Part shown: piece by piece, positions 1 to 64,000 of the stretch | Layout of the letters: every line of letters begins with the position of its first letter | Numbering within the stretch: the first letter of the stretch is position 1 | Source: Streptomyces caniferus | GTDB lineage: Bacteria > Actinomycetota > Actinomycetes > Streptomycetales > Streptomycetaceae | DNA: 64,000 nucleotides | Direction: 5' to 3' | NCBI RefSeq assembly: GCF_009811555.1 | Contig: NZ_BLIN01000003.1 | Span: forward strand, 992,001-1,056,000 | Notes under the pieces: model-generated | The model's database searches: none | Told to the model about the DNA's origin: nothing | What the model saw: the letters and a program-made list of their open reading frames with translations, nothing else | Made by a program: the position numbers and the translations under genes

Positions 1-154
1 CGTTGGGCGTCGACCTGGCGGCCCTGGTTCCGTTGACCTCGGTCAATACCTGTACCGCATCAGCGGCGCCGCACTCCGCCGCGCGCGCCAAAAAGGCCCG
101 GCATGGCGCGTCGGACGGATTGCCACTGCGCGGGCTTGCGCCGGTCGCCATCAT
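1..154 (-). CDS. Possible partial gene leaving the left edge, ankyrin-like
   Basis: A minus-strand reading frame opens with two adjacent ATG codons at 154 and 151 and runs off the window after 51 residues. The stretch AFLARAAECGAADAVQVL has the spacing of an ankyrin helix pair (A-x-x-G-x-x-x-x-V-x-x-L), and codon use is G/C-ending as in real genes here. No convincing ribosome binding site lies upstream. With so little sequence the ankyrin assignment is a guess, and the frame could also be chance. Confidence 0.25.
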   Translation of the reverse strand, partial: MMATGASPRSGNPSDAPCRAFLARAAECGAADAVQVLTEVNGTRAARSTPN

Positions 155-1155
155 TCCGTTCGGCACCGCCGGAGAAGCCAGGGCTGTCCAGGAGGCCTAC
201 ACGCCCAAGGCGCGGCTCGCCCTCGCCCCCTTGGCCACCGTGCCGCCCCAGTGCACCCGTCCGACCTCGCACGAGTTCCGCGCGCCCTCGGCACAGCAAG
301 AAAACACGGCGCGCGCTTCGCTCGGTGCAGCATCCGCAGCAGCCACGCGATCCGGGTCCGCACCGACGAGTGATTTCAGCTCAGGAGATTTCCTTCTTAC
401 GGCGAGCAGAAAACCACCAACAGCGGTTGATGGAAATTGATTCCGCACATGACGCATGGCATTCGAGCGTACGGCTGGCAGAAGAGACACCCTCAGGACA
501 TCACTCAGAAAATGCGTCAGCGGAAACGACGAGAATCCGCTGACGGTTGCGCCGAAGGAATAGACGCAAGGGAGTCGGGTAACACCGCGGCAATCTCGGC
601 GGGGCACGGACGGAACACGGAAGGGCGCGCGGTCGCACGCGATCGCAACCGTGAGCCACCAGGAACCCGTTGTACCGCGGCCGGAAGGTGGTCGACCGAC
701 CACAACCGGGGGTACGCCGCAACATTCGGCCACGACCGGGACGAGGCAGCCCCCCTGTTCCCACTCGCTGCGACTGCCGCCCGACGGCGCGTACGCCATC
801 GCCGGAGCGGGAATGCGCCCACCGCTCCCCGCCCCTGGCCACTTGCCCCAAAAACGCACCGTATCGCCAATGAGCTGAGCAATTGTCCGAAGCCGCCATC
901 GGAGGCGTGAGTTACTTCACAGTACGAGTCGGTGGTCAGGGGCTGCGGGAACGGGGTCGAGGAGGTGATCAGGCCTTAAGTGAACCACTGGCGGTCGCGA
1001 ATAGGGATGTTGACGAATGAGAGGGCAATGACGGGGTAGGAGTAAGATCCTTGCTGTGCCGACTTCGCCTCCGCCACCGGACAGGGAACGCACCGGCAAA
1101 GCACTGGCCGAACTCGCTCTTCTCCTTTGCGTATATATGGCTACACTCACGCTCC
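155..1155. other. About 1 kb with no gene I can support
   Basis: Several overlapping frames are open on both strands, but none has a good ribosome binding site, consistent G/C third positions or recognisable motifs. The stretch just before 1156 is comparatively AT-rich and probably carries the promoter of the following membrane-protein gene; I could not settle -10 and -35 boxes. Confidence 0.4.
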
Positions 1156-1512
1156 ATGCGAACCGCTACCCCCCACAGCATTCGCCCCGGTAAGCAGCGT
1201 AATCGTCCCGTATTCGTCGACACCTCAGGCAGGCGTCGACGCTTCGTAGGACGGGCAGCGTTGACCGTTGGGTGCATGTGTACCGGTTATCTCGTACTTC
1301 TCGCCATCGTGTTCGGCGGTCTCCTGCAACCCGGCACAAAGCCGGCGCAGGGAAGGGCCAATCCGCTCCCGGAGCGCGCCGGACACCATCACCCCGGCAG
1401 TCCGGGCGGCCACCGTCGACCGGCGCCGTCCGGAGCCCACGGGTCAACTGTGCCCGTGAGCCACCACATCCCCCGGGCCCCCACGCCCGCCGACCCCACC
1501 CCTGCCCCGTGA
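1156..1512 (+). CDS. Small single-pass membrane protein of the polysaccharide locus
   Basis: A 118-residue protein. A basic N-terminus (PVFVDTSGRRRR) is followed by one membrane segment at about residues 35-55 (TVGCMCTGYLVLLAIVFGGL) and a Pro/His/Gly-rich tail, so the tail should lie outside the cell. Small proteins with a similar VFVD-SGRRRR signature are, as I recall, found directly upstream of deacetylase/glycosyltransferase fusion genes in Streptomyces, as here (gap of about 150 bases). The first ATG with the usual N-terminus is at 1156; a longer frame from 1051 is not favoured. The role is unknown; an assembly or anchoring partner of the synthase is an inference from position. Confidence 0.6.
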   Translation: MRTATPHSIRPGKQRNRPVFVDTSGRRRRFVGRAALTVGCMCTGYLVLLAIVFGGLLQPGTKPAQGRANPLPERAGHHHPGSPGGHRRPAPSGAHGSTVPVSHHIPRAPTPADPTPAP

Positions 1513-1658
1513 GAAAAGCCGGACCGGACAGGCCCGCCCACTGGGTGTGAAGCCTCTCCGGCCCTCGAGTCGCTGTTCGCCCGCGCTTGGCACCCCTGTG
1601 TGCCGGCGCGGGCGATCGCCTCGCGCACGGCTTGCATCTTCTACGGAAAGGGCTCCAC

Positions 1659-3752
1659 GTGGCCTTGACAGGGCAGGGGCGGCACGCGCTGCGTCACCCC
1701 CCATACCGACACTGGTTCCTCCTGCTGCTGATCCTCCCCATCATCGGCATCTCGCTGCTCTTCGAAGGCTGGACGACCCATGAGGTCGACGGAGCGCGGA
1801 AGCGGTTTGCCTGTACCGCCCCCATACCGAGATCCGCGGACAACGGCGATCCGGTGCTGCGCGTCACCGGCGACGGCACCGAGACCGCGCGGATGCCGCA
1901 CCGTACCGCCGCGCTCACCTTCGACGGGGGACCCGACCCCGTATGGACACCACGGCTGCTCGACCTGCTTCGGGCACACCACGCACATGCGACCTTCTTC
2001 CTCTACGGAGCCCAGGCCGCACGCCATCCGGACCTGGTGCGAAGGATCCACGACGAGGGCCATGAGATCGGCTCGTACACGTACACCGGCGGCGACTTGG
2101 GCAGCGCCTCGCGCCTCCGCTCCCACTTGGAGTTGTCCCTCACCCAGTCCGCCCTCGCGGGAGCCGCGGCGGTCAACACCCGGCTGTTGCGGCTGCCGCA
2201 CACCACCACTGCCGACACGATGTGCGGCGCCGAATGGTCGGCCGCGCAACGCGCCTCCGACCAGGGCTACTTGCTGGTCGCCGCCACCGGCCACTCCCGT
2301 AAGCCACCGCAGGGCGTGGTACGGCAGTACAGCCACACCTCTCTGGGCTACCAGGAGGCGGCGAAGCTGCTGGCCGATCCGGAGGTGGGACGGTTCACCA
2401 CCGTCACCGAAGGGCTCGGCCGGTCCCCGCTCACCACGCCGGCCTCTCTGCCGCAGCGGATCCAGGGCCGGGCGCTGATCTGGACACAATCCGTAGGGCA
2501 CACCTTCACGCAGTTCATGACCTGGGCGCTGGGCATCGCGGGCGGACTGGGCATGCTCCGGCTGGTGCTGCTCGCGTGCCTCGCCCGCGTCCATGCGCGA
2601 CGCCGGCACCGGTCCGGTTCGCCCTGGCCGCACGAGGTGACCGAGCCGGTGACGGTGCTGGTGCCCGCGTACAACGAAGAGGCGGGCATCGAGGCCACGG
2701 TGCGCTCGCTCCTCGCCTCCACCTACCGGGACCTGCAGATCATCGTCATCGACGACGGCTCGACGGACCGGACCGTGCAGATCGCCCGGGACATCACCGA
2801 CCCGCGGGTGACCGTGGTGCAGCAGCCCAACTCCGGTAAACCCAGGGCGCTCACCACGGGCCTGAGCTACGCGCGTAGCGAGATCATCGTCATGGTCGAC
2901 GCGGACACGGTCTTCGAACCGGATGCCCTCCACCACCTCGTCCAGCCCCTCGCCGACCCGACGGTCGGTGCGGTCAGCGGCAACACCAAGGTGGGCAACC
3001 GGCGTCGGCTGCTCGGCAGGTGGCAGCACCTCGAATACGTCCTCGGGTTCAACCTGGACCGGCGGATGTTCGAGGTGCTGGAGTGCATGCCGACGGTGCC
3101 CGGCGCCATCGGCGCCTTCCGCAAGGACGCACTGACGGCCATCGGCGGCATCAGTGACGACACGCTCGCCGAGGACACCGACCTCACCATGGCGTTGTGG
3201 CGAATGGGCCGGCGCGTGGTCTACGAGGAGCGGGCCATCGCCTGGACCGAAGTGCCCGACACCTTCGAGCAGTTGTGGCGGCAGCGCTACCGCTGGTGCT
3301 ACGGAACGCTGCAGTCGATGTGGAAGCACCGTCACGCGGTGGTCGAAGTCGGGCCGGCCGGGCGCTTCGGCCGCCGCGGTCTGACGTATCTCGCCCTTTT
3401 CCAGATCGTCCTTCCGCTGTTCGCGCCGGTCGTCGATGTCTACGCCCTGTACGGGCTGTGCTTCGGCGACACTCCGCAGGGCCTCGGGGTCTGGCTCGCC
3501 TTTCTCGCCGCTCAGATGGTCACCGCGGGGTATGCGCTGCGGCTGGACCACGAACGGCTCCGTGTGCTGTGGGCCCTGCCGCTCCAACTGTTCGTCTACC
3601 GGCAGATGCTGTACCTCGTGGTCATCCAGTCCGTGACCACCGCACTGCTCGGCACCCGCCTGAGGTGGCACCGCATGCACCGTTCCGGCACCGCCAACCA
3701 GCAACTGCTCAAGAGCCCCGTGCCGTCCCCCAGCAGCCTGTCGTCGAAGTGA
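1659..3752 (+). CDS. Bifunctional polysaccharide deacetylase-like / family 2 glycosyltransferase
   Basis: A 697-residue membrane protein. GTG at 1659 is chosen because GGAAAGG precedes it by about 6 bases; a TTG at 1587 in the same frame lacks a site. Order: membrane segment at about 21-38; NodB-type deacetylase domain at about 80-250; second membrane segment at about 288-310; GT2 domain from about 330, with VPAYNEE, DDGS (365), DAD (414), ED-D and QRYRW (542), all intact as in hyaluronan, chitin and PgaC synthases; then several C-terminal membrane helices. The deacetylase domain looks dead. The TFDDGP motif reads TFDGGP, and the H-S/T-x-x-H metal motif reads SYTYTGG, so all three expected metal ligands (Asp, His, His) are replaced. 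It probably polymerises and extrudes a surface glycan. The LCP gene starts 18 bases downstream. Confidence 0.88.
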   Translation: MALTGQGRHALRHPPYRHWFLLLLILPIIGISLLFEGWTTHEVDGARKRFACTAPIPRSADNGDPVLRVTGDGTETARMPHRTAALTFDGGPDPVWTPRLLDLLRAHHAHATFFLYGAQAARHPDLVRRIHDEGHEIGSYTYTGGDLGSASRLRSHLELSLTQSALAGAAAVNTRLLRLPHTTTADTMCGAEWSAAQRASDQGYLLVAATGHSRKPPQGVVRQYSHTSLGYQEAAKLLADPEVGRFTTVTEGLGRSPLTTPASLPQRIQGRALIWTQSVGHTFTQFMTWALGIAGGLGMLRLVLLACLARVHARRRHRSGSPWPHEVTEPVTVLVPAYNEEAGIEATVRSLLASTYRDLQIIVIDDGSTDRTVQIARDITDPRVTVVQQPNSGKPRALTTGLSYARSEIIVMVDADTVFEPDALHHLVQPLADPTVGAVSGNTKVGNRRRLLGRWQHLEYVLGFNLDRRMFEVLECMPTVPGAIGAFRKDALTAIGGISDDTLAEDTDLTMALWRMGRRVVYEERAIAWTEVPDTFEQLWRQRYRWCYGTLQSMWKHRHAVVEVGPAGRFGRRGLTYLALFQIVLPLFAPVVDVYALYGLCFGDTPQGLGVWLAFLAAQMVTAGYALRLDHERLRVLWALPLQLFVYRQMLYLVVIQSVTTALLGTRLRWHRMHRSGTANQQLLKSPVPSPSSLSSK

Positions 3753-3769
3753 CCGAGGAGAGTGAGCAC

Positions 3770-5050
3770 ATGAGCAGCACGCTGGGCCCCCGCGCCGGCG
3801 GCACCTCCGCGGAAGGACCGGACGACCCCGACGCTTTCTCCGTGTTCGGAGAGGACCTCAGGACGACCGGGGACCGGCAGCACGTCCTGTCGTCCGCACC
3901 CCGGGACACCGGCACCCGAGCCGCCCCGGGAGGCGGCAGTGCGGAACCGGCTGCCGTCGGTGGCCGTACGGACCCGGGCGCGGCCGACAGCGGAACGGAA
4001 CCCGGCACAGCCGACAGCGTCTTCGGCCACGTCCAAAGGCGCCCGGCCCACCGGGCCCGGCGCAAGCGGCCGCTGCGGCGGACGGCCCTGGCGCTGCTCG
4101 CCGGACTGGTGGCCCTCCTCGCAGGCACATATGCCTGGGCCGACGGCGACCTCAACAACACGGTCGATCTCGGCACGCCGGGGCGGCGCCACCCGACCGG
4201 ACAGGGCACCAACTACCTCCTCGTCGGGTCCGACAGCCGCGATGGTCTCACCGACCGGGAGAAACAGGAGCTGCACACCGGATCGGCCGGCGGCCGGCGT
4301 ACGGACTCGATGATCCTGCTGCACACCGGCGCCGGCGGCACCTCGATGGTGAGCCTGCCGCGCGACTCGTGGCTGACCATCCCCGCCTACACGAGCCCCA
4401 TGACCGGCAAGCGTCACGGCGCGGCCAAGAACAAGCTGAATGCCGCGTTCGCGCTCGGGGGCCCCAAGATGCTCGTGAACACGATCGAGCACAACACCGG
4501 CCTGACGATCGACCACTACGTGGAGGTCGGCTTCGCGGGCTTCGTCAATCTCGTCGACGCGGTCGGCGGTGTCCCGATGTGCCTCGACCGCAACCTCAAG
4601 GACGAGAAGTCGGGCGCCGATTTCCGGAAGGGCTGCCATACCCTCGATGGCCGGGCGGCGCTCGCCTTCGTCCGCCAGCGCCACCAAGAGGCCCACGGCG
4701 ACCTGGGCCGCACCCGTAACCAGCAGCGGTTCCTCTCGGCCCTCGCCCACCGGGCCGCGGCGCCGGGGACGCTGATCAACCCGTTCGCGGTGTACTCGGC
4801 CCTCGACGCCGGACTGGACACGCTCCTCGTCGACCGGGACACCGGCCTGCTGGACATCGCCTCGATGTTCCAGGCGATCCGCGGGGTCACCGGCGGGCAC
4901 GGCAAGCAGGTCAACGTCCCTGTGGCCCGGCTCGGCTTTCCCACCTCCAAGGGCAGCGCCGTGCTCTGGGACAGGGCGCGGGCGAGGCAGCTGTTCAGCG
5001 ATCTCCATGACGACCGGACGGTGCGTACCCCGGGAAGGGGGAACCGGTGA
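3770..5050 (+). CDS. LytR-CpsA-Psr (LCP) family cell-wall ligase
   Basis: A 426-residue protein: a long Gly/Ala/Pro-rich cytoplasmic N-terminus with a basic patch (RARRKRPLRR), one membrane segment at about 105-124, then an extracellular LCP domain from about 147. Visible LCP features are NYLLVGSDSR, the Arg/Asp cluster GRRTDSM, the strand SLPRDSWL, and GRAALAFVRQRH near the lipid-binding pocket. LCP proteins move glycans from a polyprenyl carrier to peptidoglycan or related polymers. ATG at 3770 has GAGGAG ten bases upstream. It follows the GT2 synthase by 18 bases, so the two are likely co-transcribed and the LCP protein probably attaches the polymer made by its neighbour. Confidence 0.9.
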   Translation: MSSTLGPRAGGTSAEGPDDPDAFSVFGEDLRTTGDRQHVLSSAPRDTGTRAAPGGGSAEPAAVGGRTDPGAADSGTEPGTADSVFGHVQRRPAHRARRKRPLRRTALALLAGLVALLAGTYAWADGDLNNTVDLGTPGRRHPTGQGTNYLLVGSDSRDGLTDREKQELHTGSAGGRRTDSMILLHTGAGGTSMVSLPRDSWLTIPAYTSPMTGKRHGAAKNKLNAAFALGGPKMLVNTIEHNTGLTIDHYVEVGFAGFVNLVDAVGGVPMCLDRNLKDEKSGADFRKGCHTLDGRAALAFVRQRHQEAHGDLGRTRNQQRFLSALAHRAAAPGTLINPFAVYSALDAGLDTLLVDRDTGLLDIASMFQAIRGVTGGHGKQVNVPVARLGFPTSKGSAVLWDRARARQLFSDLHDDRTVRTPGRGNR

Positions 5051-5226
5051 GATCCGGCCGGTGGAGCGCGGATGAGTCGGCGTCCACGGACAGCGGCGGC
5101 AGGCCCAGGCGCTCACGCCCCGTGTCGTAGAGGTCCCCGCGGACGCCGCCCGCCTCCCGGCCGGCGGCGTCAGTGCCGGTCCGGGCCCCCTGGGCGCGGA
5201 CCGGCGCAGGCGGGTCGGCGATCCCG

Positions 5227-5740
5227 TCAGTGGCCGTGGTCGTGACCGGCACCGTGGCCACCGCCGTGGTCGCCGTGGCCGACGATCGTCCACGGACGCA
5301 TCAGGACGTCGTCCTCGTGTTCGAGAAGGTGGCAGTGGTGGACGTATGTCGCCGGGAGCACGGCGCCGGTTCGGAAGCGACGCGATCGGATCCGTCGGCG
5401 GGCTGAATTCGCCCGTGATGATCCTGGCCACCGTCTCCGGATACGACTTGACGGTGTCCTTGTAGGACTGGGCCTCGTCCGGGTCCGGCGGAATCGGCGG
5501 GCCGGTGAAATAGTGCGCCAACACCGGCTTGTCCTCCGGTCTGCGGCCACCGCTGATCCACTTTTCGTAATCCTCCTGGTAGCCGGCCGCGTCGATCGGC
5601 TGCCTGTTCAACACCTGGAAGTTGACGAGGTGGACGTGCATCGGGTGGGCGCCGTGGTTGGGGTTGATGTACTCCCAGATCTCGGTCGAGCCCGCCTTGA
5701 TGAAGTCCTGGGAAGGCTCCATGAACGGCACCGCGACTCT
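5227..5740 (-). pseudogene. 3' remnant of a multicopper oxidase (CotA/bilirubin-oxidase type)
   Basis: Only the C-terminal cupredoxin domain remains. One frame carries HGAHPMHVHLVNFQVLNR (H-x-H copper ligands) and continues to about 5365. The reading then shifts one base into a second frame carrying YVHHCHLLEHEDDVLMRP, the type 1/type 3 copper motif HCHxxxHxxxxM, and a His/Gly-rich tail ending at 5227. The N-terminal two thirds are absent, and the homology stops just short of an ISAs1-type end at 5776. Both the truncation and the frameshift show it is dead unless the frameshift is a sequencing error. Confidence 0.8.
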
Positions 5741-5775
5741 CGTTCTCTTCGGTCGCGCCGTGGTGGCCGAGTGGT

Positions 5776-5814
5776 CAGGGCTTCGGCGTAGTCGAGTGGT
5801 GTCCGGTTCATGAG
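5776..5814 (-). repeat. ISAs1-type element end, left copy
   Basis: This 39-base stretch contains CAGGGCTTCGGCGTAGTCG, which occurs identically at 39162 and, in inverted and diverged form, at 6914-6950, 39623-39660 and 40893. The copies at 6914 and 39623 directly follow ISAs1 transposase C-terminal tails, so this is read as the terminal repeat of such an element. Confidence 0.55.
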
Positions 5815-5886
5815 GTCCTGGCTGTGTGAGGCATCCCTCCCCCGTCGTCGTGGCGCTGGTGGCCCGGGAAGGTCGACCATGTAGTC

Positions 5887-6780
5887 ATGACCTCCTCGCC
5901 CCGCCCGCCGCACGTCGGTGGCCGACCGGATCCGACAGACGGCACTACCGCGCTCGGTGGAGAGTCCACTCCCGCCCGCGGTTACCTGCTGGACAACGCG
6001 CGCGCCGAGGCGGGCGAGCGATTCGTCTGGCTGGCCGAGCTGTTCGACGGTGTGACGCGCGGGCACTTCGATCGACTGGGGGTCAGGGCCGGCTCGCGCT
6101 GCTGGGAAGTGGGGGCCGGTGGCCCCAGTATCCCGGAGGCGCTCGCGGCGGCCGTCGGTCCGACCGGGCACGTGCTGACCACGGACATCGACCCGTCGTG
6201 GCTGAAGGCAGGCGACGGGTACGAGGTGCGCCGGCACGACGTCGCCGCTGATCCGCCCCCGGAGCCGGGGACGTTCGATCTGGTGCACGCCCGGCTCGTG
6301 CTGGTCCATGTGCCCGACCGGGCCCGGGCGTTGGCCACGATGGCGGCAGCGCTACGGCCCGGCGGCTGGCTGCTGATCGAGGACGCCGATACCGCTCTGC
6401 AGCCACTGGCATGCCTGGACGACAGCGGCCCTGCGCAGCGGCGGGCCAACCGGCTGCGCGACGCGGTCCGGGAGCTGCTGAGACGCCGCGGCGCGGACCT
6501 GCGCTACGGCCGGACACTGCCGCGGGCCTTGCGTGAGGCCGGCTTGGTAGATGTCGCCGCGCGGGGCTCTTTCCCGGTCGGCGGTCCGGCCTGCGACCGG
6601 CTGGAGGCGGCGACCATCCGGCACGTGCGCGGCGAGCTGCTCGCGGCCGGCCTGGCCGACGATGCCGAGATCGACGCGCACCTGGCCGCCATCCACGCGG
6701 GCGAACTCGACCTGACACTCGCGCCGCTGATCTCGGCCTGGGGACGCCGTCCAGCCGAGCCCCCTCCGGCACTCGGTTAG
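5887..6780 (+). CDS. Class I SAM-dependent methyltransferase
   Basis: A 297-residue Rossmann-fold methyltransferase. Motif I is WEVGAGGPSIP at about 77-87. The acidic strand-2 residue lies in TTDIDPSW. FDLVHARLVLVHVPD is the motif IV region, and LRPGGWLLIEDAD follows strand 5. The C-terminal third resembles small-molecule methyltransferases of the UbiE/Methyltransf_11 kind; the substrate cannot be told. ATG at 5887 has only a weak, distant GGAAGG. The gene sits between two inverted ISAs1-type ends (5776-5814 and 6914-6950) and just upstream of an ISAs1 transposase tail, so it appears to be a passenger gene of a mobile element. Confidence 0.85.
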   Translation: MTSSPRPPHVGGRPDPTDGTTALGGESTPARGYLLDNARAEAGERFVWLAELFDGVTRGHFDRLGVRAGSRCWEVGAGGPSIPEALAAAVGPTGHVLTTDIDPSWLKAGDGYEVRRHDVAADPPPEPGTFDLVHARLVLVHVPDRARALATMAAALRPGGWLLIEDADTALQPLACLDDSGPAQRRANRLRDAVRELLRRRGADLRYGRTLPRALREAGLVDVAARGSFPVGGPACDRLEAATIRHVRGELLAAGLADDAEIDAHLAAIHAGELDLTLAPLISAWGRRPAEPPPALG

Positions 6781-6854
6781 GTGCGGATCCCGGCGTTGTC
6801 CGACCTGCCCACAGCGCTGTTCGTCGAGGGAGGGCAGGCAGCTCGTTCAGGTGC

Positions 6855-6912
6855 GCGCTGCGCGTCCGCCGCAACGCGCACGACCCACGCCGTCCTACTC
6901 GGACTCACGTGA
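6855..6912 (+). pseudogene. ISAs1-family transposase C-terminal tail
   Basis: The frame gives ALRVRRNAHDPRRP, then after a one-base slip VLLGLT and stop. This matches the conserved ISAs1 ending (LRHxARDxRRPLxLLGLx-stop), seen again at 39481-39621. Nothing else of the transposase is present; the methyltransferase occupies the place of its body. Confidence 0.55.
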
Positions 6913-6913
6913 T

Positions 6914-6950
6914 CACGAAACGCACATCACACGACTGCTCCGAAGCCCTG
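6914..6950 (+). repeat. ISAs1-type element end, right copy
   Basis: Inverted relative to 5776-5814 and identical at about 28 of 34 aligned bases, including CCGAAGCCCTG. It lies just after the transposase tail, where an ISAs1 right end is expected. Confidence 0.5.
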
Positions 6951-7009
6951 GCCAGTGGTCGCGGAGGGTGCCCTCATGGACCGCTCGCCGCCGCCCCGAC
7001 CGTCCGGAG

Positions 7010-7048
7010 GATGTCCCGGTCGGCCGATGTGTGGCCGACCGGGACATC
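7010..7048 (-). terminator. Strong hairpin terminator downstream of katG
   Basis: GATGTCCCGGTCGGCC and its exact 16-base inverse are separated by a 7-base loop, beginning five bases beyond the katG stop codon. There is no U-run, as is usual for Streptomyces terminators. Confidence 0.8.
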
Positions 7049-7052
7049 GGGC

Positions 7053-10436
<3,384 letters not shown>

Positions 10437-11081
10437 GTGATCACTCCAGCCGCAGTGGGAGGAGTGGCTCTGGTCGAACTGGGCATGGCCCTGACTCCGG
10501 GACCGAACATGATCCACCTCGCATCCCGCGCGATCATCCAAGGCCCCAGGGCGGGCCTGGTCAGCCTCAGTGGGACCGCCGTGGGCTTCGTGTGCTACCT
10601 GTTGGCCGCGGCTGCGGGCCTCTCCGCGCTGTTCACCGCCGTGCCGTTGGCTTACACGGTGGTCAAGCTTGCCGGGGCCGCCTATCTGGCCTACCTCGCG
10701 TGGGGCATGCTCAAGCCGGGCGGGCGTTCGCCCTTCGCCCCGGACCGGGACCTGCCTCCGGTCTCCGATGCCCGACTGTTCTCGATGGGACTGCTGACCA
10801 ACCTGCTCAACCCTAAGATCGCTCTGCTGTACGCCGCCCTACTGCCCCAGTTCCTGGACCCTCAGGCGGGTCCGGCCTCGGAGCAACTGCTCCAGCTCGG
10901 CGCTGTACAGATCATCGTGGGGGTCACTGTGAACGCTCTGATCATGCTGGGCGCAGCACGGGTGTCCGGATTTCTGGCCGCCCGGCCCCGCGTCATGACC
11001 GCCCAACGGTTCACGGCAGGCGGCTTGCTCGGCGTCTTCGCGCTGCGCACCGCGCTCTCCGATACCCCCGCCTCCACCTGA
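10437..11081 (+). CDS. LysE/RhtB family amino-acid exporter
   Basis: A 214-residue membrane protein with six predicted helices. The N-terminal LysE signature is present (ELGMALTPGPNMIHLASRA, in which TPGPN is the family hallmark), followed by GxxxG-rich helices, KLAGAAYLAYLAWGM, and the LLTNLLNPKIALLYAALLPQF block. Members export amino acids or small polar metabolites. Start: GTG at 10437 following AGGAGG at about 10424-10429. The substrate is unknown; no LysG-type regulator adjoins it. Confidence 0.9.
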   Translation: MITPAAVGGVALVELGMALTPGPNMIHLASRAIIQGPRAGLVSLSGTAVGFVCYLLAAAAGLSALFTAVPLAYTVVKLAGAAYLAYLAWGMLKPGGRSPFAPDRDLPPVSDARLFSMGLLTNLLNPKIALLYAALLPQFLDPQAGPASEQLLQLGAVQIIVGVTVNALIMLGAARVSGFLAARPRVMTAQRFTAGGLLGVFALRTALSDTPAST

Positions 11082-11145
11082 GGCCCTGCCTGCGTATCCG
11101 CAACGCCGCCGGCACCGCATCCCGGCCCGGCCCGGCTCAGGCGAC

Positions 11146-11477
11146 GTGAGGGCCACCCCCATGGTCACCAACCACAAGGCTGCACGGACGCACGGCATCT
11201 TGGACGCCCGCGTGGAAGCTCGCGTGCCGTGCTTCGCGGACAAGGGCTACCGGGGCGCCGGCGGCACCATCCGCCTACCGTATTGGGGCCGCTGGGTGAC
11301 GCTCTCCGCAGGCCGGCAAGCCGTCAACCGCTCACACCCCACGCTCCGCGCGCTCGTCGAGCGGGCCATGGCCACCCTCAAGTCATGGCGACTCTGCGCA
11401 AGCTGCGATGCTCCGCCAACGGCATCACCACCCTCGTCCAAGCCACCCTCACCCTGCACCTGGCCTACGCCAGCTGA
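11146..11477 (+). pseudogene. 3' remnant of an IS5-type (DDE) transposase
   Basis: The first frame reads CFADKGYRGAGGTIRLPYWG and NRSHPTLRALVERAMATLKSW, the end of a DDE-superfamily transposase with its last acidic residue. A slip near 11385 moves to a second frame reading LRKLRCSANGITTLVQATL and a stop at 11477. The 5' two thirds are missing. Confidence 0.7.
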
Positions 11478-11577
11478 GGCTGGAGAAAGCTCGATGACCA
11501 CGGCGGCAGGAGGGCCAGTGCCACGCGCGGCACGGCTGACGGGGGCGTGACTTTGGGAGACAACTCCCAGGAGGGCG

Positions 11578-12318
11578 TCAGGGCCACTCGGACGCTTCCC
11601 TCCCTGCGCGGTGGAGCCACCGCGCAGCCGGACAGACAATGACGCGTGGGCGCTGAGCACGCCGCCGGCGCTGAGCACGATGTACATGCCGTTGGCGTCG
11701 AGGCCGACGTCGTGCCCCTTCGTCTCCAGCGTGGCGGCTACGCCGTCGTGGCCGATGATCTGCGCGCGGTACCGGAGTTCGCCGGCCTTCGTGACCTTCG
11801 CGGTCCAGCCGCCCGCGAGCTTGAAGGTGCCCGGTCCCTGGTGTCCGCCGCCCATCCAGGAGTGGACCTGGCCGTCCATCGTGAGCGTGACGAACATGTC
11901 GTTGGCGTCGAGCCCGTCGTCGTGCCCGTTGGTCTCCAGCGTGGCCAGGACCGAACCGCGGGCCACGATCTTGGCGCGGTAGTGCTGGTCGCCGAGCTGG
12001 GAGATCTCGGCCTTGCTGACGCCGTCCGCCAGGCGCTGGGTGCGCACCGGGGAAGCCGCCTTGCCAGCGTTGGTGACGTGCGCGCTGCCCGACTGCTTGC
12101 TCGCGATGCCCGCCTTGGCGCCGGTGCTCTGCAGGCCGGACCAGCCCGAGGCGGTGGACTCGGCGGCGGCCGAGTTCGCGTTCGTGTGGCCCGCGGACTT
12201 CGCGTCGGCGGCCTCCGAGCCGGAGCAGGCGGTCAGGGTGAGGCCGGCGGCAGCCCAAGGAGAACCCGAAGAGCCAGGCGTAGCGGCCTAGGCGTGTCCG
12301 GAGAGGGGATGCCTTCAC
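11578..12318 (-). pseudogene. Frameshifted lipoprotein with a duplicated domain
   Basis: The N-terminus in one frame (MKASPLRTRLGRYAWLFGFSLG) is a signal peptide start. The rest is in the next frame: AAAGLTLTACSGSE, where LTAC is a lipobox, a Ser/Ala/Thr-rich linker, then two tandem units of about 63 residues. The units align as YRAKIVARGSVLATLETNGH with YRAQIIGHDGVAATLETKGH, each followed by D-x-GLDAN-M. One base is gained or lost near 12258. The second frame has a TAG just upstream and no start before GTG 12047, so as written only a truncated cytoplasmic form could be made. The second frame has no early stop after about 11643. It lies 18 bases downstream of the methyltransferase gene. Confidence 0.65.
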
Positions 12319-12336
12319 GTCTCGGCGCGGCGGAAC

Positions 12337-13077
12337 TTACGGTTTGTGGGTGACCCAGAGCAGTTCCGCTGGCCAGCGGTGTGCCCAGTCGGGTGGGTCG
12401 GTTTCGTTATAGCCGTTGGGTGTTCCGAGTTCGGGCCGCGGCTCGATGAGGTCGTCGATGATGAGACCCGCGCCGCGCAGAACCTTGACCCAGTCGCCGT
12501 AGGTGAGCTGATAGCTGGTCGCGCCGTCGCCTTCGGCGATGGTGTTCAGCCCGAAGTAGTCCTGCTGCAGCGTCGTGGTCACGCGGCTGGCGGCTTCGTC
12601 GTAGCAAGCTTCGAACCATGGGCTGGCGACGTTGAACACCAGGCGCCCGCCTCGGCCCAAGACGCGTGCGGCCTGCGGGACGGCCAGGTGCGGGGGCGCC
12701 CAGCTGAGCCCACCGAAGTCGCAGAACACCAGGTCGAAGCTGTCGGCGGCGAAGGGGAGTTGTTCGGCGGCGCCTTGCACCAGCGGGTAGCGGTCCGCTC
12801 CCATCGCGCGGGCCGCTGCGGCGAGTTGGGCTTCGGACAGGTCGAGCCCGACCACGGTGGCGCCCTCGGCGGCGAGCGCCCTGGACCACTGGCCGGCTCC
12901 GCAGCCGAGTTCGAGGACACGCTTGCCGGTGACGTCGCCCAGGGCGTGCAGGTGCTCGTCGGGGATGGAGTACATGCCCCACAGCCGGGGTGTGGCGCCG
13001 ATTCGCGGGTCGTGCTTGTGCTGGTAGGCGCTGCTGATCTGGTTCCAGAGCCGCCGGTTGGCGGGGATGCTGTCCAC
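12337..13077 (-). CDS. Class I SAM-dependent methyltransferase
   Basis: A 246-residue methyltransferase. Motif I is VLELGCGAGQWSRAL; the post-I acidic residue is in VVGLDLSEAQL; PLVQGAAEQLPFAADSFDLV is the motif II-IV region; GRGGRLVFNVASPW follows. The N-terminus (ANRRLWNQISSAYQ) is typical of the Methyltransf_11 group. GTG at 13077 has GGAG seven bases upstream; the frame stays open much further upstream without a better start. The substrate is unknown. The lipoprotein gene begins 18 bases after its stop and may be co-transcribed. Confidence 0.85.
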   Translation of the reverse strand: MDSIPANRRLWNQISSAYQHKHDPRIGATPRLWGMYSIPDEHLHALGDVTGKRVLELGCGAGQWSRALAAEGATVVGLDLSEAQLAAAARAMGADRYPLVQGAAEQLPFAADSFDLVFCDFGGLSWAPPHLAVPQAARVLGRGGRLVFNVASPWFEACYDEAASRVTTTLQQDYFGLNTIAEGDGATSYQLTYGDWVKVLRGAGLIIDDLIEPRPELGTPNGYNETDPPDWAHRWPAELLWVTHKP

Positions 13078-13738
13078 GCGCCGACTCCAGCACTGCCTGC
13101 CGGGGGCGGTCAACACAATGAGGGCACTGGCCGGCCCTCGCCTCGGTCCGGCCCTGGCTCGGCCCATGATCCGCCGGACGAGCCCTAGATGAAGGGGCCG
13201 ATGGGTATGCCGATCGCGAGCATGGGATCGCGAGGGCCCGCGATTTCGCCCCGCACATCCATCCGCTCCGACGGCGAACGTAGCCCGGGAGCGGTGAGTC
13301 GGAGTGCCGACAGGTATGGGTGGCCAGGAGCAGGTAGGCGTTGGGGGTGCGGGGCCCGCGGCGGCTGCGCCCGTGCCGGCAGTTGGTGCGGGGGCCCTCC
13401 GAGAGCGAAGTGTTCCCGCCGACTGAAACGGCCCGCACGGCAGTAAGCCGGCGCCACCTACCCCAGTGGGCCCACTAGCAGACGAAGAAACCTGCTCGCA
13501 GGAATTGCAGCCAAATCTCACGCTCTCGAAGGGCGACGCAGAGACGACCCTTCATCCCGCACCGCATCCTGAAACGATCGGTAACCCGCCCCTCACGGCG
13601 CACAATCATCAACGTTTAGCAAGTGTCGTGGAAACTATGGCTCGATGTATCGCTCGTGATCTTTCACACGTTTTCTCACAGTTATGAACAACAAGTAGTA
13701 GGAATGAAAGGGCAAGTTCCCTACTCGAGGAGTCATCG
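13078..13738. other. Spacer holding the likely promoter of the peptide cassette
   Basis: No gene seen. From about 13570 the sequence becomes unusually AT-rich for this window (runs such as ATCAACGTTTAGCAAG and TTTCACACGTTTTCTCAC). It ends in an imperfect inverted repeat (AGTAGGAA and TTCCCTACT) just before the ribosome binding site at 13727. This fits a promoter and 5' leader for the gene at 13739, but I cannot fix the -10 and -35 boxes. Confidence 0.45.
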
Positions 13739-13879
13739 ATGGCCAAGGTTTCCGCAGCACCCAAGAGCGAGTCTCACGCGGCCCGTCAGCCGAAGCGGAT
13801 CGGATTCTCCGTGGAGACGGTGAAGACGGCCCAGGTCAAGAGCGTGCCGAACCTCGAAGTCGACCAGAAGGACGTGTAA
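13739..13879 (+). CDS. Putative RiPP-like precursor peptide, 46 residues
   Basis: A small gene with a very good ribosome binding site (GAGGAG, 6 bases before ATG). The peptide starts MAKVSAAPKSESHAARQPKR, a polar, basic, leader-like half. It continues IGFSVETVKTAQVKSV and ends PNLEVDQKDV, with no Cys, Trp or Tyr. It is followed by a hairpin and then by genes for a JmjC oxygenase, a glycosyltransferase-like protein and an MFS exporter, all on the same strand. That arrangement is how ribosomal-peptide pathways are built: a short substrate, an attenuator, then enzymes and export. Candidate targets for hydroxylation are the Lys, Asp and Asn residues of the C-terminal half. I do not recognise the peptide family. 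It could instead be a small regulatory or structural protein. Confidence 0.65.
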   Translation: MAKVSAAPKSESHAARQPKRIGFSVETVKTAQVKSVPNLEVDQKDV

Positions 13880-13884
13880 GAGCA

Positions 13885-13934
13885 GGGGTCAAGTCACTGT
13901 CCTGACCCGCCCGGTGGCTCCTGGAGTCACCGGG
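13885..13934 (+). terminator. Double hairpin after the precursor gene, probable attenuator
   Basis: Two inverted repeats follow the peptide stop: GGGTCA/TGACCC (13886-13908) and a stronger one, CCCGGTG/CACCGGG (13910-13934), with an inner CTCC/GGAG pairing. Such a structure between a small peptide gene and its enzyme genes usually sets high peptide and low enzyme expression. Confidence 0.6.
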
Positions 13935-13960
13935 CACTCCCCTTAACCGTGAGGATTGGC

Positions 13961-15148
13961 GTGTTCGATCTCGAATCCCTGCTTGACCCGATGACCCTCG
14001 ATCAATTTCTCCGCGAAAACTGGACAACCCGGGGCGTCGTCTTACGCGGGCAGGACCGGGACCGATTCCGTTCGCTCTTCTCTTGGGATCAGCTCAACCA
14101 TCTTCTCAATTTCCACCGTCTCCGGTTCGGCGAAGAAATCCGCCTGGCGGCGATAGGCAGAAAGATCTCCAATCAGCCCGAGACACCGGAAGAGTGGATC
14201 AGGCACTGCCAGGACGGCTACACCCTCATCATCAATCAGTTGCAGAGGCGGCTGCCCGCGATCGCTGAACTGGCGACGGCGATCGAGCGTGCGATCGGCC
14301 ACCGGAGTCAGGTCAACATGTACTGCTCCTGGCCTGAGCAGCAGGGGTTCGACCAGCACCACGACGACCATGAGGTCTTCATCCTGCAGATCGAGGGGAC
14401 GAAGCGATGGGTCGTCTCCGAGGAGACGTACAAATACCCGCTCGACAAATACAACAACGTCTCCGTCGACACAGGCGAACCCAAGGGGCTCCCGTACATC
14501 GAGACCGAACTCCATCCGGGGGACGTGCTCTACATTCCACGGGGCCACTGGCACTACGCGGTAGCCGGCGACGAACCCTCGTTGCACCTGACGCTGGGCG
14601 TGACGTGCCGCACCGGCGTCTACTGGCTGAAGTGGCTCGCGGACGAGCTGATGGACGAGGAGGAATGGCGGCGCAATCTCCCGCCCGTCATCGGAGGTGA
14701 CACGGCCCAGCTCGCCGACCATGTCCGCGGCCTGATGGGCAGGCTCGCCACGCTGGCCGACGACGAGCAGTTGGTGGAGGCGTACCTCGCCAATCATCTG
14801 ACCACCCAGGACAGCCGTCACCGCGAGGTCAGCCTCCCGAGCCAGTCCGGGTTCCACCCCCTCTCCACGAAGCCCGACACACGTCTGCGGCAAGCACAGT
14901 TCAACCCCGTCAAGGTTGACTACGATGCCGAGGCCGAACAGCACCGTATCCAGTTCGGCACGAGGAAGATCACGCTCGACGGCGCTCCCGCAGAACTCAT
15001 CGACAATCTTTTCCGCCACGAGTCGTTCACCCTCGGGGAAGCCATCGGCTGGGCCCCCGGATTCGACCCGGCCGAAGACATCGCCCCCCTGCTACGGCTG
15101 CTGGTCGAGGAAGGGATCCTTCTGGAGGACAATCCTCCGTCGGCGTGA
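13961..15148 (+). CDS. JmjC/cupin-like 2-oxoglutarate oxygenase (ROX-type)
   Basis: A 395-residue protein. The cupin core carries an iron-binding H-x-D in QHHDDHEVFILQIEGTKRW and the distal His in GDVLYIPRGHWHYAVAGDE, followed by SLHLTLGV. This matches the YcfD/ROXA family of Fe(II)/2-oxoglutarate hydroxylases that act on protein side chains. A C-terminal winged-helix-like segment (ITLDGAPAELIDNLF through LLRLLVEEGILLE) is also typical of ROX proteins. GTG at 13961 is chosen because GAGGA lies six bases upstream; GTG 13949 has no site. Its likely substrate is the 46-residue peptide encoded just upstream. The family assignment is solid; the peptide substrate is an inference from position. Confidence 0.85.
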   Translation: MFDLESLLDPMTLDQFLRENWTTRGVVLRGQDRDRFRSLFSWDQLNHLLNFHRLRFGEEIRLAAIGRKISNQPETPEEWIRHCQDGYTLIINQLQRRLPAIAELATAIERAIGHRSQVNMYCSWPEQQGFDQHHDDHEVFILQIEGTKRWVVSEETYKYPLDKYNNVSVDTGEPKGLPYIETELHPGDVLYIPRGHWHYAVAGDEPSLHLTLGVTCRTGVYWLKWLADELMDEEEWRRNLPPVIGGDTAQLADHVRGLMGRLATLADDEQLVEAYLANHLTTQDSRHREVSLPSQSGFHPLSTKPDTRLRQAQFNPVKVDYDAEAEQHRIQFGTRKITLDGAPAELIDNLFRHESFTLGEAIGWAPGFDPAEDIAPLLRLLVEEGILLEDNPPSA

Positions 15149-15219
15149 GCACCGCCAAAATTCCGGCCCGGCCCGCGGCACGACGGGCAGGCGTTCCATG
15201 TTTCCCGGGCCTGTACCAC

Positions 15220-15250
15220 GGGGTCAGTTCCTCTCGAAGGTCCTGACCCC
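15220..15250 (+). promoter_or_regulatory. Inverted repeat between oxygenase and glycosyltransferase genes
   Basis: GGGGTCAG and CTGACCCC form a perfect 8-base stem with a 15-base loop. The same GGGTCA...TGACCC pairing occurs after the precursor gene at 13886-13908, so this may be a shared regulatory or processing hairpin. Confidence 0.45.
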
Positions 15251-15282
15251 GCAGGGCGCTCACCACCGACGGAGAAAACTCG

Positions 15283-16353
15283 ATGAAGATCGGCCTGATC
15301 GAGCTCAGCGCACACAGCGAGGTCCTCGACAGTCTCATAAGGCAAGCCATCGATGTCGGGGCGAGCCCTACCGTCTACACCAACCCGTTCTGCGCCGAAT
15401 CCTCGGAGGCCGCCGCATACGCGGCGGTCGAGTGGCAGGTGTGTCCCCCGGGTCTGCCGTACGCGGAATTCCTGGAAAACTGCAAGTCCTCGATCGGCTC
15501 ACAGGATCACCTGTTCATCATCACCCCGGTCGATTCCCTGTGCGGCTCGCTCTCCGATGCGAGCGCGACGTCAGCCACCTGGCACTGCCTGGTGCACAAT
15601 CTCAATACGTTCAACTCGTCGGACGACAATCGGCCGAGCGCTGCCATCGCGAAGCTCGTTCTCGACGGCGCGACGGGTGTCCTTCTCCCGGATCTCCGGC
15701 TCAGGAAATCCGGTGACCCTCTGCGGACGCACGCAATCAACATCGCCTATCCGCAGCATCCGCCCACGGAGTTCGTGAGGGACGAGGTGCGGTGCTGTAT
15801 CCCGGGGAGAATGTATTCCGGCAGGGACCACGCCGAGGTTCTGTCCGCACTGGAAATCGCCGCCCCACGCCTGACGAAGCGACTGCGAGTCGAATTTCTC
15901 GGAGAGCACTCCACCGAGGAGACCAAGGCTGCCGTAGAAGCGGCGAGGAAGACGGTCGTGCCCTCGGTCGAACTGCGAGATCACCCGGGTTACGTGGCGC
16001 AAGAGGAGTTCGACCGGACGCTGGCAGAGGCTGACTTCCTCATTCTTCCGGTCTCCGAGTACCTCACCCGTAACGGCATCATCGAGACCCGCGGCCAGAC
16101 CTGTGTCACGGGCAACATCAATGACATGGTCCGGTTCGGACTTCCCTCGCTCATGCCGGCCTTCTATCCGTTGAGCAGCCATATCGAGGGGATGACGGCA
16201 CGGTACGACGGCATTCGGTCCCTGGCGGATCTGATCGTCACCTGGGTGAACAGCGATGAGTTCACCCGCAGGAAACGGGCGGCGGCGCCCGGCCTGGAGG
16301 CCTACCGGGCCGAGTGTCTGTCGGCCATGCGCGAGCAACTGGCCCGCTGCTAG
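15283..16353 (+). CDS. GT-B-fold glycosyltransferase-like protein
   Basis: A 356-residue protein, start ATG 15283 with GGAG eight bases upstream. The C-terminal half resembles the nucleotide-sugar domain of GT4 enzymes: CCIPGRMYSGRDHAEVLSAL at the start of the domain, LRVEFLGE, then VELRDHPGYVAQEEFDRTLAEADFLILP-type spacing, and a Gly/Pro-rich segment near FGLPSLMP. The N-terminal half (MKIGLIELSAH, TVYTNPF) is more divergent. It is probably a glycosyltransferase acting on the peptide, plausibly on a hydroxyl installed by the JmjC enzyme. That order is known from collagen, where lysine is hydroxylated and then glycosylated. Family call moderate; substrate inferred only. Confidence 0.6.
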   Translation: MKIGLIELSAHSEVLDSLIRQAIDVGASPTVYTNPFCAESSEAAAYAAVEWQVCPPGLPYAEFLENCKSSIGSQDHLFIITPVDSLCGSLSDASATSATWHCLVHNLNTFNSSDDNRPSAAIAKLVLDGATGVLLPDLRLRKSGDPLRTHAINIAYPQHPPTEFVRDEVRCCIPGRMYSGRDHAEVLSALEIAAPRLTKRLRVEFLGEHSTEETKAAVEAARKTVVPSVELRDHPGYVAQEEFDRTLAEADFLILPVSEYLTRNGIIETRGQTCVTGNINDMVRFGLPSLMPAFYPLSSHIEGMTARYDGIRSLADLIVTWVNSDEFTRRKRAAAPGLEAYRAECLSAMREQLARC

Positions 16354-16730
16354 CGGCTCGTGAGGGAAGAACCCATGGTGTCGGCACCGCGCGAGGGCGC
16401 GGGACGCGGACAGTCCTCGTACGGCCTCTGCGGCAGCCCCACCGCTCCTACCGACCCGGCATCCGTTGTGGCTCGCCAAGTGCGCCAAGGCCCGACGGGC
16501 GCACCAGTAGATCACCGGAGCAGGCGCAACCGGAGAAGGCCTTGCGGCCTCCTGGCTCGGCGTCAGCTCTCCGCCGGGAAAGGGCCCCGGTTCCGGGTCC
16601 GGCCGCGAGAAACGCCGGCCAGAACCACAGTGAGGCCCCGGGACGTCCCCGGAAAAGCAGGTATCCGAACCCGATGCGAAGGACAGCACGTGTACCACCA
16701 GGACACCAACGGCACCCGGCAGAGTCGCAT
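16354..16730 (+). other. Spacer with a doubtful ORF coupled to the MFS gene
   Basis: A frame from ATG 16375 (or GTG 16360) runs to a stop at 16734, overlapping the MFS start as ATGA, which is a coupling-type overlap. However its 120 residues are Arg-rich, use AGA, AGG, GTA and ATA codons foreign to this genome, and match nothing I know. More likely it is an open stretch by chance, or decayed sequence. Confidence 0.3.
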
Positions 16731-17957
16731 ATGACGATCGATATGTTCCGGGGCCCGGTACGTTTCCTGACGATCGCCAGTTTCGTCACCACCGTCGGCA
16801 GCGGCCTCTATCTTGCCGGCAGCATGCTGTTCTTCACCCGCGTTGTCGGGCTGAGTGTCGCGGGTGTGAGCACCGGCCTGGCCATCGCGACAGTCGTCGG
16901 CATCCTGTCGGGCCTCCCCCTCGGTGCCGTTGCCGATCGCGTCGGGCCCCGGGGACTGTACGTCGCCACCCAAGGTGTCCAGGCGACGGCGATGTTCCTG
17001 TTCCCGATGACGCACTCCTTCGCCGTCTTTCTCACGCTGGTCACCGTCGCCGCCATCGGCCAACGCGGCGCCCAAGCGGTCGGCGGCGCCCTGATCGCAC
17101 GGATCAGCGAGCCCGGAGAACGTACCCGCATCCGCAGTCATCTCCGAGCGGTCACCAACCTCGGGATGGGCATCGGCGCCGCCGCGGCCGGCGTCGCGCT
17201 CCAACTCGACTCGACGACGGGCTACACGCTTCTGATCCTGGCGAACGGGCTGAGTTTCCTCGCGGCGGCAGGACTGCTGCTCAAGATCCCGTCCGTGGAG
17301 CCGGTGCCACGCCCGCCGGGCGCGCGGCGCATGGAGGCCATGCGGGACAGACCGTACCTCGCCCTGTCGCTGTTGTGCGGGGTCATCGCGTTCCAGTACG
17401 ACGTGGTGTCCCTGGTCCTGCCGCTCTGGCTGGTGTCACACACCACGGCGCCCCGGTGGTGGCTTTCCGCACTGCTGGTGACGAACATGGCAGTGGTCGT
17501 GCTGTTCCAGGTCAGGGCAACCCGGTGGGTGAAAGGCCCGTTGCCCGCTTCCACCGCGCTCCGTGGAGCGGGATTTCTGTCGCTCGCCGGCTGTGTCGTG
17601 CTCGCCCTCGCCTCAGGGGTTTCCGCCCCCGTCGCCGCGACCCTGCTGCTCGTCGGCGTGCTCCTGCTGTCATCGGGCGAACTCGGCCTGGCCGCGGGGG
17701 CATTCGAAATCAGCTTCGCGCTGGCCCCGGAACACGCCCAGGGGCAGTACCAGGGAGCCTTCAACCTGGCCGATGGCGTGGTGCGTGCGGCGGCTCCGGT
17801 CGTGCTCACCGCACTCTGCCTCCAGTGGGGCAAGCCCGGCTGGGTGGTACTGGGCGTCGTCCTCGCGCTCTGCGGCCTCGCCGCCCGGCCGCTCACCCGG
17901 TGGGCATTGCGTACCCGGCCGCTCCCGGCGCCGGAAGCACCGGTTCTCGTCGGCTGA
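16731..17957 (+). CDS. Major facilitator superfamily transporter
   Basis: A 408-residue protein with about 12 hydrophobic helices. The loop 2-3 region contains GLPLGAVADRVGPRGLYV, the MFS motif A (G-x-x-x-D-R-x-G-x-R). ARISEPGERTRIRSHLRAVTN follows helix 4. A central hydrophilic loop (RPPGARRMEAMRDRPYL) separates the halves. Start ATG 16731 has a weak site; ATG 16743 is an alternative. As the last gene of the peptide cassette it probably exports the modified product or gives self-protection; general drug efflux is the alternative. Confidence 0.88.
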   Translation: MTIDMFRGPVRFLTIASFVTTVGSGLYLAGSMLFFTRVVGLSVAGVSTGLAIATVVGILSGLPLGAVADRVGPRGLYVATQGVQATAMFLFPMTHSFAVFLTLVTVAAIGQRGAQAVGGALIARISEPGERTRIRSHLRAVTNLGMGIGAAAAGVALQLDSTTGYTLLILANGLSFLAAAGLLLKIPSVEPVPRPPGARRMEAMRDRPYLALSLLCGVIAFQYDVVSLVLPLWLVSHTTAPRWWLSALLVTNMAVVVLFQVRATRWVKGPLPASTALRGAGFLSLAGCVVLALASGVSAPVAATLLLVGVLLLSSGELGLAAGAFEISFALAPEHAQGQYQGAFNLADGVVRAAAPVVLTALCLQWGKPGWVVLGVVLALCGLAARPLTRWALRTRPLPAPEAPVLVG

Positions 17958-18053
17958 GGTCTCCCTTAGGGGCCTCCAGCTGGTCGAAGCATGTATGGGC
18001 CACCGCGAAAAACTGGTGGACAACGTCCTGGACCCTCCACGACGATCCGCGCT

Positions 18054-18602
18054 GTGACAGACAAAGCCGAGCGCCGGAGCCCCGTCCCCACCAGCCCGAA
18101 GTCCGTACGATTCGTTGCGCTGTCGAGCGCGGCCATGACCGCCTTGCTGAACGACGATCTGACTCGAGCCAGTGCCGAAGCAGGTGTCGCTCTGACCGAG
18201 TACTTCGTCACCGACAGGGCGAAGTGGGTGTGGCAGTACCGGGTCAATCAGCTCACCTCGGATCCGGGTTGCGCGGGGTGGCTCACGCATGCCGTGGTGG
18301 CCGAGCCGGAAGGTGCCGTCGTCGGGTATGCCGGCTTCCACGGGCCGCCGGATGAGGCAGGCATGGTGGAGCTCGGTTACTCCGTGGCCCCCGCCCACCG
18401 TCGTCAGGGCTACGCCAGGGCGATGCTGACCGAGTTGGTACGTCGGTCTGTTGCCGAACCTGGAGTCAGGACCGTGCGGGTGACGATCAGTCCTGACAAC
18501 ACCGCGTCCCTGGCTACGATTTCCGGGTTCGGCTTTGTGGAGGTCGGAGAGCAATGGGACGAGGAAGACGGCCTCGAAACCATCTTTGAAGTCCCTGTCT
18601 GA
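18054..18602 (+). CDS. GNAT family N-acetyltransferase
   Basis: A 182-residue acetyltransferase. The acetyl-CoA motif is APAHRRQGYARAMLTELV (R/Q-x-x-G-x-A), preceded by GMVELGYSV. The C-terminal segment VTISPDNTASLATISGFGFV is typical of RimJ-type members. GTG at 18054 gives the N-terminus usual in the family (VTDKAERR, then SVRFVALSSAAM); ATG 17991 is in frame and has a slightly better site. It lies about 100 bases after the MFS gene on the same strand, but nothing ties it to that pathway. Substrate unknown. Confidence 0.85.
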   Translation: MTDKAERRSPVPTSPKSVRFVALSSAAMTALLNDDLTRASAEAGVALTEYFVTDRAKWVWQYRVNQLTSDPGCAGWLTHAVVAEPEGAVVGYAGFHGPPDEAGMVELGYSVAPAHRRQGYARAMLTELVRRSVAEPGVRTVRVTISPDNTASLATISGFGFVEVGEQWDEEDGLETIFEVPV

Positions 18603-18960
18603 TCAAGCCGCTGCCGGAAGCGGTCGGCCTCTCCAGCGGATGCCTTTCTCGCTGCGGACGCGGGCACGTTCGTTGCGCTCGGCGGCCAGGACGTCGCGGT
18701 GGCGGGCGCTGGCGTTACGCCACCGCAGTCTTGGTGTACTGGAAGGTGACGCCGCGGCGGACGAGCAGGCCGCGTGACGCCTCACGGCCGAGACGGATCA
18801 CGCGACCGTGCACTTTGGCCCGCCCGATCACTCTGATGACCTGGGCCTGGGGCATTTCCTGCTCGAAGCGCAGCTCGATCAGCAGGCGTTCGCGACCGTG
18901 GACCGAGTGCCGGTACGGGAGTGACTGCCGGGGTCCGAGGGTGGCGTGGGGCGATTGCAC
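18603..18960 (-). pseudogene. Unrecognised, apparently frameshifted gene
   Basis: The frame from ATG 18960 has strongly G/C-ending codons (GREASRGLLVRRGVTFQYTK) and stops at 18715. The adjacent frame then carries ARHRDVLAAERNERARVRSE and ends at 18603 with similar codon use. Joined, they would give about 119 residues. I do not recognise the family. Confidence 0.35.
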
Positions 18961-19439
18961 GCCACAAACACCGGCGGCTCAGCGAGCGCGGCTGGCTGAA
19001 ATTGCCCCCTATGCGACTTCTGGGCGGCGTCAGGGGTCCGCATGGTGCAGCGAGAGCAGCGTCTGCGGGGAGCCCGTCGTTCGACCCGTGCGGTGGGAGG
19101 AAGCGATCTTCGCGAAGCTCTGGCCGGGGCTGCCTGCGGGGCCTCGTCCGCCCTCACCAGTGAGACTGAAAGCCCCCCGTCACGTCGTCGTCCCGACGCC
19201 CACAAAGGCCGATGCCCCCGATACGGGAGCCGGGCTTCGCGCAGGAGGGTGGGCCCCACCAAGGAGGGACCCACGGGGAGGGATGTCCATGACCAGCGCC
19301 AACGAGACCGGCGCGAGAAGGCCGGACATGCCACGTATCAGAGGTGGCCACCGCGCCACCCGGAGGCTTCACCTCGTTCCGGGAGTCCTGCGGTGGCCAC
19401 CAGCGACGCTGAAGGGAGGCTCAGATGCTGTCCGGTCGG
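18961..19439. other. Spacer, nothing supported
   Basis: Open frames on both strands lack start signals and motifs. The downstream gene's stop is at 19440. Confidence 0.3.
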
Positions 19440-19982
19440 TTACCGCCCGACCGGGTTGAGGTAGGTGGCCGGGTGGGTGGCGCCGTCCTGCTTGAGGATC
19501 TGGCCGCCGAAGGGCCACTTCAGGGTGAAGTGATCCGTCTCGTTCGGCGGTGTGACCAGGAACGTCGCCGGAACGAACTTCTCCTTCTGCGGCGTGGACT
19601 TGGCCACCGGGAGAAGGGTGATGCTGAAGTCCACCGTGACCCCCGGCTCCAGGACCATCTTGTCGGGCTTGGTGGCGGAGCGCGCCAGCGACCAGGTGCC
19701 GTCGGTCCCCTGAGCGCCGATCATGTCGACACCGGCGAAGCCGGACAGGGTGCAGGTGCGCTTGCTCTGGTTGGTGAACCAGATGTACGCCTGGGTCTGC
19801 TTGTCGGTCTGCTCCATCTCCGGTCTCGCGTCCTCCCCCGTGGCGAAGCCGGCCTTCAGGTCGGCGGTGTGGCAGCGGGTGGGCTCGGCCTTGGCCGGAG
19901 CGGCCGAGGCCGGGATGGCGGTAGCGACAGTGCCGGCGACGACGACGGCCGCAACGGCAGCGGCGGTGAGCTTGCTCTTCAT
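19440..19982 (-). CDS. Secreted DUF4232-type protein
   Basis: A 180-residue exported protein. The signal peptide is MKSKLTAAAVAAVVVAGTVA, with a likely cleavage after PASA-A. The mature part has two Cys residues that may pair (TRCHTADLKAGF and KRTCTLSGFAGV), the spacing seen in DUF4232 domains. The latter ends with a beta-rich segment (FLVTPPNETDHF, LKWPFGGQILKQ). ATG 19982 is chosen because it starts the signal peptide. Function of the family is unknown; these are abundant small secreted proteins of Streptomyces. Confidence 0.8.
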   Translation of the reverse strand: MKSKLTAAAVAAVVVAGTVATAIPASAAPAKAEPTRCHTADLKAGFATGEDARPEMEQTDKQTQAYIWFTNQSKRTCTLSGFAGVDMIGAQGTDGTWSLARSATKPDKMVLEPGVTVDFSITLLPVAKSTPQKEKFVPATFLVTPPNETDHFTLKWPFGGQILKQDGATHPATYLNPVGR

Positions 19983-20261
19983 TTCGGGGTTCCCCACTCG
20001 AAGAAGAATCGGCACGCGAGGTCAGTGCGCGCCTACGCACCTGAAGATGCGCAATGCCCGTGGCAGGTTCGGTACGCCGGGAGCCTTTTCCGGACAATCA
20101 GGGTGCGGGCCGTCGCGGCGTCGCAGGGAGGACACCACAACGGCCGCGACCTCGCTCGTCGTCCGGCCCGACAAGGCGCGACCGATGGCAGCACGTGCGG
20201 CCCGAGCACCATGCTGAGCCGCACGCCGCTCGGTCCGCCCCTCATCAAGGCGTCGTCCCCG

Positions 20262-20624
20262 ATGGCTGGTTCACTCGCTGAGCGGTGCATGACGGCTCTG
20301 CCCGGTTGAGCGGTTGGTACCGGATGAGGTGTGGGCGTTGTTCCGTCGAGTAGCACCGCCCACGGCGGTGAGGCGCCCGCCCGCAGGGCGGCGGCCGGGC
20401 TCGGGCGGGCGAGGGATGCATCCGATCACCGACCACAACGGACCGCCTCCGACGTCGAACCCTCACAACGACCCGGTCGTCACTGCCGAGTGACCAAGAA
20501 GAAGGTTTCCTGGCTGAGCGGCTGCCGATGCCTCCGCCGACGCTACGGACGCATGCCGGAACACTTTCTAGCCTTCGCCGACATAACCGCAGCCCTCATC
20601 GGCCACCACCCACCCACCACGTGA
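20262..20624 (+). pseudogene. Internally deleted IS5-family transposase relic
   Basis: The 5' part (TGAGCGGTGCATGACGGCTC onward) matches the start of the element at 35908, and the 3' part reads VSWLSGCRCLRRRYGRMPEH, as in that element. The middle, with most of the catalytic domain, is gone. IS copy A begins 14 bases downstream. Confidence 0.7.
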
Positions 20625-20637
20625 AACAAGGTCTTAG

Positions 20638-21501
20638 ACCGTGTCCTATGTGGTGAGGCGGTCGTTGGCTTCGGTATGGGGCGGGGTACGTGGAGTTGGA
20701 TTGTTCCGGACGGACTGTGGGAGATCGCGAAGCCGCTGATCCCTCCGTCGAGAGTGCGGCCGCAGGGCGGCGGAACGCAGGACACGCCTGATGAGACGCT
20801 GTTCGCGGCCATCGTCTACGTCCTGGTCAGCGGCTGCGCCTGGCGCCAACTTCCGCCCTGCTTCGGCATATCGAAGTCGACCGCCCACCGCCGGTTCCTG
20901 ATCTGGTCGAGAGCCGGCGTCTGGGGCCGCCTGCACGAAGCCGTGCTGCACCGCCTCGACGACACCGGCCTGATCGACGTCACCCGCGTTGTCCTCGACA
21001 CCGCCCATGTCAGGGCTAAAAAGGGGGTGAACACACAGGTCCGAGCCCCGTGGACCGGGGCAAGCCGGGCTCCAAGATGCACATCCTGTCGGACGCGAAC
21101 GGGCTGCCCCTCCTCGTCGGCATCTCGGCCGGCAACACCCACGACAGCGAAGGGCTGAAGCCCATGGTGGCGGGTCACCAAACGAGACACGACCCCCACC
21201 GAGGCCGGTACCTCAAGCCCCAGCGCCTTCACGCCGACAAGGCGTATGACCGCGCCGATCTGCGGAAATGGCTGCGCGGCAAGCGGATCGGAGTGCGCAT
21301 CGCCCGCAAAGGCATCGAATCCAGCGAACGCTTAGGGCGCCGGAGGTGGGTGATCGAGCGCACGATGTCTTGGCTGTCCGGCTACCGCAGACTCAGCCCC
21401 CGCTACGAGCGCCATTCCCACAACTACCTGGCCTTTCTCGGACTCGCCGCCGCCCTTTGCTGCTACAAGCGCCTCGTCCGCCTCACCACATAGGACACGG
21501 T
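20638..21501 (+). mobile_element. 864-bp IS5-family insertion sequence, copy A
   Basis: The ends are perfect 24-base inverted repeats beginning ACCGTGTCCTATGTGGTGAG. The element is flanked by the direct repeat CTTAG (20633-20637 and 21502-21506), the target duplication. Two near-identical 864-bp copies lie at 35039 (inverted) and 37276. Near identity means recent movement. Confidence 0.93.
20676..21493 (+). CDS. IS5-family transposase of copy A, two frames joined by -1 frameshift
   Basis: The first frame (20676-21158) carries the DUF4096-type N-terminus, WRQLPPCFGISKSTAHRRF, and the first catalytic Asp in VVLDTAHVRAKKG. The second frame (to 21493) carries DRGKPGSKMHIL, DKAYD, and RRWVIERTMSWLSGYRR with the catalytic Glu. 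A run of five A and five G at 21018-21027 allows a -1 slip that joins them as AKKGGEHTGPSP. This is the usual way such elements make full transposase. Confidence 0.88.
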
Positions 21502-21826
21502 CTTAGAACACGCAATACGAACACCGTTCCCAACCGGCAAAGAGCGGTGACGCCTTCTTGACCACCATTTGCACCGTACGTGAGGATCCCCTCAGGCGCC
21601 GACAGATGGCGAGAGAACGGATATGTCCGCAGAAGTCGCGGAGGCAGAAGAACGCCACGCGCAACCAGCTTTTGGGCGTCCCCCGCGGCTACGACGAGAG
21701 GCTGTCCGCTCCCGTTGAGCCACTGACCCCACCGGTCCAGCGCAAGACAACCAGCCGGCTCCTCACCCCGGCACCACACGACCGGGCCGCGAACAAAAGC
21801 GGTGGCCGAATCCCGGAAGGACAATC

Positions 21827-22246
21827 ATGGCAGGGCATTTCATCCTCAGCAGCATCACCAACTCCGACATCGCGCTGGCAGGTCAGAAGGGTGCGAACTG
21901 GTCCGCTCTCCAGCACGCCGCCATCGGCTGGAACACCGCATCACGCGCCGTTTTGACCAATGCACTGAACGGACAGCCGATCGGTAACCGCGACGGACTC
22001 CCGCCGCACCGCTATCTGGAGTCCAAGGTCAGTACCGGCCCCACCCTGGAGAAGTACCTGCGAGGCGCGGGCTGGGCAGACATGCTCATCCGCCCGAACA
22101 GCACCGGTCTCGGCCTGCGCGAGCTGAGCCCCAAAGCCAGGGCTGCGTGGGACCGCGGCGACCGCACCGGAGCGCTGGTCGAGCAGTTCCTGCACGGCAC
22201 CGCGACCATCGAGGTGTACTACATCAGCGGGACCGAAATGAGCTGA
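21827..22246 (+). CDS. Unrecognised 139-residue protein
   Basis: ATG at 21827 has a good GGAAGGA site, and codon use is normal. The protein starts MAGHFILSSITNSDIALAGQ, has no signal peptide or membrane segment, and ends TATIEVYYISGTEMS. Its size and mixed polar composition suggest a soluble cytoplasmic protein. It lies between IS copy A and a hairpin terminator (22397-22430), as a single-gene unit. I recognise no family and propose no function. Confidence 0.6.
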   Translation: MAGHFILSSITNSDIALAGQKGANWSALQHAAIGWNTASRAVLTNALNGQPIGNRDGLPPHRYLESKVSTGPTLEKYLRGAGWADMLIRPNSTGLGLRELSPKARAAWDRGDRTGALVEQFLHGTATIEVYYISGTEMS

Positions 22247-22396
22247 GCGCGCGAGCCACCTTGGTCAGCTGATGGCACGGAACCGCGGCGAGACCACCGT
22301 TGCCGAAGAGAAGACCTCTGGGGTCCATGAAGCAATGGCGACGGCCCCGCACTGAACCACCGCAGAGCAGCCCGTCGGCAACCGAGCCGGACACGG

Positions 22397-22430
22397 CAGG
22401 GCCCGCCACGCTTCCACGTGACGGGCCCTG
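22397..22430. terminator. Hairpin terminator between convergent genes
   Basis: CAGGGCCCG...CACG pairs with CGTG...CGGGCCCTG around a short loop; the outer 9 bases pair perfectly. It lies 150 bases after the gene ending at 22246 and could serve either strand. Confidence 0.65.
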
Positions 22431-22808
22431 TCGTACGCACTGGGCGGTGGACCATACGCTGCCGCTCTGAAGCGCCCTTACTGCATCTGCTTCGATGTGG
22501 CCGGCGCAGGCTGCCCGGCGCCCGAGTCGGCGCCTGGGCACGGGCTCAGGCGACTGCCTGCTGATCGAAGGCTGGCAGCGGCCATCGGTCGGTGTCGCCG
22601 GCCCAGGACTGCGGCTGATATCGCCGGACATCGCGACGGCTGAGCCTCCTCGATCTGTGGCCCAGCTCGCAGGAATCGCCCCAGCGGGGGTGGATCACGC
22701 AGCTCTCGAATGACCGAACAATCACCGGCAGGGCTCCCGGTCGCTGCCGGTCCTGGGCCACGGCGGACGCTCCGCACGGCGTGTCCCGCTTCGGAGCGTC
22801 CCCGGCAG

Positions 22809-23894
22809 TCACGGCGTCTGCGCCGACCGCCCCGACCGGGACCTCATCAGCGGCTGGATGCGCGTACCGAAGCTCTCGACTCCTTCGAGGAAGTCGTCGA
22901 AGACCAGCATGACTCCCTTGACACCCGAGACCTCGGCGATCTCGTCCAGCATCTTCGCGACGGTCTCGTACGAGCCGACGAGCGTACCCATGTTGAAGTT
23001 CACGGCGCCCTCGGGCAGTGAGATGGTCCGGGCGGTGGCCGATTCGTCGTCCGTCGCATCCGCAGCCGTCTCCCCTGCCATGTACGCCAGCGCAGCGAGA
23101 TCGGCGTTGTCGTGATAGTCCATCCACTTGGCGCGGGCGGCCTCGTCGGTCTCGTCCGCGATGACCATGAACAGTGACAGCGCCCCGACGTCGCGGCCGG
23201 TCGACCGCGCCGCGTCCACGAGTGCGGTGGTGGTGTCCGAGAGCGCGCGCGGGGTGTTGACACCGCTGCCCAGGACGAAGTTGTAGTCGGCGTGCTCGGC
23301 GGCGAACCGCATTCCGGTGGCGCTCTGGCCGGCAGCGACGATGTCGATGTGACCGTTCTCCGGTCGCGGGGACAGCACGCAGTCGTCCATCTCGTAGAAC
23401 GCGCCCTTGAAGTCGCTGACGCCCTCGCTCCACAGCTCCTTCATCACGGTGACGTACTCGACGGCCCGGGCGTAGCGATTGCCGAAATGACCGTCCCCGG
23501 GCCACAGGCCCATCTGCGCATACTCACCGGGTGCCCAGCCGGTCACGATGTTGACCCCGAACCGCCCAGGGGCGATGGAGTCGACCGTGACCGCCATGCG
23601 CGCGACGATCGCCGGCGGCAGGGCGAGGATCGGCGTGGAGGCATACAACTTGATCCGCTCGGTCACGGCAGCCAGGCCGGCCATCAACGTGAACGATTCG
23701 AGACAGTGGTCCCAGAACTCCGTCTCACCTCCGAAGCCCTTCAACTTGATCATCGACAGCACGAAGTCAAGCCCGTGTTCCTCGGCTTTCTGCACCACGG
23801 CCTTGTTCAGCTCGAAGGTCGGCATGTACTGCGGAGAGCTCTTCGATATGAGCCAGCCGTTGTTGCCGATGGGTATGAAGACGCCGATATCCAT
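22809..23894 (-). CDS. rutA: Pyrimidine monooxygenase RutA
   Basis: A 361-residue flavin-dependent enzyme of the luciferase-like monooxygenase superfamily that opens the uracil/thymine ring with O2 and reduced FMN. The RutA signature is very clear: [62 protein letters not shown], and the C-terminal [16 protein letters not shown] and [15 protein letters not shown] 23894 has GAGGAG six bases upstream. The other rut genes (rutB-F) are not present in this window, nor is an obvious flavin reductase, so FMNH2 must come from elsewhere. It could also serve a different substrate. Confidence 0.92.
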
Positions 23895-24103
23895 GCCGCT
23901 CCTCAATGGGTCGGGGAGTTACGAGGGATGTTTTCCATGATCGCAGAGTTGCCCGCGGCGGAGCACGCGGCTCACGGAGACCCCTCATTCACCCTCGTTC
24001 AACGGGCGTTGGCGCAGAAACGGGGCCAGGAGCCGACGTGAACTCCCGAAGTCCTGTCACCGCATGGCGCCCTTCGCGACGTCGGCCGGGCCCCTGGTCT
24101 CGA

Positions 24104-24379
24104 CTGGTGGTTGGGCTGGCGGAGACAGGCTCCACCAATGCCCGAGCCGCCCTCGTCACCCAGTCAGCAATCGAGCACTTCGAAGCCGAGGCAGTCTCCT
24201 TCGTCGGCGTCGCCGGTGCGCTCGAGGACGATGTGCGCCTCGATGTCCACTTCGCACCGATCGCCGCCGACGACGCACTGATCGGCTCCCGGGCCTGCCC
24301 GACGGCCCGCAGAATCCGGCGTCACTGCAACGACGCCGTCGCCGTCGACATGGAGAGTCACGGCGTCGCCCAGACAGCC
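24104..24379 (+). pseudogene. Internally deleted nucleoside phosphorylase/MTA-SAH nucleosidase relic
   Basis: Two blocks of the PNP/UDP phosphorylase superfamily are joined in frame. LVVGLAETGSTNARAALVTQ with FEAEAVSFVGVAGALEDDV forms the nucleobase pocket. HFAPIAADDALIGS through NDAVAVDMESHGVAQ contains the family's AVDMES motif. The section between them (about 60-80 residues in intact members) and both ends are missing. Confidence 0.65.
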
Positions 24380-24580
24380 AGGATGCACGGCACGGTAGGG
24401 ATGCTCGCCCCCAGCGACACCGGTAGGTCCGTACGCGCCTGCGGTGCCCAGGCGAACCAGCACTGGCGAGGGGCAGTGACGGCACGATCCTGCCGATCCC
24501 GGCACAGGGCTATTGCCTGACAGCCCCGGGGAGCAAGCGGCGCCTGGTCATCACCCCATCCAATGGCGGGGCGAAGCCGC

Positions 24581-24832
24581 CTAGCCTCTGGGCCGAGACG
24601 CTCTGCCGACGGTGTCGACCAGGGTACGCAGGGCGGTCGTACCGACGAGCACCACCGAGGAGACCGGTCGGGTCACCCATCGCGCCAGGTCGCCTTGCAG
24701 GTCGGGGTCCACCTCGACGGTCACCCGGACGTACCTGTTCTGCAGCGTGGTGATCTTGGTGGGTCGGGGTCCGGAGACGTCGTCCTGCTCGCGCCGCAGT
24801 GCGGCGCGGTAGTTGTCCCTGCGCTGGCTCAT
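24581..24832 (-). CDS. Small ParA-partner protein, possible DNA-binding centromere protein
   Basis: 83 residues, basic N-terminus (MSQRRDNYRAALRREQDDVS), then a segment with alternating hydrophobics (YVRVTVEVDPDLQGDLARWV) that could form a ribbon-helix-helix or similar fold. Its ATG overlaps the parA stop as ATGA, so the two are translationally coupled. In plasmid partition modules a small DNA-binding protein encoded just after ParA is the usual arrangement. The role is therefore inferred from position; I do not recognise the sequence itself. Confidence 0.6.
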   Translation of the reverse strand: MSQRRDNYRAALRREQDDVSGPRPTKITTLQNRYVRVTVEVDPDLQGDLARWVTRPVSSVVLVGTTALRTLVDTVGRASRPRG

Positions 24833-25485
24833 GCCTCATCCTGACGCTCGATCAGTTCCTCTGCGAAGTCCATGTACGCCGAGCCCTTGGCCTGGACCGA
24901 GTTCCCGAATGATTGGGCGTACAGGTCGAGCCGCGCGATCTGGGTGTTCAGCACCTCGAAACCCCGCTCGGTGAGTGCCTCGCGAGCGTCGGCATCGGGC
25001 CCGGTGCGCGTGGCATCTGGACGGTTGGTGCGATTGAGCAGGACCGCCGTGCGGGCCGGCTCGGCACGCAGGGACTGCACGTCCGCCATCTCGCCGAGGA
25101 TGGGTGCCATCCGGTCCAGTTCGATGGGGGCGGGAGTCACGGGCACGATCCACTCACCGGCGTACCTCATGATGCTGCGGGTGATCCGGGGATGATCCTC
25201 CATCTGGGGCGCGTCGAGCACGACGGCCTGTCGGTTGCCGAGGAAGTCGTTCACGCGACGGTGGACGTCCCCCACCGGCAGGGCGATCACCGGAAACGGA
25301 AAGCCACCGGCCAACTCGCTCCAGCGCAGCGCGGAAGCGGCCGGGTCACCGTCGACCAGCAGGGGCGACAGTCCCAACTCATGAAGCGCATGGGCCAGCC
25401 ACACAGCACTCGTCGTCTTTCCGACGCCGGGCTTGAGGTTCACGAACGCACAGCTCAACGGCATAAAGCTGACAATAACGGGCAT
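24829..25485 (-). CDS. parA: ParA/MinD-type ATPase
   Basis: A 218-residue partition-type ATPase. The deviant Walker A box is NLKPGVGKTTSAVWLAH (signature Lys two residues before the GVGKT core). Walker A' lies in LLVDGDPAASALRW and Walker B in AVVLDAPQM. It continues with ERGFEVLNTQIARLDLYAQSFG, usual for short plasmid ParA proteins without an N-terminal DNA-binding domain. ATG 25485 is used; ATG 25464 is an in-frame alternative. With its coupled small partner it forms a likely plasmid or integrated-element segregation pair. Confidence 0.87.
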   Translation of the reverse strand: MPVIVSFMPLSCAFVNLKPGVGKTTSAVWLAHALHELGLSPLLVDGDPAASALRWSELAGGFPFPVIALPVGDVHRRVNDFLGNRQAVVLDAPQMEDHPRITRSIMRYAGEWIVPVTPAPIELDRMAPILGEMADVQSLRAEPARTAVLLNRTNRPDATRTGPDADAREALTERGFEVLNTQIARLDLYAQSFGNSVQAKGSAYMDFAEELIERQDEA

Positions 25486-25772
25486 GATCGTCCAGCTTCG
25501 GGCGACACGAGGGCGCGGCTTCGTGGTTCACCCGCACGCGAGTGAGAAACGGCGGGCACCCGGTTGTCTCCGCCGCCAACCGATGTACACCATCGGGCTG
25601 CCTCTTCTCGCCCCGAGCGCCAGATGGCATTCGGCCCGATCCCGTCCGCACCGACTACTCCGCTCGGCCCCGCCACGACCGGCCCACAAAACCTGGCGGA
25701 CCAGCGCGGAGGTTGGACGGCGCGGCCTCGTCCCGGAGCTGAGCGCAGGCGTTGTGCGGTGTCGGGCTCGCG

Positions 25773-26546
25773 TCAGCAGGAGAGGCCGATCCCCCACGCG
25801 GCGGCTCGGGCGGCGGCGGCCGCGCGGTTGGGGAGGTCGAGCTTGGCGAGGATGTGCTCGATGTGGGTTCCTACGGTGCGCGGCGTGATGTACAGCCGCT
25901 CGGCGATCTCCCGGTTGGTGCGGCCGGTGGTCAGTTCGGCCAGCACCTGGAGCTCCCGCGGCGAGAGTCCGCCGGGCCACCGCGCGTCCGCCGTGGCACC
26001 GGCTGCGGCGGCCTCCTCGGGCGCCGGGCCCGAGCGGGGGTCGACGGCCGCGGCGAGGGTCTCGGTGAGCAGGGTGACCACGGCGTGCGCCGGGTCGGGT
26101 GTGCGCCGCGGCCGGCGGGTGCTGACGTTCAGCATGCCGACGTACCGGCCGTCGGTGGCGAACAGGCACTGGGCCACGCCGTCCTGGATGCCCAGGGGCC
26201 GCAACCCCTCCTGGAAGCCGGGGGATGCGGCCAGGAGCTGCCGGGGGACGTCCCTGAGCCAGAGACCGCCTCGGGCCGGGCCGCGGAGCACGGGGAACAC
26301 CGGGTCGTGGTGGAGGCGGGTCTCGATGTAGGCCGTGACGTCGTCCGGGTAGCTCCCGGCCAGGGTGGCGTGGCGCCGGCGCAGCGGATCCCACCGGGCC
26401 AGGGAGGCGTGGTCGTACTCCATCACCTCCGACAGCGCCGCCAGGACCGTGCCGATGCCGGTGGCGCCGCTCGTGGCGCTCCTGGCGGCCTCACGGACGC
26501 GGACGGCCGCGTCCAGGATGTCGGCCGTGGTCCGCTTCGCTGTCAT
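25773..26546 (-). CDS. LuxR-family regulator with a GAF-like sensor domain
   Basis: 257 residues. The N-terminal about 180 residues (TVLAALSEVMEYDHASLARW, GLWLRDVPRQLLAASPGFQE, CLFATDGRYVGMLNVSTRRP) look like a small-ligand GAF-type sensor. The C-terminus is a typical LuxR helix-turn-helix: LSPRELQVLAELTTGRTNRE, IAERLYITPRTVGTHIEHIL. ATG 26546 is the first start of the normal N-terminus. It is encoded 31 bases after the amidohydrolase gene on the same strand, so it probably shares its transcript and may control it in response to the enzyme's substrate. Confidence 0.87.
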   Translation of the reverse strand: MTAKRTTADILDAAVRVREAARSATSGATGIGTVLAALSEVMEYDHASLARWDPLRRRHATLAGSYPDDVTAYIETRLHHDPVFPVLRGPARGGLWLRDVPRQLLAASPGFQEGLRPLGIQDGVAQCLFATDGRYVGMLNVSTRRPRRTPDPAHAVVTLLTETLAAAVDPRSGPAPEEAAAAGATADARWPGGLSPRELQVLAELTTGRTNREIAERLYITPRTVGTHIEHILAKLDLPNRAAAAARAAAWGIGLSC

Positions 26547-26577
26547 CCCGCAAGGATGATCATGCGTCCGGAATACG

Positions 26578-28281
26578 TCAATCGCGAAGGGTGTCGTGCA
26601 CGATCTGCCCGTCCACGACGGTGAGGACGACAGGCATCTGCGGGATGTCGTGGGGGTCGGCGGCGAGCAGGTCCCCGTCGAGCACGCAGAGGTCGGCGAC
26701 CTTGCCCGGCTCCAGGGTGCCCTTCCAGTCGTCGGCGAAGTCCTGCCAGGCCGCGTCGATCGTGTACGTACGGATCGCCTCGGCCAGGCCGATGCGCTGA
26801 TCGGGGCCGCTGACCCGGCCGGCGGCCTTCGACTCGCGCAGCACCATGGTGGCGACGCCCTGGCGCCAGTCCGGGTACGTGACGGGGGCGTCGGACCCGC
26901 TCGCGACCCGCACGCCGGCGTCGATGGCGTCGCGGTAGGGCCATGCGTACGCTGCCCTGTCGACACCCACGAACTCCTCCTCCATGTCGGCGACGGTCCA
27001 CTTGATGGTGGGGTTCATGTTGACGCCGAAGCCATGCGCGGCCAGCACCTTCATGCTGTGCGCGGTGAGGAAGTCGCCGTGGATGACGTAGTGGCGGGCG
27101 TCGGGCCGCGGGTGCTCGGCCATGGCCGCGGCGAAGGCGTCCGTGACGGTGTCGATGGCCCGGTCCCCGGTGACGTGCACGCCCAGTTGGTGCCCGGCGG
27201 AGTGGCCATGCCGGATCATGACGTCGATCTCGGCGATCCGCTCGGCGTCGGTCGCGCCGCCGACGCACAGGGAGCCGCAGCCGCCGCCGGCGTACGGCTC
27301 GTGCATCCAGGCCGTCTTGTTGGGGACGATGCCGTCGGCGAAGATCTTTACCCCGTGGATCGCGAGGCGGCGCGGATCGGCGTCGCCCGACGCGTCGAGG
27401 GTGGTGAGGGCGCGGGCGAACTCATCGGCGGTGCTCGCCATTCCGGTGGGCAGGAGCAGGACCCCGAGGCGGGCGGTCAGTTCGCCGTCTGCCAGCAGCC
27501 GGCGGTAGACGTCGAGGGTCTCCGCGCCGAGCGCGCCCCGCATGATGCTGTCGCCGCCGGGGCCGAGCCCCGGCTCGGTGTAGCTGGTCACGCCGAGTCG
27601 GGCGAGCGTGGCGAGGGTCGACCTGATCGCGTCGGTCCTCTCCTGCCGGCTGAGTGGCGGCAGCGCGTTCTGGACGAGGGCCTGGGCCCCCTCGTGGAGC
27701 AGCCCGGTCGGCTCCCCGGCGTCGTCCACGACGATGGCCCCGCCGGGCGGCGCGACGGTGTGGCGGTCGATCCCGATGAGCTCCAGGGCCTTGGAGTTGA
27801 CCCAGGTGGCGTGCCCGGAGAAGGAGTACAGCACGACGGGGTGGTCCGGACTCACGGCATCGAGGTCGCACCGCGAGGGCAGCCGCGACGGATCGGCGAC
27901 GCACTCGTCGAGGTATCCGGTGTCCCAGCCGTGCCCCATGATCCACTGCCCGCCCGGAACCCGCCCGACAGCCTCCCCCACCACCTCAGCCACGTCCGCG
28001 AGGGAGGACACGGCGGGATGGCCGAGGTCGAGGGAGAGCGGCGGCGTCGCCATGCCGAAGGCGCATCCGTGCAGATGGGAATCGTTGATACCGGGAAGCA
28101 GCGTCGCGCCCCGCAGGTCGACGACGCGGGTGCCGGGACCGACGAGCGGCGCGACGTCGTCCCTCCCACCGACGGCAGTGATGATCCCACCGGTCACCGC
28201 CAGGGCCGACGCGACGGAGAACTCCGCATCGACCGTGACCACCCGCCCGCCGAGAAACACCAGATCCGCATACGTGTCCAC
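26578..28281 (-). CDS. Amidohydrolase family protein (YtcJ-like)
   Basis: A 567-residue metal-dependent hydrolase. The N-terminal beta-sandwich (DLVFLGGRVVTVDAEFSVAS) is followed by the H-x-H motif in GINDSHLHG, HGVKIFADG, the metal His in LGVHVTGDRAID and HYVIHGDFLT, the catalytic Asp in VASGSDAPVTYP, and the closing GTLEPGKVADLCVLDGDLL. GTG 28281 is chosen for its GGGAA site, 6-7 bases upstream. YtcJ-like enzymes hydrolyse amide or carbamate-like bonds of unknown substrates. The LuxR gene follows by 31 bases. Confidence 0.88.
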   Translation of the reverse strand: MDTYADLVFLGGRVVTVDAEFSVASALAVTGGIITAVGGRDDVAPLVGPGTRVVDLRGATLLPGINDSHLHGCAFGMATPPLSLDLGHPAVSSLADVAEVVGEAVGRVPGGQWIMGHGWDTGYLDECVADPSRLPSRCDLDAVSPDHPVVLYSFSGHATWVNSKALELIGIDRHTVAPPGGAIVVDDAGEPTGLLHEGAQALVQNALPPLSRQERTDAIRSTLATLARLGVTSYTEPGLGPGGDSIMRGALGAETLDVYRRLLADGELTARLGVLLLPTGMASTADEFARALTTLDASGDADPRRLAIHGVKIFADGIVPNKTAWMHEPYAGGGCGSLCVGGATDAERIAEIDVMIRHGHSAGHQLGVHVTGDRAIDTVTDAFAAAMAEHPRPDARHYVIHGDFLTAHSMKVLAAHGFGVNMNPTIKWTVADMEEEFVGVDRAAYAWPYRDAIDAGVRVASGSDAPVTYPDWRQGVATMVLRESKAAGRVSGPDQRIGLAEAIRTYTIDAAWQDFADDWKGTLEPGKVADLCVLDGDLLAADPHDIPQMPVVLTVVDGQIVHDTLRD

Positions 28282-28807
28282 AGAAGTTCCCTTCAAAAAC
28301 CGGGCGCACCAGGGCCACCCGCGAACGATCTCCCGAGGACTATGACCGCGCCCCCACCTCCCGCACATCGGTCATCCCACCGATACGCCCGAGAGCGCGC
28401 CGTCCACGCAATGGGGCATCGGACAGATCTCAGCCGGCGCCGGCTCCGGTGAGCGTGCAGGGGCCCGGACGTAGGGCGGGCGCGGTCGGTGCATACGCGG
28501 GCGGGGTGAGAACGCCGATGGCCGGCCCGTCGCCGTGTGACGTTGTTGAGAAGGTCAGGAAGGGGAAGTTCGACCGCGTCAACGCCTTCCGCAGTGCGCG
28601 GCCGTGAGACAGGAGCAGGAGCAGGAGAGGGGAAAGAGGTCGCGACAAGGCACCTCAATCCCCCCAGATCCCCCAGGCGTATTTCGACACTGATCAGCGG
28701 TCCCAGGCAGCGGTCCCGCTGCCACCGTGACCTCGTACCGCCTCCCCGTGCGTACCGTCGCTCATCACTCCCCCGGTGGCGAAGCCCCGTCGAGTTCGGC
28801 CAGGCGC
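28282..28807. other. Spacer, no gene supported
   Basis: Contains the amidohydrolase promoter region and a short tandem run of CAGGAG units near 28613-28630. Open frames here lack start signals. Confidence 0.35.
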
Positions 28808-30967
28808 TCACGGCACCTGGCCGGCGTGCTGCCACCCGGCGCCGAGTTCCTCGTAGAGGGCGAGCGCCTCGGTGTACGCGGCTCGGGCCTCGGCGCCGGG
28901 TGGCAGCACGCCGGCCAGAGAGCACAGGGTGTCGGCGAGGCCGCGGCGGGAGCCGACGCGGTGGAAGGCGGCGCGTGCCTCGTCGTAGGCGGCTCGCGCC
29001 CGGTCCGGTCGGCCGTCGGCACGTTCGGTGTCGCCGAGTGCGCGCAGCGTGAAGCCCAAGCCGCCGGCGTTGTCCAGGTCCCGGTGGACCTCGGCGGAGC
29101 GGGTGAGCGTCTCGCGCGCCTCCGCGTAGTCGCCGCGCAGGCGCTGGACGTCGCCGAGCCCGCGCAGCATGTCGGCCTCCCCGCGCCGGTCGCCGATGCG
29201 GCGGGACAGGTCTCGGGCCCGGACGAAGAGGTCGGCGGCCTCGTCATGGCGGCCGTCCACCCGGGCCACGTGACCGAGGCCGCGCAGTGACTGGGCCTGT
29301 CCGCGGACATCGCCGATCTCCTCGTACGTGGCCAGGGCGGCGCGGTAGCCCTCAAGCGCCTCGTCTCCCCTGCCCCGGTTGCGCGCGATGTCGGCCAGGC
29401 CCCGTATGGCCTGTGCCTGGCCCCGGCGGTCGCCCAGGCCCGCGTACAGCTCACGCGCCTGACGGAACTCCTCGGCACCCCGCTCGTAACGGCCCAGCGA
29501 GACAGCGACGTTGGCCAGGCCCCAGTACGCGTCGGCGAGGCCCGCCCGGTCGTCGAGCTCCTCATAGAGGTGCCGAGCCCTGAGGAAGAGTGCGCGCGCG
29601 TCCTCGTAGCGGCTGCGGGCACGTTCGGTCTCGGCGAGGCCCCACATGGCGTCGGCCTGACCGCGTCGGTCGCCGAGTGCCTCGTACAGGCCGGCGGCGA
29701 CCTGGTAGTTGTCCCGGGCGGCGGTCGGATCGCCGCCCGTACGCTCGGTGTCGGCCAGGCCGCGCAAGGCGTCGGCCCGGCTGGGGCGGTCGTGATCGGT
29801 CTCTGCGGTGTCCCTCATGGTGCTCCAGATCCTCGCGAGTTCGGTGGTGGCGCCGAGGCTGCTGAGGAGGGCATGCGTCATCGCGGCGAGCCGCCTGGCG
29901 TGCGGGGAGCGGCGTTCGACGGCGGCCACGGTCACGGCGATCAGGTTGGTGCGCTCCCGGTCCAGCCAGGTCCGGGCAACTTCCGGATCGCCCGTACCGG
30001 TGGTCAGCGCGACCTGTGCCGCCTCGCCCCGGCTCAGGAGATGTGTGAAGAGCCGGTCGAGTACCTCGTCCCAGCGCTCCTGCGGCTCCTGTTCCACCGC
30101 CAGGCTGCGCGCGTAGGCGAGGAACAGATCGTGGAAGCCGAATCGCCCGCGCCCCTGGCGTTGCAGCAGGTGCTTGGTGGCCAGGTCGGCCATCCGGCGC
30201 CGACACTCGCGCGCCGTCGTACCGGTCATCGCCGCGCACGCCTCCACCTCCAGCTCGGAACCCGGATGCATGGCGAGTACCCGCAACAGGCCGGCCTGCA
30301 GCGGGTCGGCCGCCTCCAACGCCTGCCAGGACACGGCGAACGCCGCGCCGACACGACGGTCGGCGTCAGGTATCTCCAGCAGCGGGGAGTCCGTCTCCCG
30401 CATGGCCGACAGGAGTTCCGCCGGTTCCTCGAAGCGCAGCCGGACGGCGACCGCCTGCACGGCGAGCGGGAGGAATCCGCACGCCCGGCAGATCTCTTCG
30501 AGCGCGGGATCCGTCGCCTCCTCCGCGGGCACTCCGGCGCTCGCGACCAGGAGCCGTACGGCTTCATCGGCGGGCAGGACGTCGAGTTCGGTGAGCGTGA
30601 TGCGGTCGGGATCGTGCAGGGCGACGCGGCTGGTGATCAGTACCAGGCTGCTGTCGTCGCCGGGGAGCAGGCACGCCACCTGTTCCAGCGACGCCGCGTT
30701 GTCGAGCAGCAGCAGGCCGCGTCTGCCGTGCAGCCAGTTGCGCCACAGCGCGGCCTTCGCATCGAGGGTCGGGGCATCGTCGCCGCTGATGCCCGCCCAG
30801 GTGAGGAGGGCTTCCATCGCGGCCTGCGCATTCAGCGGAGCCCGGTCGGGAGTGTGACCGTAGAGGTCGAGTTCGAACTGCGCGTCGGGGAAGTCCGCGG
30901 CGAGCTGGTGGGCCAGGTACCGGGCCAGGGCGGACTTGCCGACGCCCTCGTGCGATTCCGTCCCCTG
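28808..30967 (-). pseudogene. 5'-truncated STAND (NB-ARC) ATPase with TPR repeats
   Basis: The frame begins directly after the stop of the binding-protein gene with QGTESHEGVGKSALARYL, the P-loop, so everything before Walker A, including the start codon, is lost. Next come LLLLDNAASLEQ (Walker B), LVLITSR, ACGFLPLAVQAVA (the GLPLA-type motif), a winged-helix region, and about nine TPR-like units of 40 residues (pattern GDRRGQADAMWGLAETER). Intact relatives are AfsR-like or other signal-transduction ATPases. An internal ATG at 30817 would give a protein lacking the P-loop, so activity is unlikely. The 120-base periodic repeats are the DNA trace of the TPR units. Confidence 0.75.
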
Positions 30968-31951
30968 TCAGCCTTCCCGGATGAAGCCCTCCCGCACCAG
31001 CCAGTCCTTCGCCACCTCATGCGGGTCCTCCCCGTCCACGTCCACCCGCGCATTCAGCCGCTGGGCCTCCGCCCCCGTAAGCCGTTTGGTGATCGGGGCG
31101 AGGAGGTCGGCGATGGCGGGGTACTTCTTCATCGTGGCGCTGTTCATCTCGGGTGCCGCGTTGTAGTTGGGGAAGAAGTGCCGGTCGTCCTCCAGCACCT
31201 TCAGCTTGAGTTCGGGAATGCGGCCGTCGGTGGTGGCCGCCACGCCGAGGGCGCAGGCCGCGCCCTCGGCGACCTGGGTGTAGACGACGCCGTCGTCCAT
31301 CTTTTTGAAGTTCCCGCGCCGGAGGGCGAATCCGTACGTCTTCGCCACGCCTGGCAGGCCGTCCTCGCGCACCGAGAACTCGCTTCCGCCGCAGATCGTC
31401 GCCGCGTCCGGGTCCTTCTTCGTCAGGCGTGCCACGTCGGAGAGTGTGCGCAGCCGGTACTTCCGCGCATTCGCCTGGTTCGCGACCAGCGCGTAGGTGT
31501 TGTTGAGAGGGGCGGCGGGCAGCCAGGTGACCCCGTTGCGGCGGTCCTCCTCGCGTACGGCCTCCCACTGCTCGTACGGGTCGACGACCCGCTTGGTGTG
31601 ACCGAGGTAGGTGATCCAGGCCGTGCCGGTGTACTCGTACATCCCGTCCGCCGCACCGGACTTGACCGCCTCGCGGGCACCGATCGAACCCTGGATGTTC
31701 GTCCGGTCCAGGACTTCCGCGCCGGCCGCTTTGAAGACCAGCCCCATGATCTGACCCAGGATGATCTGCTCGGTGAACTCCTTTGACGTCACGGTGAGTT
31801 GGGCACCCTCCAGCGGTCGCCCCTTCCCGATGGAGCCGGGCTGCACCGAGTCGGCCAGCGGGCTGCCGCTGGTCAGTCCGCAGCCGCTCAGCCCTGCGGC
31901 GGCGAGCAGCAGGGCGCCCGCGACGGCCGTCCGTACCTGGGCCGGGCGCAT
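30968..31951 (-). CDS. Osmoprotectant/glycine-betaine ABC transporter binding lipoprotein
   Basis: 327 residues, OpuAC/ProX/OsmF type. The signal peptide ends in the lipobox GLSGCGLTSG. The substrate domain starts LTVTSKEFTEQIILGQIMG, characteristic of quaternary-ammonium binding proteins, and contains GMYEYTGTAWITYLG and NSATMKKYPAIADLLAPITK. ATG 31951 has GGAGG seven bases upstream. It overlaps the end of a decayed permease gene, and no ATPase is seen, so the transporter is probably non-functional here unless it borrows other components. Confidence 0.88.
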   Translation of the reverse strand: MRPAQVRTAVAGALLLAAAGLSGCGLTSGSPLADSVQPGSIGKGRPLEGAQLTVTSKEFTEQIILGQIMGLVFKAAGAEVLDRTNIQGSIGAREAVKSGAADGMYEYTGTAWITYLGHTKRVVDPYEQWEAVREEDRRNGVTWLPAAPLNNTYALVANQANARKYRLRTLSDVARLTKKDPDAATICGGSEFSVREDGLPGVAKTYGFALRRGNFKKMDDGVVYTQVAEGAACALGVAATTDGRIPELKLKVLEDDRHFFPNYNAAPEMNSATMKKYPAIADLLAPITKRLTGAEAQRLNARVDVDGEDPHEVAKDWLVREGFIREG

Positions 31952-32136
31952 CACTCCACCTCCAGGTTACGTCCGCCAGGATCAGCGGGACAACCAGGGG
32001 CAGTTCGACCCGGAACGCCGATCAAGACCCCGAGCACCGTGGCGACGACCATGCACGGGAAGACGGCGCTGGTGTGCTGATAGACGCCCACCAGCAGCTG
32101 CTGGCAGCGGGTGCCCAGGTACTCCCAGAAGGTCAC
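31951..32136 (-). pseudogene. Internally deleted osmoprotectant ABC permease gene
   Basis: The start is intact (GTG 32136 after GGGAGGGAC) and reads VTFWEYLGTRCQQLLVGVYQ and CMVVATVLGVLIG, the first helix of an OpuCB/ProW-type permease. It then jumps into sequence that in another frame reads VELPLVVPLILADV, the permease EAA-loop region. Most of the gene between these is deleted. Confidence 0.7.
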
Positions 32137-32172
32137 TTCTCTGTCCCTCCCTCAAGGCCGGTTCTCCAGCGG

Positions 32173-32349
32173 TCAGCGGTCCTTACGGCGCCTGCGCGAC
32201 GCCTGGCGCACCAGTGGAGTGATCCGGAGCGGCACCGGATTCTCCAACGTGATCGGCGTCGAGGTCCGCACGATGCCATCGAATCCCACCATTTGGTCGA
32301 TCACGCGCTGCAAGCCGACATTCGAGCGTGCCACCACACAGCACAGCAT
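32173..32349 (-). pseudogene. C-terminal fragment of an Lrp/AsnC-type regulator
   Basis: 58 residues: CCVVARSNVGLQRVIDQMVG, then FDGIVRTSTPITLENPVPLR and a basic end. This is the effector-binding (RAM) half of an Lrp/AsnC regulator. The DNA-binding half is missing. Confidence 0.5.
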
Positions 32350-32928
32350 GCCACCACCCCGCCGGCGGCGAGGAGTACTCGGGCCGAGCCCGACGGGAGC
32401 CGCATCACCAGTTCAGCAAACTCGCACTGCTCGCCACCCGCGGACCCACCCGGGCATCCGACATGACTCCCCCGGTGGTGAACGGCAGCGAGCCTGTGCC
32501 GTCCGCCCGCCCACCTTGGCGATCCCGGAACGTACGCCGGTACCAGGCGGCAACTCGTGGGCTGCGGCTGACGCCTTGGCTTCGTCCTCACCACAGGAAT
32601 GGATCGACGTGACGCTGGTGCCTCCGGGAATCAGAATGTGGTCAGCTCAGCCTCAGGTGGCGGCCCCGGCCGAGCCCCTTATCGCATCCCGGTCATCGAG
32701 TGCCGGGCTCTCGATGAGCTCCTGACGCCCGATTCCGGCCGACCCGATAAGAGCGCGCCACCGAACGCGACCGGAGCCGACACCAGGAACTCGTCCTCGG
32801 TAAACGGAAGCACCACGGTGACCGCTTCACCGCAAGCCGGTGTGCGAGACCGTCGTCACGCAGATCATCATGTGCTGCGAGAGCTATTCAAAGGGCATAC
32901 CTAGGTGGAGAGCTGACAGGGTCCGGAC
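32350..32928. other. Spacer, no gene supported
   Basis: A minus-strand stretch near 32700-32830 (TVVLPFTEDEFLVSAPVAFG) could be a gene remnant of unknown type. No complete frame with a start is present. Confidence 0.3.
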
Positions 32929-34014
32929 TCAGCATGCGCCGTCCGGGGCCGACCAGCGGTAGAGGGTGTTCCACTCCGCGGTCACCCAGGTTCCGTCGCC
33001 AAGAAGCCACACGCAATCGACGTCGCGCATCGGGTAGGCGATACGGCCGTGGAGTTCGCCGGTCTCCGGGTCGGCCAGCCAGTGGCTGTGCTCCTCCCAG
33101 ATGTCTTCGCCGAACATGAGGACACGAGCCTCGTTGTAGGAGTTGTGCAGGGCCACCAGGGCGGTATCCGCGTCGACATAGCCGCCCCGGCAGGAGATCC
33201 ACGGCCGGTCATGGACCGAGCAGTCCCCCGTGCCGGCTGCGGGGAAGTCGCTCAACCGCAGTACCGCCGCCACTTCGAGGGACGGAAGCCGGTGCCAGTA
33301 CACGTCCTGGCCACCCTCGTCGACGCTCATCTCCCCGGTGCCCGACGGGTTCGTGGACAGGGCGACACGGTTGGGCTGCCACGGCGGTCCGGCAGCGACC
33401 GTCATCTGTTTTCCGAGGGCGATATGGCCGCAGACCAGCGATGCCTGATAAAGCGTCGGTGCCGCTCCGCCGCCGCTTGCGTACACACCCGTCAGATAGC
33501 CCTCGGACTCCCACGTCAGCCCCACATCCCGCTCTTGTCCACCACAGGGAAGCATGGTGCACGCCAGCACGTTTCCCGCGGTGTCCAGCGCGGCAAAAAG
33601 GCTCTTGCCGACGGTGCCCGAAGGCAGTCGCAGCAGGACCTGGGTTTCCCGGTACGGTCCCGCCATGGCGAAGCCGACATGCCCCCACCGGCTGGCGGTC
33701 CAGGCGCCGAACGACTGCCGCCACATCCGGCTGCCGTCCCGGTGGACGGCCGTGTACGAGGTCTCGTCCTGGAAGACCGCGAAAGACAGGTCCGGAGCAG
33801 CCCAGTCATTCACAGAACTTCCCTGCGGAGTGGGGCGGGGAAACTCGGCGAGCAATTCGATGTCCTCGCCCAGCTCGTACACCCGCAGCGCGTCCGGCTC
33901 CTTGAGCAGCAGCCGCGGAATCGGCCCGCTCCGGTCGAACCGCCCTCTATCCGGCAGGGCATGCCGAATCCCCGGGATCCGGTACTTCGCCACCAGGCGA
34001 GGAGTGATCGCCAC
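32929..34014 (-). CDS. Unrecognised 361-residue protein, beta-propeller-like
   Basis: No signal peptide or membrane segment. Repeated strand-rich segments with W and D/G turns (WGHVGFAMAGPYRETQVLLR, LFAALDTAGNVLACTMLPCG, DCVWLLGDGTWVTAEWNTLY) suggest a WD40- or Kelch-like propeller read-out protein. Codon use is normal and the gene appears complete. There is no close neighbour on the strand. The fold idea is inference from composition and no function is proposed. Confidence 0.65.
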   Translation of the reverse strand: MAITPRLVAKYRIPGIRHALPDRGRFDRSGPIPRLLLKEPDALRVYELGEDIELLAEFPRPTPQGSSVNDWAAPDLSFAVFQDETSYTAVHRDGSRMWRQSFGAWTASRWGHVGFAMAGPYRETQVLLRLPSGTVGKSLFAALDTAGNVLACTMLPCGGQERDVGLTWESEGYLTGVYASGGGAAPTLYQASLVCGHIALGKQMTVAAGPPWQPNRVALSTNPSGTGEMSVDEGGQDVYWHRLPSLEVAAVLRLSDFPAAGTGDCSVHDRPWISCRGGYVDADTALVALHNSYNEARVLMFGEDIWEEHSHWLADPETGELHGRIAYPMRDVDCVWLLGDGTWVTAEWNTLYRWSAPDGAC

Positions 34015-34229
34015 GCTCTTCCCTCTCGTCGTCCGCCGCCAGGGCTGCCCCTGGTCGCTATGGCGCGGACGCCTCTGAGTGCGTCGGCGGTTCTCCCATG
34101 CCGGGCCCCGTACGGAGTACGTTCACGGAGCGAGCGGGGGTCGACGCGTGTGGGTGCTGAGCTCCGAGCTGCCGGCAAGAGCCTTCTGCAGCCGGTTGTT
34201 ACGGCGAAAGGCTCGGTACAGCAAGCTGC

Positions 34230-34560
34230 GGCCACGACCATCATGGCAACCGCCAGCGGGTACCCGCGACCCAGCCAAGCTCAGGCATGTGGGCGACGTT
34301 CATCCCATACACACCGGCGATCAGCGTCGGGGTGACGAGGATGGCAGCCCAGGCGAATATGCGCCGCATATCGTCGTTCTGCCACGTGCCCACGCGAGCA
34401 AGGTGGGCATCGAGGGCGGAGTTCTAAAGCTCGTCGAGCAAGTGCACCTCTCTATTGGTGTACTGCATGTGATCCGCAACGTCCCGGAAGTAGGGCAGAG
34501 CCTCGTTGGGTCTCCCTCCCGGGACCCGGCGAATTCCTGCACGACCGGGACCAACGGCTC
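34230..34560 (-). pseudogene. CorA-type magnesium transporter relic
   Basis: The read is unmistakable although broken: LPYFRDVADHMQYTNREVHLLDEL, then a TAG, then NSALDAHLARVGTWQNDDMR and RIFAWAAILVTPTLIAGVYG followed by MNVAHMPELGWVAG, the CorA YGMN motif. A frame change precedes this segment (AVEPLVPVVQEFAG in a different frame) and the C-terminal helix is scrambled. It is dead from nonsense and frameshift changes. Confidence 0.75.
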
Positions 34561-34856
34561 CACGGCATCCCGCCTGCACAGCGCCGCAGACAGACCCCGA
34601 CTGCGGTCAGGCGCCGACATCGCAAGGGACGAGTTGCCGCAGGGGCTTGAGGGCGGGGCGGGTGAACATCCCGTGCCGTTGCAGGAACTCGGGGCGCAGG
34701 ACGATGAGGGCAGCTCGGCCACGTCTGCGAGGCGGCCGGTGTGGCACCGTGCAACATGCCGTTTGCCTGTGGTTGGGCGGGGCATAGTTGTTCGACATCG
34801 GTTTCTGAGGGACCCAGTTGATCAGGCGCCTCAACGGGCGCCCGTAGAGGGGGATC

Positions 34857-35006
34857 ATGAAGACAAAGCTTGCGCGCGTGGCGCATTTAGTGGGCCGGCT
34901 GCTGCGCGGGAGGTGGCCGTCTCGGCTCGATCCAGCTGAGTTGCATCACCGGCATGCCAACCGCGATGCCCAACTGATTCATCACTACGTGCCGACGCGA
35001 CGCTAA
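34857..35006 (+). CDS. Small basic 49-residue protein
   Basis: ATG 34857 follows GAGGGGG by five bases. The peptide starts MKTKLARVAHLVGRLLRGRW and ends with a His-rich stretch (ELHHRHANRDAQLIHHYVP) and TRR. The good ribosome binding site is the main support, and nothing similar is known to me. IS copy B begins 33 bases downstream and may have cut off later genes. Confidence 0.4.
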   Translation: MKTKLARVAHLVGRLLRGRWPSRLDPAELHHRHANRDAQLIHHYVPTRR

Positions 35007-35038
35007 CCGTATTGACCTGAACCGCCTCCGCCTTTAAG

Positions 35039-35902
35039 ACCGTGTCCTATGTGGTGAGGCGGACGAGGTGCTTGTAGCAGCAAAGGGCGGCGGCGAGTCC
35101 GAGAAAGGCCAGGTAGTTGCGGGAATGGCGCTCGTAGTGGGGGCTGAGTCTGCGGTAGCCGGACAGCCAAGACATCGTGCGCTCGATCACCCACCTCCGG
35201 CGCCCTAAGCGTTCGCTGGATTCGATGCCTTTGCGGGCGATGCGCACTCCGATCCGCTTGACGCGCAGCCATTTCCGCAGATCGGCGCGGTCATACGCCT
35301 TGTCGGCGTGAAGGCGCTGGGGCTTGAGGTACCGGCCTCGGTGGGGGTCGTGTCTCGTTTGGTGACCCGCCACCATGGGCTTCAGCCCTTCGCTGTCGTG
35401 GGTGTTGCCGGCCGAGATTCCGACGAGGAGGGGCAGCCCGTTCGTGTCCGACAGGATGTGCATCTTGGAGCCCGGCTTGCCCCGGTCCACGGGGCTCGGA
35501 CCTGTGTGTTCACCCCCTTTTTAGCCCTGACATGGGCGGTGTCGAGGACAACGCGGGTGACGTCGATCAGGCCGGTGTCGTCGAGGCGGTGCAGCACGGC
35601 TTCGTGCAGGCGGCCCCAGACGCCGGCTCTCGACCAGATCAGGAACCGGCGGTGGGCGGTCGACTTCGATATGCCGAAGCAGGGCGGCAGTTGGCGCCAG
35701 GCGCAGCCGCTGACCAGGACGTAGACGATGGCCGCGAACAGCGTCTCATCAGGCGTGTCCTGCGTTCCGCCGCCCTGCGGCCGCACTCTCGACGGAGGGA
35801 TCAGCGGCTTCGCGATCTCCCACAGTCCGTCCGGAACAATCCAACTCCACGTACCCCGCCCCATACCGAAGCCAACGACCGCCTCACCACATAGGACACG
35901 GT
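35039..35902 (-). mobile_element. 864-bp IS5-family insertion sequence, copy B (inverted)
   Basis: Same length and terminal repeats as copies A and C, in opposite orientation. Flanks are TTAAG on the left and CTTAG on the right, so the 5-base target duplication is imperfect here, unlike A and C. It abuts another IS (35908) on its right. Confidence 0.92.
35047..35864 (-). CDS. IS5-family transposase of copy B, two frames joined by -1 frameshift
   Basis: First frame 35864-35382, second frame 35490-35047, overlapping at the same A5G5 run as copy A. It differs from copy A by a few residues (for example RVKR for RGKR and DTNG for DANG). The catalytic segments VVLDTAHVRA and RRWVIERTMSWLSG are intact. 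Confidence 0.85.
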
Positions 35903-35907
35903 CTTAG

Positions 35908-36760
35908 GCACCGTTTCTAATGGCGTGATGGTTCGTTGAGCCGTGCATGACGGATCTGGTGGAACGGTTGGTCCCGGAGGAGTTGTGGACTCTGTTCCGG
36001 CGGGTGGTGCCGCCGACGGAAGCCATACGCCCGCAGGGCGGCGGACGTCGCCGAGCCGGTGACCGTGAGTGCCTGGCAGCGATCATCTTCGTGGCCACCT
36101 CGGGGTGCACCTGGCGGCAGCTGCCACCAGTCTTCGGGCCATGCTGGCAGACGGTCTACCGGCGCTTCGCCCGGTGGAGCCGGGACCGGGTCTGGGCCAG
36201 GCTCCACCGGGTCGTCCTCGACGATCTCGGTGCCCGGGGAGAACTGGACTGGTCGCGCTGTGCCATCGACTCTGTCAGCGTCCGGGCAGCAAAAGGGGGC
36301 CACTGACGGGACCGAATCCGACCGACCGTGGCAAGCCCGGATCGAAAATCCACCTGGTCACGGACCGGAACGGTCTACCGCTGTCGCTGGGCATCTCCGG
36401 CGCCAACATGCACGACAGCCTCGGCCTGGAACCGCTCGTGCGCGGCATCCCGCCCATCCGCTCCCGACGCGGCCCGCGCCGCCGACGCCCGGCCAAGCTC
36501 CACGCCGACAAGGGATACGACTACGACCACCTGCGCCGATGGCTCCGCGAAAGAGGCATCCGCCACCGCATCGCCCGCAAAGGCATCGAGCCCTCCACGC
36601 GGCTGGGCCGCCACCGCTGGGTAGTCGAGAGAACGGTGTCCTGGCTGAGCGGCTGCCGACGACTCCACCGACGCTACGAACGCAAGGCCGAACACTTCCT
36701 CGCCTTCGTCGGCATCGCCGCAGCCCTCATCTGTCATCGTCGGCTCATGGCTTGAGGTCG
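35908..36760 (+). mobile_element. Second, distinct IS5-family insertion sequence
   Basis: Related to but clearly different from the 864-bp copies. Imperfect inverted ends TTGAGCCGTGCATGACGGA (35935) and TGAGCCGACGATGACAGA (read from the right) enclose the transposase frames. The outer limits are approximate. The relic at 20262-20624 is the same type. Confidence 0.7.
35947..36755 (+). CDS. IS5-family transposase (second type), two frames
   Basis: The first frame (35947-36306) starts MTDLVERLVPEELWTLFRRV, contains GCTWRQLPPVFGPCWQTVYR and ends soon after AIDSVSVRAAKGG. The second frame continues DRGKPGSKIHLVTDRNGLPL, LHADKGYDYDHLRRWL, and HRWVVERTVSWLSGCRRLHR to a stop at 36755. The GCAAAAGGGGG run at about 36289 is the likely -1 slip site. 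All three catalytic regions are present, so it could be active. Confidence 0.78.
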
Positions 36761-36776
36761 ACTGTTGCCACCGTCG

Positions 36777-37181
36777 TCACTGCGCCGTGCCGGCCAACAG
36801 CCACCGACGCACATGGACTTCCAGCAGAACTCGCTTGCTTCCAGGACCTGTGGGTGCGGATACATCCCAACCATATTTCTGCTCGAACGCGGTCACGACC
36901 CCATGAGGGAACCCATCACGAATCAGTAATGCGTCTCCTTCGGCGACGACCGGGAACCGGCCGTCCTCCAAAGCCAGGGACACGCGGGGCTCCTTGCCGA
37001 TGTTTCTGACCTTGACGGAGCTGTGATCCGAACCGATCCACCACCGGGAGCTCTGGTAGACGAACCAGACAGGCGTGACGTGGGCAGAGCCATCCGGACG
37101 CACGGTGCACAGCCAGACGTTCTTTTCCTCAGCCAAGCGCAGAAGGACGGCTGGCCCTGGCTCGTTCACAAGATCACTCAC
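36777..37181 (-). CDS. Pyridoxamine-5'-phosphate-oxidase-fold (PPOX) protein
   Basis: 134 residues, split-barrel flavin/F420-binding family. KNVWLCTVRPDGSAHVTPVW is the first strand pair, SVKVRNIGKEPRVSLALED the cofactor-binding segment, and the C-terminus ends in strand LLEVHVRRWLL. GTG 37181 (VSDLVNEPGP) gives the typical start; GTG 37214 would add 11 residues. The family includes F420-dependent reductases and FMN proteins, and the exact role is unknown. The gene lies between two IS elements, with copy C 95 bases upstream probably having displaced its original promoter. Confidence 0.82.
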   Translation of the reverse strand: MSDLVNEPGPAVLLRLAEEKNVWLCTVRPDGSAHVTPVWFVYQSSRWWIGSDHSSVKVRNIGKEPRVSLALEDGRFPVVAEGDALLIRDGFPHGVVTAFEQKYGWDVSAPTGPGSKRVLLEVHVRRWLLAGTAQ

Positions 37182-37275
37182 TCCGCTATCGGACCAGCAG
37201 ACGTGATGAAACACATCGGGCAGCGCGTCAGACCATCGGTGTAGGTCTCTCGTCCCAAAAGAAACGACGTCTTAG

Positions 37276-38139
37276 ACCGTGTCCTACGTGGTGAGGCGGT
37301 CGTTGGCTTCGGTATGGGGCGGGGTACGTGGAGTTGGATTGTTCCGGACGGACTGTGGGAGATCGCGAAGCCGCTGATCCCTCCGTCGAGAGTGCGGCCG
37401 CAGGGCGGCGGAACGCAGGACACGCCTGATGAGACGCTGTTCGCGGCCATCGTCTACGTCCTGGTCAGCGGCTGCGCCTGGCGCCAACTGCCGCCCTGCT
37501 TCGGCATATCGAAGTCGACCGCCCACCGCCGGTTCCTGATCTGGTCGAGAGCCGGCGTCTGGGGCCGCCTGCACGAAGCCGTGCTGCACCGCCTCGACGA
37601 CACCGGCCTGATCGACGTCACCCGCGTTGTCCTCGACACCGCCCATGTCAGGGCTAAAAAGGGGGTGAACACACAGGCCCGAGCCCCGTGGACCGGGGCA
37701 AGCCGGGCTCCAAGATGCACATCCTGTCGGACACGAACGGGCTGCCCCTCCTCGTCGGCATCTCGGCCGGCAACACCCACGACAGCGAAGGGCTGAAGCC
37801 CACGGTGGCGGGTCACCAAACGAGACACGACCCCCACCGAGGCCGGTACCTCAAGCCCCAGCGCCTTCACGCCGACAAGGCGTATGACCGCGCCGATCTG
37901 CGGAAATGGCTGCGCGGCAAGCGGATCGGAGTGCGCATCGCCCGCAAAGGCATCGAATCCAGCGAACGCTTAGGGCACCGGAGGTGGGTGATCGAGCGCA
38001 CGATGTCTTGGCTGTCCGGCTACCGCAGACTCAGCCCCCACTACGAGCGCCATTCCCGCAACTACCTGGCCTTTCTCGGACTCGCCGCCGCCCTTTGCTG
38101 CTACAAGCACCTCGACCGCCTCACCACATAGGACACGGT
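37276..38139 (+). mobile_element. 864-bp IS5-family insertion sequence, copy C
   Basis: Terminal repeats as in copy A, with one change in the left end (CTACG for CTATG). Perfect CTTAG target duplications lie at 37271-37275 and 38140-38144. Together with inverted copy B it encloses the second IS and the PPOX gene. Confidence 0.93.
37314..38131 (+). CDS. IS5-family transposase of copy C, two frames joined by -1 frameshift
   Basis: First frame 37314-37796, second frame 37688-38131, with the same slippery A5G5 run. Minor changes relative to copy A (NTQARAPW, LKPTVAGH, RLGHRRW). Catalytic motifs are intact. Confidence 0.87.
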
Positions 38140-38369
38140 CTTAGCGGCTGCCTGGCTCCAAGGTCCGCGAACCTTCATTCTCCGCACAGCTCTCCTGGAG
38201 AGACGCTGCGGCCGAAAACCGCCTGAGCTGTACGTCGTTCACCGGGTGGTGAGCTTTTCTGGCCAGTGCTGTCCGGGGGCCGGGGCCCTCGTACGAGCTG
38301 GTCGGCACGTCCCGCACCGGTAGAGCGGTGAGCGGTCCATGGGGCGCGTATGGCGCGGGGTGCGGGGGC

Positions 38370-38852
38370 TTACGGGTGGTACTTCTCCTCGACCGTCTCG
38401 GCGGCGCCGGACTTGGTGCTCATGGTGACGCGGACGGTCACGCTGCTGGTCTTGGCAGTCTTCTCCAGCTGGTCCACGGTGCACTTCGCGGTGCCGTAGC
38501 CGTCCTGGCCGATGGACACGCTGCCCGAGTCGTCCGAACAGATCGCGGCCGCGCCGAGGATCTTTGTGGCATTGGCGACGAAGAACGCCTGGTCCATGCC
38601 ACCGCCCTGGGGCTTGACGATCAGCTTGCCGGGCGCAAGGTACTCCAGCTTGCCGACGAGCGTGCGGTGACTGCCCGCGTGGGCGACGCCGCCCCCGGCG
38701 GTGGCCAACACCCTGGTGGACTTGGCGCCGTTCTGATGCTGCGAGGCGGAGTGGGACGAGGAGGAGCCGTTCGTGTGCTGGGCCGCGGCCGAGGCGTGCT
38801 GCGAGTCGGACGCGGTCGAAGAGCTCGTGGAGCCGACGGCGCTCGCCGCCCC
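38370..38852 (-). pseudogene. Secreted protein that has lost its signal peptide
   Basis: The frame is open from a TAG at 38855 and reads GAASAVGSTSSS, a Ser/His/Gln-rich linker (ASDSQHASAAAQHTNGSSSS), then a folded part: LVGKLEYLAPGKLIVKPQGG, the Cys pair AAICSDDSG and TAKCTVDQLEK, and an end at VEEKYHP. This is the layout of a Streptomyces secreted or lipoprotein whose linker starts just after the lipobox Cys, but no signal peptide or start lies upstream. GTG 38711 would give a cytoplasmic 113-residue fragment. Its linker resembles that of the lipoprotein at 11578. The 5' end seems deleted. Confidence 0.5.
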
Positions 38853-39161
38853 CTACACCGTGTCACGCGCCGACCGGTATCGAGGCGGCGATCACGACTT
38901 GCCTCCGTCGCTCCGAGTGCTGGACCAAAAGAAAGGCCCTGATTGCTCTGTCGGGTGAGGCCGAGGGTGGCTGGCCCTCCCGGGGGCCATGGGCGCGGTC
39001 CACAGACGCTCACCCTCCGGAAACGACCGAACTGTCGGACACTTCGACTGTGATGTAAGTCATGACGGCTCCCACGAAGACCCTTGCTTGCCCATCGCGC
39101 CATTTGCAAGCAAAGCGCGCAGTTGCGATGCAGTCACCCTCCGGGGCGAGCGATGGGCACT

Positions 39162-39660
39162 CAGGGCTTCGGCGTAGTCGGCGGGCGTCCGTTTCGTGAC
39201 CACTTGCAGTGAAGGGAGTGCGAGCGGACGGTTCCTGTCTCATGTCCATTGCGCCTCGGTGGCCTGCATCTCCGCGCACCGTCGGGCGGAGCCAGCCGAC
39301 CGTGCCGGGGGATGACGCCTGCGTGGCTGAAGAGACGGGTGCAGATGCGGACGACGCTCGTGCATGGGATGAGCGGCTGGGCTGGGCGTTCGGGCTGATA
39401 GCAGATCATCCGGCTACGAGGAGCGCGGCACGCGCTGGCCGCCGTCCTCGACCTGACCGCGTGCGCGGTGGCGGACCGACAGCGCACCCCGCGCTATGGC
39501 GACCTGGCGCAACCTCGCGGTCGGCGCCCTGCGGCTGAACGGCGCGAAGAACATCGCCTCCGGCCGTCGCCGCAATGCGCGTGACGCCCGCCGCCCCCTC
39601 ACGCTCCTCGGCCTCGCCTGAGCACGAAGCGGACCTCACTCGACTACACCGAAGCCCTGA
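39162..39660 (+). mobile_element. Internally deleted ISAs1-family element with both ends
   Basis: Inverted ends lie at 39162-39201 (CAGGGCTTCGGCGTAGTCG...) and 39623-39660. Inside, an N-terminal piece (LGWAFGLIADHP, then [19 protein letters not shown] from 39417) is joined to the C-terminus ([20 protein letters not shown], ending [10 protein letters not shown] at 39621). The whole catalytic DDE core is missing. It fixes what the ends of this family look like and supports reading 5776-6950 as a related element. Confidence 0.65.
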
Positions 39661-39850
39661 GGGCTGTCGCAGAATAACTTCAGGCTTGATCTTGGCCAGG
39701 CGGGCTGTCTCGCCAGGTCATCGAGTGGAACGGCGCTTCAGCGTTCGTGAGTTATTTTCCGACGGCTCCCTGGGCCGCTCAGGGGTCGACCAGGGCCGGT
39801 GCATGCGTTCTCGGCGACCTCTCAGGCCGAGACCGAGAGGTAACGCCGCC

Positions 39851-40480
39851 TCAGATGGTCGGGGTGTCGTCAACAATCGGCCTGTGGATCTCAACGACCG
39901 GCTTCCACCCCGCGGAGAACTCGATGAAGTCCGCACGGGTGGGGTAGGTGTCGACTGCGCGACGGTCACGCTTGGGGCTGTCGCTCCCCTTGCGCCCCCG
40001 GGGAATCTGCTCCTCGAAGATGTCGACCTTCACGTCGGGAACCTCCTTGAGGCCCTGGCGCCAGATCTGCACGACGTCGGCGCCGAAGGCCTGCCGGGCC
40101 GCAGCGTAAAGGGCCGTGAGGGCCCCCTTGTCCCCACTAGGAACGAAAAGCGCCAGGTCCAGCACGACACCGGCGGACTGGAGGACCTCGATGGTCACCG
40201 AGCCGTTCTCGTCGGCCAAGTAGATTCCGGCTTCATTCTCGTCATCGGGAAGCCAGGAGACCTCTTCCTGAAATACGGTTCTCGCCGTGATCGAGCCGCC
40301 CTCGAAATCCTCACCGGACTTGGTCAGAAAAGCAGGGACATAGCAGTCGGGAAGCTTGAGTTCTGCCGTGTCAGCGGAAATGAAGAGCCTGTCTTTCACG
40401 CCGAGCTTCGTCACCTCTTCCAGCGAGAGGCGGCGAGCGGCGATCTTCTCCGTGTTCACGATTTCCCTTTCAGGTTGCAT
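39851..40480 (-). CDS. Unrecognised 209-residue protein
   Basis: ATG 40480 follows GGAGGGAC closely, a strong site; an in-frame start at 40507 is less likely. The protein is soluble and acidic (LSLEEVTKLGVKDRLFISAD, YLADENGSVTIEVLQSAGVV) and ends with a basic stretch (EEQIPRGRKGSDSPKRDRR) and WKPVVEIHRPIV. It looks complete and has slightly lower GC than the flanking genes. No family is recognised. Flanking sequence is transposon debris, so it may have arrived by transfer. Confidence 0.6.
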   Translation of the reverse strand: MQPEREIVNTEKIAARRLSLEEVTKLGVKDRLFISADTAELKLPDCYVPAFLTKSGEDFEGGSITARTVFQEEVSWLPDDENEAGIYLADENGSVTIEVLQSAGVVLDLALFVPSGDKGALTALYAAARQAFGADVVQIWRQGLKEVPDVKVDIFEEQIPRGRKGSDSPKRDRRAVDTYPTRADFIEFSAGWKPVVEIHRPIVDDTPTI

Positions 40481-40690
40481 TGTCCCTCCGAACAAGAACG
40501 CTATCACGAAACCCTGAGGTCAACTGCCCAGTAATCTTTGGGTAGATGGCCTTCGATGACCTGCACGGGAGGATGTCGAAGCGAGTGCCACTCGGCCGGG
40601 AACACGCATCCGCCAGGCAGTGTCCCTCGTCATGCTGTTGGGGATCAACCGGCGGTTGTATTGCGGTGCGCTGGGTGGCGCGGAGGAACT

Positions 40691-40819
40691 ACAAGAGAGC
40701 TTACGGCAGATATCACCCATATCACCATCGGGGAGGTGGCGGCGCGGTAAGGCGATCCATTCGTCGTGCATCTCGAAGAGCGCAGCGGAAGCCAACCGGA
40801 TGGTCCGACAACGCAGCAA
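40691..40819 (-). pseudogene. Possible C-terminal fragment of a mutator-type (IS256) transposase
   Basis: The frame reads IRLASAALFEMHDEWIALPR then RHLPDGDMGDI. A similar ending (MHDEW...PRRYLPE) occurs, as I recall, at the C-terminus of IS256-type transposases of Streptomyces. The surrounding frame does not look like coding sequence. Weak call. Confidence 0.3.
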
Positions 40820-40892
40820 CGGAGACCCCGACCGGCAACATCTGGATGAAGCGCGAACCGGAAGTCGCGTACTACCGCGCCCTCTTCGGCCA

Positions 40893-40918
40893 CTTCGGCG
40901 TAGTCGGCTGACGCTCGG
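40893..40918 (-). repeat. Diverged ISAs1-type end before the transposase relic
   Basis: ACTTCGGCGTAGTCGGCTG shares the core CTTCGGCGTAGTCG with the ends at 5776 and 39162 and lies about 75 bases upstream of the ISAs1 transposase start. Confidence 0.4.
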
Positions 40919-40980
40919 TTGCTGACGTCTCGTCATGTTGAGCGGGGTTCGGTACACAGCAGGCACGGGCGTCCGCGATC

Positions 40981-41895
40981 ATGGAGTTCTCTACGCTCTG
41001 TGACCTTGGACTGCCCGTGCCTGCCGACGCGTCATCCCTGACCTCCCCCGCCTTTGAACAGCTCAGACCGCATCCGGAAGTGTCCAGGAGCGATCTTCCG
41101 ACTCTGCTGGAACGCCTCGGCACGGCCGTCGCCCCGCTGGTCCCGAAACGGTCCTGGCCCGCGGAATCCACGATCCGGCGACTGCTCGCCAGAATCGACG
41201 CGGACGCCCTGGACCGGGCGGTCGGAGCCTGGCTCGCGGACCGGCAGACCAGGGGACAAGAGCTGCGAGGGCTCGCGGTCGACGGGAAGTCGCTGCGGGG
41301 TGCGGCCCGCGCGAAGGGACGGAAGATCCACCTCCTGGCCGCCTGCGACCACGTGAACGTACTGGTCCTGGCCCAGATGGACGTCGGTGAGAAGACCAAC
41401 GAGATCACCCGCTTCCGGCCTCTGCTCGACACCCTCGAGGATCTGGCTGGCACAGTCGTCACCAGCGACACGATGCACACCCAGCATGACCATGCCGTCT
41501 ACCTGCTCGACCGGCAGGCCCACATCGTGATCGCCAAGCGCAACACGAAGAAGCTCTGTCGGCAGCTCAAGTCCCTTCCCTGGACGCAGATCCCACTGCA
41601 GGACAGGACCCGCGCGACCGGTCACGGCCGCCAGGAGATCCGCCGACTGAAGGTGTGCACGGTCAACAACCTGCTCTTCCCCGGCGCCCGCCAGGCCGTC
41701 CAGATCGTCCGCCGCCGCATCCACCGCAAGACCGGGAAGTTCAGCCTCAAGACCGTCCACGCGGTCACCATCCTCACCGCCGAGCAGGCCGGCCCGGCTC
41801 AGCTCGCCCGACTGATCCGAGGGCACTGGACCGTCGAAGCCCTGCACCACGTCAGGGACGTCACCTTCGCCGAGGACGCCACCCAGCTTCGGAAG
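40981..41895 (+). pseudogene. ISAs1-family transposase, 3'-truncated
   Basis: Clear ISAs1 motifs: [18 protein letters not shown] (first Asp), [37 protein letters not shown] (second Asp), [17 protein letters not shown] and [19 protein letters not shown]. The usual His-rich N-terminal association domain is shortened. The C-terminus (normally TGNAPRAMATLRNLAIG through RRPLxLLGL) is cut off at about 41895 by the opposing gene; the open frame then runs on to 42093 as nonsense. Confidence 0.85.
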
Positions 41896-42756
41896 GGTGC
41901 AGCCGATCACGGTGCTGCCCGTCGCACTGCTGTGTTCTCCGTATTCTTCGTCGGGATCGTCCGGCTCCCAATGTCCGATCTCGATCTCCCAGGAACCGTC
42001 GTCGTCGCCGGGTTCGGGCGCTTGGACCGTCATGTAGAAGCCGTCGGAGTCGTACGGCTCCGCAAAGATCTCGCGGCTGGGGTCATCCAGTGAGGCCCCC
42101 GTGCCGGCGCACCGAGAGTGTGCTGTGACCAGCACCCGGAGGCCGGCGACAGCGTTCTCCCGCTCCTCCGTGGTGAACCCTGCCTCACAGCGATCGAGCT
42201 GTTCGCGCGTCTCGTCGCTCAGTGTGTCCATTCCGTCGTCATACTTCACGAAGGGATGGCCGAATTCCCAGTGACGCGCGTTCTCCATGTCAGGTACCGA
42301 GGAAGTCCCCGAGGAATCGTCGAGTGCCGCACCCAACTCGGCCTCTTCTAGCTCCAGTTCGGAACGAATCGCCCGACTGACCGTATCGGGCACAATCAGC
42401 AAGGCATTATCCAGATCGGCCAGCGCCTGGTGAAGCCGCAGACAGACGTACTCGTACCACAGACTGTGGGCGCCGCAGAGAAGATCGGCACGGGCAGTAG
42501 CGTCTGTCAGTGCCGCAAGGTGCTTGCGGGGGTAGTAGTCCACACGCTGTTCCCGGCAGTCGTGGACACTCACAGGGACGGTGGCGAAGGCGGAGATCCG
42601 ATTGAGAGCGTCGACGATCGGAACCGTGAGGCGCGAGTCGCCAAGACTCGTCACGGTCTTGGATACGACGCCGTCCGGACCCTGATAGGTCGCCAGGATC
42701 TGATTCTTCCCACGGTTGGCGTGCTGAGAGTAGACGGTCAAGAGGACGCCTTTCAC
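41896..42756 (-). CDS. Unrecognised protein, 3' end cut by an ISAs1 fragment
   Basis: Start at GTG 42756, or TTG 42741, which has GAAAGG seven bases upstream. The start of the protein ([20 protein letters not shown]) is followed by [23 protein letters not shown] and a long acidic region ([40 protein letters not shown]). At about 41895 the frame enters the antisense strand of the ISAs1 transposase and stays open to 41032, so the natural C-terminus is lost and a nonsense extension is added. I do not recognise the family. Confidence 0.55.
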
Positions 42757-43055
42757 CGTCCGGCAGACGACAGCCGGACAGGATAGGTGCGTTAGGAGTG
42801 GAAGGAGGTGGTGGCGAGGGCGCTTTCCGACGCTCCGTACCTCACGATGCCCGGCGGTGGCCCAGGTACTGTCCCAGGCTCCTTGCCTGCCCACAGGTCA
42901 GGCGGATGGCAGGCGCGTCACAATCGGATTCTCGCTTCTGTCCGGGCGGGAAGAACTGATGGCCTCCGGAAGGACTTCGCTACCGAACTCCTATGACATC
43001 GTGTGCCCCCATCCAGCCCGCCCTTGATCGCACGCCCGGCCGTCGGTGCGGGGTT

Positions 43056-43180
43056 GCGGTCACCCCGACCAAGTAGGGCAGCTACCGGCCCCGGGTGGTC
43101 AGCCGGGCCAGGACGTCGTGGTTGCCGCCTGCGGAGTCGGTGCGGATCAGCGTGCGCCGACCGCGCCGTCGTCCTGGACA
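43056..43180 (-). pseudogene. IS1380-type transposase fragment
   Basis: RRTLIRTDSAGGNHDVLARLTTRGR, an in-frame TAG, then LPYLVGVT. RTDSAGG is the second catalytic region of IS1380-family transposases. Only about 40 residues survive. Confidence 0.55.
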
Positions 43181-43317
43181 CGGGCCTGCGGGTACAACCC
43201 GATACGCTTGTTCACCAGGAGAGTGCTTCTTCCCTTGCAGCTGACTGGACCCTCGACATGTCGCATCGTTGCAGGTCAGCGGCGTTCTCCGCTCATTTGG
43301 TCAAGGCCTGGACAAAC

Positions 43318-43927
43318 TCATCCGTGAAAGCCCGAAGCTAGTTGATCACGGCTGGGTGGCGCTCCAGCGGCGTTTGCCGGGCGCCGGCGCCGGCCGGGGT
43401 AAGAGGCGCGCAGGAGGAGGATCTGACAGTGGGTGCGGGCAACGGTGCCGAGACTCGTGTACGCCTCCTCGGCGTAACCGGTCTTCTTGCGGTCCTTGGC
43501 GTACTGGTCGATCTTCCCGATCACCGTTTGGAGCGTCGTGCACGGGGCGCTGCCGGGCGCCGATGATGAAGCGGACGGAGGCGTCGAACTGGTCACCGGG
43601 GTTATCGGCGCGGTTCTTGGGGCCCGTGAAGAGGTTGCCGGGCAACCAGATGCAGACCTGGGCGAAGTTGTCCCCGCCCTCGTGCCGGGCGGCACCGGCC
43701 TGGTGGGTGACGGTCCTGTTCTTGATGCCGGTGGCGAGGCCCTTGACCTGCTGACGGTCTGCGGGCGCGAGCGTGGTGCCGTACTTGTCGACGCTCTCGA
43801 GGATCGCGTTGAGCACCGGGGTCGCGGCGGTGAGGAGCCGTCCCGGGCCCTCCACATCGGGATTCCACGGACACCCCCCATACTTCTCGGCCTTGCCGAC
43901 ATCGGCAGGAACCCAAGCGGCCGCCAC
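43318..43927 (-). pseudogene. Frameshifted unrecognised protein
   Basis: Starting at GTG 43927, directly after the GCS2 stop, one frame reads ADVGKAEKYGGCPWNPDVEG through NFAQVCIWLPGNLF and DASVRFIIGA. A slip near 43555 moves to a second frame: CTTLQTVIGKIDQYAKDRKK, GYAEEAYTSLGTVARTHCQI. The two parts clearly belong to one protein of about 180 residues. The family is unknown. One indel, or a sequencing error, explains the break. Confidence 0.5.
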
Positions 43928-43930
43928 GGG

Positions 43931-45241
43931 TCAAGTGGGCTGCACCGTGCCGTCGCGGAACGCACGACCCTTCCGGTCAGGGGCGACGCCGTGGTCGGCC
44001 GGGTCGGAGACTGCCAGGGCGTCGACAACATCCTCCAACCGTTCTGTGCACATGTACACAGCGCGTTGCCGTGCGGCGCCCGTGCCGTGCCTTTGCAGCC
44101 GAGACAGCCAACGTCGCACGGTGTCGAAGTCGCCGGCTGCTTGCAGGTGCCCCTGCACGTGTCCCATCAGGGCCTTGGTCAGATGCCAGACCGGGACGCT
44201 TCTGGGCGGGCCGGTCAGCGGTAAGGCCAGCGCCTGGCCTGACATACCGTCACGGGCCGTGCGCCACGCCGCCGCGCGAAGGACGGCGTCCTCCACCGGC
44301 AGGGCCGGTCTTCCCTCGCGCAAGTCGGTCAGCGCCGCGGCCACCATGGCGCGCACCAGCAGGGCATAGGCAACGGCGTCCTCGGTGTCCGGCAGCACAT
44401 CGGCGACCCTGACTTCGACGGTGGGCACATGCCGCGAGGGGCGGACGGACCAGTACAACATGGCCGGATCCACCGCCGCACCGCTGTCCACGAGCGCCGC
44501 CACCACCTGCTCGTAGTGGTCCACCGAGCGCAGGTACGGCGGCGGGCCGGCGGTCGGCCACCGGCTCCACAGCATCGCCCGCCAACTGGCGTGTCCGGTG
44601 TCGCGGCCGCCACAGAAGGGGGAGTTCGCGGTCAGCGCCAGCAGCAGTGGCATCCACGGCCGCAGATGGTTGACCACCTGTACGGCCTCCTCCAGATCCG
44701 GCACGCCCACATGAACATGGCAAGCATTGGCGCATTGCTGGTCCACTAGTGCCCCGAAGCGGGCAGCGATCGCGTGATCACGCGGCTTGTCCAGGATCGG
44801 CGGCGGTCCGGGATCGCCCAGCGGGACCGTGCCAGAGGCCACCAGCAGACAGCCGGCCTCCCCCGCGGCGCGGGCCGCACACCGGCGCAGCCGCATCACC
44901 TCCGTGTGCAGCTGGCTCCCGTCCGAGCACACACCGCTGACGGTCTCCAGCTGCGCCAGCGCCATCTCGCCGACCACATGCCCGTCCCCTGCCAGCCGGC
45001 CGGCCGCCTCCACCACTGCATCCGCCACGAGCGCCGCCTCGCGCGTCACCGCATCCGCCAGAAGGAACTCTTCCTCCACCCCCACTGTCAGCTGTCCTTG
45101 TCCCGCTCTGCTCCCCGCACTCGTTGCGTAGGGATCCCGCACGCCGCCTCCAGCCTCTGCACACCCGCAGCACGACAAAACGGCTCCCACGGTAAGTCCC
45201 AGGGCGATTCGGGAGACACAATGACGCATTCTCGACCTCAC
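43931..45241 (-). CDS. GCS2-type carboxylate-amine ligase (YbdK family)
   Basis: 436 residues. The catalytic domain has TVGVEEEFLLAD, VVGEMALAQLETVSGVCSD, NACHVHVGVPDLEEAV, and LTANSPFCGGRDTGHASWRA followed by the MLWSRWP segment, all characteristic of actinobacterial glutamate-cysteine-ligase-like enzymes that join an amino group to a glutamate-type carboxylate with ATP. Odd point: the frame starts about 50 residues before the domain with MRSRMRHCVSRIALGLTVGA and CCGCAEAG, which looks like a lipoprotein signal peptide, unexpected for an ATP-dependent enzyme. A start near the domain (GTG in LTVGVEEE) would remove it. The product is unknown. Confidence 0.85.
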   Translation of the reverse strand: MRSRMRHCVSRIALGLTVGAVLSCCGCAEAGGGVRDPYATSAGSRAGQGQLTVGVEEEFLLADAVTREAALVADAVVEAAGRLAGDGHVVGEMALAQLETVSGVCSDGSQLHTEVMRLRRCAARAAGEAGCLLVASGTVPLGDPGPPPILDKPRDHAIAARFGALVDQQCANACHVHVGVPDLEEAVQVVNHLRPWMPLLLALTANSPFCGGRDTGHASWRAMLWSRWPTAGPPPYLRSVDHYEQVVAALVDSGAAVDPAMLYWSVRPSRHVPTVEVRVADVLPDTEDAVAYALLVRAMVAAALTDLREGRPALPVEDAVLRAAAWRTARDGMSGQALALPLTGPPRSVPVWHLTKALMGHVQGHLQAAGDFDTVRRWLSRLQRHGTGAARQRAVYMCTERLEDVVDALAVSDPADHGVAPDRKGRAFRDGTVQPT

Positions 45242-45345
45242 CGGGCAGATTCCGTCCCCCGAGCCTGATCACTTCTGTCCGAGCGCTCGTCGCAGCCCGA
45301 CGTGCATGGCCGACGGCATTGCCATGGGAGCACCGGGCCTGCCGC

Positions 45346-45558
45346 TCAGCCCCGTCTCAGGGCGCCGGAATCGTCTGCCGGAGGATGCGGGCGGCCGGCG
45401 ATGGACCCGTCGGGGCGTTGTTGGGTGAGCAGGTGGGCGGCACCGTGGGCGGCGGGGCCGGCTGCGGCGTGGTCGCTGTGTGCGCTGAGGGTGATGAGGG
45501 CGTAGGCGGTGCTGAGGGCGTCACTTGGCCCCACCCGCCGTCGGGATTCTGCTCAGGA
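45346..45558 (-). pseudogene. C-terminal remnant of a class II terpene cyclase
   Basis: PEQNPDGGWG (a QW motif) in one frame is followed after a one-base slip by PSDALSTAYALITLSAHSD and HLLTQQRPDGSIAGRP, a second QW-type repeat. This is the beta-domain ending of squalene-hopene or copalyl-diphosphate-type cyclases. The N-terminal most of the enzyme, including the DxDD acid motif, is gone. Confidence 0.6.
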
Positions 45559-45972
45559 AGTCCGTGTAATCAGCGGTGAAGCGACGTCGCCAGCGGGGGG
45601 CATCCCCGCGGCCGTCTGCTCCCACAGCCCCCTCAACGCCGCCGCGTGCGGGAGACCGGCAGCAGGCGGCTCCGCCCCGGGTGCGAGTACCTGGCGCAGA
45701 GGCGCGGTGAACCGTTCCAGCTCACCCGGGACCGACCCCAGGCCCCACCGGTCGATCTGGTCGTCCATCCAGCAGATGAACGCTGCCCACCGCGCCGTCA
45801 GCGCCACGTCCGCGACATCGCCCTGCTGGAGAGCACAGTCGGCCAGTACATTCAGCCGAGCCGCGGCAAGGCGCCGCTCCCCGCGGGCATCCGTCACCAA
45901 ACCCACCTCCCGCGCCCACGGCAGCATCGCCTCCGGCCCGAGGACTGGCGAGGATGATGAGATGTCGGGCAT
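45559..45972 (-). pseudogene. N-terminal half of a class I terpene synthase
   Basis: From ATG 45972: MPDISSSSPVLGPEAMLPWA, AAFICWMDDQIDRWGLGSVP, the metal-binding D-D-x-x-D motif, then FTAPLRQVLAPG and, in a shifted frame, WRRRFTADYTDFL. The C-terminal half with the NSE motif is missing. It runs straight into the cyclase remnant on the same strand. Confidence 0.65.
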
Positions 45973-46209
45973 ACCCCAATCTTTCCAGGGCGCCGTCAGT
46001 CTGAGGTAGTGGATACGAAAGCGAAGCAACTCTGATCGTTCACGCCCACTCCCGGAAGAGCGCCACCAGCCCCGAATTGCAAGTCATTACCACTCTTTCG
46101 GGTGCTGGCCGGGAGGAGTGCCGTTTCTGCTCTGCCGGCGTGATCAGGATGGTCCGTACGCGGGTTGGGGCTGAGTGATCGAGGTGGAAGCTGCACTGCG
46201 CCAGGGGCA

Positions 46210-46240
46210 GGGGGCGAAATGCCGTGAAGACTTCGCCCCC
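46210..46240. promoter_or_regulatory. Perfect inverted repeat upstream of the urease operon
   Basis: GGGGGCGAA and TTCGCCCCC (9-base arms, 13-base spacer), 82 bases before the ureAB start. It could be an operator for a regulator or an mRNA hairpin in the leader. Confidence 0.45.
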
Positions 46241-46321
46241 CATCACGACGGCGGATGGCCAGTCCCAGCATGCGGGCCCAGGACAGGAGTTCTGGGAAGG
46301 GGCGAACACAGGGATGTGGCA

Positions 46322-47035
46322 GTGCACCTGACTCCGCATGAGCAAGAACGCTTGATGATTCATTTGGCGGCGGATGTCGCCGAGAAGCGGCGGGCCCGGG
46401 GGGTGCGGCTCAACTACCCCGAGACGATGGCGCTGTTGATCGTGCACGTCCTTGAGGGGGCCCGGGACGGCAGGACCGTTGCCGACCTGATGTCTTCCGG
46501 GCGGAAGGTGCTTGCCCGGGAGGAGGTGATGGAGGGCGTCCCGGAGATGATCGAGAACGTGCAGGTGGAGGCCACGTTCCCCGACGGCACGAAGCTGGTC
46601 ACCATCCACAGCCCCTTCCCTGAAGTGGGCAAGGACGAAGAGCCGAACATCTCCCCGGGGAAGGTGGACTTCTCCCAGCGGAAGGGCGACGAGGAGGTGG
46701 CCTTCAACGAAGGCCCCGGGCAACTGGACCGCATCACGAAGCTCACGGTCGAAAACCCGACGGACCGACCCGTCCAAGTCGGATCCCACTACCACTTCGC
46801 CGAGGCGAACGACGGGCTGAAATTCCCCCGCAAGATGGCGTGGGGCAAGCGTCTGAACATTCCCGCCGGCAGCTCTGTACGTTTCGAGCCCGGTATCACC
46901 GAAGAAGTCGAGCTCGTACCCATCGAGGGTGAGCGCGTGGTCCACGGTCTGCGCGGCAAGATCAAGGGTCTGCCTGAGAAAATCCATGGCTCGCTGGACA
47001 ACACCAAGGGTTCGTTCGACAAGGAGCGGGTGTGA
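46322..47035 (+). CDS. ureAB: Urease gamma/beta fusion subunit
   Basis: 237 residues. The gamma part ([60 protein letters not shown]) is followed by the beta part ([35 protein letters not shown], with [18 protein letters not shown] near the end). Fused gamma-beta subunits occur in actinobacteria and in Helicobacter UreA. GTG 46322 follows AGGG; upstream frame is not needed. Its TGA overlaps the ureC GTG, so the subunits are translationally coupled. Cytoplasmic structural part of the enzyme that hydrolyses urea to ammonia and carbamate. Confidence 0.95.
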
Positions 47036-49014
47036 ATTCGATGGCTGAGTGCCCCAACTGCTCCTGCTGCCCAGAAGAGACGAATCCCTTCGGCCCGCTG
47101 CCCCGGTCCGACTACGCCGACCGGTTCGGCCCGACGACCCGCGACTGTATCCGTCTCGCCGACACCGCGCTGCGCATCAAGATCGAGGATGACTGGTCGG
47201 GCGGCCCCGGCCGCAGCGGCAATGAAATGGTGTTCGGCGGCGGCAAGGTCATCCGTGAATCGATGGGGCAGTCCGTCGTGCCGCGCGACCCCGGCAAGGG
47301 CAAGGCGGATACGTCAGCGGGCAGTACTGCGGCCCTCCCCCCTGACACCGTCATCACCGGCGTTGTCGTCCTGGACCACTGGGGCATCGTCAAGGCCGAT
47401 GTCGCCATCCGCGACGGCGACATCGTCGCGCTCGGCAAGGCGTACAACCCCGAGACGATGAATCGTCTGCACGACGGCGGGGTCAGCCACAACGGTATCG
47501 GCCCGAAGCCCACCGACTTCGTCATCGGTCCCGACACCGAGGTCATCGCGGGGAAGGACAGGATCCTTACCGCCGGCGGGATCGACACGCACGTCCACTT
47601 CATCTGCCCCGACCAGATCGATGAGGCCCTGGCCGCGGGTGTCACCACGCTCATCGGCGGCGGCACCGGCCCGGCGGAGGGCAGTACCGCCACCACCGTG
47701 ACGCCCGGGTCCTGGCACATCGACCGTACGTTCGAGGCGCTGGACGCCTACCCGGTCAACATCGGGCTGCTCGGCAAGGGCGCCACGATGTCCACGGAGT
47801 CCATGCTCGACCAGGTGGATGCCGGCGTCATCGGGTTCAAGGTGCACGAGGACTGGGGTGCCACCCCCGCCGTCATCGACAAGTGCCTGCAGGTGTGTCA
47901 GAAGACCGGTGTCCAGCTCGCGCTCCATGCCGACTCTCTGAACGAGGCCGGCTTCGTTCAGGACACCCTCGATGCCATCAAAAAGCGTTCCATCCATGTC
48001 TTCCACGTGGAGGGCGCAGGAGGCGGCCACGCCCCCGACATGATCAAGATGGTGAGCGAGCCGAATGTGCTGCCCGCCTCCACCAACCCCACCCGGCCAC
48101 TGACCGTCAACACGGTCAAGGAGCACTTCGACATGGTGATGGTCTGCCATCACCTCAACCCCGCCGTCCCCGAGGACCTGGCCTTCGCGGACTCCCGGAT
48201 CCGGCCCTCCACGATGGCCGCCGAGGACATCCTCCACGACCTCGGCGCCATCTCCATCATGTCCTCCGACGCCCAGGCCATGGGCCGCATCGGCGAGATG
48301 ATCATGCGTACCTGGCAGACCGCGCACGTGATGAAGGTACGCCGCGGCTTCCTGGAAGAAGACCAGCCCGCTGACAAGCCGGAGAACAAGCCGAAGGGCA
48401 AAAAGGCGAAGGACCAGACGCCGGTGGACAAGACGCCGGAGCCCGAGCCGCCGCTGGCCGACAACAGGCGCGCCCGCCGGTACGTCGCGAAGTACACCAT
48501 CAACCCGGCCCTCGCCCAGGGCATCGACGCCGTCGTCGGGTCGGTGGAGACGGGCAAGCTGGCCGACCTGGTGCTGTGGGAGCCGAAGTTCTTCGGGGTC
48601 AAGCCGCACCTGGTCATCAAAGGCGGACAGATCGCTTACGCGCAGGTGGGCGACGCCAACGCGTCCATTCCCACGCCGCAGCCGGTCCTGCCGCGCCCCA
48701 TGTGGGGGGCCACCGGACTGGCTCCTGGCTCCCTCTCCTACAACTTCGTCACCGATCGGGCCGTCAAGAAGAACCTGTCCAGGGGCCGCACGCTGAACAA
48801 ACGGTTCAAGGCCATCAAGGACACACGTGGCGTCTTCAAGGAGCACATGAAGGAGAACAACGCCACCCCCGACGTCCGCATCGACCCCGACACCTACGAG
48901 GTCATCATCGGCGGAGCGAAGGTGACGGATGTGACGACCTTTGTCGAAGGCCAGATCGTCGACCGTGCCCCCGTCTCTGAACTTCCCATGGCCCAGAGGT
49001 ACTTCCTCTTCTGA
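47032..49014 (+). CDS. ureC: Urease alpha (catalytic) subunit, unusually long
   Basis: 660 residues against the usual 570. Nickel ligands and active site are present: [12 protein letters not shown] (His pair, about 182), the carbamylated Lys in [12 protein letters not shown] (about 269), [24 protein letters not shown], the flap Cys in MVCHHLNP (about 372) and [12 protein letters not shown]. Three additions are unusual: a Cys-rich start ([20 protein letters not shown]), an insert near 85-100 ([19 protein letters not shown]), and a Lys/Pro/Glu insert of about 30 residues near 443-476 between VRRGFLEE and [17 protein letters not shown] 47032 overlaps the ureAB stop and has AAGGAG 5-6 bases upstream. 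Confidence 0.94.
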
Positions 49015-49100
49015 CTTCCTCTTCTGATCCGCCAAGAGATACCCACCGGTGACGCAGAAGACCAGTAGCCGAGAAACGAAGGAAAGGTGACCTGCGCTCC

Positions 49101-49775
49101 ATGAACCGTGCCGCGCTGTTCGTCCTGGCCGACGGCCGGTTCCCGGCCGGAGGGCACGCGCACTCCGGCGGAGCCGAACCGGCCGTCGCGGCAGGCCGTA
49201 TCAGGGATGCGGAGACGCTGGAGGAGTTCTGCCGGGGACGGTTGCATACTGCGGGCCTGGTCGCGGCGGCGCTGGCCGCCGCGGCCGCCGCGGGGCACGA
49301 TCCGCTTCAGCTGGACGAGGCCGCCGACGCCCGCACCCCCGTGCAGGCGCTTCGGACCACCGCCCGCAAACTCGGGCGGCAGATGATGCGCGCCGCCCGC
49401 GCCACGTGGCCGTCGGCCGAGCTGGACCAACTGGCCGCGGCCCGGCCGCAGGGCGCGCACCAGCCGGTGGTACTGGGCCTGTCCGCGCGGTCGGCCGGGC
49501 TGGCGCCACTGGACGCCGCCTGTGCCGCGGCGTACGAAACCGTCAGCGGACCGGCCACGGCAACGGTCCGGCTGCTGAGCCTGGACCCGTTCGACGCCAC
49601 CGCTGTCCTCGCCCGCCTGGCCCCAGAACTCGACCAGATCGCCGCAGCCGCCGCCGATGCCGCCCAGCGCATCCCCGACGAGGGCATCGACGCGCTGCCC
49701 GCCGCCTCCGCGCCGCTGCTGGACATCACCGCCCAGCACCACGCCGCCTGGCCGGTACGCCTGTTCGCTTCCTGA
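49101..49775 (+). CDS. ureF: Urease accessory protein UreF
   Basis: 224 residues, all-helical accessory protein that gates UreG GTPase activity during nickel insertion. LFVLADGRFPAGGHAHSGGA is the characteristic UreF N-terminus (D-x-x-F-P-x-G-x-x-x-H-S-x-G). LDAACAAAYETVSGPATATV and LLSLDPFDATAVLARL match the conserved C-terminal half. ATG 49101 follows GGAAAGGTGACC. It lies 86 bases after ureC, a gap containing a duplicated ACTTCCTCTTCTG around the ureC stop. Second accessory position in the operon. Confidence 0.92.
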   Translation: MNRAALFVLADGRFPAGGHAHSGGAEPAVAAGRIRDAETLEEFCRGRLHTAGLVAAALAAAAAAGHDPLQLDEAADARTPVQALRTTARKLGRQMMRAARATWPSAELDQLAAARPQGAHQPVVLGLSARSAGLAPLDAACAAAYETVSGPATATVRLLSLDPFDATAVLARLAPELDQIAAAAADAAQRIPDEGIDALPAASAPLLDITAQHHAAWPVRLFAS

Positions 49776-49808
49776 CCACCACACCACAAGAGCTCACACA
49801 AGACGGGA

Positions 49809-50512
<704 letters not shown>

Positions 50513-50516
<4 letters not shown>

Positions 50517-51331
50517 CCCTCGCAACCGAACACACCGCGCCGGCCGCCCAGTCCGCATTTGCCGCAGGCGTACAAGCCACCGCCCGCATCACGGCAGCCT
50601 TCAGGGGCGGTACCACCACCCTGCCCGTCCTCGACGGCGACGGGCCCTTCGAGCTCCGGCGTCTGCGCTCGCGCGGCAGCGAGGCACGTGTGTGCGTGGT
50701 CGGCGCCATGTGCGCCCCCCTCGGCGGCGACCGGCTGCGCATCGAAGCCACCGCCCGGCAGAGCGCGGCCCTCCACATCACCTCTGCCGCTGCGACCCTC
50801 GCCCTGCCAGGCCCTACCCCGGAACACGCCAGCTACGACGTGCACCTGACCGTGGCAGAGGACGCGGAGCTCCACTGGCTGCCCAAGCCGTTGATCTGTG
50901 CCGCCAGCAGCAATCTGCGGCAGACGTGGACGATCGACCTCGCCCCCACCGCACGACTCGTGCTGCGCGAAGAGCAGGTTCTCGGACGTACGGGCGAACC
51001 GCCCGGCAATGTGGCCAGCCGACTCACCGTCCGACGCGGCGGGCACCTGCTCCTCGACCAGGAAACCGAGTACGGTCCGGACTCACCCGGTTGGGACGGC
51101 CCCGCCGTCCTCGCCGACCACCGCGCGACCGGGCAAATCCTCATCGTCGACCCGGCCTTCGAAAGCAAGCCCCCCGGAGTCCAACTCTTCGTCGACGAGC
51201 CGGAAGACGGCCAAGCCATCCTGACACCACTCGCGGGACCCGCCGCGCTCGTCACTGCCCTCGCCCCGGATGGCCTCCGCCTGCGTCGCCTCCTCGACAC
51301 GGCACGGATGAGGCCACCGAGGAGGGCGTGA
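50513..51331 (+). CDS. ureD: Urease accessory protein UreD (UreH)
   Basis: 272 residues, the scaffold that binds apo-urease first and recruits UreF and Ure[61 protein letters not shown] and [20 protein letters not shown] follow the UreD beta-helix pattern. It is translationally coupled to ureG at its start (ATGA) and to a small ORF at its stop (GTGA). No ureE gene is seen, as is common in actinobacteria. Confidence 0.92.
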
Positions 51332-51516
51332 CCCGATCCGACGCCAACGGGTCGGCGCCCAACATGGCCTGGCCCGCATCAACTTCACCGTCCAGGCAGG
51401 TAGACCCCGAGCTGCCCACCTCGGTCGAACAGATCTGCACGCGCGCGGGCATCCCCACGGAGCCCCCGGACCCGGACGTCGCCTCGCCCGACGCTGCCGA
51501 GCAGGACGGCGAGTGA
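51328..51516 (+). CDS. Small ORF coupled to ureD
   Basis: 62 residues. GTG 51328 overlaps the ureD stop (GTGA) and has GAGGAGG just upstream, although very close. The product is acidic and Pro-rich (PELPTSVEQICTRAGIPTEP, DPDVASPDAAEQDGE) with one Cys. Its position as the last gene of the operon supports it; I recognise no family. It may be a urease-linked small protein or an accidental open frame after ureD. Confidence 0.45.
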   Translation: MTRSDANGSAPNMAWPASTSPSRQVDPELPTSVEQICTRAGIPTEPPDPDVASPDAAEQDGE

Positions 51517-51643
51517 TGGAGGGGGCCGAATCAACCCCCATGACGCGACCAAGCGGCCCGGCGCCTGCCTAGTTGCCGAGATGCCCGGCATCTAGGCCCC
51601 CTTCGCTCAACGGCCTCCGGGCCGCCGAGCAGCCCCGGCACCT

Positions 51644-51807
51644 GATGATCAGGACCTGCCGGCCATCGCCCGGGAGGTGGCCGCCGACCTGCAACGTCGT
51701 AACCACTCGGCACTGTGCCGGGCCTGCGCGACCGCGGCATCCGCGTCAGCAACCGCCGCCTCGGCACAGCGCTCCAGAGCATCTGCGCCGAGCGCGTCTC
51801 CCGCTGA
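51644..51807 (+). pseudogene. Relic of a small helix-turn-helix protein
   Basis: DLPAIAREVAADLQRRNHSA in one frame continues in the next as LRDRGIRVSNRRLGTALQSI and stops at 51807. The second part resembles C-terminal DNA-binding ends of actinobacterial mobile-element proteins. Short and frameshifted. Confidence 0.3.
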
Positions 51808-51862
51808 CCTCTCGGTCTCAGCACATAGCTGGAAGCCTCTCCCCCCATAACGGAGTTCGCCC

Positions 51863-52366
51863 ATGTCCACCCCCGTACTGTCCTCTGCCGTCTCCTTCGG
51901 TTCCGTCGATGCTCAGCACGTCGAGGACGCACTGTCCCTGATAGCACCGAAGTGGACCACCTGGTCGGCGCAGACCCTGGCGCAGCAGGGCCGCCCCATG
52001 CGTGTGCGCGAGGTCGCCGCCAGGCTCCCCTTCGTCAGCGAGCAGTTCGTCGGCAAGTGGCTGGCCACGATGCACGCTGACGGGCTGGTCGCCCGCGTCG
52101 AGGACCGCCACGGGGCTCCGTACCGGCTCAGCGCACTCGGCGAGTCGCTGTCACGGGTGCACCGTGCCTTGTCGGACTGGTCTCTGGCCAACCTGTCGCT
52201 CGGCAAGGTCGCCGGAGCCGAACGGGTTGAGGAAGCCGTGCGGCGTCTGCATCTTCGGCATTCGACCGCCGTGATCCAGATCCTCCGGGCGGCACCCGAG
52301 GCTGCTTTCCGTCCCCCAGGGCCGAAGATGCGAGGCCGTGCATGGGCGGTCAGGATGAAGAAGTGA
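51863..52366 (+). CDS. HxlR-type winged-helix transcriptional regulator, possibly truncated
   Basis: 167 residues. HVEDALSLIAPKWTTWSAQT begins the winged helix, PMRVREVAARLPFVSEQFVG contains the recognition helix, and LVARVEDRHGAPYRLSALGE the wing, as in HxlR regulators. After LHLRHSTAVIQILRAAPEAA the sequence becomes basic and disordered-looking. Some Streptomyces relatives repeat the winged helix, so a second copy may have been lost. ATG 51863 has ACGGAG nearby. No neighbour suggests the target. Confidence 0.75.
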   Translation: MSTPVLSSAVSFGSVDAQHVEDALSLIAPKWTTWSAQTLAQQGRPMRVREVAARLPFVSEQFVGKWLATMHADGLVARVEDRHGAPYRLSALGESLSRVHRALSDWSLANLSLGKVAGAERVEEAVRRLHLRHSTAVIQILRAAPEAAFRPPGPKMRGRAWAVRMKK

Positions 52367-52752
52367 GGGCGATGGCGCCCCATATTCGGGTGCCCGTGGC
52401 CTCAGGTTTTCCGGGTCGAGCCACCTTCCGCCCTGGGCCTCTTGTCATGCCAGAGCCCGCTGATCGCGCGTGAGCCGGGCCGATTCCCGACTCCCTCTCA
52501 GCATGGGGCCGATGCCGTCTGGTGCCATCATGCCCATCCCCCAAGCGTCTGACAGCCCCGAGCCCATTCCTGGCCCCCCAACGTGGCCCCCACGCGAAAT
52601 CGCCCCCCTCGCCGGCACCGGACCGGTCTGCCACAGGCGAGTTGACAGCCCCACCGAACAACTCGAAGTCCAGCTCGTCTTCCCCGCCGACCTGGTGCGT
52701 ACCGCCGCGCCAGGGGTGCCCGGAAAGACCCCTGCCACCGTCCCGGCACAGG
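52367..52752. other. Spacer, no gene supported
   Basis: Open plus-strand and minus-strand frames are Pro/Arg-rich and lack start signals and motifs. Confidence 0.3.
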
Positions 52753-53215
52753 TCACCGGGAGTACGCGGCCAAGTGCCTGACCGGCCCGACCAGTGTGAG
52801 CACCCAGACGGCGACAGCGGCCCAGAGCAGTACCTGGCCCAGCGTCCACAGCCGGCCCACGGCCGCGGCGTCGGCGATGGACAGGGTGGCGACGGCCGTC
52901 ATGCCCATCGGGAAGACCGTCGCCCAGCGCGCCATGTCGTAGTGGGGACGCGGCCAACGCACCTCGGCGAAGACGAGGACGGCGTACCAACACACGGACA
53001 GCGCGAGCGTCACCAGCGTGAGCGGACGCAGCGCGTCGTGCAGAGCGGTGCCGCGCCAGGCGGGAACGGCCAGCAGCTTCGACCCGGCGAGCGCACAGAT
53101 CGCCGGCGTCCCGCCCGCCACCCACTGGTCGCCCGCGCCGGACCGCAGCTGGCCGAGGTCGAAGCGCCGGAAGGCGAATGCATAGAGCGCCAGACCTTGG
53201 GAGGGCCGCGCCTTC
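52753..53215 (-). pseudogene. C-terminal half of a TDT/SLAC1-family transporter
   Basis: GDQWVAGGTPAICALAGSKL, LRPLTLVTLALSVCWYAVLV, PHYDMARWATVFPMGMTAVA and LWTLGQVLLWAAVAVWVLTL form the last helices of a tellurite-resistance/dicarboxylate (SLAC1-type) transporter. The first half is missing: at about 53215 the sequence switches to an unrelated relic on the other strand. Confidence 0.65.
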
Positions 53216-53221
53216 GGCATG

Positions 53222-53440
53222 GCAGTCAGCCCGTACGAGGCGGGCACGTTCACCTGGACACAATTCCAGGCCGCATTGATCGCCCGGATCGCGGCATGGG
53301 AGACCGCACATGATCAGGACGAGCCCTACGACTATTACCGGCTCTGGCTGGGCGCGCTGGAGGACGTGCTCGTCGCCCAGTGCGCTGTGTCCACCGACGA
53401 GGTCACCACACGCGCCCGAACCCTGGCGCAACGCCCCCAG
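53222..53440 (+). pseudogene. Nitrile hydratase accessory-protein fragment
   Basis: VSPYEAGTFTWTQFQAALIA, YDYYRLWLGALEDVLVAQ and TRARTLAQRPQ match the nitrile-hydratase beta/accessory family (YxxWLxALExxL). The N-terminus is cut at the junction with the transporter relic. No nitrile hydratase subunits are present. Confidence 0.55.
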
Positions 53441-53724
53441 GCCACGACCACCGCGATGACCACAGTCATCCGCACCCGCACTGACCCGGGACGCACTCCC
53501 GGCATTGCGGTATATCCCTTATGGACTCGTCAGCCCCTGGCTCCGTACTCGGGAAGGGGAGTCGCTTGTCGACGACTTCGGGAGTCGCCTCGCGCGTGGT
53601 AGGCACGATCGGTGTCGATGAGTTTGGGCGTCACGTGCCGCCCTGGCCGGCAATGTGCCTGCCAGTACCCAGCCGCCTCGCACGAGCCCGCTACCTGGTT
53701 TGGTCTGAACGCGGTCTTGGTGGG

Positions 53725-54369
53725 TCAGCGGGCGAGGGAGACGGCGAAGGGCTTGAAGCCGTGTCGGCGCAGGATGTGGGGCACGACGAGGATCATGGCC
53801 TCGGTGGCGCGGGCTGTGGTGATGTCGCCGAGGTCCTCGATCCGTTCGGGCTGCCAGCCCAGGTCGCCGAGCAGGCCGGTGACGGTCCTCTTCGCGTGTT
53901 CGTCGTCGCCCGAGAGATAGGCGGTCGGTGGGGTGGTCAGGGTTTCGGGGGCGGTCATGACCATGAACAGCATCGTGTTGAGGGTCTTGACCACATGGGT
54001 GTCGGGGAGCGCGGCCTGGAGCTTCTCGGCGAGGCTGCTGCCGGGATAGCACAGGTCGCCGGGCAGGCCGTCACCGTCGTCGCGGGTGGCGTTGGAGACG
54101 TCGATGAGGATCTTCCCGGCGAGTTCGGTGCGCAGGTCGGTGAGGCGGTCCAGGGAGCTGTCGCCGGGCGTCGCGTTGATCACGATGTCCGCGGTGCCGG
54201 CAGTGGTGCGCTGGTCGGCGAAGGCGATCCGCGGGGCGAGCCCGGCGGTGCGGGCGGCGGTGTCTTCGGGGCTCCGGCCACCGAGGGTGACATGGTGTCC
54301 GGCTGCGGAGAGCTTGCCGGCGAGGTTGGTGCCGACGCGGCCGGCGCCCAGGATGCCGATGCTGGTCAT
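53725..54369 (-). CDS. F420-dependent NADP reductase-like protein
   Basis: 214 residues, single Rossmann domain. MTSIGILGAGRVGTNLAGKL is the dinucleotide motif (G-x-G-x-x-G) and LGGRSPED follows strand 2, consistent with NADP binding. TADIVINATPGDSS, KILIDVSNATRDD and HVVKTLNTMLFMVMTAPETL match the NADPH:F420 oxidoreductase/NAD-binding domain 2 group. It lies 50 bases after the IMPase-like gene on the same strand, so the two probably form one operon facing away from the LysR gene. Substrate unknown. Confidence 0.82.
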   Translation of the reverse strand: MTSIGILGAGRVGTNLAGKLSAAGHHVTLGGRSPEDTAARTAGLAPRIAFADQRTTAGTADIVINATPGDSSLDRLTDLRTELAGKILIDVSNATRDDGDGLPGDLCYPGSSLAEKLQAALPDTHVVKTLNTMLFMVMTAPETLTTPPTAYLSGDDEHAKRTVTGLLGDLGWQPERIEDLGDITTARATEAMILVVPHILRRHGFKPFAVSLAR

Positions 54370-54419
54370 GCGGTGTTGCTCCTTGCGGTGTCGGGGTGGG
54401 GAAGAGCGGAGGTTCCCGG

Positions 54420-55232
54420 TCAGGCGATCGGCGAGAGGACCTTGAGGGCAGCGCCGTGGATGCCGGGGGCGGCGGCCAGGAAGTCGCGGCTGCCGGTGTT
54501 CCAGTGCTCGCCCGCCAGGTCGGTGACGGTGCCTCCGGCCTCGGAGACCAGCAGGGCGCCGGCGACCAGGCCGGAGCGGACGTCGGAGAACTGCCAGAAC
54601 GCGTCCATGCGTCCGGCGGCGACGTGGATGAGCTGCATCGTGGCGGGAACGGACACACGCACGACCAGGCCGTTGATGAGCATCGCGGTGACGGAGTCAC
54701 CGATCCGCCGCAAGGTGCGCTCGTCCTCGCCGGGCCTGGCCTGACCGGTGCCGATGAGCGCGGCGCCCAGGTCGGTCTTGGCAGACACCTTCAGGGGCCG
54801 GTCGTTGAGGCGGGCACCGCCGCCGGCGACCGCGGTGTAGGTGTCGCCGGTCAGCGGCAGGTGTACGACGGTGACTACCGGCTGGTTGTCGCGGACCAGG
54901 GTGGCGGTGACGGCCCAGTCCTCCATGCCGTGGACATGGTTGATGTTGCCCTCGGCGGGGTCGACGACCCACCACTCACCGGGCGGGAGCGCGCCGCCGG
55001 CCAGCTCGTCCTCGGCCCACTGCGACCCCGGCCGGGCCCGCAGCAGCGGTTCCCGCAACACGTTCAGCACCGCGTCGTCGTTGGCGTGGATCTCGCCGAC
55101 GACCTCGTCCAGACTCACGCCCCGGGCGTGCGGGGTGTGGCGGTCGCGCAGCGTGACGCCGGCGGTCTTCACCGCAGCTGTCACATCGGACAGGAGCGTC
55201 GTACCGGCGGCGAAAGGCATGGCTGTGCTCAT
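54420..55232 (-). CDS. Inositol-monophosphatase family protein with altered metal motif
   Basis: 270 residues. WWVVDPAEGNINHVHGMEDW occupies the place of the IMPase motif D-P-x-D-G-T; the second Asp is Glu and the Thr is Asn. The first metal Glu region is QWAEDELAGG and the last motif is FSDVRSGLVAGALLVSEAGG. So the fold is clear, but catalysis may be changed. Family members hydrolyse phosphate from inositol phosphates, sugar bisphosphates, PAP or histidinol phosphate. It is first gene of a two-gene unit, divergent from a LysR regulator. Confidence 0.82.
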   Translation of the reverse strand: MSTAMPFAAGTTLLSDVTAAVKTAGVTLRDRHTPHARGVSLDEVVGEIHANDDAVLNVLREPLLRARPGSQWAEDELAGGALPPGEWWVVDPAEGNINHVHGMEDWAVTATLVRDNQPVVTVVHLPLTGDTYTAVAGGGARLNDRPLKVSAKTDLGAALIGTGQARPGEDERTLRRIGDSVTAMLINGLVVRVSVPATMQLIHVAAGRMDAFWQFSDVRSGLVAGALLVSEAGGTVTDLAGEHWNTGSRDFLAAAPGIHGAALKVLSPIA

Positions 55233-55313
55233 GGGCGGGCTCCCTGGGATCGGTGGAAGCGGGGCGGTTGTCTCGCCCCCGCACTTCGAAGGTAGGCCGC
55301 CCGATCATTAACA

Positions 55314-55329
55314 ACAAGTGCATGCTTGT
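55314..55329. promoter_or_regulatory. Candidate LysR operator between divergent genes
   Basis: ACAAGTGCATGCTTGT has inverted arms ACAAG/CTTGT around 6 bases, with a further CTTGT at 55332-55336. It lies in the AT-richer gap between the LysR gene and the IMPase-like operon. Confidence 0.45.
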
Positions 55330-55348
55330 CACTTGTAGAGTTACTGCC

Positions 55349-56326
55349 ATGCAACTGGATCTGAACCTGCTCACGGCCCTGGACGCACTGCTGGAGGAGG
55401 GCAGCGTCGCCGGCGCGGCAGCACGCCTCCACGTCACCTCACCGGCGATGAGCCGCTCCCTGGGCCGCATCCGCAAAGCCACCGGTGACCAGATCCTGGT
55501 CCGCACCGGCCGCAGCATGGTCCCCACCACCCGCGCACTCGCCATGCGCGCCAAGGTCCACGCCCTCGTGCAGCAGGCCCACCAACTTCTGTCCGCGCAG
55601 CAGGAACTCGACCTGGCGGCTCTGGACCGGGTGTTCACCGTGCGCTGGCACGACGCCCTGACCGCCGCGTGCGGCACCGCCTTGACCTCGGCCGTCCATC
55701 ATCAGGCCCCCGGCGTCCGGCTGCGTCTGTCCGCCGAACCCGGAAGAGATGACGCCGAGCTGCGCCGGGGTGAGGTCGACCTCGAATCGAGCTCCAGCGC
55801 TCCGACGCTCCCCCACATCCGCCACCGCCTCGTCGGCAGCGACCGGCTGGTCGTCGCCGTCCGCCCGGGCCACCCGCTCACCGCAGGCCCGCTGAGCCTT
55901 GAGCGTTACGCAGCTGCCGAACACCTCACCGTTTCGCGGCGCGGAAACCTGCGCGACCCGATCGATGACGCCCTGACCACACACGGCCTCGAACGACGCG
56001 TCGTCGCCGCCGGGCCCACCGCCGCCTTCGCACTGCAACTCGCCCTCGACACCGACCTGGTCGTCACCCTCCCCGACGCGGTCACCCGAACGGCCCGGAA
56101 ACGGCTCGGCCTGGCCACAATGCCGCCGCCACTCCCGCTGCCCGACATACCCCTGTACCTGCTGTGGCACCAGCGCTACGACAACGACCGCGCCCACACC
56201 TGGCTGCGAGAGCTGGCCACCGATACCGTCCAGGCACTCTTCACACCACCGACCGCCTCTCAACACCCCCTCACCAACCGGACCGGGAAGGACGGATACG
56301 CCCGGGGAGAGGACTGCGGCAGCTGA
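55349..56326 (+). CDS. LysR-family transcriptional regulator
   Basis: 325 residues. The N-terminal helix-turn-helix is LDLNLLTALDALLEEGSVAG, then AAARLHVTSPAMSRSLGRIR. The effector domain contains VFTVRWHDALTAACGTALTS and RLVGSDRLVVAVRPGHPLT. ATG 55349 begins the standard MxLDLNLL start; its ribosome binding site is weak. It is divergent from the IMPase/reductase operon and separated by about 115 bases holding an inverted repeat, the usual LysR arrangement, so it likely controls that operon and itself. Confidence 0.9.
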   Translation: MQLDLNLLTALDALLEEGSVAGAAARLHVTSPAMSRSLGRIRKATGDQILVRTGRSMVPTTRALAMRAKVHALVQQAHQLLSAQQELDLAALDRVFTVRWHDALTAACGTALTSAVHHQAPGVRLRLSAEPGRDDAELRRGEVDLESSSSAPTLPHIRHRLVGSDRLVVAVRPGHPLTAGPLSLERYAAAEHLTVSRRGNLRDPIDDALTTHGLERRVVAAGPTAAFALQLALDTDLVVTLPDAVTRTARKRLGLATMPPPLPLPDIPLYLLWHQRYDNDRAHTWLRELATDTVQALFTPPTASQHPLTNRTGKDGYARGEDCGS

Positions 56327-56432
56327 CTCCCGTTTGCCTGCCCAGGCGAACGAACCGCCCTGCGCGCCCCGAGCCCTGGACCCCGGGCCGCTTGCAGGAC
56401 GTCGCCGTGCGGCGGGGTGGACCGACCAGGCC

Positions 56433-57428
56433 TCAGGGCGCCTGGAGCGGCTCCGTCCGGGCCGGTTCAGGGGCGCAGTGGGCGCGGCGGTAGGTCAGGG
56501 GGGACAGGCCGAGGTGGGTGTGGAAGTGCTTGCGCAGGGCGACGGGATCCCCGAAGCCGCAGGCCGTGGCGATGCGCGCGACGGTCAGGTCGCTCGACTC
56601 CAGCAGGCGGCGCGCCTGGGTCAGCCGGCTTTGCAACAGCCATTGAAGGGGGCTCGTGCCCACCTCGGCGCGGAACCGCCGGGTGAAGGTGCGCTCGCTC
56701 ATATGGGCATGGTGGGCCATGTCCTGCAGCGTGACCGGTTCGGCCAGCCGGCCCAGTGCCCACTGGCGGGTGGCCGAGGTGGAACGGTCGGCATCTTTCG
56801 GCACCGGGTGCTCGATGAACTGCGCCTGTCCGCCCTCGCGCCATGGAGCCACCACGCATCGTCGCGCTGCGGAGGTGGCCACGGTCGCGCCGTGGTCCCT
56901 GCGGACCAGGTGGACGAACAGGTCGATGCCGGCCGCTCCGCCGGCAGCTGTCAGGATGCGCCCGTTGTCGACGAACAGCACGTCCGGATCGACCTCGACG
57001 TCGGGGAACAGTCGTGTGAACTGGCCGCACAGCGCCCAGTGGGTGGTGGCCCGCAGTCCGTCCAGCAGGCCGGCCGCCGCGAGCAGGAATGACGACGTGC
57101 ACAGGCTGACGATGCGGGTCTCGGGCCCGATCCGGGCGAAGGCCGTGGCGACCCGGGCGGGCAGCTCGCCGGTGGCCAGCAGGTGTTCGTCGGGCTCCTG
57201 GGTGGCGATCACCACGGTGTCCGCACTCTCCAGGAGTGACTCGTCGTCGTCGACGATGATCCGGAAGCCCTCGTTCGTGCGGACCGGCCGGGCGCCGAGT
57301 GAGCAGGTCGTCACGGAATAGAGCCGTGCCCCGGTCGGGTCGAGGGCCTCGTTGAGCACCCGGGCCGCGATGCCCAGATCCATCGGCATGACCCCGTCGA
57401 GGGCGAGAACGGCAACACGATGCGGCAT
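56433..57428 (-). CDS. GlxA-type AraC regulator with DJ-1/PfpI domain
   Basis: 331 residues. The N-terminal DJ-1/PfpI-like domain (HRVAVLALDGVMPMDLGIAA, RIVSLCTSSFLLAAAGLLDG with the nucleophile-elbow Cys, ATTHWALCGQF) is followed by an AraC DNA-binding domain (MSERTFTRRFRAEVGTSPLQ, VARIATACGFGDPVALRKHF, LGLSPLTYRR). This pairing is typical of GlxA-like regulators. ATG 57428 is the natural start. It is divergent from the quinone-oxidoreductase gene, which begins 130 bases away and is a probable target. Confidence 0.92.
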   Translation of the reverse strand: MPHRVAVLALDGVMPMDLGIAARVLNEALDPTGARLYSVTTCSLGARPVRTNEGFRIIVDDDESLLESADTVVIATQEPDEHLLATGELPARVATAFARIGPETRIVSLCTSSFLLAAAGLLDGLRATTHWALCGQFTRLFPDVEVDPDVLFVDNGRILTAAGGAAGIDLFVHLVRRDHGATVATSAARRCVVAPWREGGQAQFIEHPVPKDADRSTSATRQWALGRLAEPVTLQDMAHHAHMSERTFTRRFRAEVGTSPLQWLLQSRLTQARRLLESSDLTVARIATACGFGDPVALRKHFHTHLGLSPLTYRRAHCAPEPARTEPLQAP

Positions 57429-57558
57429 GGCTGGAATGGTACGACAGGTGACTGTCCAGCCACTCACGGCGTCTCTGAGCGTCGGCGAGGCTGGAGCACG
57501 TGCCCGGGCTCCGGGCCCGGACTGAAGAACATGCGAAGCGGATATGAGCGAGGAAATT

Positions 57559-58521
57559 ATGAGCGAGCAGACGATGCGCGCCGTCACCATCAAGGAGTTC
57601 GGCGGACCGGAGGTGCTGAGCGCCGGGCGGGTAGCGCGCCCCGAACCACTGCCGACCGAGGTGCTGGTGCGCGTGCACGCCGCCGGAATCAACCCGGTGG
57701 ACTGGAAGACCCGCACCGGGCACGGTATGGCCGGGCTGCAGACGCTGCCGCTGATCCTCGGCTGGGACGTCTCCGGCGTCGTCGAGGAGGTCGGCTTCGG
57801 AGTCACTACGCTCGCACCCGGCGACGAGGTCTACGCCATGCCGTGGTTCCCGCGCCCGGCCGGCGGCTACGCCGAGTTCGTCACGGCACCGTCCCGCCAG
57901 TTCGCCCGCAAGCCGGCTTCGCTCTCGCACGTCGAGGCCGCGGCTCTGCCGCTCGCGGCGCTCACCGCGTGGCAGGCCCTGGTCGACACGGCGGGCGTCA
58001 CCGCCGGGCAGCGGGTGCTGGTGCACGCCGCGGCCGGTGGCGTGGGGCACTTGGCGGTGCAGTTCGCCAAGCACCTTGGCGCCGAGGTGATCGCGACCGC
58101 CCGCGAGCCCCGGCACACCTGGCTCAAGGAACTGGGCGCGGACGAGACGATCGACTACACCCGGCAGCGGTTCGAGGAGGCCACCGGCAAGGTCGATGTC
58201 GTCATCGACCTGCTCGGCACTCTGGATGACACCGACGTGCGGTCCGTGTCGGTGACCCGGCCCGGCGGCCTGATCGTCTCCGTCCCGGGCGGTGTCACGG
58301 ACGGCCTGGCCGCCGCGGCCGGACAGGCGGGTGTGCGCTCCAGCCCGCTTCTGGTCGAGCCGGACGCCGCCGCTCTGACGGCCATCGCCGGCCTCGTCGA
58401 CTCCGGCGCGGTCCGGGTCGAGGTCGAGCGCACCTTCGCCCTGGAGCAGGCCGCCGAGGCGCACCGGCTGGGTGAGACCAACCGCACCCGCGGCAAGCTC
58501 GTGCTGGAGGTGACGCAGTGA
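57559..58521 (+). CDS. Quinone-oxidoreductase-like MDR dehydrogenase
   Basis: 320 residues, medium-chain reductase without catalytic zinc ligands. The GroES-like start (MRAVTIKEFGGPEVLSAGRV) is followed by LVRVHAAGINPVDWKTRTG, and the NADPH site is VLVHAAAGGVGHLAVQFAKH with GADETIDYTRQ. The C-terminal FALEQAAEAHRLGETNRTRG is the family end. ATG 57559 has GAGGAA five bases upstream; ATG 57544 is a poorer start. Its stop overlaps the start of the NmrA relic (GTGA), so they were one operon. Confidence 0.9.
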   Translation: MSEQTMRAVTIKEFGGPEVLSAGRVARPEPLPTEVLVRVHAAGINPVDWKTRTGHGMAGLQTLPLILGWDVSGVVEEVGFGVTTLAPGDEVYAMPWFPRPAGGYAEFVTAPSRQFARKPASLSHVEAAALPLAALTAWQALVDTAGVTAGQRVLVHAAAGGVGHLAVQFAKHLGAEVIATAREPRHTWLKELGADETIDYTRQRFEEATGKVDVVIDLLGTLDDTDVRSVSVTRPGGLIVSVPGGVTDGLAAAAGQAGVRSSPLLVEPDAAALTAIAGLVDSGAVRVEVERTFALEQAAEAHRLGETNRTRGKLVLEVTQ

Positions 58522-59199
58522 CGTCGACGACCGCGCTCGTGGTCGGGGGCACCGGGGCCATGGGGACCCGGGTCGTCCGCGCCCTCGCCGCACGGACCGG
58601 CACCGTCGTACGGGTACTGACGCGGAACCCATCCTCGGACCGCGCCCGTGCCCTGGTCGAGACCACCCCCGGTGACGTTCGGCCGGTCCGCGGTGACCTG
58701 GACGACGAACAGTCCCTGAAGGCCGCTTTCCACGGTGTCGACCAGGTCTTTCGAGAACCTGTACGCCCTGGCGCCACAGCCGACCCGGCTGCCCGACGGA
58801 CGCGAGGGCCTCCTGTTCGCCCTGCCGCTCGGCAAGGACGGCCGCTGGCCCCTGATCGCGCTCGACGACATCGCCTTCTTCGCCCGCCACCAGCTCGACC
58901 ACTGGAACGACTGGGGCGGCCGGACCCTGCGCATCGCCGCCGAAGCCCTCACCGATGACCAGATCGCGGCAGCGTTCGAGAGGACGACCGGCGTGCCGAG
59001 CGCCTACCAAGCGGTGGACCTCGACGACTTCAGCCGGTCTCTACCAGGGATCGGCCACGACCTGGCCGCGATGTTCGCCTTCTTCCAGGACCGCGACCTC
59101 CTCTCCCGGGACCGGGACCTGCCCGCCCTGCACCCCGAACTCGCCACCTTCAGCGACTGGCTGACCACCACCGGATGGGACGGCACCGCCGCGGGATGA
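58518..59199 (+). pseudogene. NmrA-type NAD(P)-binding protein with internal deletion and frameshift
   Basis: The start is intact: STTALVVGGTGAMGTRVVRA (G-x-x-G-x-x-G), RVLTRNPSSDRARALVE, VRGDLDDEQSLKAAFHGVDQ. At about 58745 the frame changes and the sequence jumps to the C-terminal part: SFENLYALAPQPTRLPDGRE, IALDDIAFFARHQLDH, PSAYQAVDLDDFSRSL, ending at 59199. About 80 central residues are missing. Function is lost unless the N-terminal 75 residues act alone. Confidence 0.75.
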
Positions 59200-59300
59200 C
59201 AACGAGCGGCACCGCACTCCGCTCCCCGCGGATACCCCTGCCGATCCGGTGCACCACCGGCAGCCGGCCGAAAGTGATCTTTGCTCGTGAAGAGGATTTG

Positions 59301-59744
59301 ATGCAGAACGTCACGCGGACGCATTCCCTGCCCGCACATTCGATCACCCGCTCCTCCGCCGCCGAACTCGTCGCAACAGTGCGCGCGGCTGCCGAGAACA
59401 TCGGATTCGAAGCCGCCGTCGCGGTCACCGACGCCGGCGGCCATCTGAAGGCGTTCGAACGCGCCGACGACGTACCGTTCCTCGCCGCTGAGGTCGCCGT
59501 CGACAAGGCATGGACGGCAGCCTCCTTCCGCACCGCCACCCACGTCTGGAATTCCTACGTAGCCGACCCCGAGGTCGCCCCTCTCTCCCATCATCCTCGG
59601 CTCATGGCTGTCGGCGGCGGCTATCCAGTCATCGAGCTCGGCGAGGTCACCGGCGGTTTGGGCGTCTCCGGCGGCAGTGCCGAGCAGGACCGGCAGGCCG
59701 CAGAAGCCGGGCTGCGCGCGCTGGGGTTCGAAGTCCCCGCCTGA
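59301..59744 (+). CDS. GlcG/HbpS family protein
   Basis: 147 residues of the DUF336 family, which includes the haem-degrading or haem-sensing HbpS. The core is VAVTDAGGHLKAFERADDVP, the helix AVDKAWTAASFRTATHVWNS, and the closing GGYPVIELGEVTGGLGVSGG. No signal peptide, unlike secreted HbpS. ATG 59301 follows AGAGGATTTG. It is single or the last gene of the redox group, followed by a strong terminator at 59784. Haem or cobalamin binding cannot be decided from sequence alone. Confidence 0.85.
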   Translation: MQNVTRTHSLPAHSITRSSAAELVATVRAAAENIGFEAAVAVTDAGGHLKAFERADDVPFLAAEVAVDKAWTAASFRTATHVWNSYVADPEVAPLSHHPRLMAVGGGYPVIELGEVTGGLGVSGGSAEQDRQAAEAGLRALGFEVPA

Positions 59745-59783
59745 GCCATGCTGGGCAGTCTGATCCACGAACCTCACACGGCG

Positions 59784-59826
59784 AAGGCCCGTGCTCCTGC
59801 CGAGAAGCGCAGGGGCACGGGCCTTT
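59784..59826 (+). terminator. Hairpin terminator after the GlcG/HbpS gene
   Basis: AAGGCCCGTGC and GCACGGGCCTT pair perfectly, with TCCTGC/GCAGGG extending the stem, 40 bases after the stop at 59744; it ends in TTT. Confidence 0.85.
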
Positions 59827-59836
59827 GAGCGTTTTG

Positions 59837-59850
59837 GGTGTACGTACACC
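59837..59850. promoter_or_regulatory. 14-base palindrome, candidate operator
   Basis: GGTGTACGTACACC is a perfect palindrome in the gap before the kinase-like gene, just after the terminator. TetR- or GntR-type operators look like this; no regulator gene adjoins it. Confidence 0.4.
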
Positions 59851-60060
59851 TTTCACCAGGAGCATCCCGATGCTCGCCGGCAAGAGACCTGGTGCCTCCC
59901 AAACTCATCAACATCACCCGACCGTGGATCGGGGCGCCTCCCGAACTCATCGACAAGTGACGTCACCACTGCGGTTCTGGCACACATTCCGTGACGCGCA
60001 CACGTTGAGTAGCGGGGAGGTCGTTGAGATCTCCAGGTCAAGATCGTGCACAGTAGAGGG

Positions 60061-60798
60061 ATGTCTGAGTCGTCCTTGCCTGGCGGCTTCATCAGTCACG
60101 TGGTGCGTGTCGGTGCCACGGTGCGCCGGCCCGCGTCGGCCAGTACGGAGTTCATCGGCGACCTGCTGACGATGTTTGAGGCCAGTGGCTGGCCAGGTGC
60201 ACCGCGCTACCGCGGCATCGACGAGGAGGGCCGGGAGATCCTCACCTACCTCAAGGGGCACGTGGCCTGGGAACCGCAGCAGCCGCCGGATGTGTACTCC
60301 GAAGAGAGTCTGCTGCGGGTCACGCAGCTTGTGCGGGAGTTCCACGACCTGACGGCAGGCACGGAACTGGCCGGATCACATGAGGTCGTATGCCACAACG
60401 ACCTCTCGCCCAAGAACACGATCTATCGACCTGTCAGCGGCGTCTTGCGCCCGGTGGCCTTCATCGACTGGGATCTGGCAGCCCCCGGCGCCCGCATCCA
60501 TGATGTCGCCCAAGTGGGCTGGCAGTACCTCGAACTCGGGCCGAGCGTCGAAGACATCTCCGAAGCTGCGCGACGGTTGAGGTTGATCGCTGACAGTTAT
60601 GAGCTCGTAGACCGGCGTGATCTCGTCTCTGCGATCTTGTGGTGGCAGGAGAGATGCTGGCGTGGTATTGAGGCTGCTGCGGACTCTGGAGACCTCGCGA
60701 TGATCCGTCTTCGTGATGCCGGTGCAGTGACAGAGGTACAGGAGGCGTATCAGTGGGTCTGCGATCACCGGCTCAATATGGATCGTGCCTTGCGCTGA
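60061..60798 (+). CDS. APH-fold (aminoglycoside phosphotransferase family) protein
   Basis: 245 residues. The catalytic loop is VVCHNDLSPKNTIY (H-x-D-x-x-x-x-N) and the metal-binding motif is VAFIDWDLAAPGARIHDVAQ (D-W-D). The N-terminal lobe is short (RRPASASTEFIGDLLTMFEA, ILTYLKGHVAWEP) and the usual Gly-rich loop is not obvious. ATG 60061 has GAGGG directly upstream. Relatives phosphorylate antibiotics, choline-like amines or sugars. No resistance phenotype can be inferred. Confidence 0.87.
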   Translation: MSESSLPGGFISHVVRVGATVRRPASASTEFIGDLLTMFEASGWPGAPRYRGIDEEGREILTYLKGHVAWEPQQPPDVYSEESLLRVTQLVREFHDLTAGTELAGSHEVVCHNDLSPKNTIYRPVSGVLRPVAFIDWDLAAPGARIHDVAQVGWQYLELGPSVEDISEAARRLRLIADSYELVDRRDLVSAILWWQERCWRGIEAAADSGDLAMIRLRDAGAVTEVQEAYQWVCDHRLNMDRALR

Positions 60799-60881
60799 GC
60801 AACTGGGTGCCGGCCATCTCACCAACTGAGTACGCGCTGCCGCTCTCCTTGTGACAGCAGAACTCGCTTGCGGAGAAGAGG

Positions 60882-61067
60882 TCACTCTTCCCGGAGGGCG
60901 GAGACAGCGTCAGCCGTCACCCACCGTGTCGTTTCACGGAAGTTGTGCCAGAACCCACCACCTCGGTAAAGCCACAGCCCCCTTCCCCAAGGGCACGGGC
61001 TTCCGGGCCGAGTGACCACGGGTGCTGGACCGTGGAGGCTGGGGACGGTGTCGATGTCCCGAGCCAC
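60882..61067 (-). CDS. Doubtful small ORF
   Basis: From GTG 61067, 61 residues ending GLWLYRGGGFWHNFRETTRW, then VTADAVSALREE. The C-terminal half has a protein-like mix of aromatic residues and ordinary codon use. No ribosome binding site is visible and the family is unknown. It may be the end of a longer decayed gene. Confidence 0.3.
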   Translation of the reverse strand: MARDIDTVPSLHGPAPVVTRPGSPCPWGRGLWLYRGGGFWHNFRETTRWVTADAVSALREE

Positions 61068-61123
61068 GGTGCAGCCGGTGTGGTGCGCCGTGGCCCGGTC
61101 TTGGGCCGCTCGGGCCGCCCGGA

Positions 61124-63700
61124 TCAGCTCGACTGGATCGACTGGAGCATGTTCAGGCGGGCCGCCCGGCGGGCCGGCCAGATCGCTGCCAGGACACCGA
61201 TCACCAGTGCCAGCCCCAGGAACATCCCCAGCTCGCCCCATGGCAGGAGGGTCTCGTACGTGTCCATCGACGACCTCACCAGGCCGCCGCCGGCCCAGGC
61301 CAGGAAGATGCCGGTGCCGATGCCGAGCGCCGCGCCGAACAGCGAGATGACCACCGACTCCAGCCGGACCATCTGCTTGATCCCGGTGCGGTCGAGGCCG
61401 ATGGCCCGCAGCATTCCGATCTCGCGGGTGCGCTCGAAGACCGACATGGCCAGGGTGTTGACGACGCCGACGACCGAGATGAGGAGGGCCATGCCGAGGA
61501 GCCCGTACATCATCTTGAGGACCGTGCCGATGTCCGCGCCGCCGTCCTTGATGGCCTGCTCGTGGCTTTGGACCTCCACCAGCGGGCTGTCGCCGAGTGC
61601 GGCACGGATCTTCCGCTCAAGGCCCGCGGCCTGGCCGGGTTCGGCCATGACCAGCACCTCTTTGAGCTTCTTGCTGTCGGAGTACGGGAGGGTGTCGGCG
61701 AGCGTGCCCAGTGCATCCTCCGTGGTGGGGGTCTTGGTGTAGACGCCGACGACCTTCAGCTTCAGCTTCACCTCCTTCTCGCTCCGGCCGGTGATTGCGC
61801 CGACGTCGAGGGTGCTGCCGACCTCGAGCCCGGCCTTGGTGGCGAACTCGTCGGAGACCGCCACCTTCCCGGGGCCGATGTCGCGCAGCGAGCCGGCGCG
61901 GAAGTCGAGATTCGCGGCCTTGCCGTAGGTCTTGGGGTCCGTGCCGGTGATGGTGAAGAAGTTGGTCCCCCCGGTGCTGGCCGACGCCACGGTCGTGGGG
62001 ACGGCCGCGGCGACGCCGGGCACCCGCGCGATCTTGGCGGCCGCGTCCACTTCGAGCCCGGTGGTGATGGTGTTGGCGACCGTGTAGTCGGCGGACAGGC
62101 CCTGGGTGGCATCCGCGATCAGGGCACGTTCGGTGGAGTGCCCGACCACGGTCAGGCCGGTGACCAGAGCGAGCCCGACCATCAGGGCGGATGCGGTGGC
62201 GGCGGTGCGGCGCGGGTTGCGCAGCGCGTTCTCCTTGGCCAGCTTGCCGGTGACGCCGAAGAGGCGGGTGGTGGCCTTGCCGGCCAGGGTGATCAGCGGG
62301 CGGGAGAGCAGCGGTGCCTGAACTATGATGCCCACGATGGTCAGTGCGGCGCCGAGCATCGCGACCAGCAGGTAGGTCTGGTCGGTGGAATCGACCGTGT
62401 AGATGTACAGCATCAGCAGCGCCCCGGACCCGGTGAGCAGGGTGCCGAGCACGTTGCGGACCACCAGGGCGCGGGCGGGCGGTGCCTGGTCGACGCTGCT
62501 GAGCGCCGCCACGGGGGCGATCTTCGCGGCCTTGCGGGAGGGCAGCCAGGCGGCCAGGACGGTGATGAGGACGCCGACCACGAGCGACCAGATAACCGTC
62601 CCTTGCGAGATGATCAGCGGTCCGGCGGGCAGCCCGGCGCCGCTCGCGTTGAGCAGCGGGCGCATGACGGTGGCGATACCGATGCCGAGGACGAATCCGA
62701 CGGCGGAGGCACCGAGCCCGAGGAGGGCGGCCTCGATGAGAACGGCGCGTACGACCTGGCGGCGCGAGGCGCCCACGGCCCGCATCAGCGCGATTTCCCG
62801 GCTGCGCTGGGCGATGAGCATGGTGAAGGTGTTGGCGATGATGAACGCGCCGATGAACAGCGCGATGCCGGCGAAGCCGAGCAGCGTCTTGGTGAGAAAC
62901 CCGGTGTGCTCGCCGATCTGCTCGGCCTGCTCGGCGGCCAGGTCTTCGCGGCTGGTGGCCCTCGTGCCCTTGTCGGGGAGCAGTGCCCGCACCCGGTCGG
63001 TCAGCTCGCTGGGATCGGTACCGGGCTTGGCCGCGACCGCCATCTCGTGGAACTGGCCGGGGTGGAGGAAGAGCCTCTGTGCGGTCCTGGTGTCGAAGAG
63101 CGTGAGCGTGCCCCCGGCGTTGACCCGCGGATCGTCCGTGGTGACGGTACCGACCAGCTTCTTGGCCAGGCCGGGCCCGTCGATGGCGAAACGGACGGTG
63201 TCACCGATCCGGTAACCGGCCTTCGCTGCGGTCCTGGCATCCAGCGCCAGTTCGCCCTCGGCTGCGGGTCCGCGGCCTTCCTTCAGCGAGATGCGGCTGT
63301 CCTTGCCGGGCAGGTAGTTGGTGGCCAGGTTCAGCAGGGCCCTGTCGGTGTTGACCGGCAGGCCGTCCTTGCCGGCCACGGTGACCATGCCGTTGACGGT
63401 GGGGCGCACCGCGGCGACGCCGGGCAGCGCGCGGATCTTGTCTGCCAGCGCGGTGTCGAGCGTGCTGGACGGCGTGCCGTCCGGGCCGCCCGTTCCCGCG
63501 ATGCGGTACTGCACCTGGGACTGTACGGAGACGGCCACGCCCTTGAGGCTTGCGCCGGCGGCCGTGCGGTAGGCGTTCGCGGTGGTGTCGCCGAAGATGA
63601 GGGTGCCGGAGACGAAGGCGACGCCCAGGAGGACCGCGAGCGCGGTCATGACCAATCGGGCTTTGTGCGCAAAAACGTTGCGCAGAGCTATTCGCAGCAT
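61124..63700 (-). CDS. FtsX-like ABC transporter permease
   Basis: 858 residues with the duplicated FtsX/MacB layout. An N-terminal helix (MLRIALRNVFAHKARLVMTA, LLGVAFVSGTLIFGD) is followed by a large extracellular domain, a three-helix block (LFIGAFIIANTFTMLIAQRS, REIALMRAVGASRRQVVRAV), a further helix pair, a second extracellular domain, and a final three-helix block (VVGVVNTLAMSVFERTREIG, MLRAIGLDRTGIKQMV). Such permeases work with a LolD/MacB-type ATPase to export peptides, lipids or drugs, or to drive cell-surface processes. The ATPase gene starts beyond the right edge and ends 99 bases upstream. Confidence 0.93.
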   Translation of the reverse strand: MLRIALRNVFAHKARLVMTALAVLLGVAFVSGTLIFGDTTANAYRTAAGASLKGVAVSVQSQVQYRIAGTGGPDGTPSSTLDTALADKIRALPGVAAVRPTVNGMVTVAGKDGLPVNTDRALLNLATNYLPGKDSRISLKEGRGPAAEGELALDARTAAKAGYRIGDTVRFAIDGPGLAKKLVGTVTTDDPRVNAGGTLTLFDTRTAQRLFLHPGQFHEMAVAAKPGTDPSELTDRVRALLPDKGTRATSREDLAAEQAEQIGEHTGFLTKTLLGFAGIALFIGAFIIANTFTMLIAQRSREIALMRAVGASRRQVVRAVLIEAALLGLGASAVGFVLGIGIATVMRPLLNASGAGLPAGPLIISQGTVIWSLVVGVLITVLAAWLPSRKAAKIAPVAALSSVDQAPPARALVVRNVLGTLLTGSGALLMLYIYTVDSTDQTYLLVAMLGAALTIVGIIVQAPLLSRPLITLAGKATTRLFGVTGKLAKENALRNPRRTAATASALMVGLALVTGLTVVGHSTERALIADATQGLSADYTVANTITTGLEVDAAAKIARVPGVAAAVPTTVASASTGGTNFFTITGTDPKTYGKAANLDFRAGSLRDIGPGKVAVSDEFATKAGLEVGSTLDVGAITGRSEKEVKLKLKVVGVYTKTPTTEDALGTLADTLPYSDSKKLKEVLVMAEPGQAAGLERKIRAALGDSPLVEVQSHEQAIKDGGADIGTVLKMMYGLLGMALLISVVGVVNTLAMSVFERTREIGMLRAIGLDRTGIKQMVRLESVVISLFGAALGIGTGIFLAWAGGGLVRSSMDTYETLLPWGELGMFLGLALVIGVLAAIWPARRAARLNMLQSIQSS

Positions 63701-63799
63701 GTCGGTTTCAGTCCTGGAGTGGAGCGGAGGGAAGGGAGCCGTGCGGGAGGACGAGCCGTACGGGACGGCGCGTCGGAGCGGGCCGTGCGGGAGGGCGCG

Positions 63800-64000
63800 T
63801 CAGTTCGCCGGTCCGCTGGTGTCGAGGAGCCGCATACGATCGAGCACGGACTCGGCGGTGGGGGCGGCCAGTTCGTCGGTGATCTGCCCGTCGGCGAGGA
63901 AGACCACGCGGTCCGCGTAGGAGGCGGCCACCGGGTCGTGGGTGACCATCACGACCGTCTGCCCCAGCCCGCGTACGGACTCCTGCAGAAAGCCCAGCAC
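63800..64000 (-). CDS. ABC transporter ATP-binding protein, C-terminal part only
   Basis: Runs in from the right edge. The visible 66 residues include the H-loop in [20 protein letters not shown] and the end [20 protein letters not shown], typical of MacB/LolD-type ATPases. Walker A, signature and Walker B motifs lie outside the window. It is the natural partner of the FtsX permease downstream. Confidence 0.9.

Follow-up and report, generated by a model that had tools for sequence, protein, structure and literature searches.

What is made from a short peptide whose gene lies directly ahead of those for a JmjC oxygenase, a GT-B-like protein, and an MFS transporter? The question is raised by a stretch of 64,000 nucleotides from Streptomyces caniferus, referred to here as the window. 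A sequence-only reading had proposed a RiPP-like pathway outside the standard classes, in which the peptide would be hydroxylated, glycosylated on the new hydroxyl, and exported. All four same-strand open reading frames on which that proposal was built are present, the first of them preceded by the strong ribosome binding site that had been described (Table 1). As the reading had stated, no lanthionine, lasso, thiopeptide, or radical-SAM enzyme is found by Pfam and NCBIfam among the four conserved genes, and no protease gene occurs among them.

Table 1. Features of the peptide-oxygenase locus (positions within the window)
Feature	Position	Strand	Basis
Precursor ribosome binding site, GAGGAG	13727..13732	+	Sequence; 7 bases before ATG
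Precursor peptide gene, 46 aa	13739..13879	+	14 homologues besides the window's own; pN/pS
Putative recognition segment, residues 18-29, PKRIGFSVETVK	13790..13825	+	Alignment with cyanobacterial precursors; joined model
Putative core, residues 37-46, PNLEVDQKDV	13847..13876	+	Almost unchanged across 15 aligned precursors
Two hairpins between precursor and JmjC genes	13886..13935	+	Folding, z -3.0
ROX-type JmjC oxygenase	13961..15148 (alternative start 13949)	+	PF08007; relatives NO66, MINA53, YcfD
C-terminal stretch of JmjC gene	14909..15127	+	Secondary structure of model; hhalign with PqqD
GT-B-like protein, probable glycosyltransferase	15283..16353	+	28 homologues besides itself; low-confidence GT-B resemblance
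MFS transporter, probable exporter	16731..17957	+	PF07690; 3' of GT in 6/6 Streptomyces loci reaching that far

With respect to RiPP membership, the locus has a short conserved precursor gene co-located with a modification enzyme. In an alignment of the 15 precursors retrieved by protein search (the window's own included), residues 18 to 45 are almost invariant and residues 1 to 17 are variable. Across seven Streptomyces or same-genus sequences, pN/pS was 0.36 for the whole precursor, 0.71 for residues 1 to 17, and 0.031 for residues 18 to 46; judged by these sequences, the latter portion is under purifying selection. Its first part, residues 18 to 29, aligns with the SKIQ(V/I)EVKEI segment of cyanobacterial precursors, and in a joined model of precursor and JmjC enzyme only these residues exceed a pLDDT of 50, with a strand at residues 22 to 27. 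The putative core, which ends in D rather than V in Paraburkholderia (PNLEVDQKDD), occupies the position of the D-rich tail in cyanobacterial precursors. Many RiPP families have more variable cores; thus, the peptide may be a fixed-function peptide or small protein, and the near-invariance of the core suggests one product with a fixed function. The precursor lacks Cys and is present as a single copy in its own genome, and the precursors gave no match of weight against NCBIfam, Pfam, or PHROGs.

The JmjC gene product matches PF08007 (E 1.9e-27). Residues H137, D139, H202, and K152 (numbering from 13949) are conserved in 84/84 homologues, a set comprising the best 80 of 113 JmjC relatives from genome contigs plus loci L001 to L004. 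The earlier assignment to ROX-type JmjC enzymes with an intact H-x-D...H motif is thus borne out, the Fe and 2OG residues being retained throughout. The enzyme combines the JmjC fold, including HxD...H and the 2OG-binding Lys, with a C-terminal winged-helix domain recognized by the order of secondary structure elements in the model. Its best solved relatives are NO66, MINA53, and YcfD, the fold being that of protein/peptide hydroxylases, and a full-length alignment with these three reaches residue 464-469. The window enzyme is only about 20 to 26% identical to them over the aligned part and differs further in that its gene adjoins its own small peptide and is patchily distributed. Because close homologues comprise 395 aa and begin with MFDLESLL, translation more likely starts at GTG 13961, which is preceded by GAGGA, than at 13949. 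One further JmjC match (36% identical) exists in the same genome, and a plasmid search with the JmjC protein returned 148 records, all below 60% identity.

As a sequence test of kinship to RRE domains, profile comparison of the C-terminal domain by hhalign gave a probability of 6.7% against 23 PqqD-domain rows and 1.5% against 18 HTH_5 rows (one of them empty); for comparison, the JmjC core scored 0.1% against PqqD, and HTH_5 scored 49.8% against PqqD. Two observations bear on a possible leader or recognition segment distinct from the core: residues 18 to 29 recur in precursors of different phyla and are the ordered part of the joined model, and the PqqD probability is low.

How far the conserved unit extends was read from blastn matches of the 4- to 28-kb part of the window to eight loci. 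In four Streptomyces loci of 17 kb each (L005 to L008), matches run from 13555-13728 to 16347-16368 and resume from 16548-16685 to 17959-17966. Outside this block, only isolated matches were obtained, at 20247-21475 in L005 (weak, in a transposon-like region) and at 24583-25556 in L006 (90%). By this comparison, homology in the four loci covers the four genes and ends on both sides. Two 4-kb loci (L086 and L087) contain the same genes, L087 without the precursor start, and L003 spans precursor to GT. Thus, the MFS gene follows the GT gene in every Streptomyces locus that reaches that far (L005 to L008, L086, and L087). The cassette of Paraburkholderia ribeironis (L009), with a precursor matching at 67% over 27 aa, a JmjC protein at 68%, and a GT at 58%, has transposase genes on both sides, and the MFS gene is absent from its 7.1-kb contig. 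Conservation of the small open reading frame beside JmjC and GT homologues, whose absence would have counted against the original proposal, is strongly borne out: the peptide lies upstream in 7/7 GT-branch loci covering that part, namely, six from Streptomyces or the same genus, including the window's, and that of Paraburkholderia. These seven form one clade (support 99/99). Sequence searches show the cassette to be rare among relatives of the host, with a JmjC orthologue (E ≤ 1e-40) in 3/293 genomes of the order (own genome included, one orthologue only 34% identical) and the GT in 3/392 genomes of the genus (own genome included).

The third gene is only weakly assigned. Two members of its homologue set (29 proteins including itself) are named glycosyl transferase or glycosyltransferase in UniRef. 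The protein itself gave no match of weight against Pfam, NCBIfam, PHROGs, or PDB sequences; likewise, 19/19 family members lacked a meaningful Pfam match, stray matches having E values of 0.011 or worse. A Foldseek search with the AlphaFold2 model, which is of low confidence (pLDDT 56.2), gave 30 matches at E ≤ 0.001, the best being mostly GT-B enzymes (E 5e-5, TM about 0.2). At this level of resemblance, the matches include UDP-GlcNAc 2-epimerases, a trehalose transferase, SenB, a polysialyltransferase, an N-glycosyltransferase, and LmbT. The protein is probably GT-B-like on the basis of this model; the fold proposed in the sequence-only reading is therefore retained as a weak resemblance, but without a recognizable family. 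The MFS gene product matches PF07690 (E 1.8e-22), and the first ATG of the conserved part defines the start listed in Table 1.

Apart from four Streptomyces and one Paraburkholderia, the best 80 of the 113 JmjC relatives are cyanobacterial records. A precursor HMM, seeded with 37 upstream ORFs chosen by motif and position, matched 52 of the 84 loci at E ≤ 1e-3 (37 seeds and 15 non-seeds). All 52 matches lie upstream of the JmjC gene on the same strand and within 1.6 kb, and no other match was found among 12,153 ORFs; two weaker matches (E 0.044 and 0.047) bring the number of loci to 54. Cyanobacterial precursors carry an SKIQxEVKxI-like segment followed by a D-rich, often repeated tail, as in MSKQINGSTVKLSRASKIQVEVKEIAKHATAKNTSSHLNVDADGSDVTNE (L012) and the tails LNTDADGGDLNTDADGGDLTT (L029), and NFDADGGDR occurs three times in an Okeania precursor (L048). 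Tandem repeats of this kind are typical of multicore RiPP precursors. Since precursors also precede cyanobacterial JmjC genes, the family is wider than had been supposed.

Seventeen cyanobacterial loci that form a sister clade lack HMM matches; in 17/17, an upstream candidate ORF combines a hydrophobic N terminus with a segment of the kind SPIEVEVVNL and a tail of D/N repeats (DVDQNQ, DQNQDQNQ, or NSNSNS). D-rich ORFs whose start is of the Gly-Gly type occur in two further loci (L010 and L051). With these divergent D/N-rich ORFs included, a candidate substrate is present in 73/84 loci, 19 of which were accepted by eye under regular-expression and composition criteria set after the first such ORFs had been seen. 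No candidate was found in the other 11 (L002, L004, L011, L015, L019, L028, L037, L045, L055, L073, and L082), four of which (Rhizonema/Scytonema) fall inside a precursor-bearing clade. Locus L045 is cut off upstream. In a control that ignored position and selected ORFs of 40 to 260 aa with a 20-aa stretch of at least 40% D/N, 46/5,519 ORFs from the 84 loci passed; of these, 35/46 sit on the JmjC strand no more than 1.6 kb upstream of that gene. Downstream, 43 of the 84 loci (best 80 of 113 relatives plus L001 to L004) encode a same-strand protein of a single blastp cluster, 42/43 together with a precursor; the three members scanned are Suc_Fer-like (PF06999). Judging from this cluster, the cyanobacterial relatives usually have a Suc_Fer-like protein as partner in place of a GT.

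Taken together, we consider it probable, with moderate confidence, that the locus encodes a RiPP-like pathway in which strand-guided JmjC hydroxylation of Asp or Asn in the peptide C terminus is followed, in Streptomyces, by probable glycosylation and export. The peptide would be produced in excess over the enzymes, as the strong ribosome binding site and the hairpins before the next gene suggest. The strand modeled within residues 18 to 29 would dock on the JmjC enzyme, probably at its C-terminal winged-helix domain in the manner of RRE-leader pairs, and so hold the C-terminal NLEVDQKD at the active site. Going by the enzyme family and the shared D/N-rich tails, an Asp or Asn side chain would be hydroxylated there, probably at the beta carbon, with D42 the most likely target and N38 or D45 as others. 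Lys had also been named as a possible target; because D/N-rich tails are common to precursors across groups, Asp/Asn is favored. For the Streptomyces/Paraburkholderia branch, a sugar would then probably be attached by the GT-B-like enzyme to the hydroxyl that JmjC introduces; in Streptomyces, export of the product would fall to the MFS protein. The variable N terminus may be cut off by a protease encoded outside the cassette. Of the earlier RiPP-like proposal, the conserved precursor beside a JmjC enzyme holds and extends to a wider family, but the GT step is weakened both by the uncertain identity of that protein and by the Suc_Fer-like partner in cyanobacteria. Hydroxylation followed by glycosylation is thus plausible at most in the Streptomyces/Paraburkholderia branch. 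Counting against the pathway as a whole are the lack of a protease gene in the cassette, the low PqqD probability, the poor model and unrecognized family of the GT-like protein, the near-invariant core, and the 11 loci in which no candidate substrate was found.

The uncertainty of the GT also leaves room for another chemistry, which we judge unlikely: the JmjC enzyme may cross-link the peptide oxidatively, desaturate it, or cleave it instead of simply hydroxylating it, and the GT-like protein may act on another group or be a non-GT Rossmann enzyme. The Suc_Fer partner found in cyanobacteria hints at additional redox steps, and a 2025 title by Xia et al. reportedly concerns 2OG-dioxygenase macrocyclization in RiPPs. 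Backbone cleavage is likewise described for HEXXH 2OG enzymes in RiPP pathways (PMC12636437). The closest solved relatives of the window enzyme, however, are hydroxylases.

Kinship to ROX enzymes and a near-invariant C terminus would also suit a peptide that serves the JmjC enzyme, or a protein complex, as a small subunit with a regulatory or chaperone role; the substrate would then be another protein, e.g., a ribosomal one as for YcfD, NO66, and MINA53. The rarity of the cassette among relatives would be odd for a ribosomal modification, and the up to threefold repetition of the tail in Okeania and the GT and MFS neighbors also argue against a subunit; we regard this explanation as distinctly improbable.

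The double hairpin noted between the precursor and JmjC genes folds as had been described, with an MFE of -34.1 kcal/mol that was equaled by 0/200 shuffles. The first hairpin lies at about 13886-13908, and the second (13909-13935) is a perfect 12-bp stem with a 3-nt loop. Corresponding segments in L005 to L009 have z scores of -3.5 to -6.0. RNAalifold on six sequences gave 20 pairs with no compensatory pair change; conservation at the RNA level is thus not proved. An intrinsic terminator was rejected here, as there is no T-run and none of four terminator-like sites falls in the region, which had no match in Rfam. Conserved hairpins directly 3' of its stop codon could make the small ORF a mere upstream leader for attenuation with a functionless product, but precursor HMM matches across phyla and the amino acid conservation (pN/pS 0.03) make this very improbable, and an attenuator-only role was rejected on the latter ground.

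Set against known systems, the favored hydroxylation pathway has several partial parallels. Sublancin-like glycocins also have a GT beside the precursor; they are glycosylated directly on Cys, Ser, or Thr, whereas the precursor here lacks Cys. In biphenomycin-type RiPPs, the JmjC/cupin enzymes BipG, BpmG, and PbsQ hydroxylate ornithine (PMC12257519 and PMC12707348). Such clusters likewise pair a JmjC/cupin-like oxygenase with a RiPP precursor and contain an MFS gene; there, the oxygenase acts late, as a tailoring enzyme in the company of MNIO, B12 radical SAM, and arginase enzymes, while here JmjC is the sole known modification enzyme type and the precursor is a different one. RRE domains fused to PF08007 JmjC domains in fish and algae have closest bacterial homologues in RiPP-like contexts (Bregman et al., PMC12710340); the available portion of that report does not mention their precursor or recognition motif or GT, MFS, and Suc_Fer partners. 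Other work covers further oxidative RiPP enzymes (PMC12636437 and PMC13060819) and notes that RiPP clusters of Synechococcus contain cupin and GT genes (PMC10783134). No description of a peptide-JmjC-GT or peptide-JmjC-Suc_Fer arrangement was found in the literature covered, most subscription journals being outside its scope.

Peptide-oxygenase pairs in Streptomyces, cyanobacteria, and a Paraburkholderia point, at the level of sequence, to what may be a new modified-peptide family. The D/N-rich tails recur across its groups (LNTDADGGD, NFDADGGDR, DVDQNQ, NSNSNS, and NLEVDQKD), often in tandem repeats. More tentatively, and as a possibility that falls somewhat short of probable, this branch of PF08007 JmjC enzymes may be a RiPP class of its own, in which an (S)xIxVEVxxI/L strand feeds D/N-rich tails to an Asp/Asn hydroxylase partnered by GT and MFS proteins in Streptomyces or by a Suc_Fer-like Fe-S protein in cyanobacteria; the products may be poly-hydroxyaspartate metal-binding peptides or glycosylated derivatives.

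If the proposed pathway is correct, a JmjC oxygenase would found a peptide family in Actinomycetota, Cyanobacteriota, and one Pseudomonadota species, and its recognition motif could be used to mine further members. ROX-type enzymes, known for acting on ribosomal proteins, would then include a biosynthetic branch whose substrates are dedicated peptides, tying the fold of human NO66 and MINA53 to leader-guided peptide modification. The hydroxylated, possibly glycosylated, Asp-rich peptides would be candidate metal binders or signals.

In some JmjC loci lacking a match to the precursor profile, the candidate substrates of the oxygenase are divergent upstream ORFs with D/N-rich tails. Those of L046, L060, L063, L077, L083, and other loci have a hydrophobic N terminus resembling a signal sequence and a segment of the (I/V)EVEVVNL type; they also contain extended repeats of D/N (e.g., NSNSNS or DVDQNQ). 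The ORFs of L010 and L051 (∼102 amino acids; two copies in L051) begin with MIISDL(S/N)YLEV and carry a Gly-Gly motif and DVD-rich repeats.

In the cyanobacterial locus L012 and 42 more cyanobacterial loci, a Suc_Fer-like gene lies immediately or closely 3′ of the JmjC gene; the assignment of these proteins to PF06999 is based on the three members scanned. A third bacterial lineage is represented by the JmjC protein of Pigmentibacter ruber (P0014), which shares 65% identity with that of the window.

Features near the JmjC cassettes
Feature	Sequence	Coordinates	Strand	Remark
Transposase remnant	Window	11146-11550		PF13359, E 2.9e-5, slightly below family cutoff
DUF4232 protein	Window	19440-20015	-	PF14016, E 4.1e-17
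Transposase remnant	Window	20676-21158		PF13340, E 2e-22
Suc_Fer-like gene	L012	9217-10236		3′ of JmjC gene
Transposase gene	L009	13-498		PF01609
Transposase gene	L009	4691-5509		PF13610

The surroundings of the Streptomyces cassette are bracketed by two transposase remnants, and the DUF4232 protein is apparently unrelated to the cassette. In Paraburkholderia ribeironis (L009), a methyltransferase gene is present on the opposite strand between two transposase genes. Because these transposase genes flank the precursor, JmjC, and putative glycosyltransferase genes, one per side, horizontal transfer of the Paraburkholderia genes is suggested.
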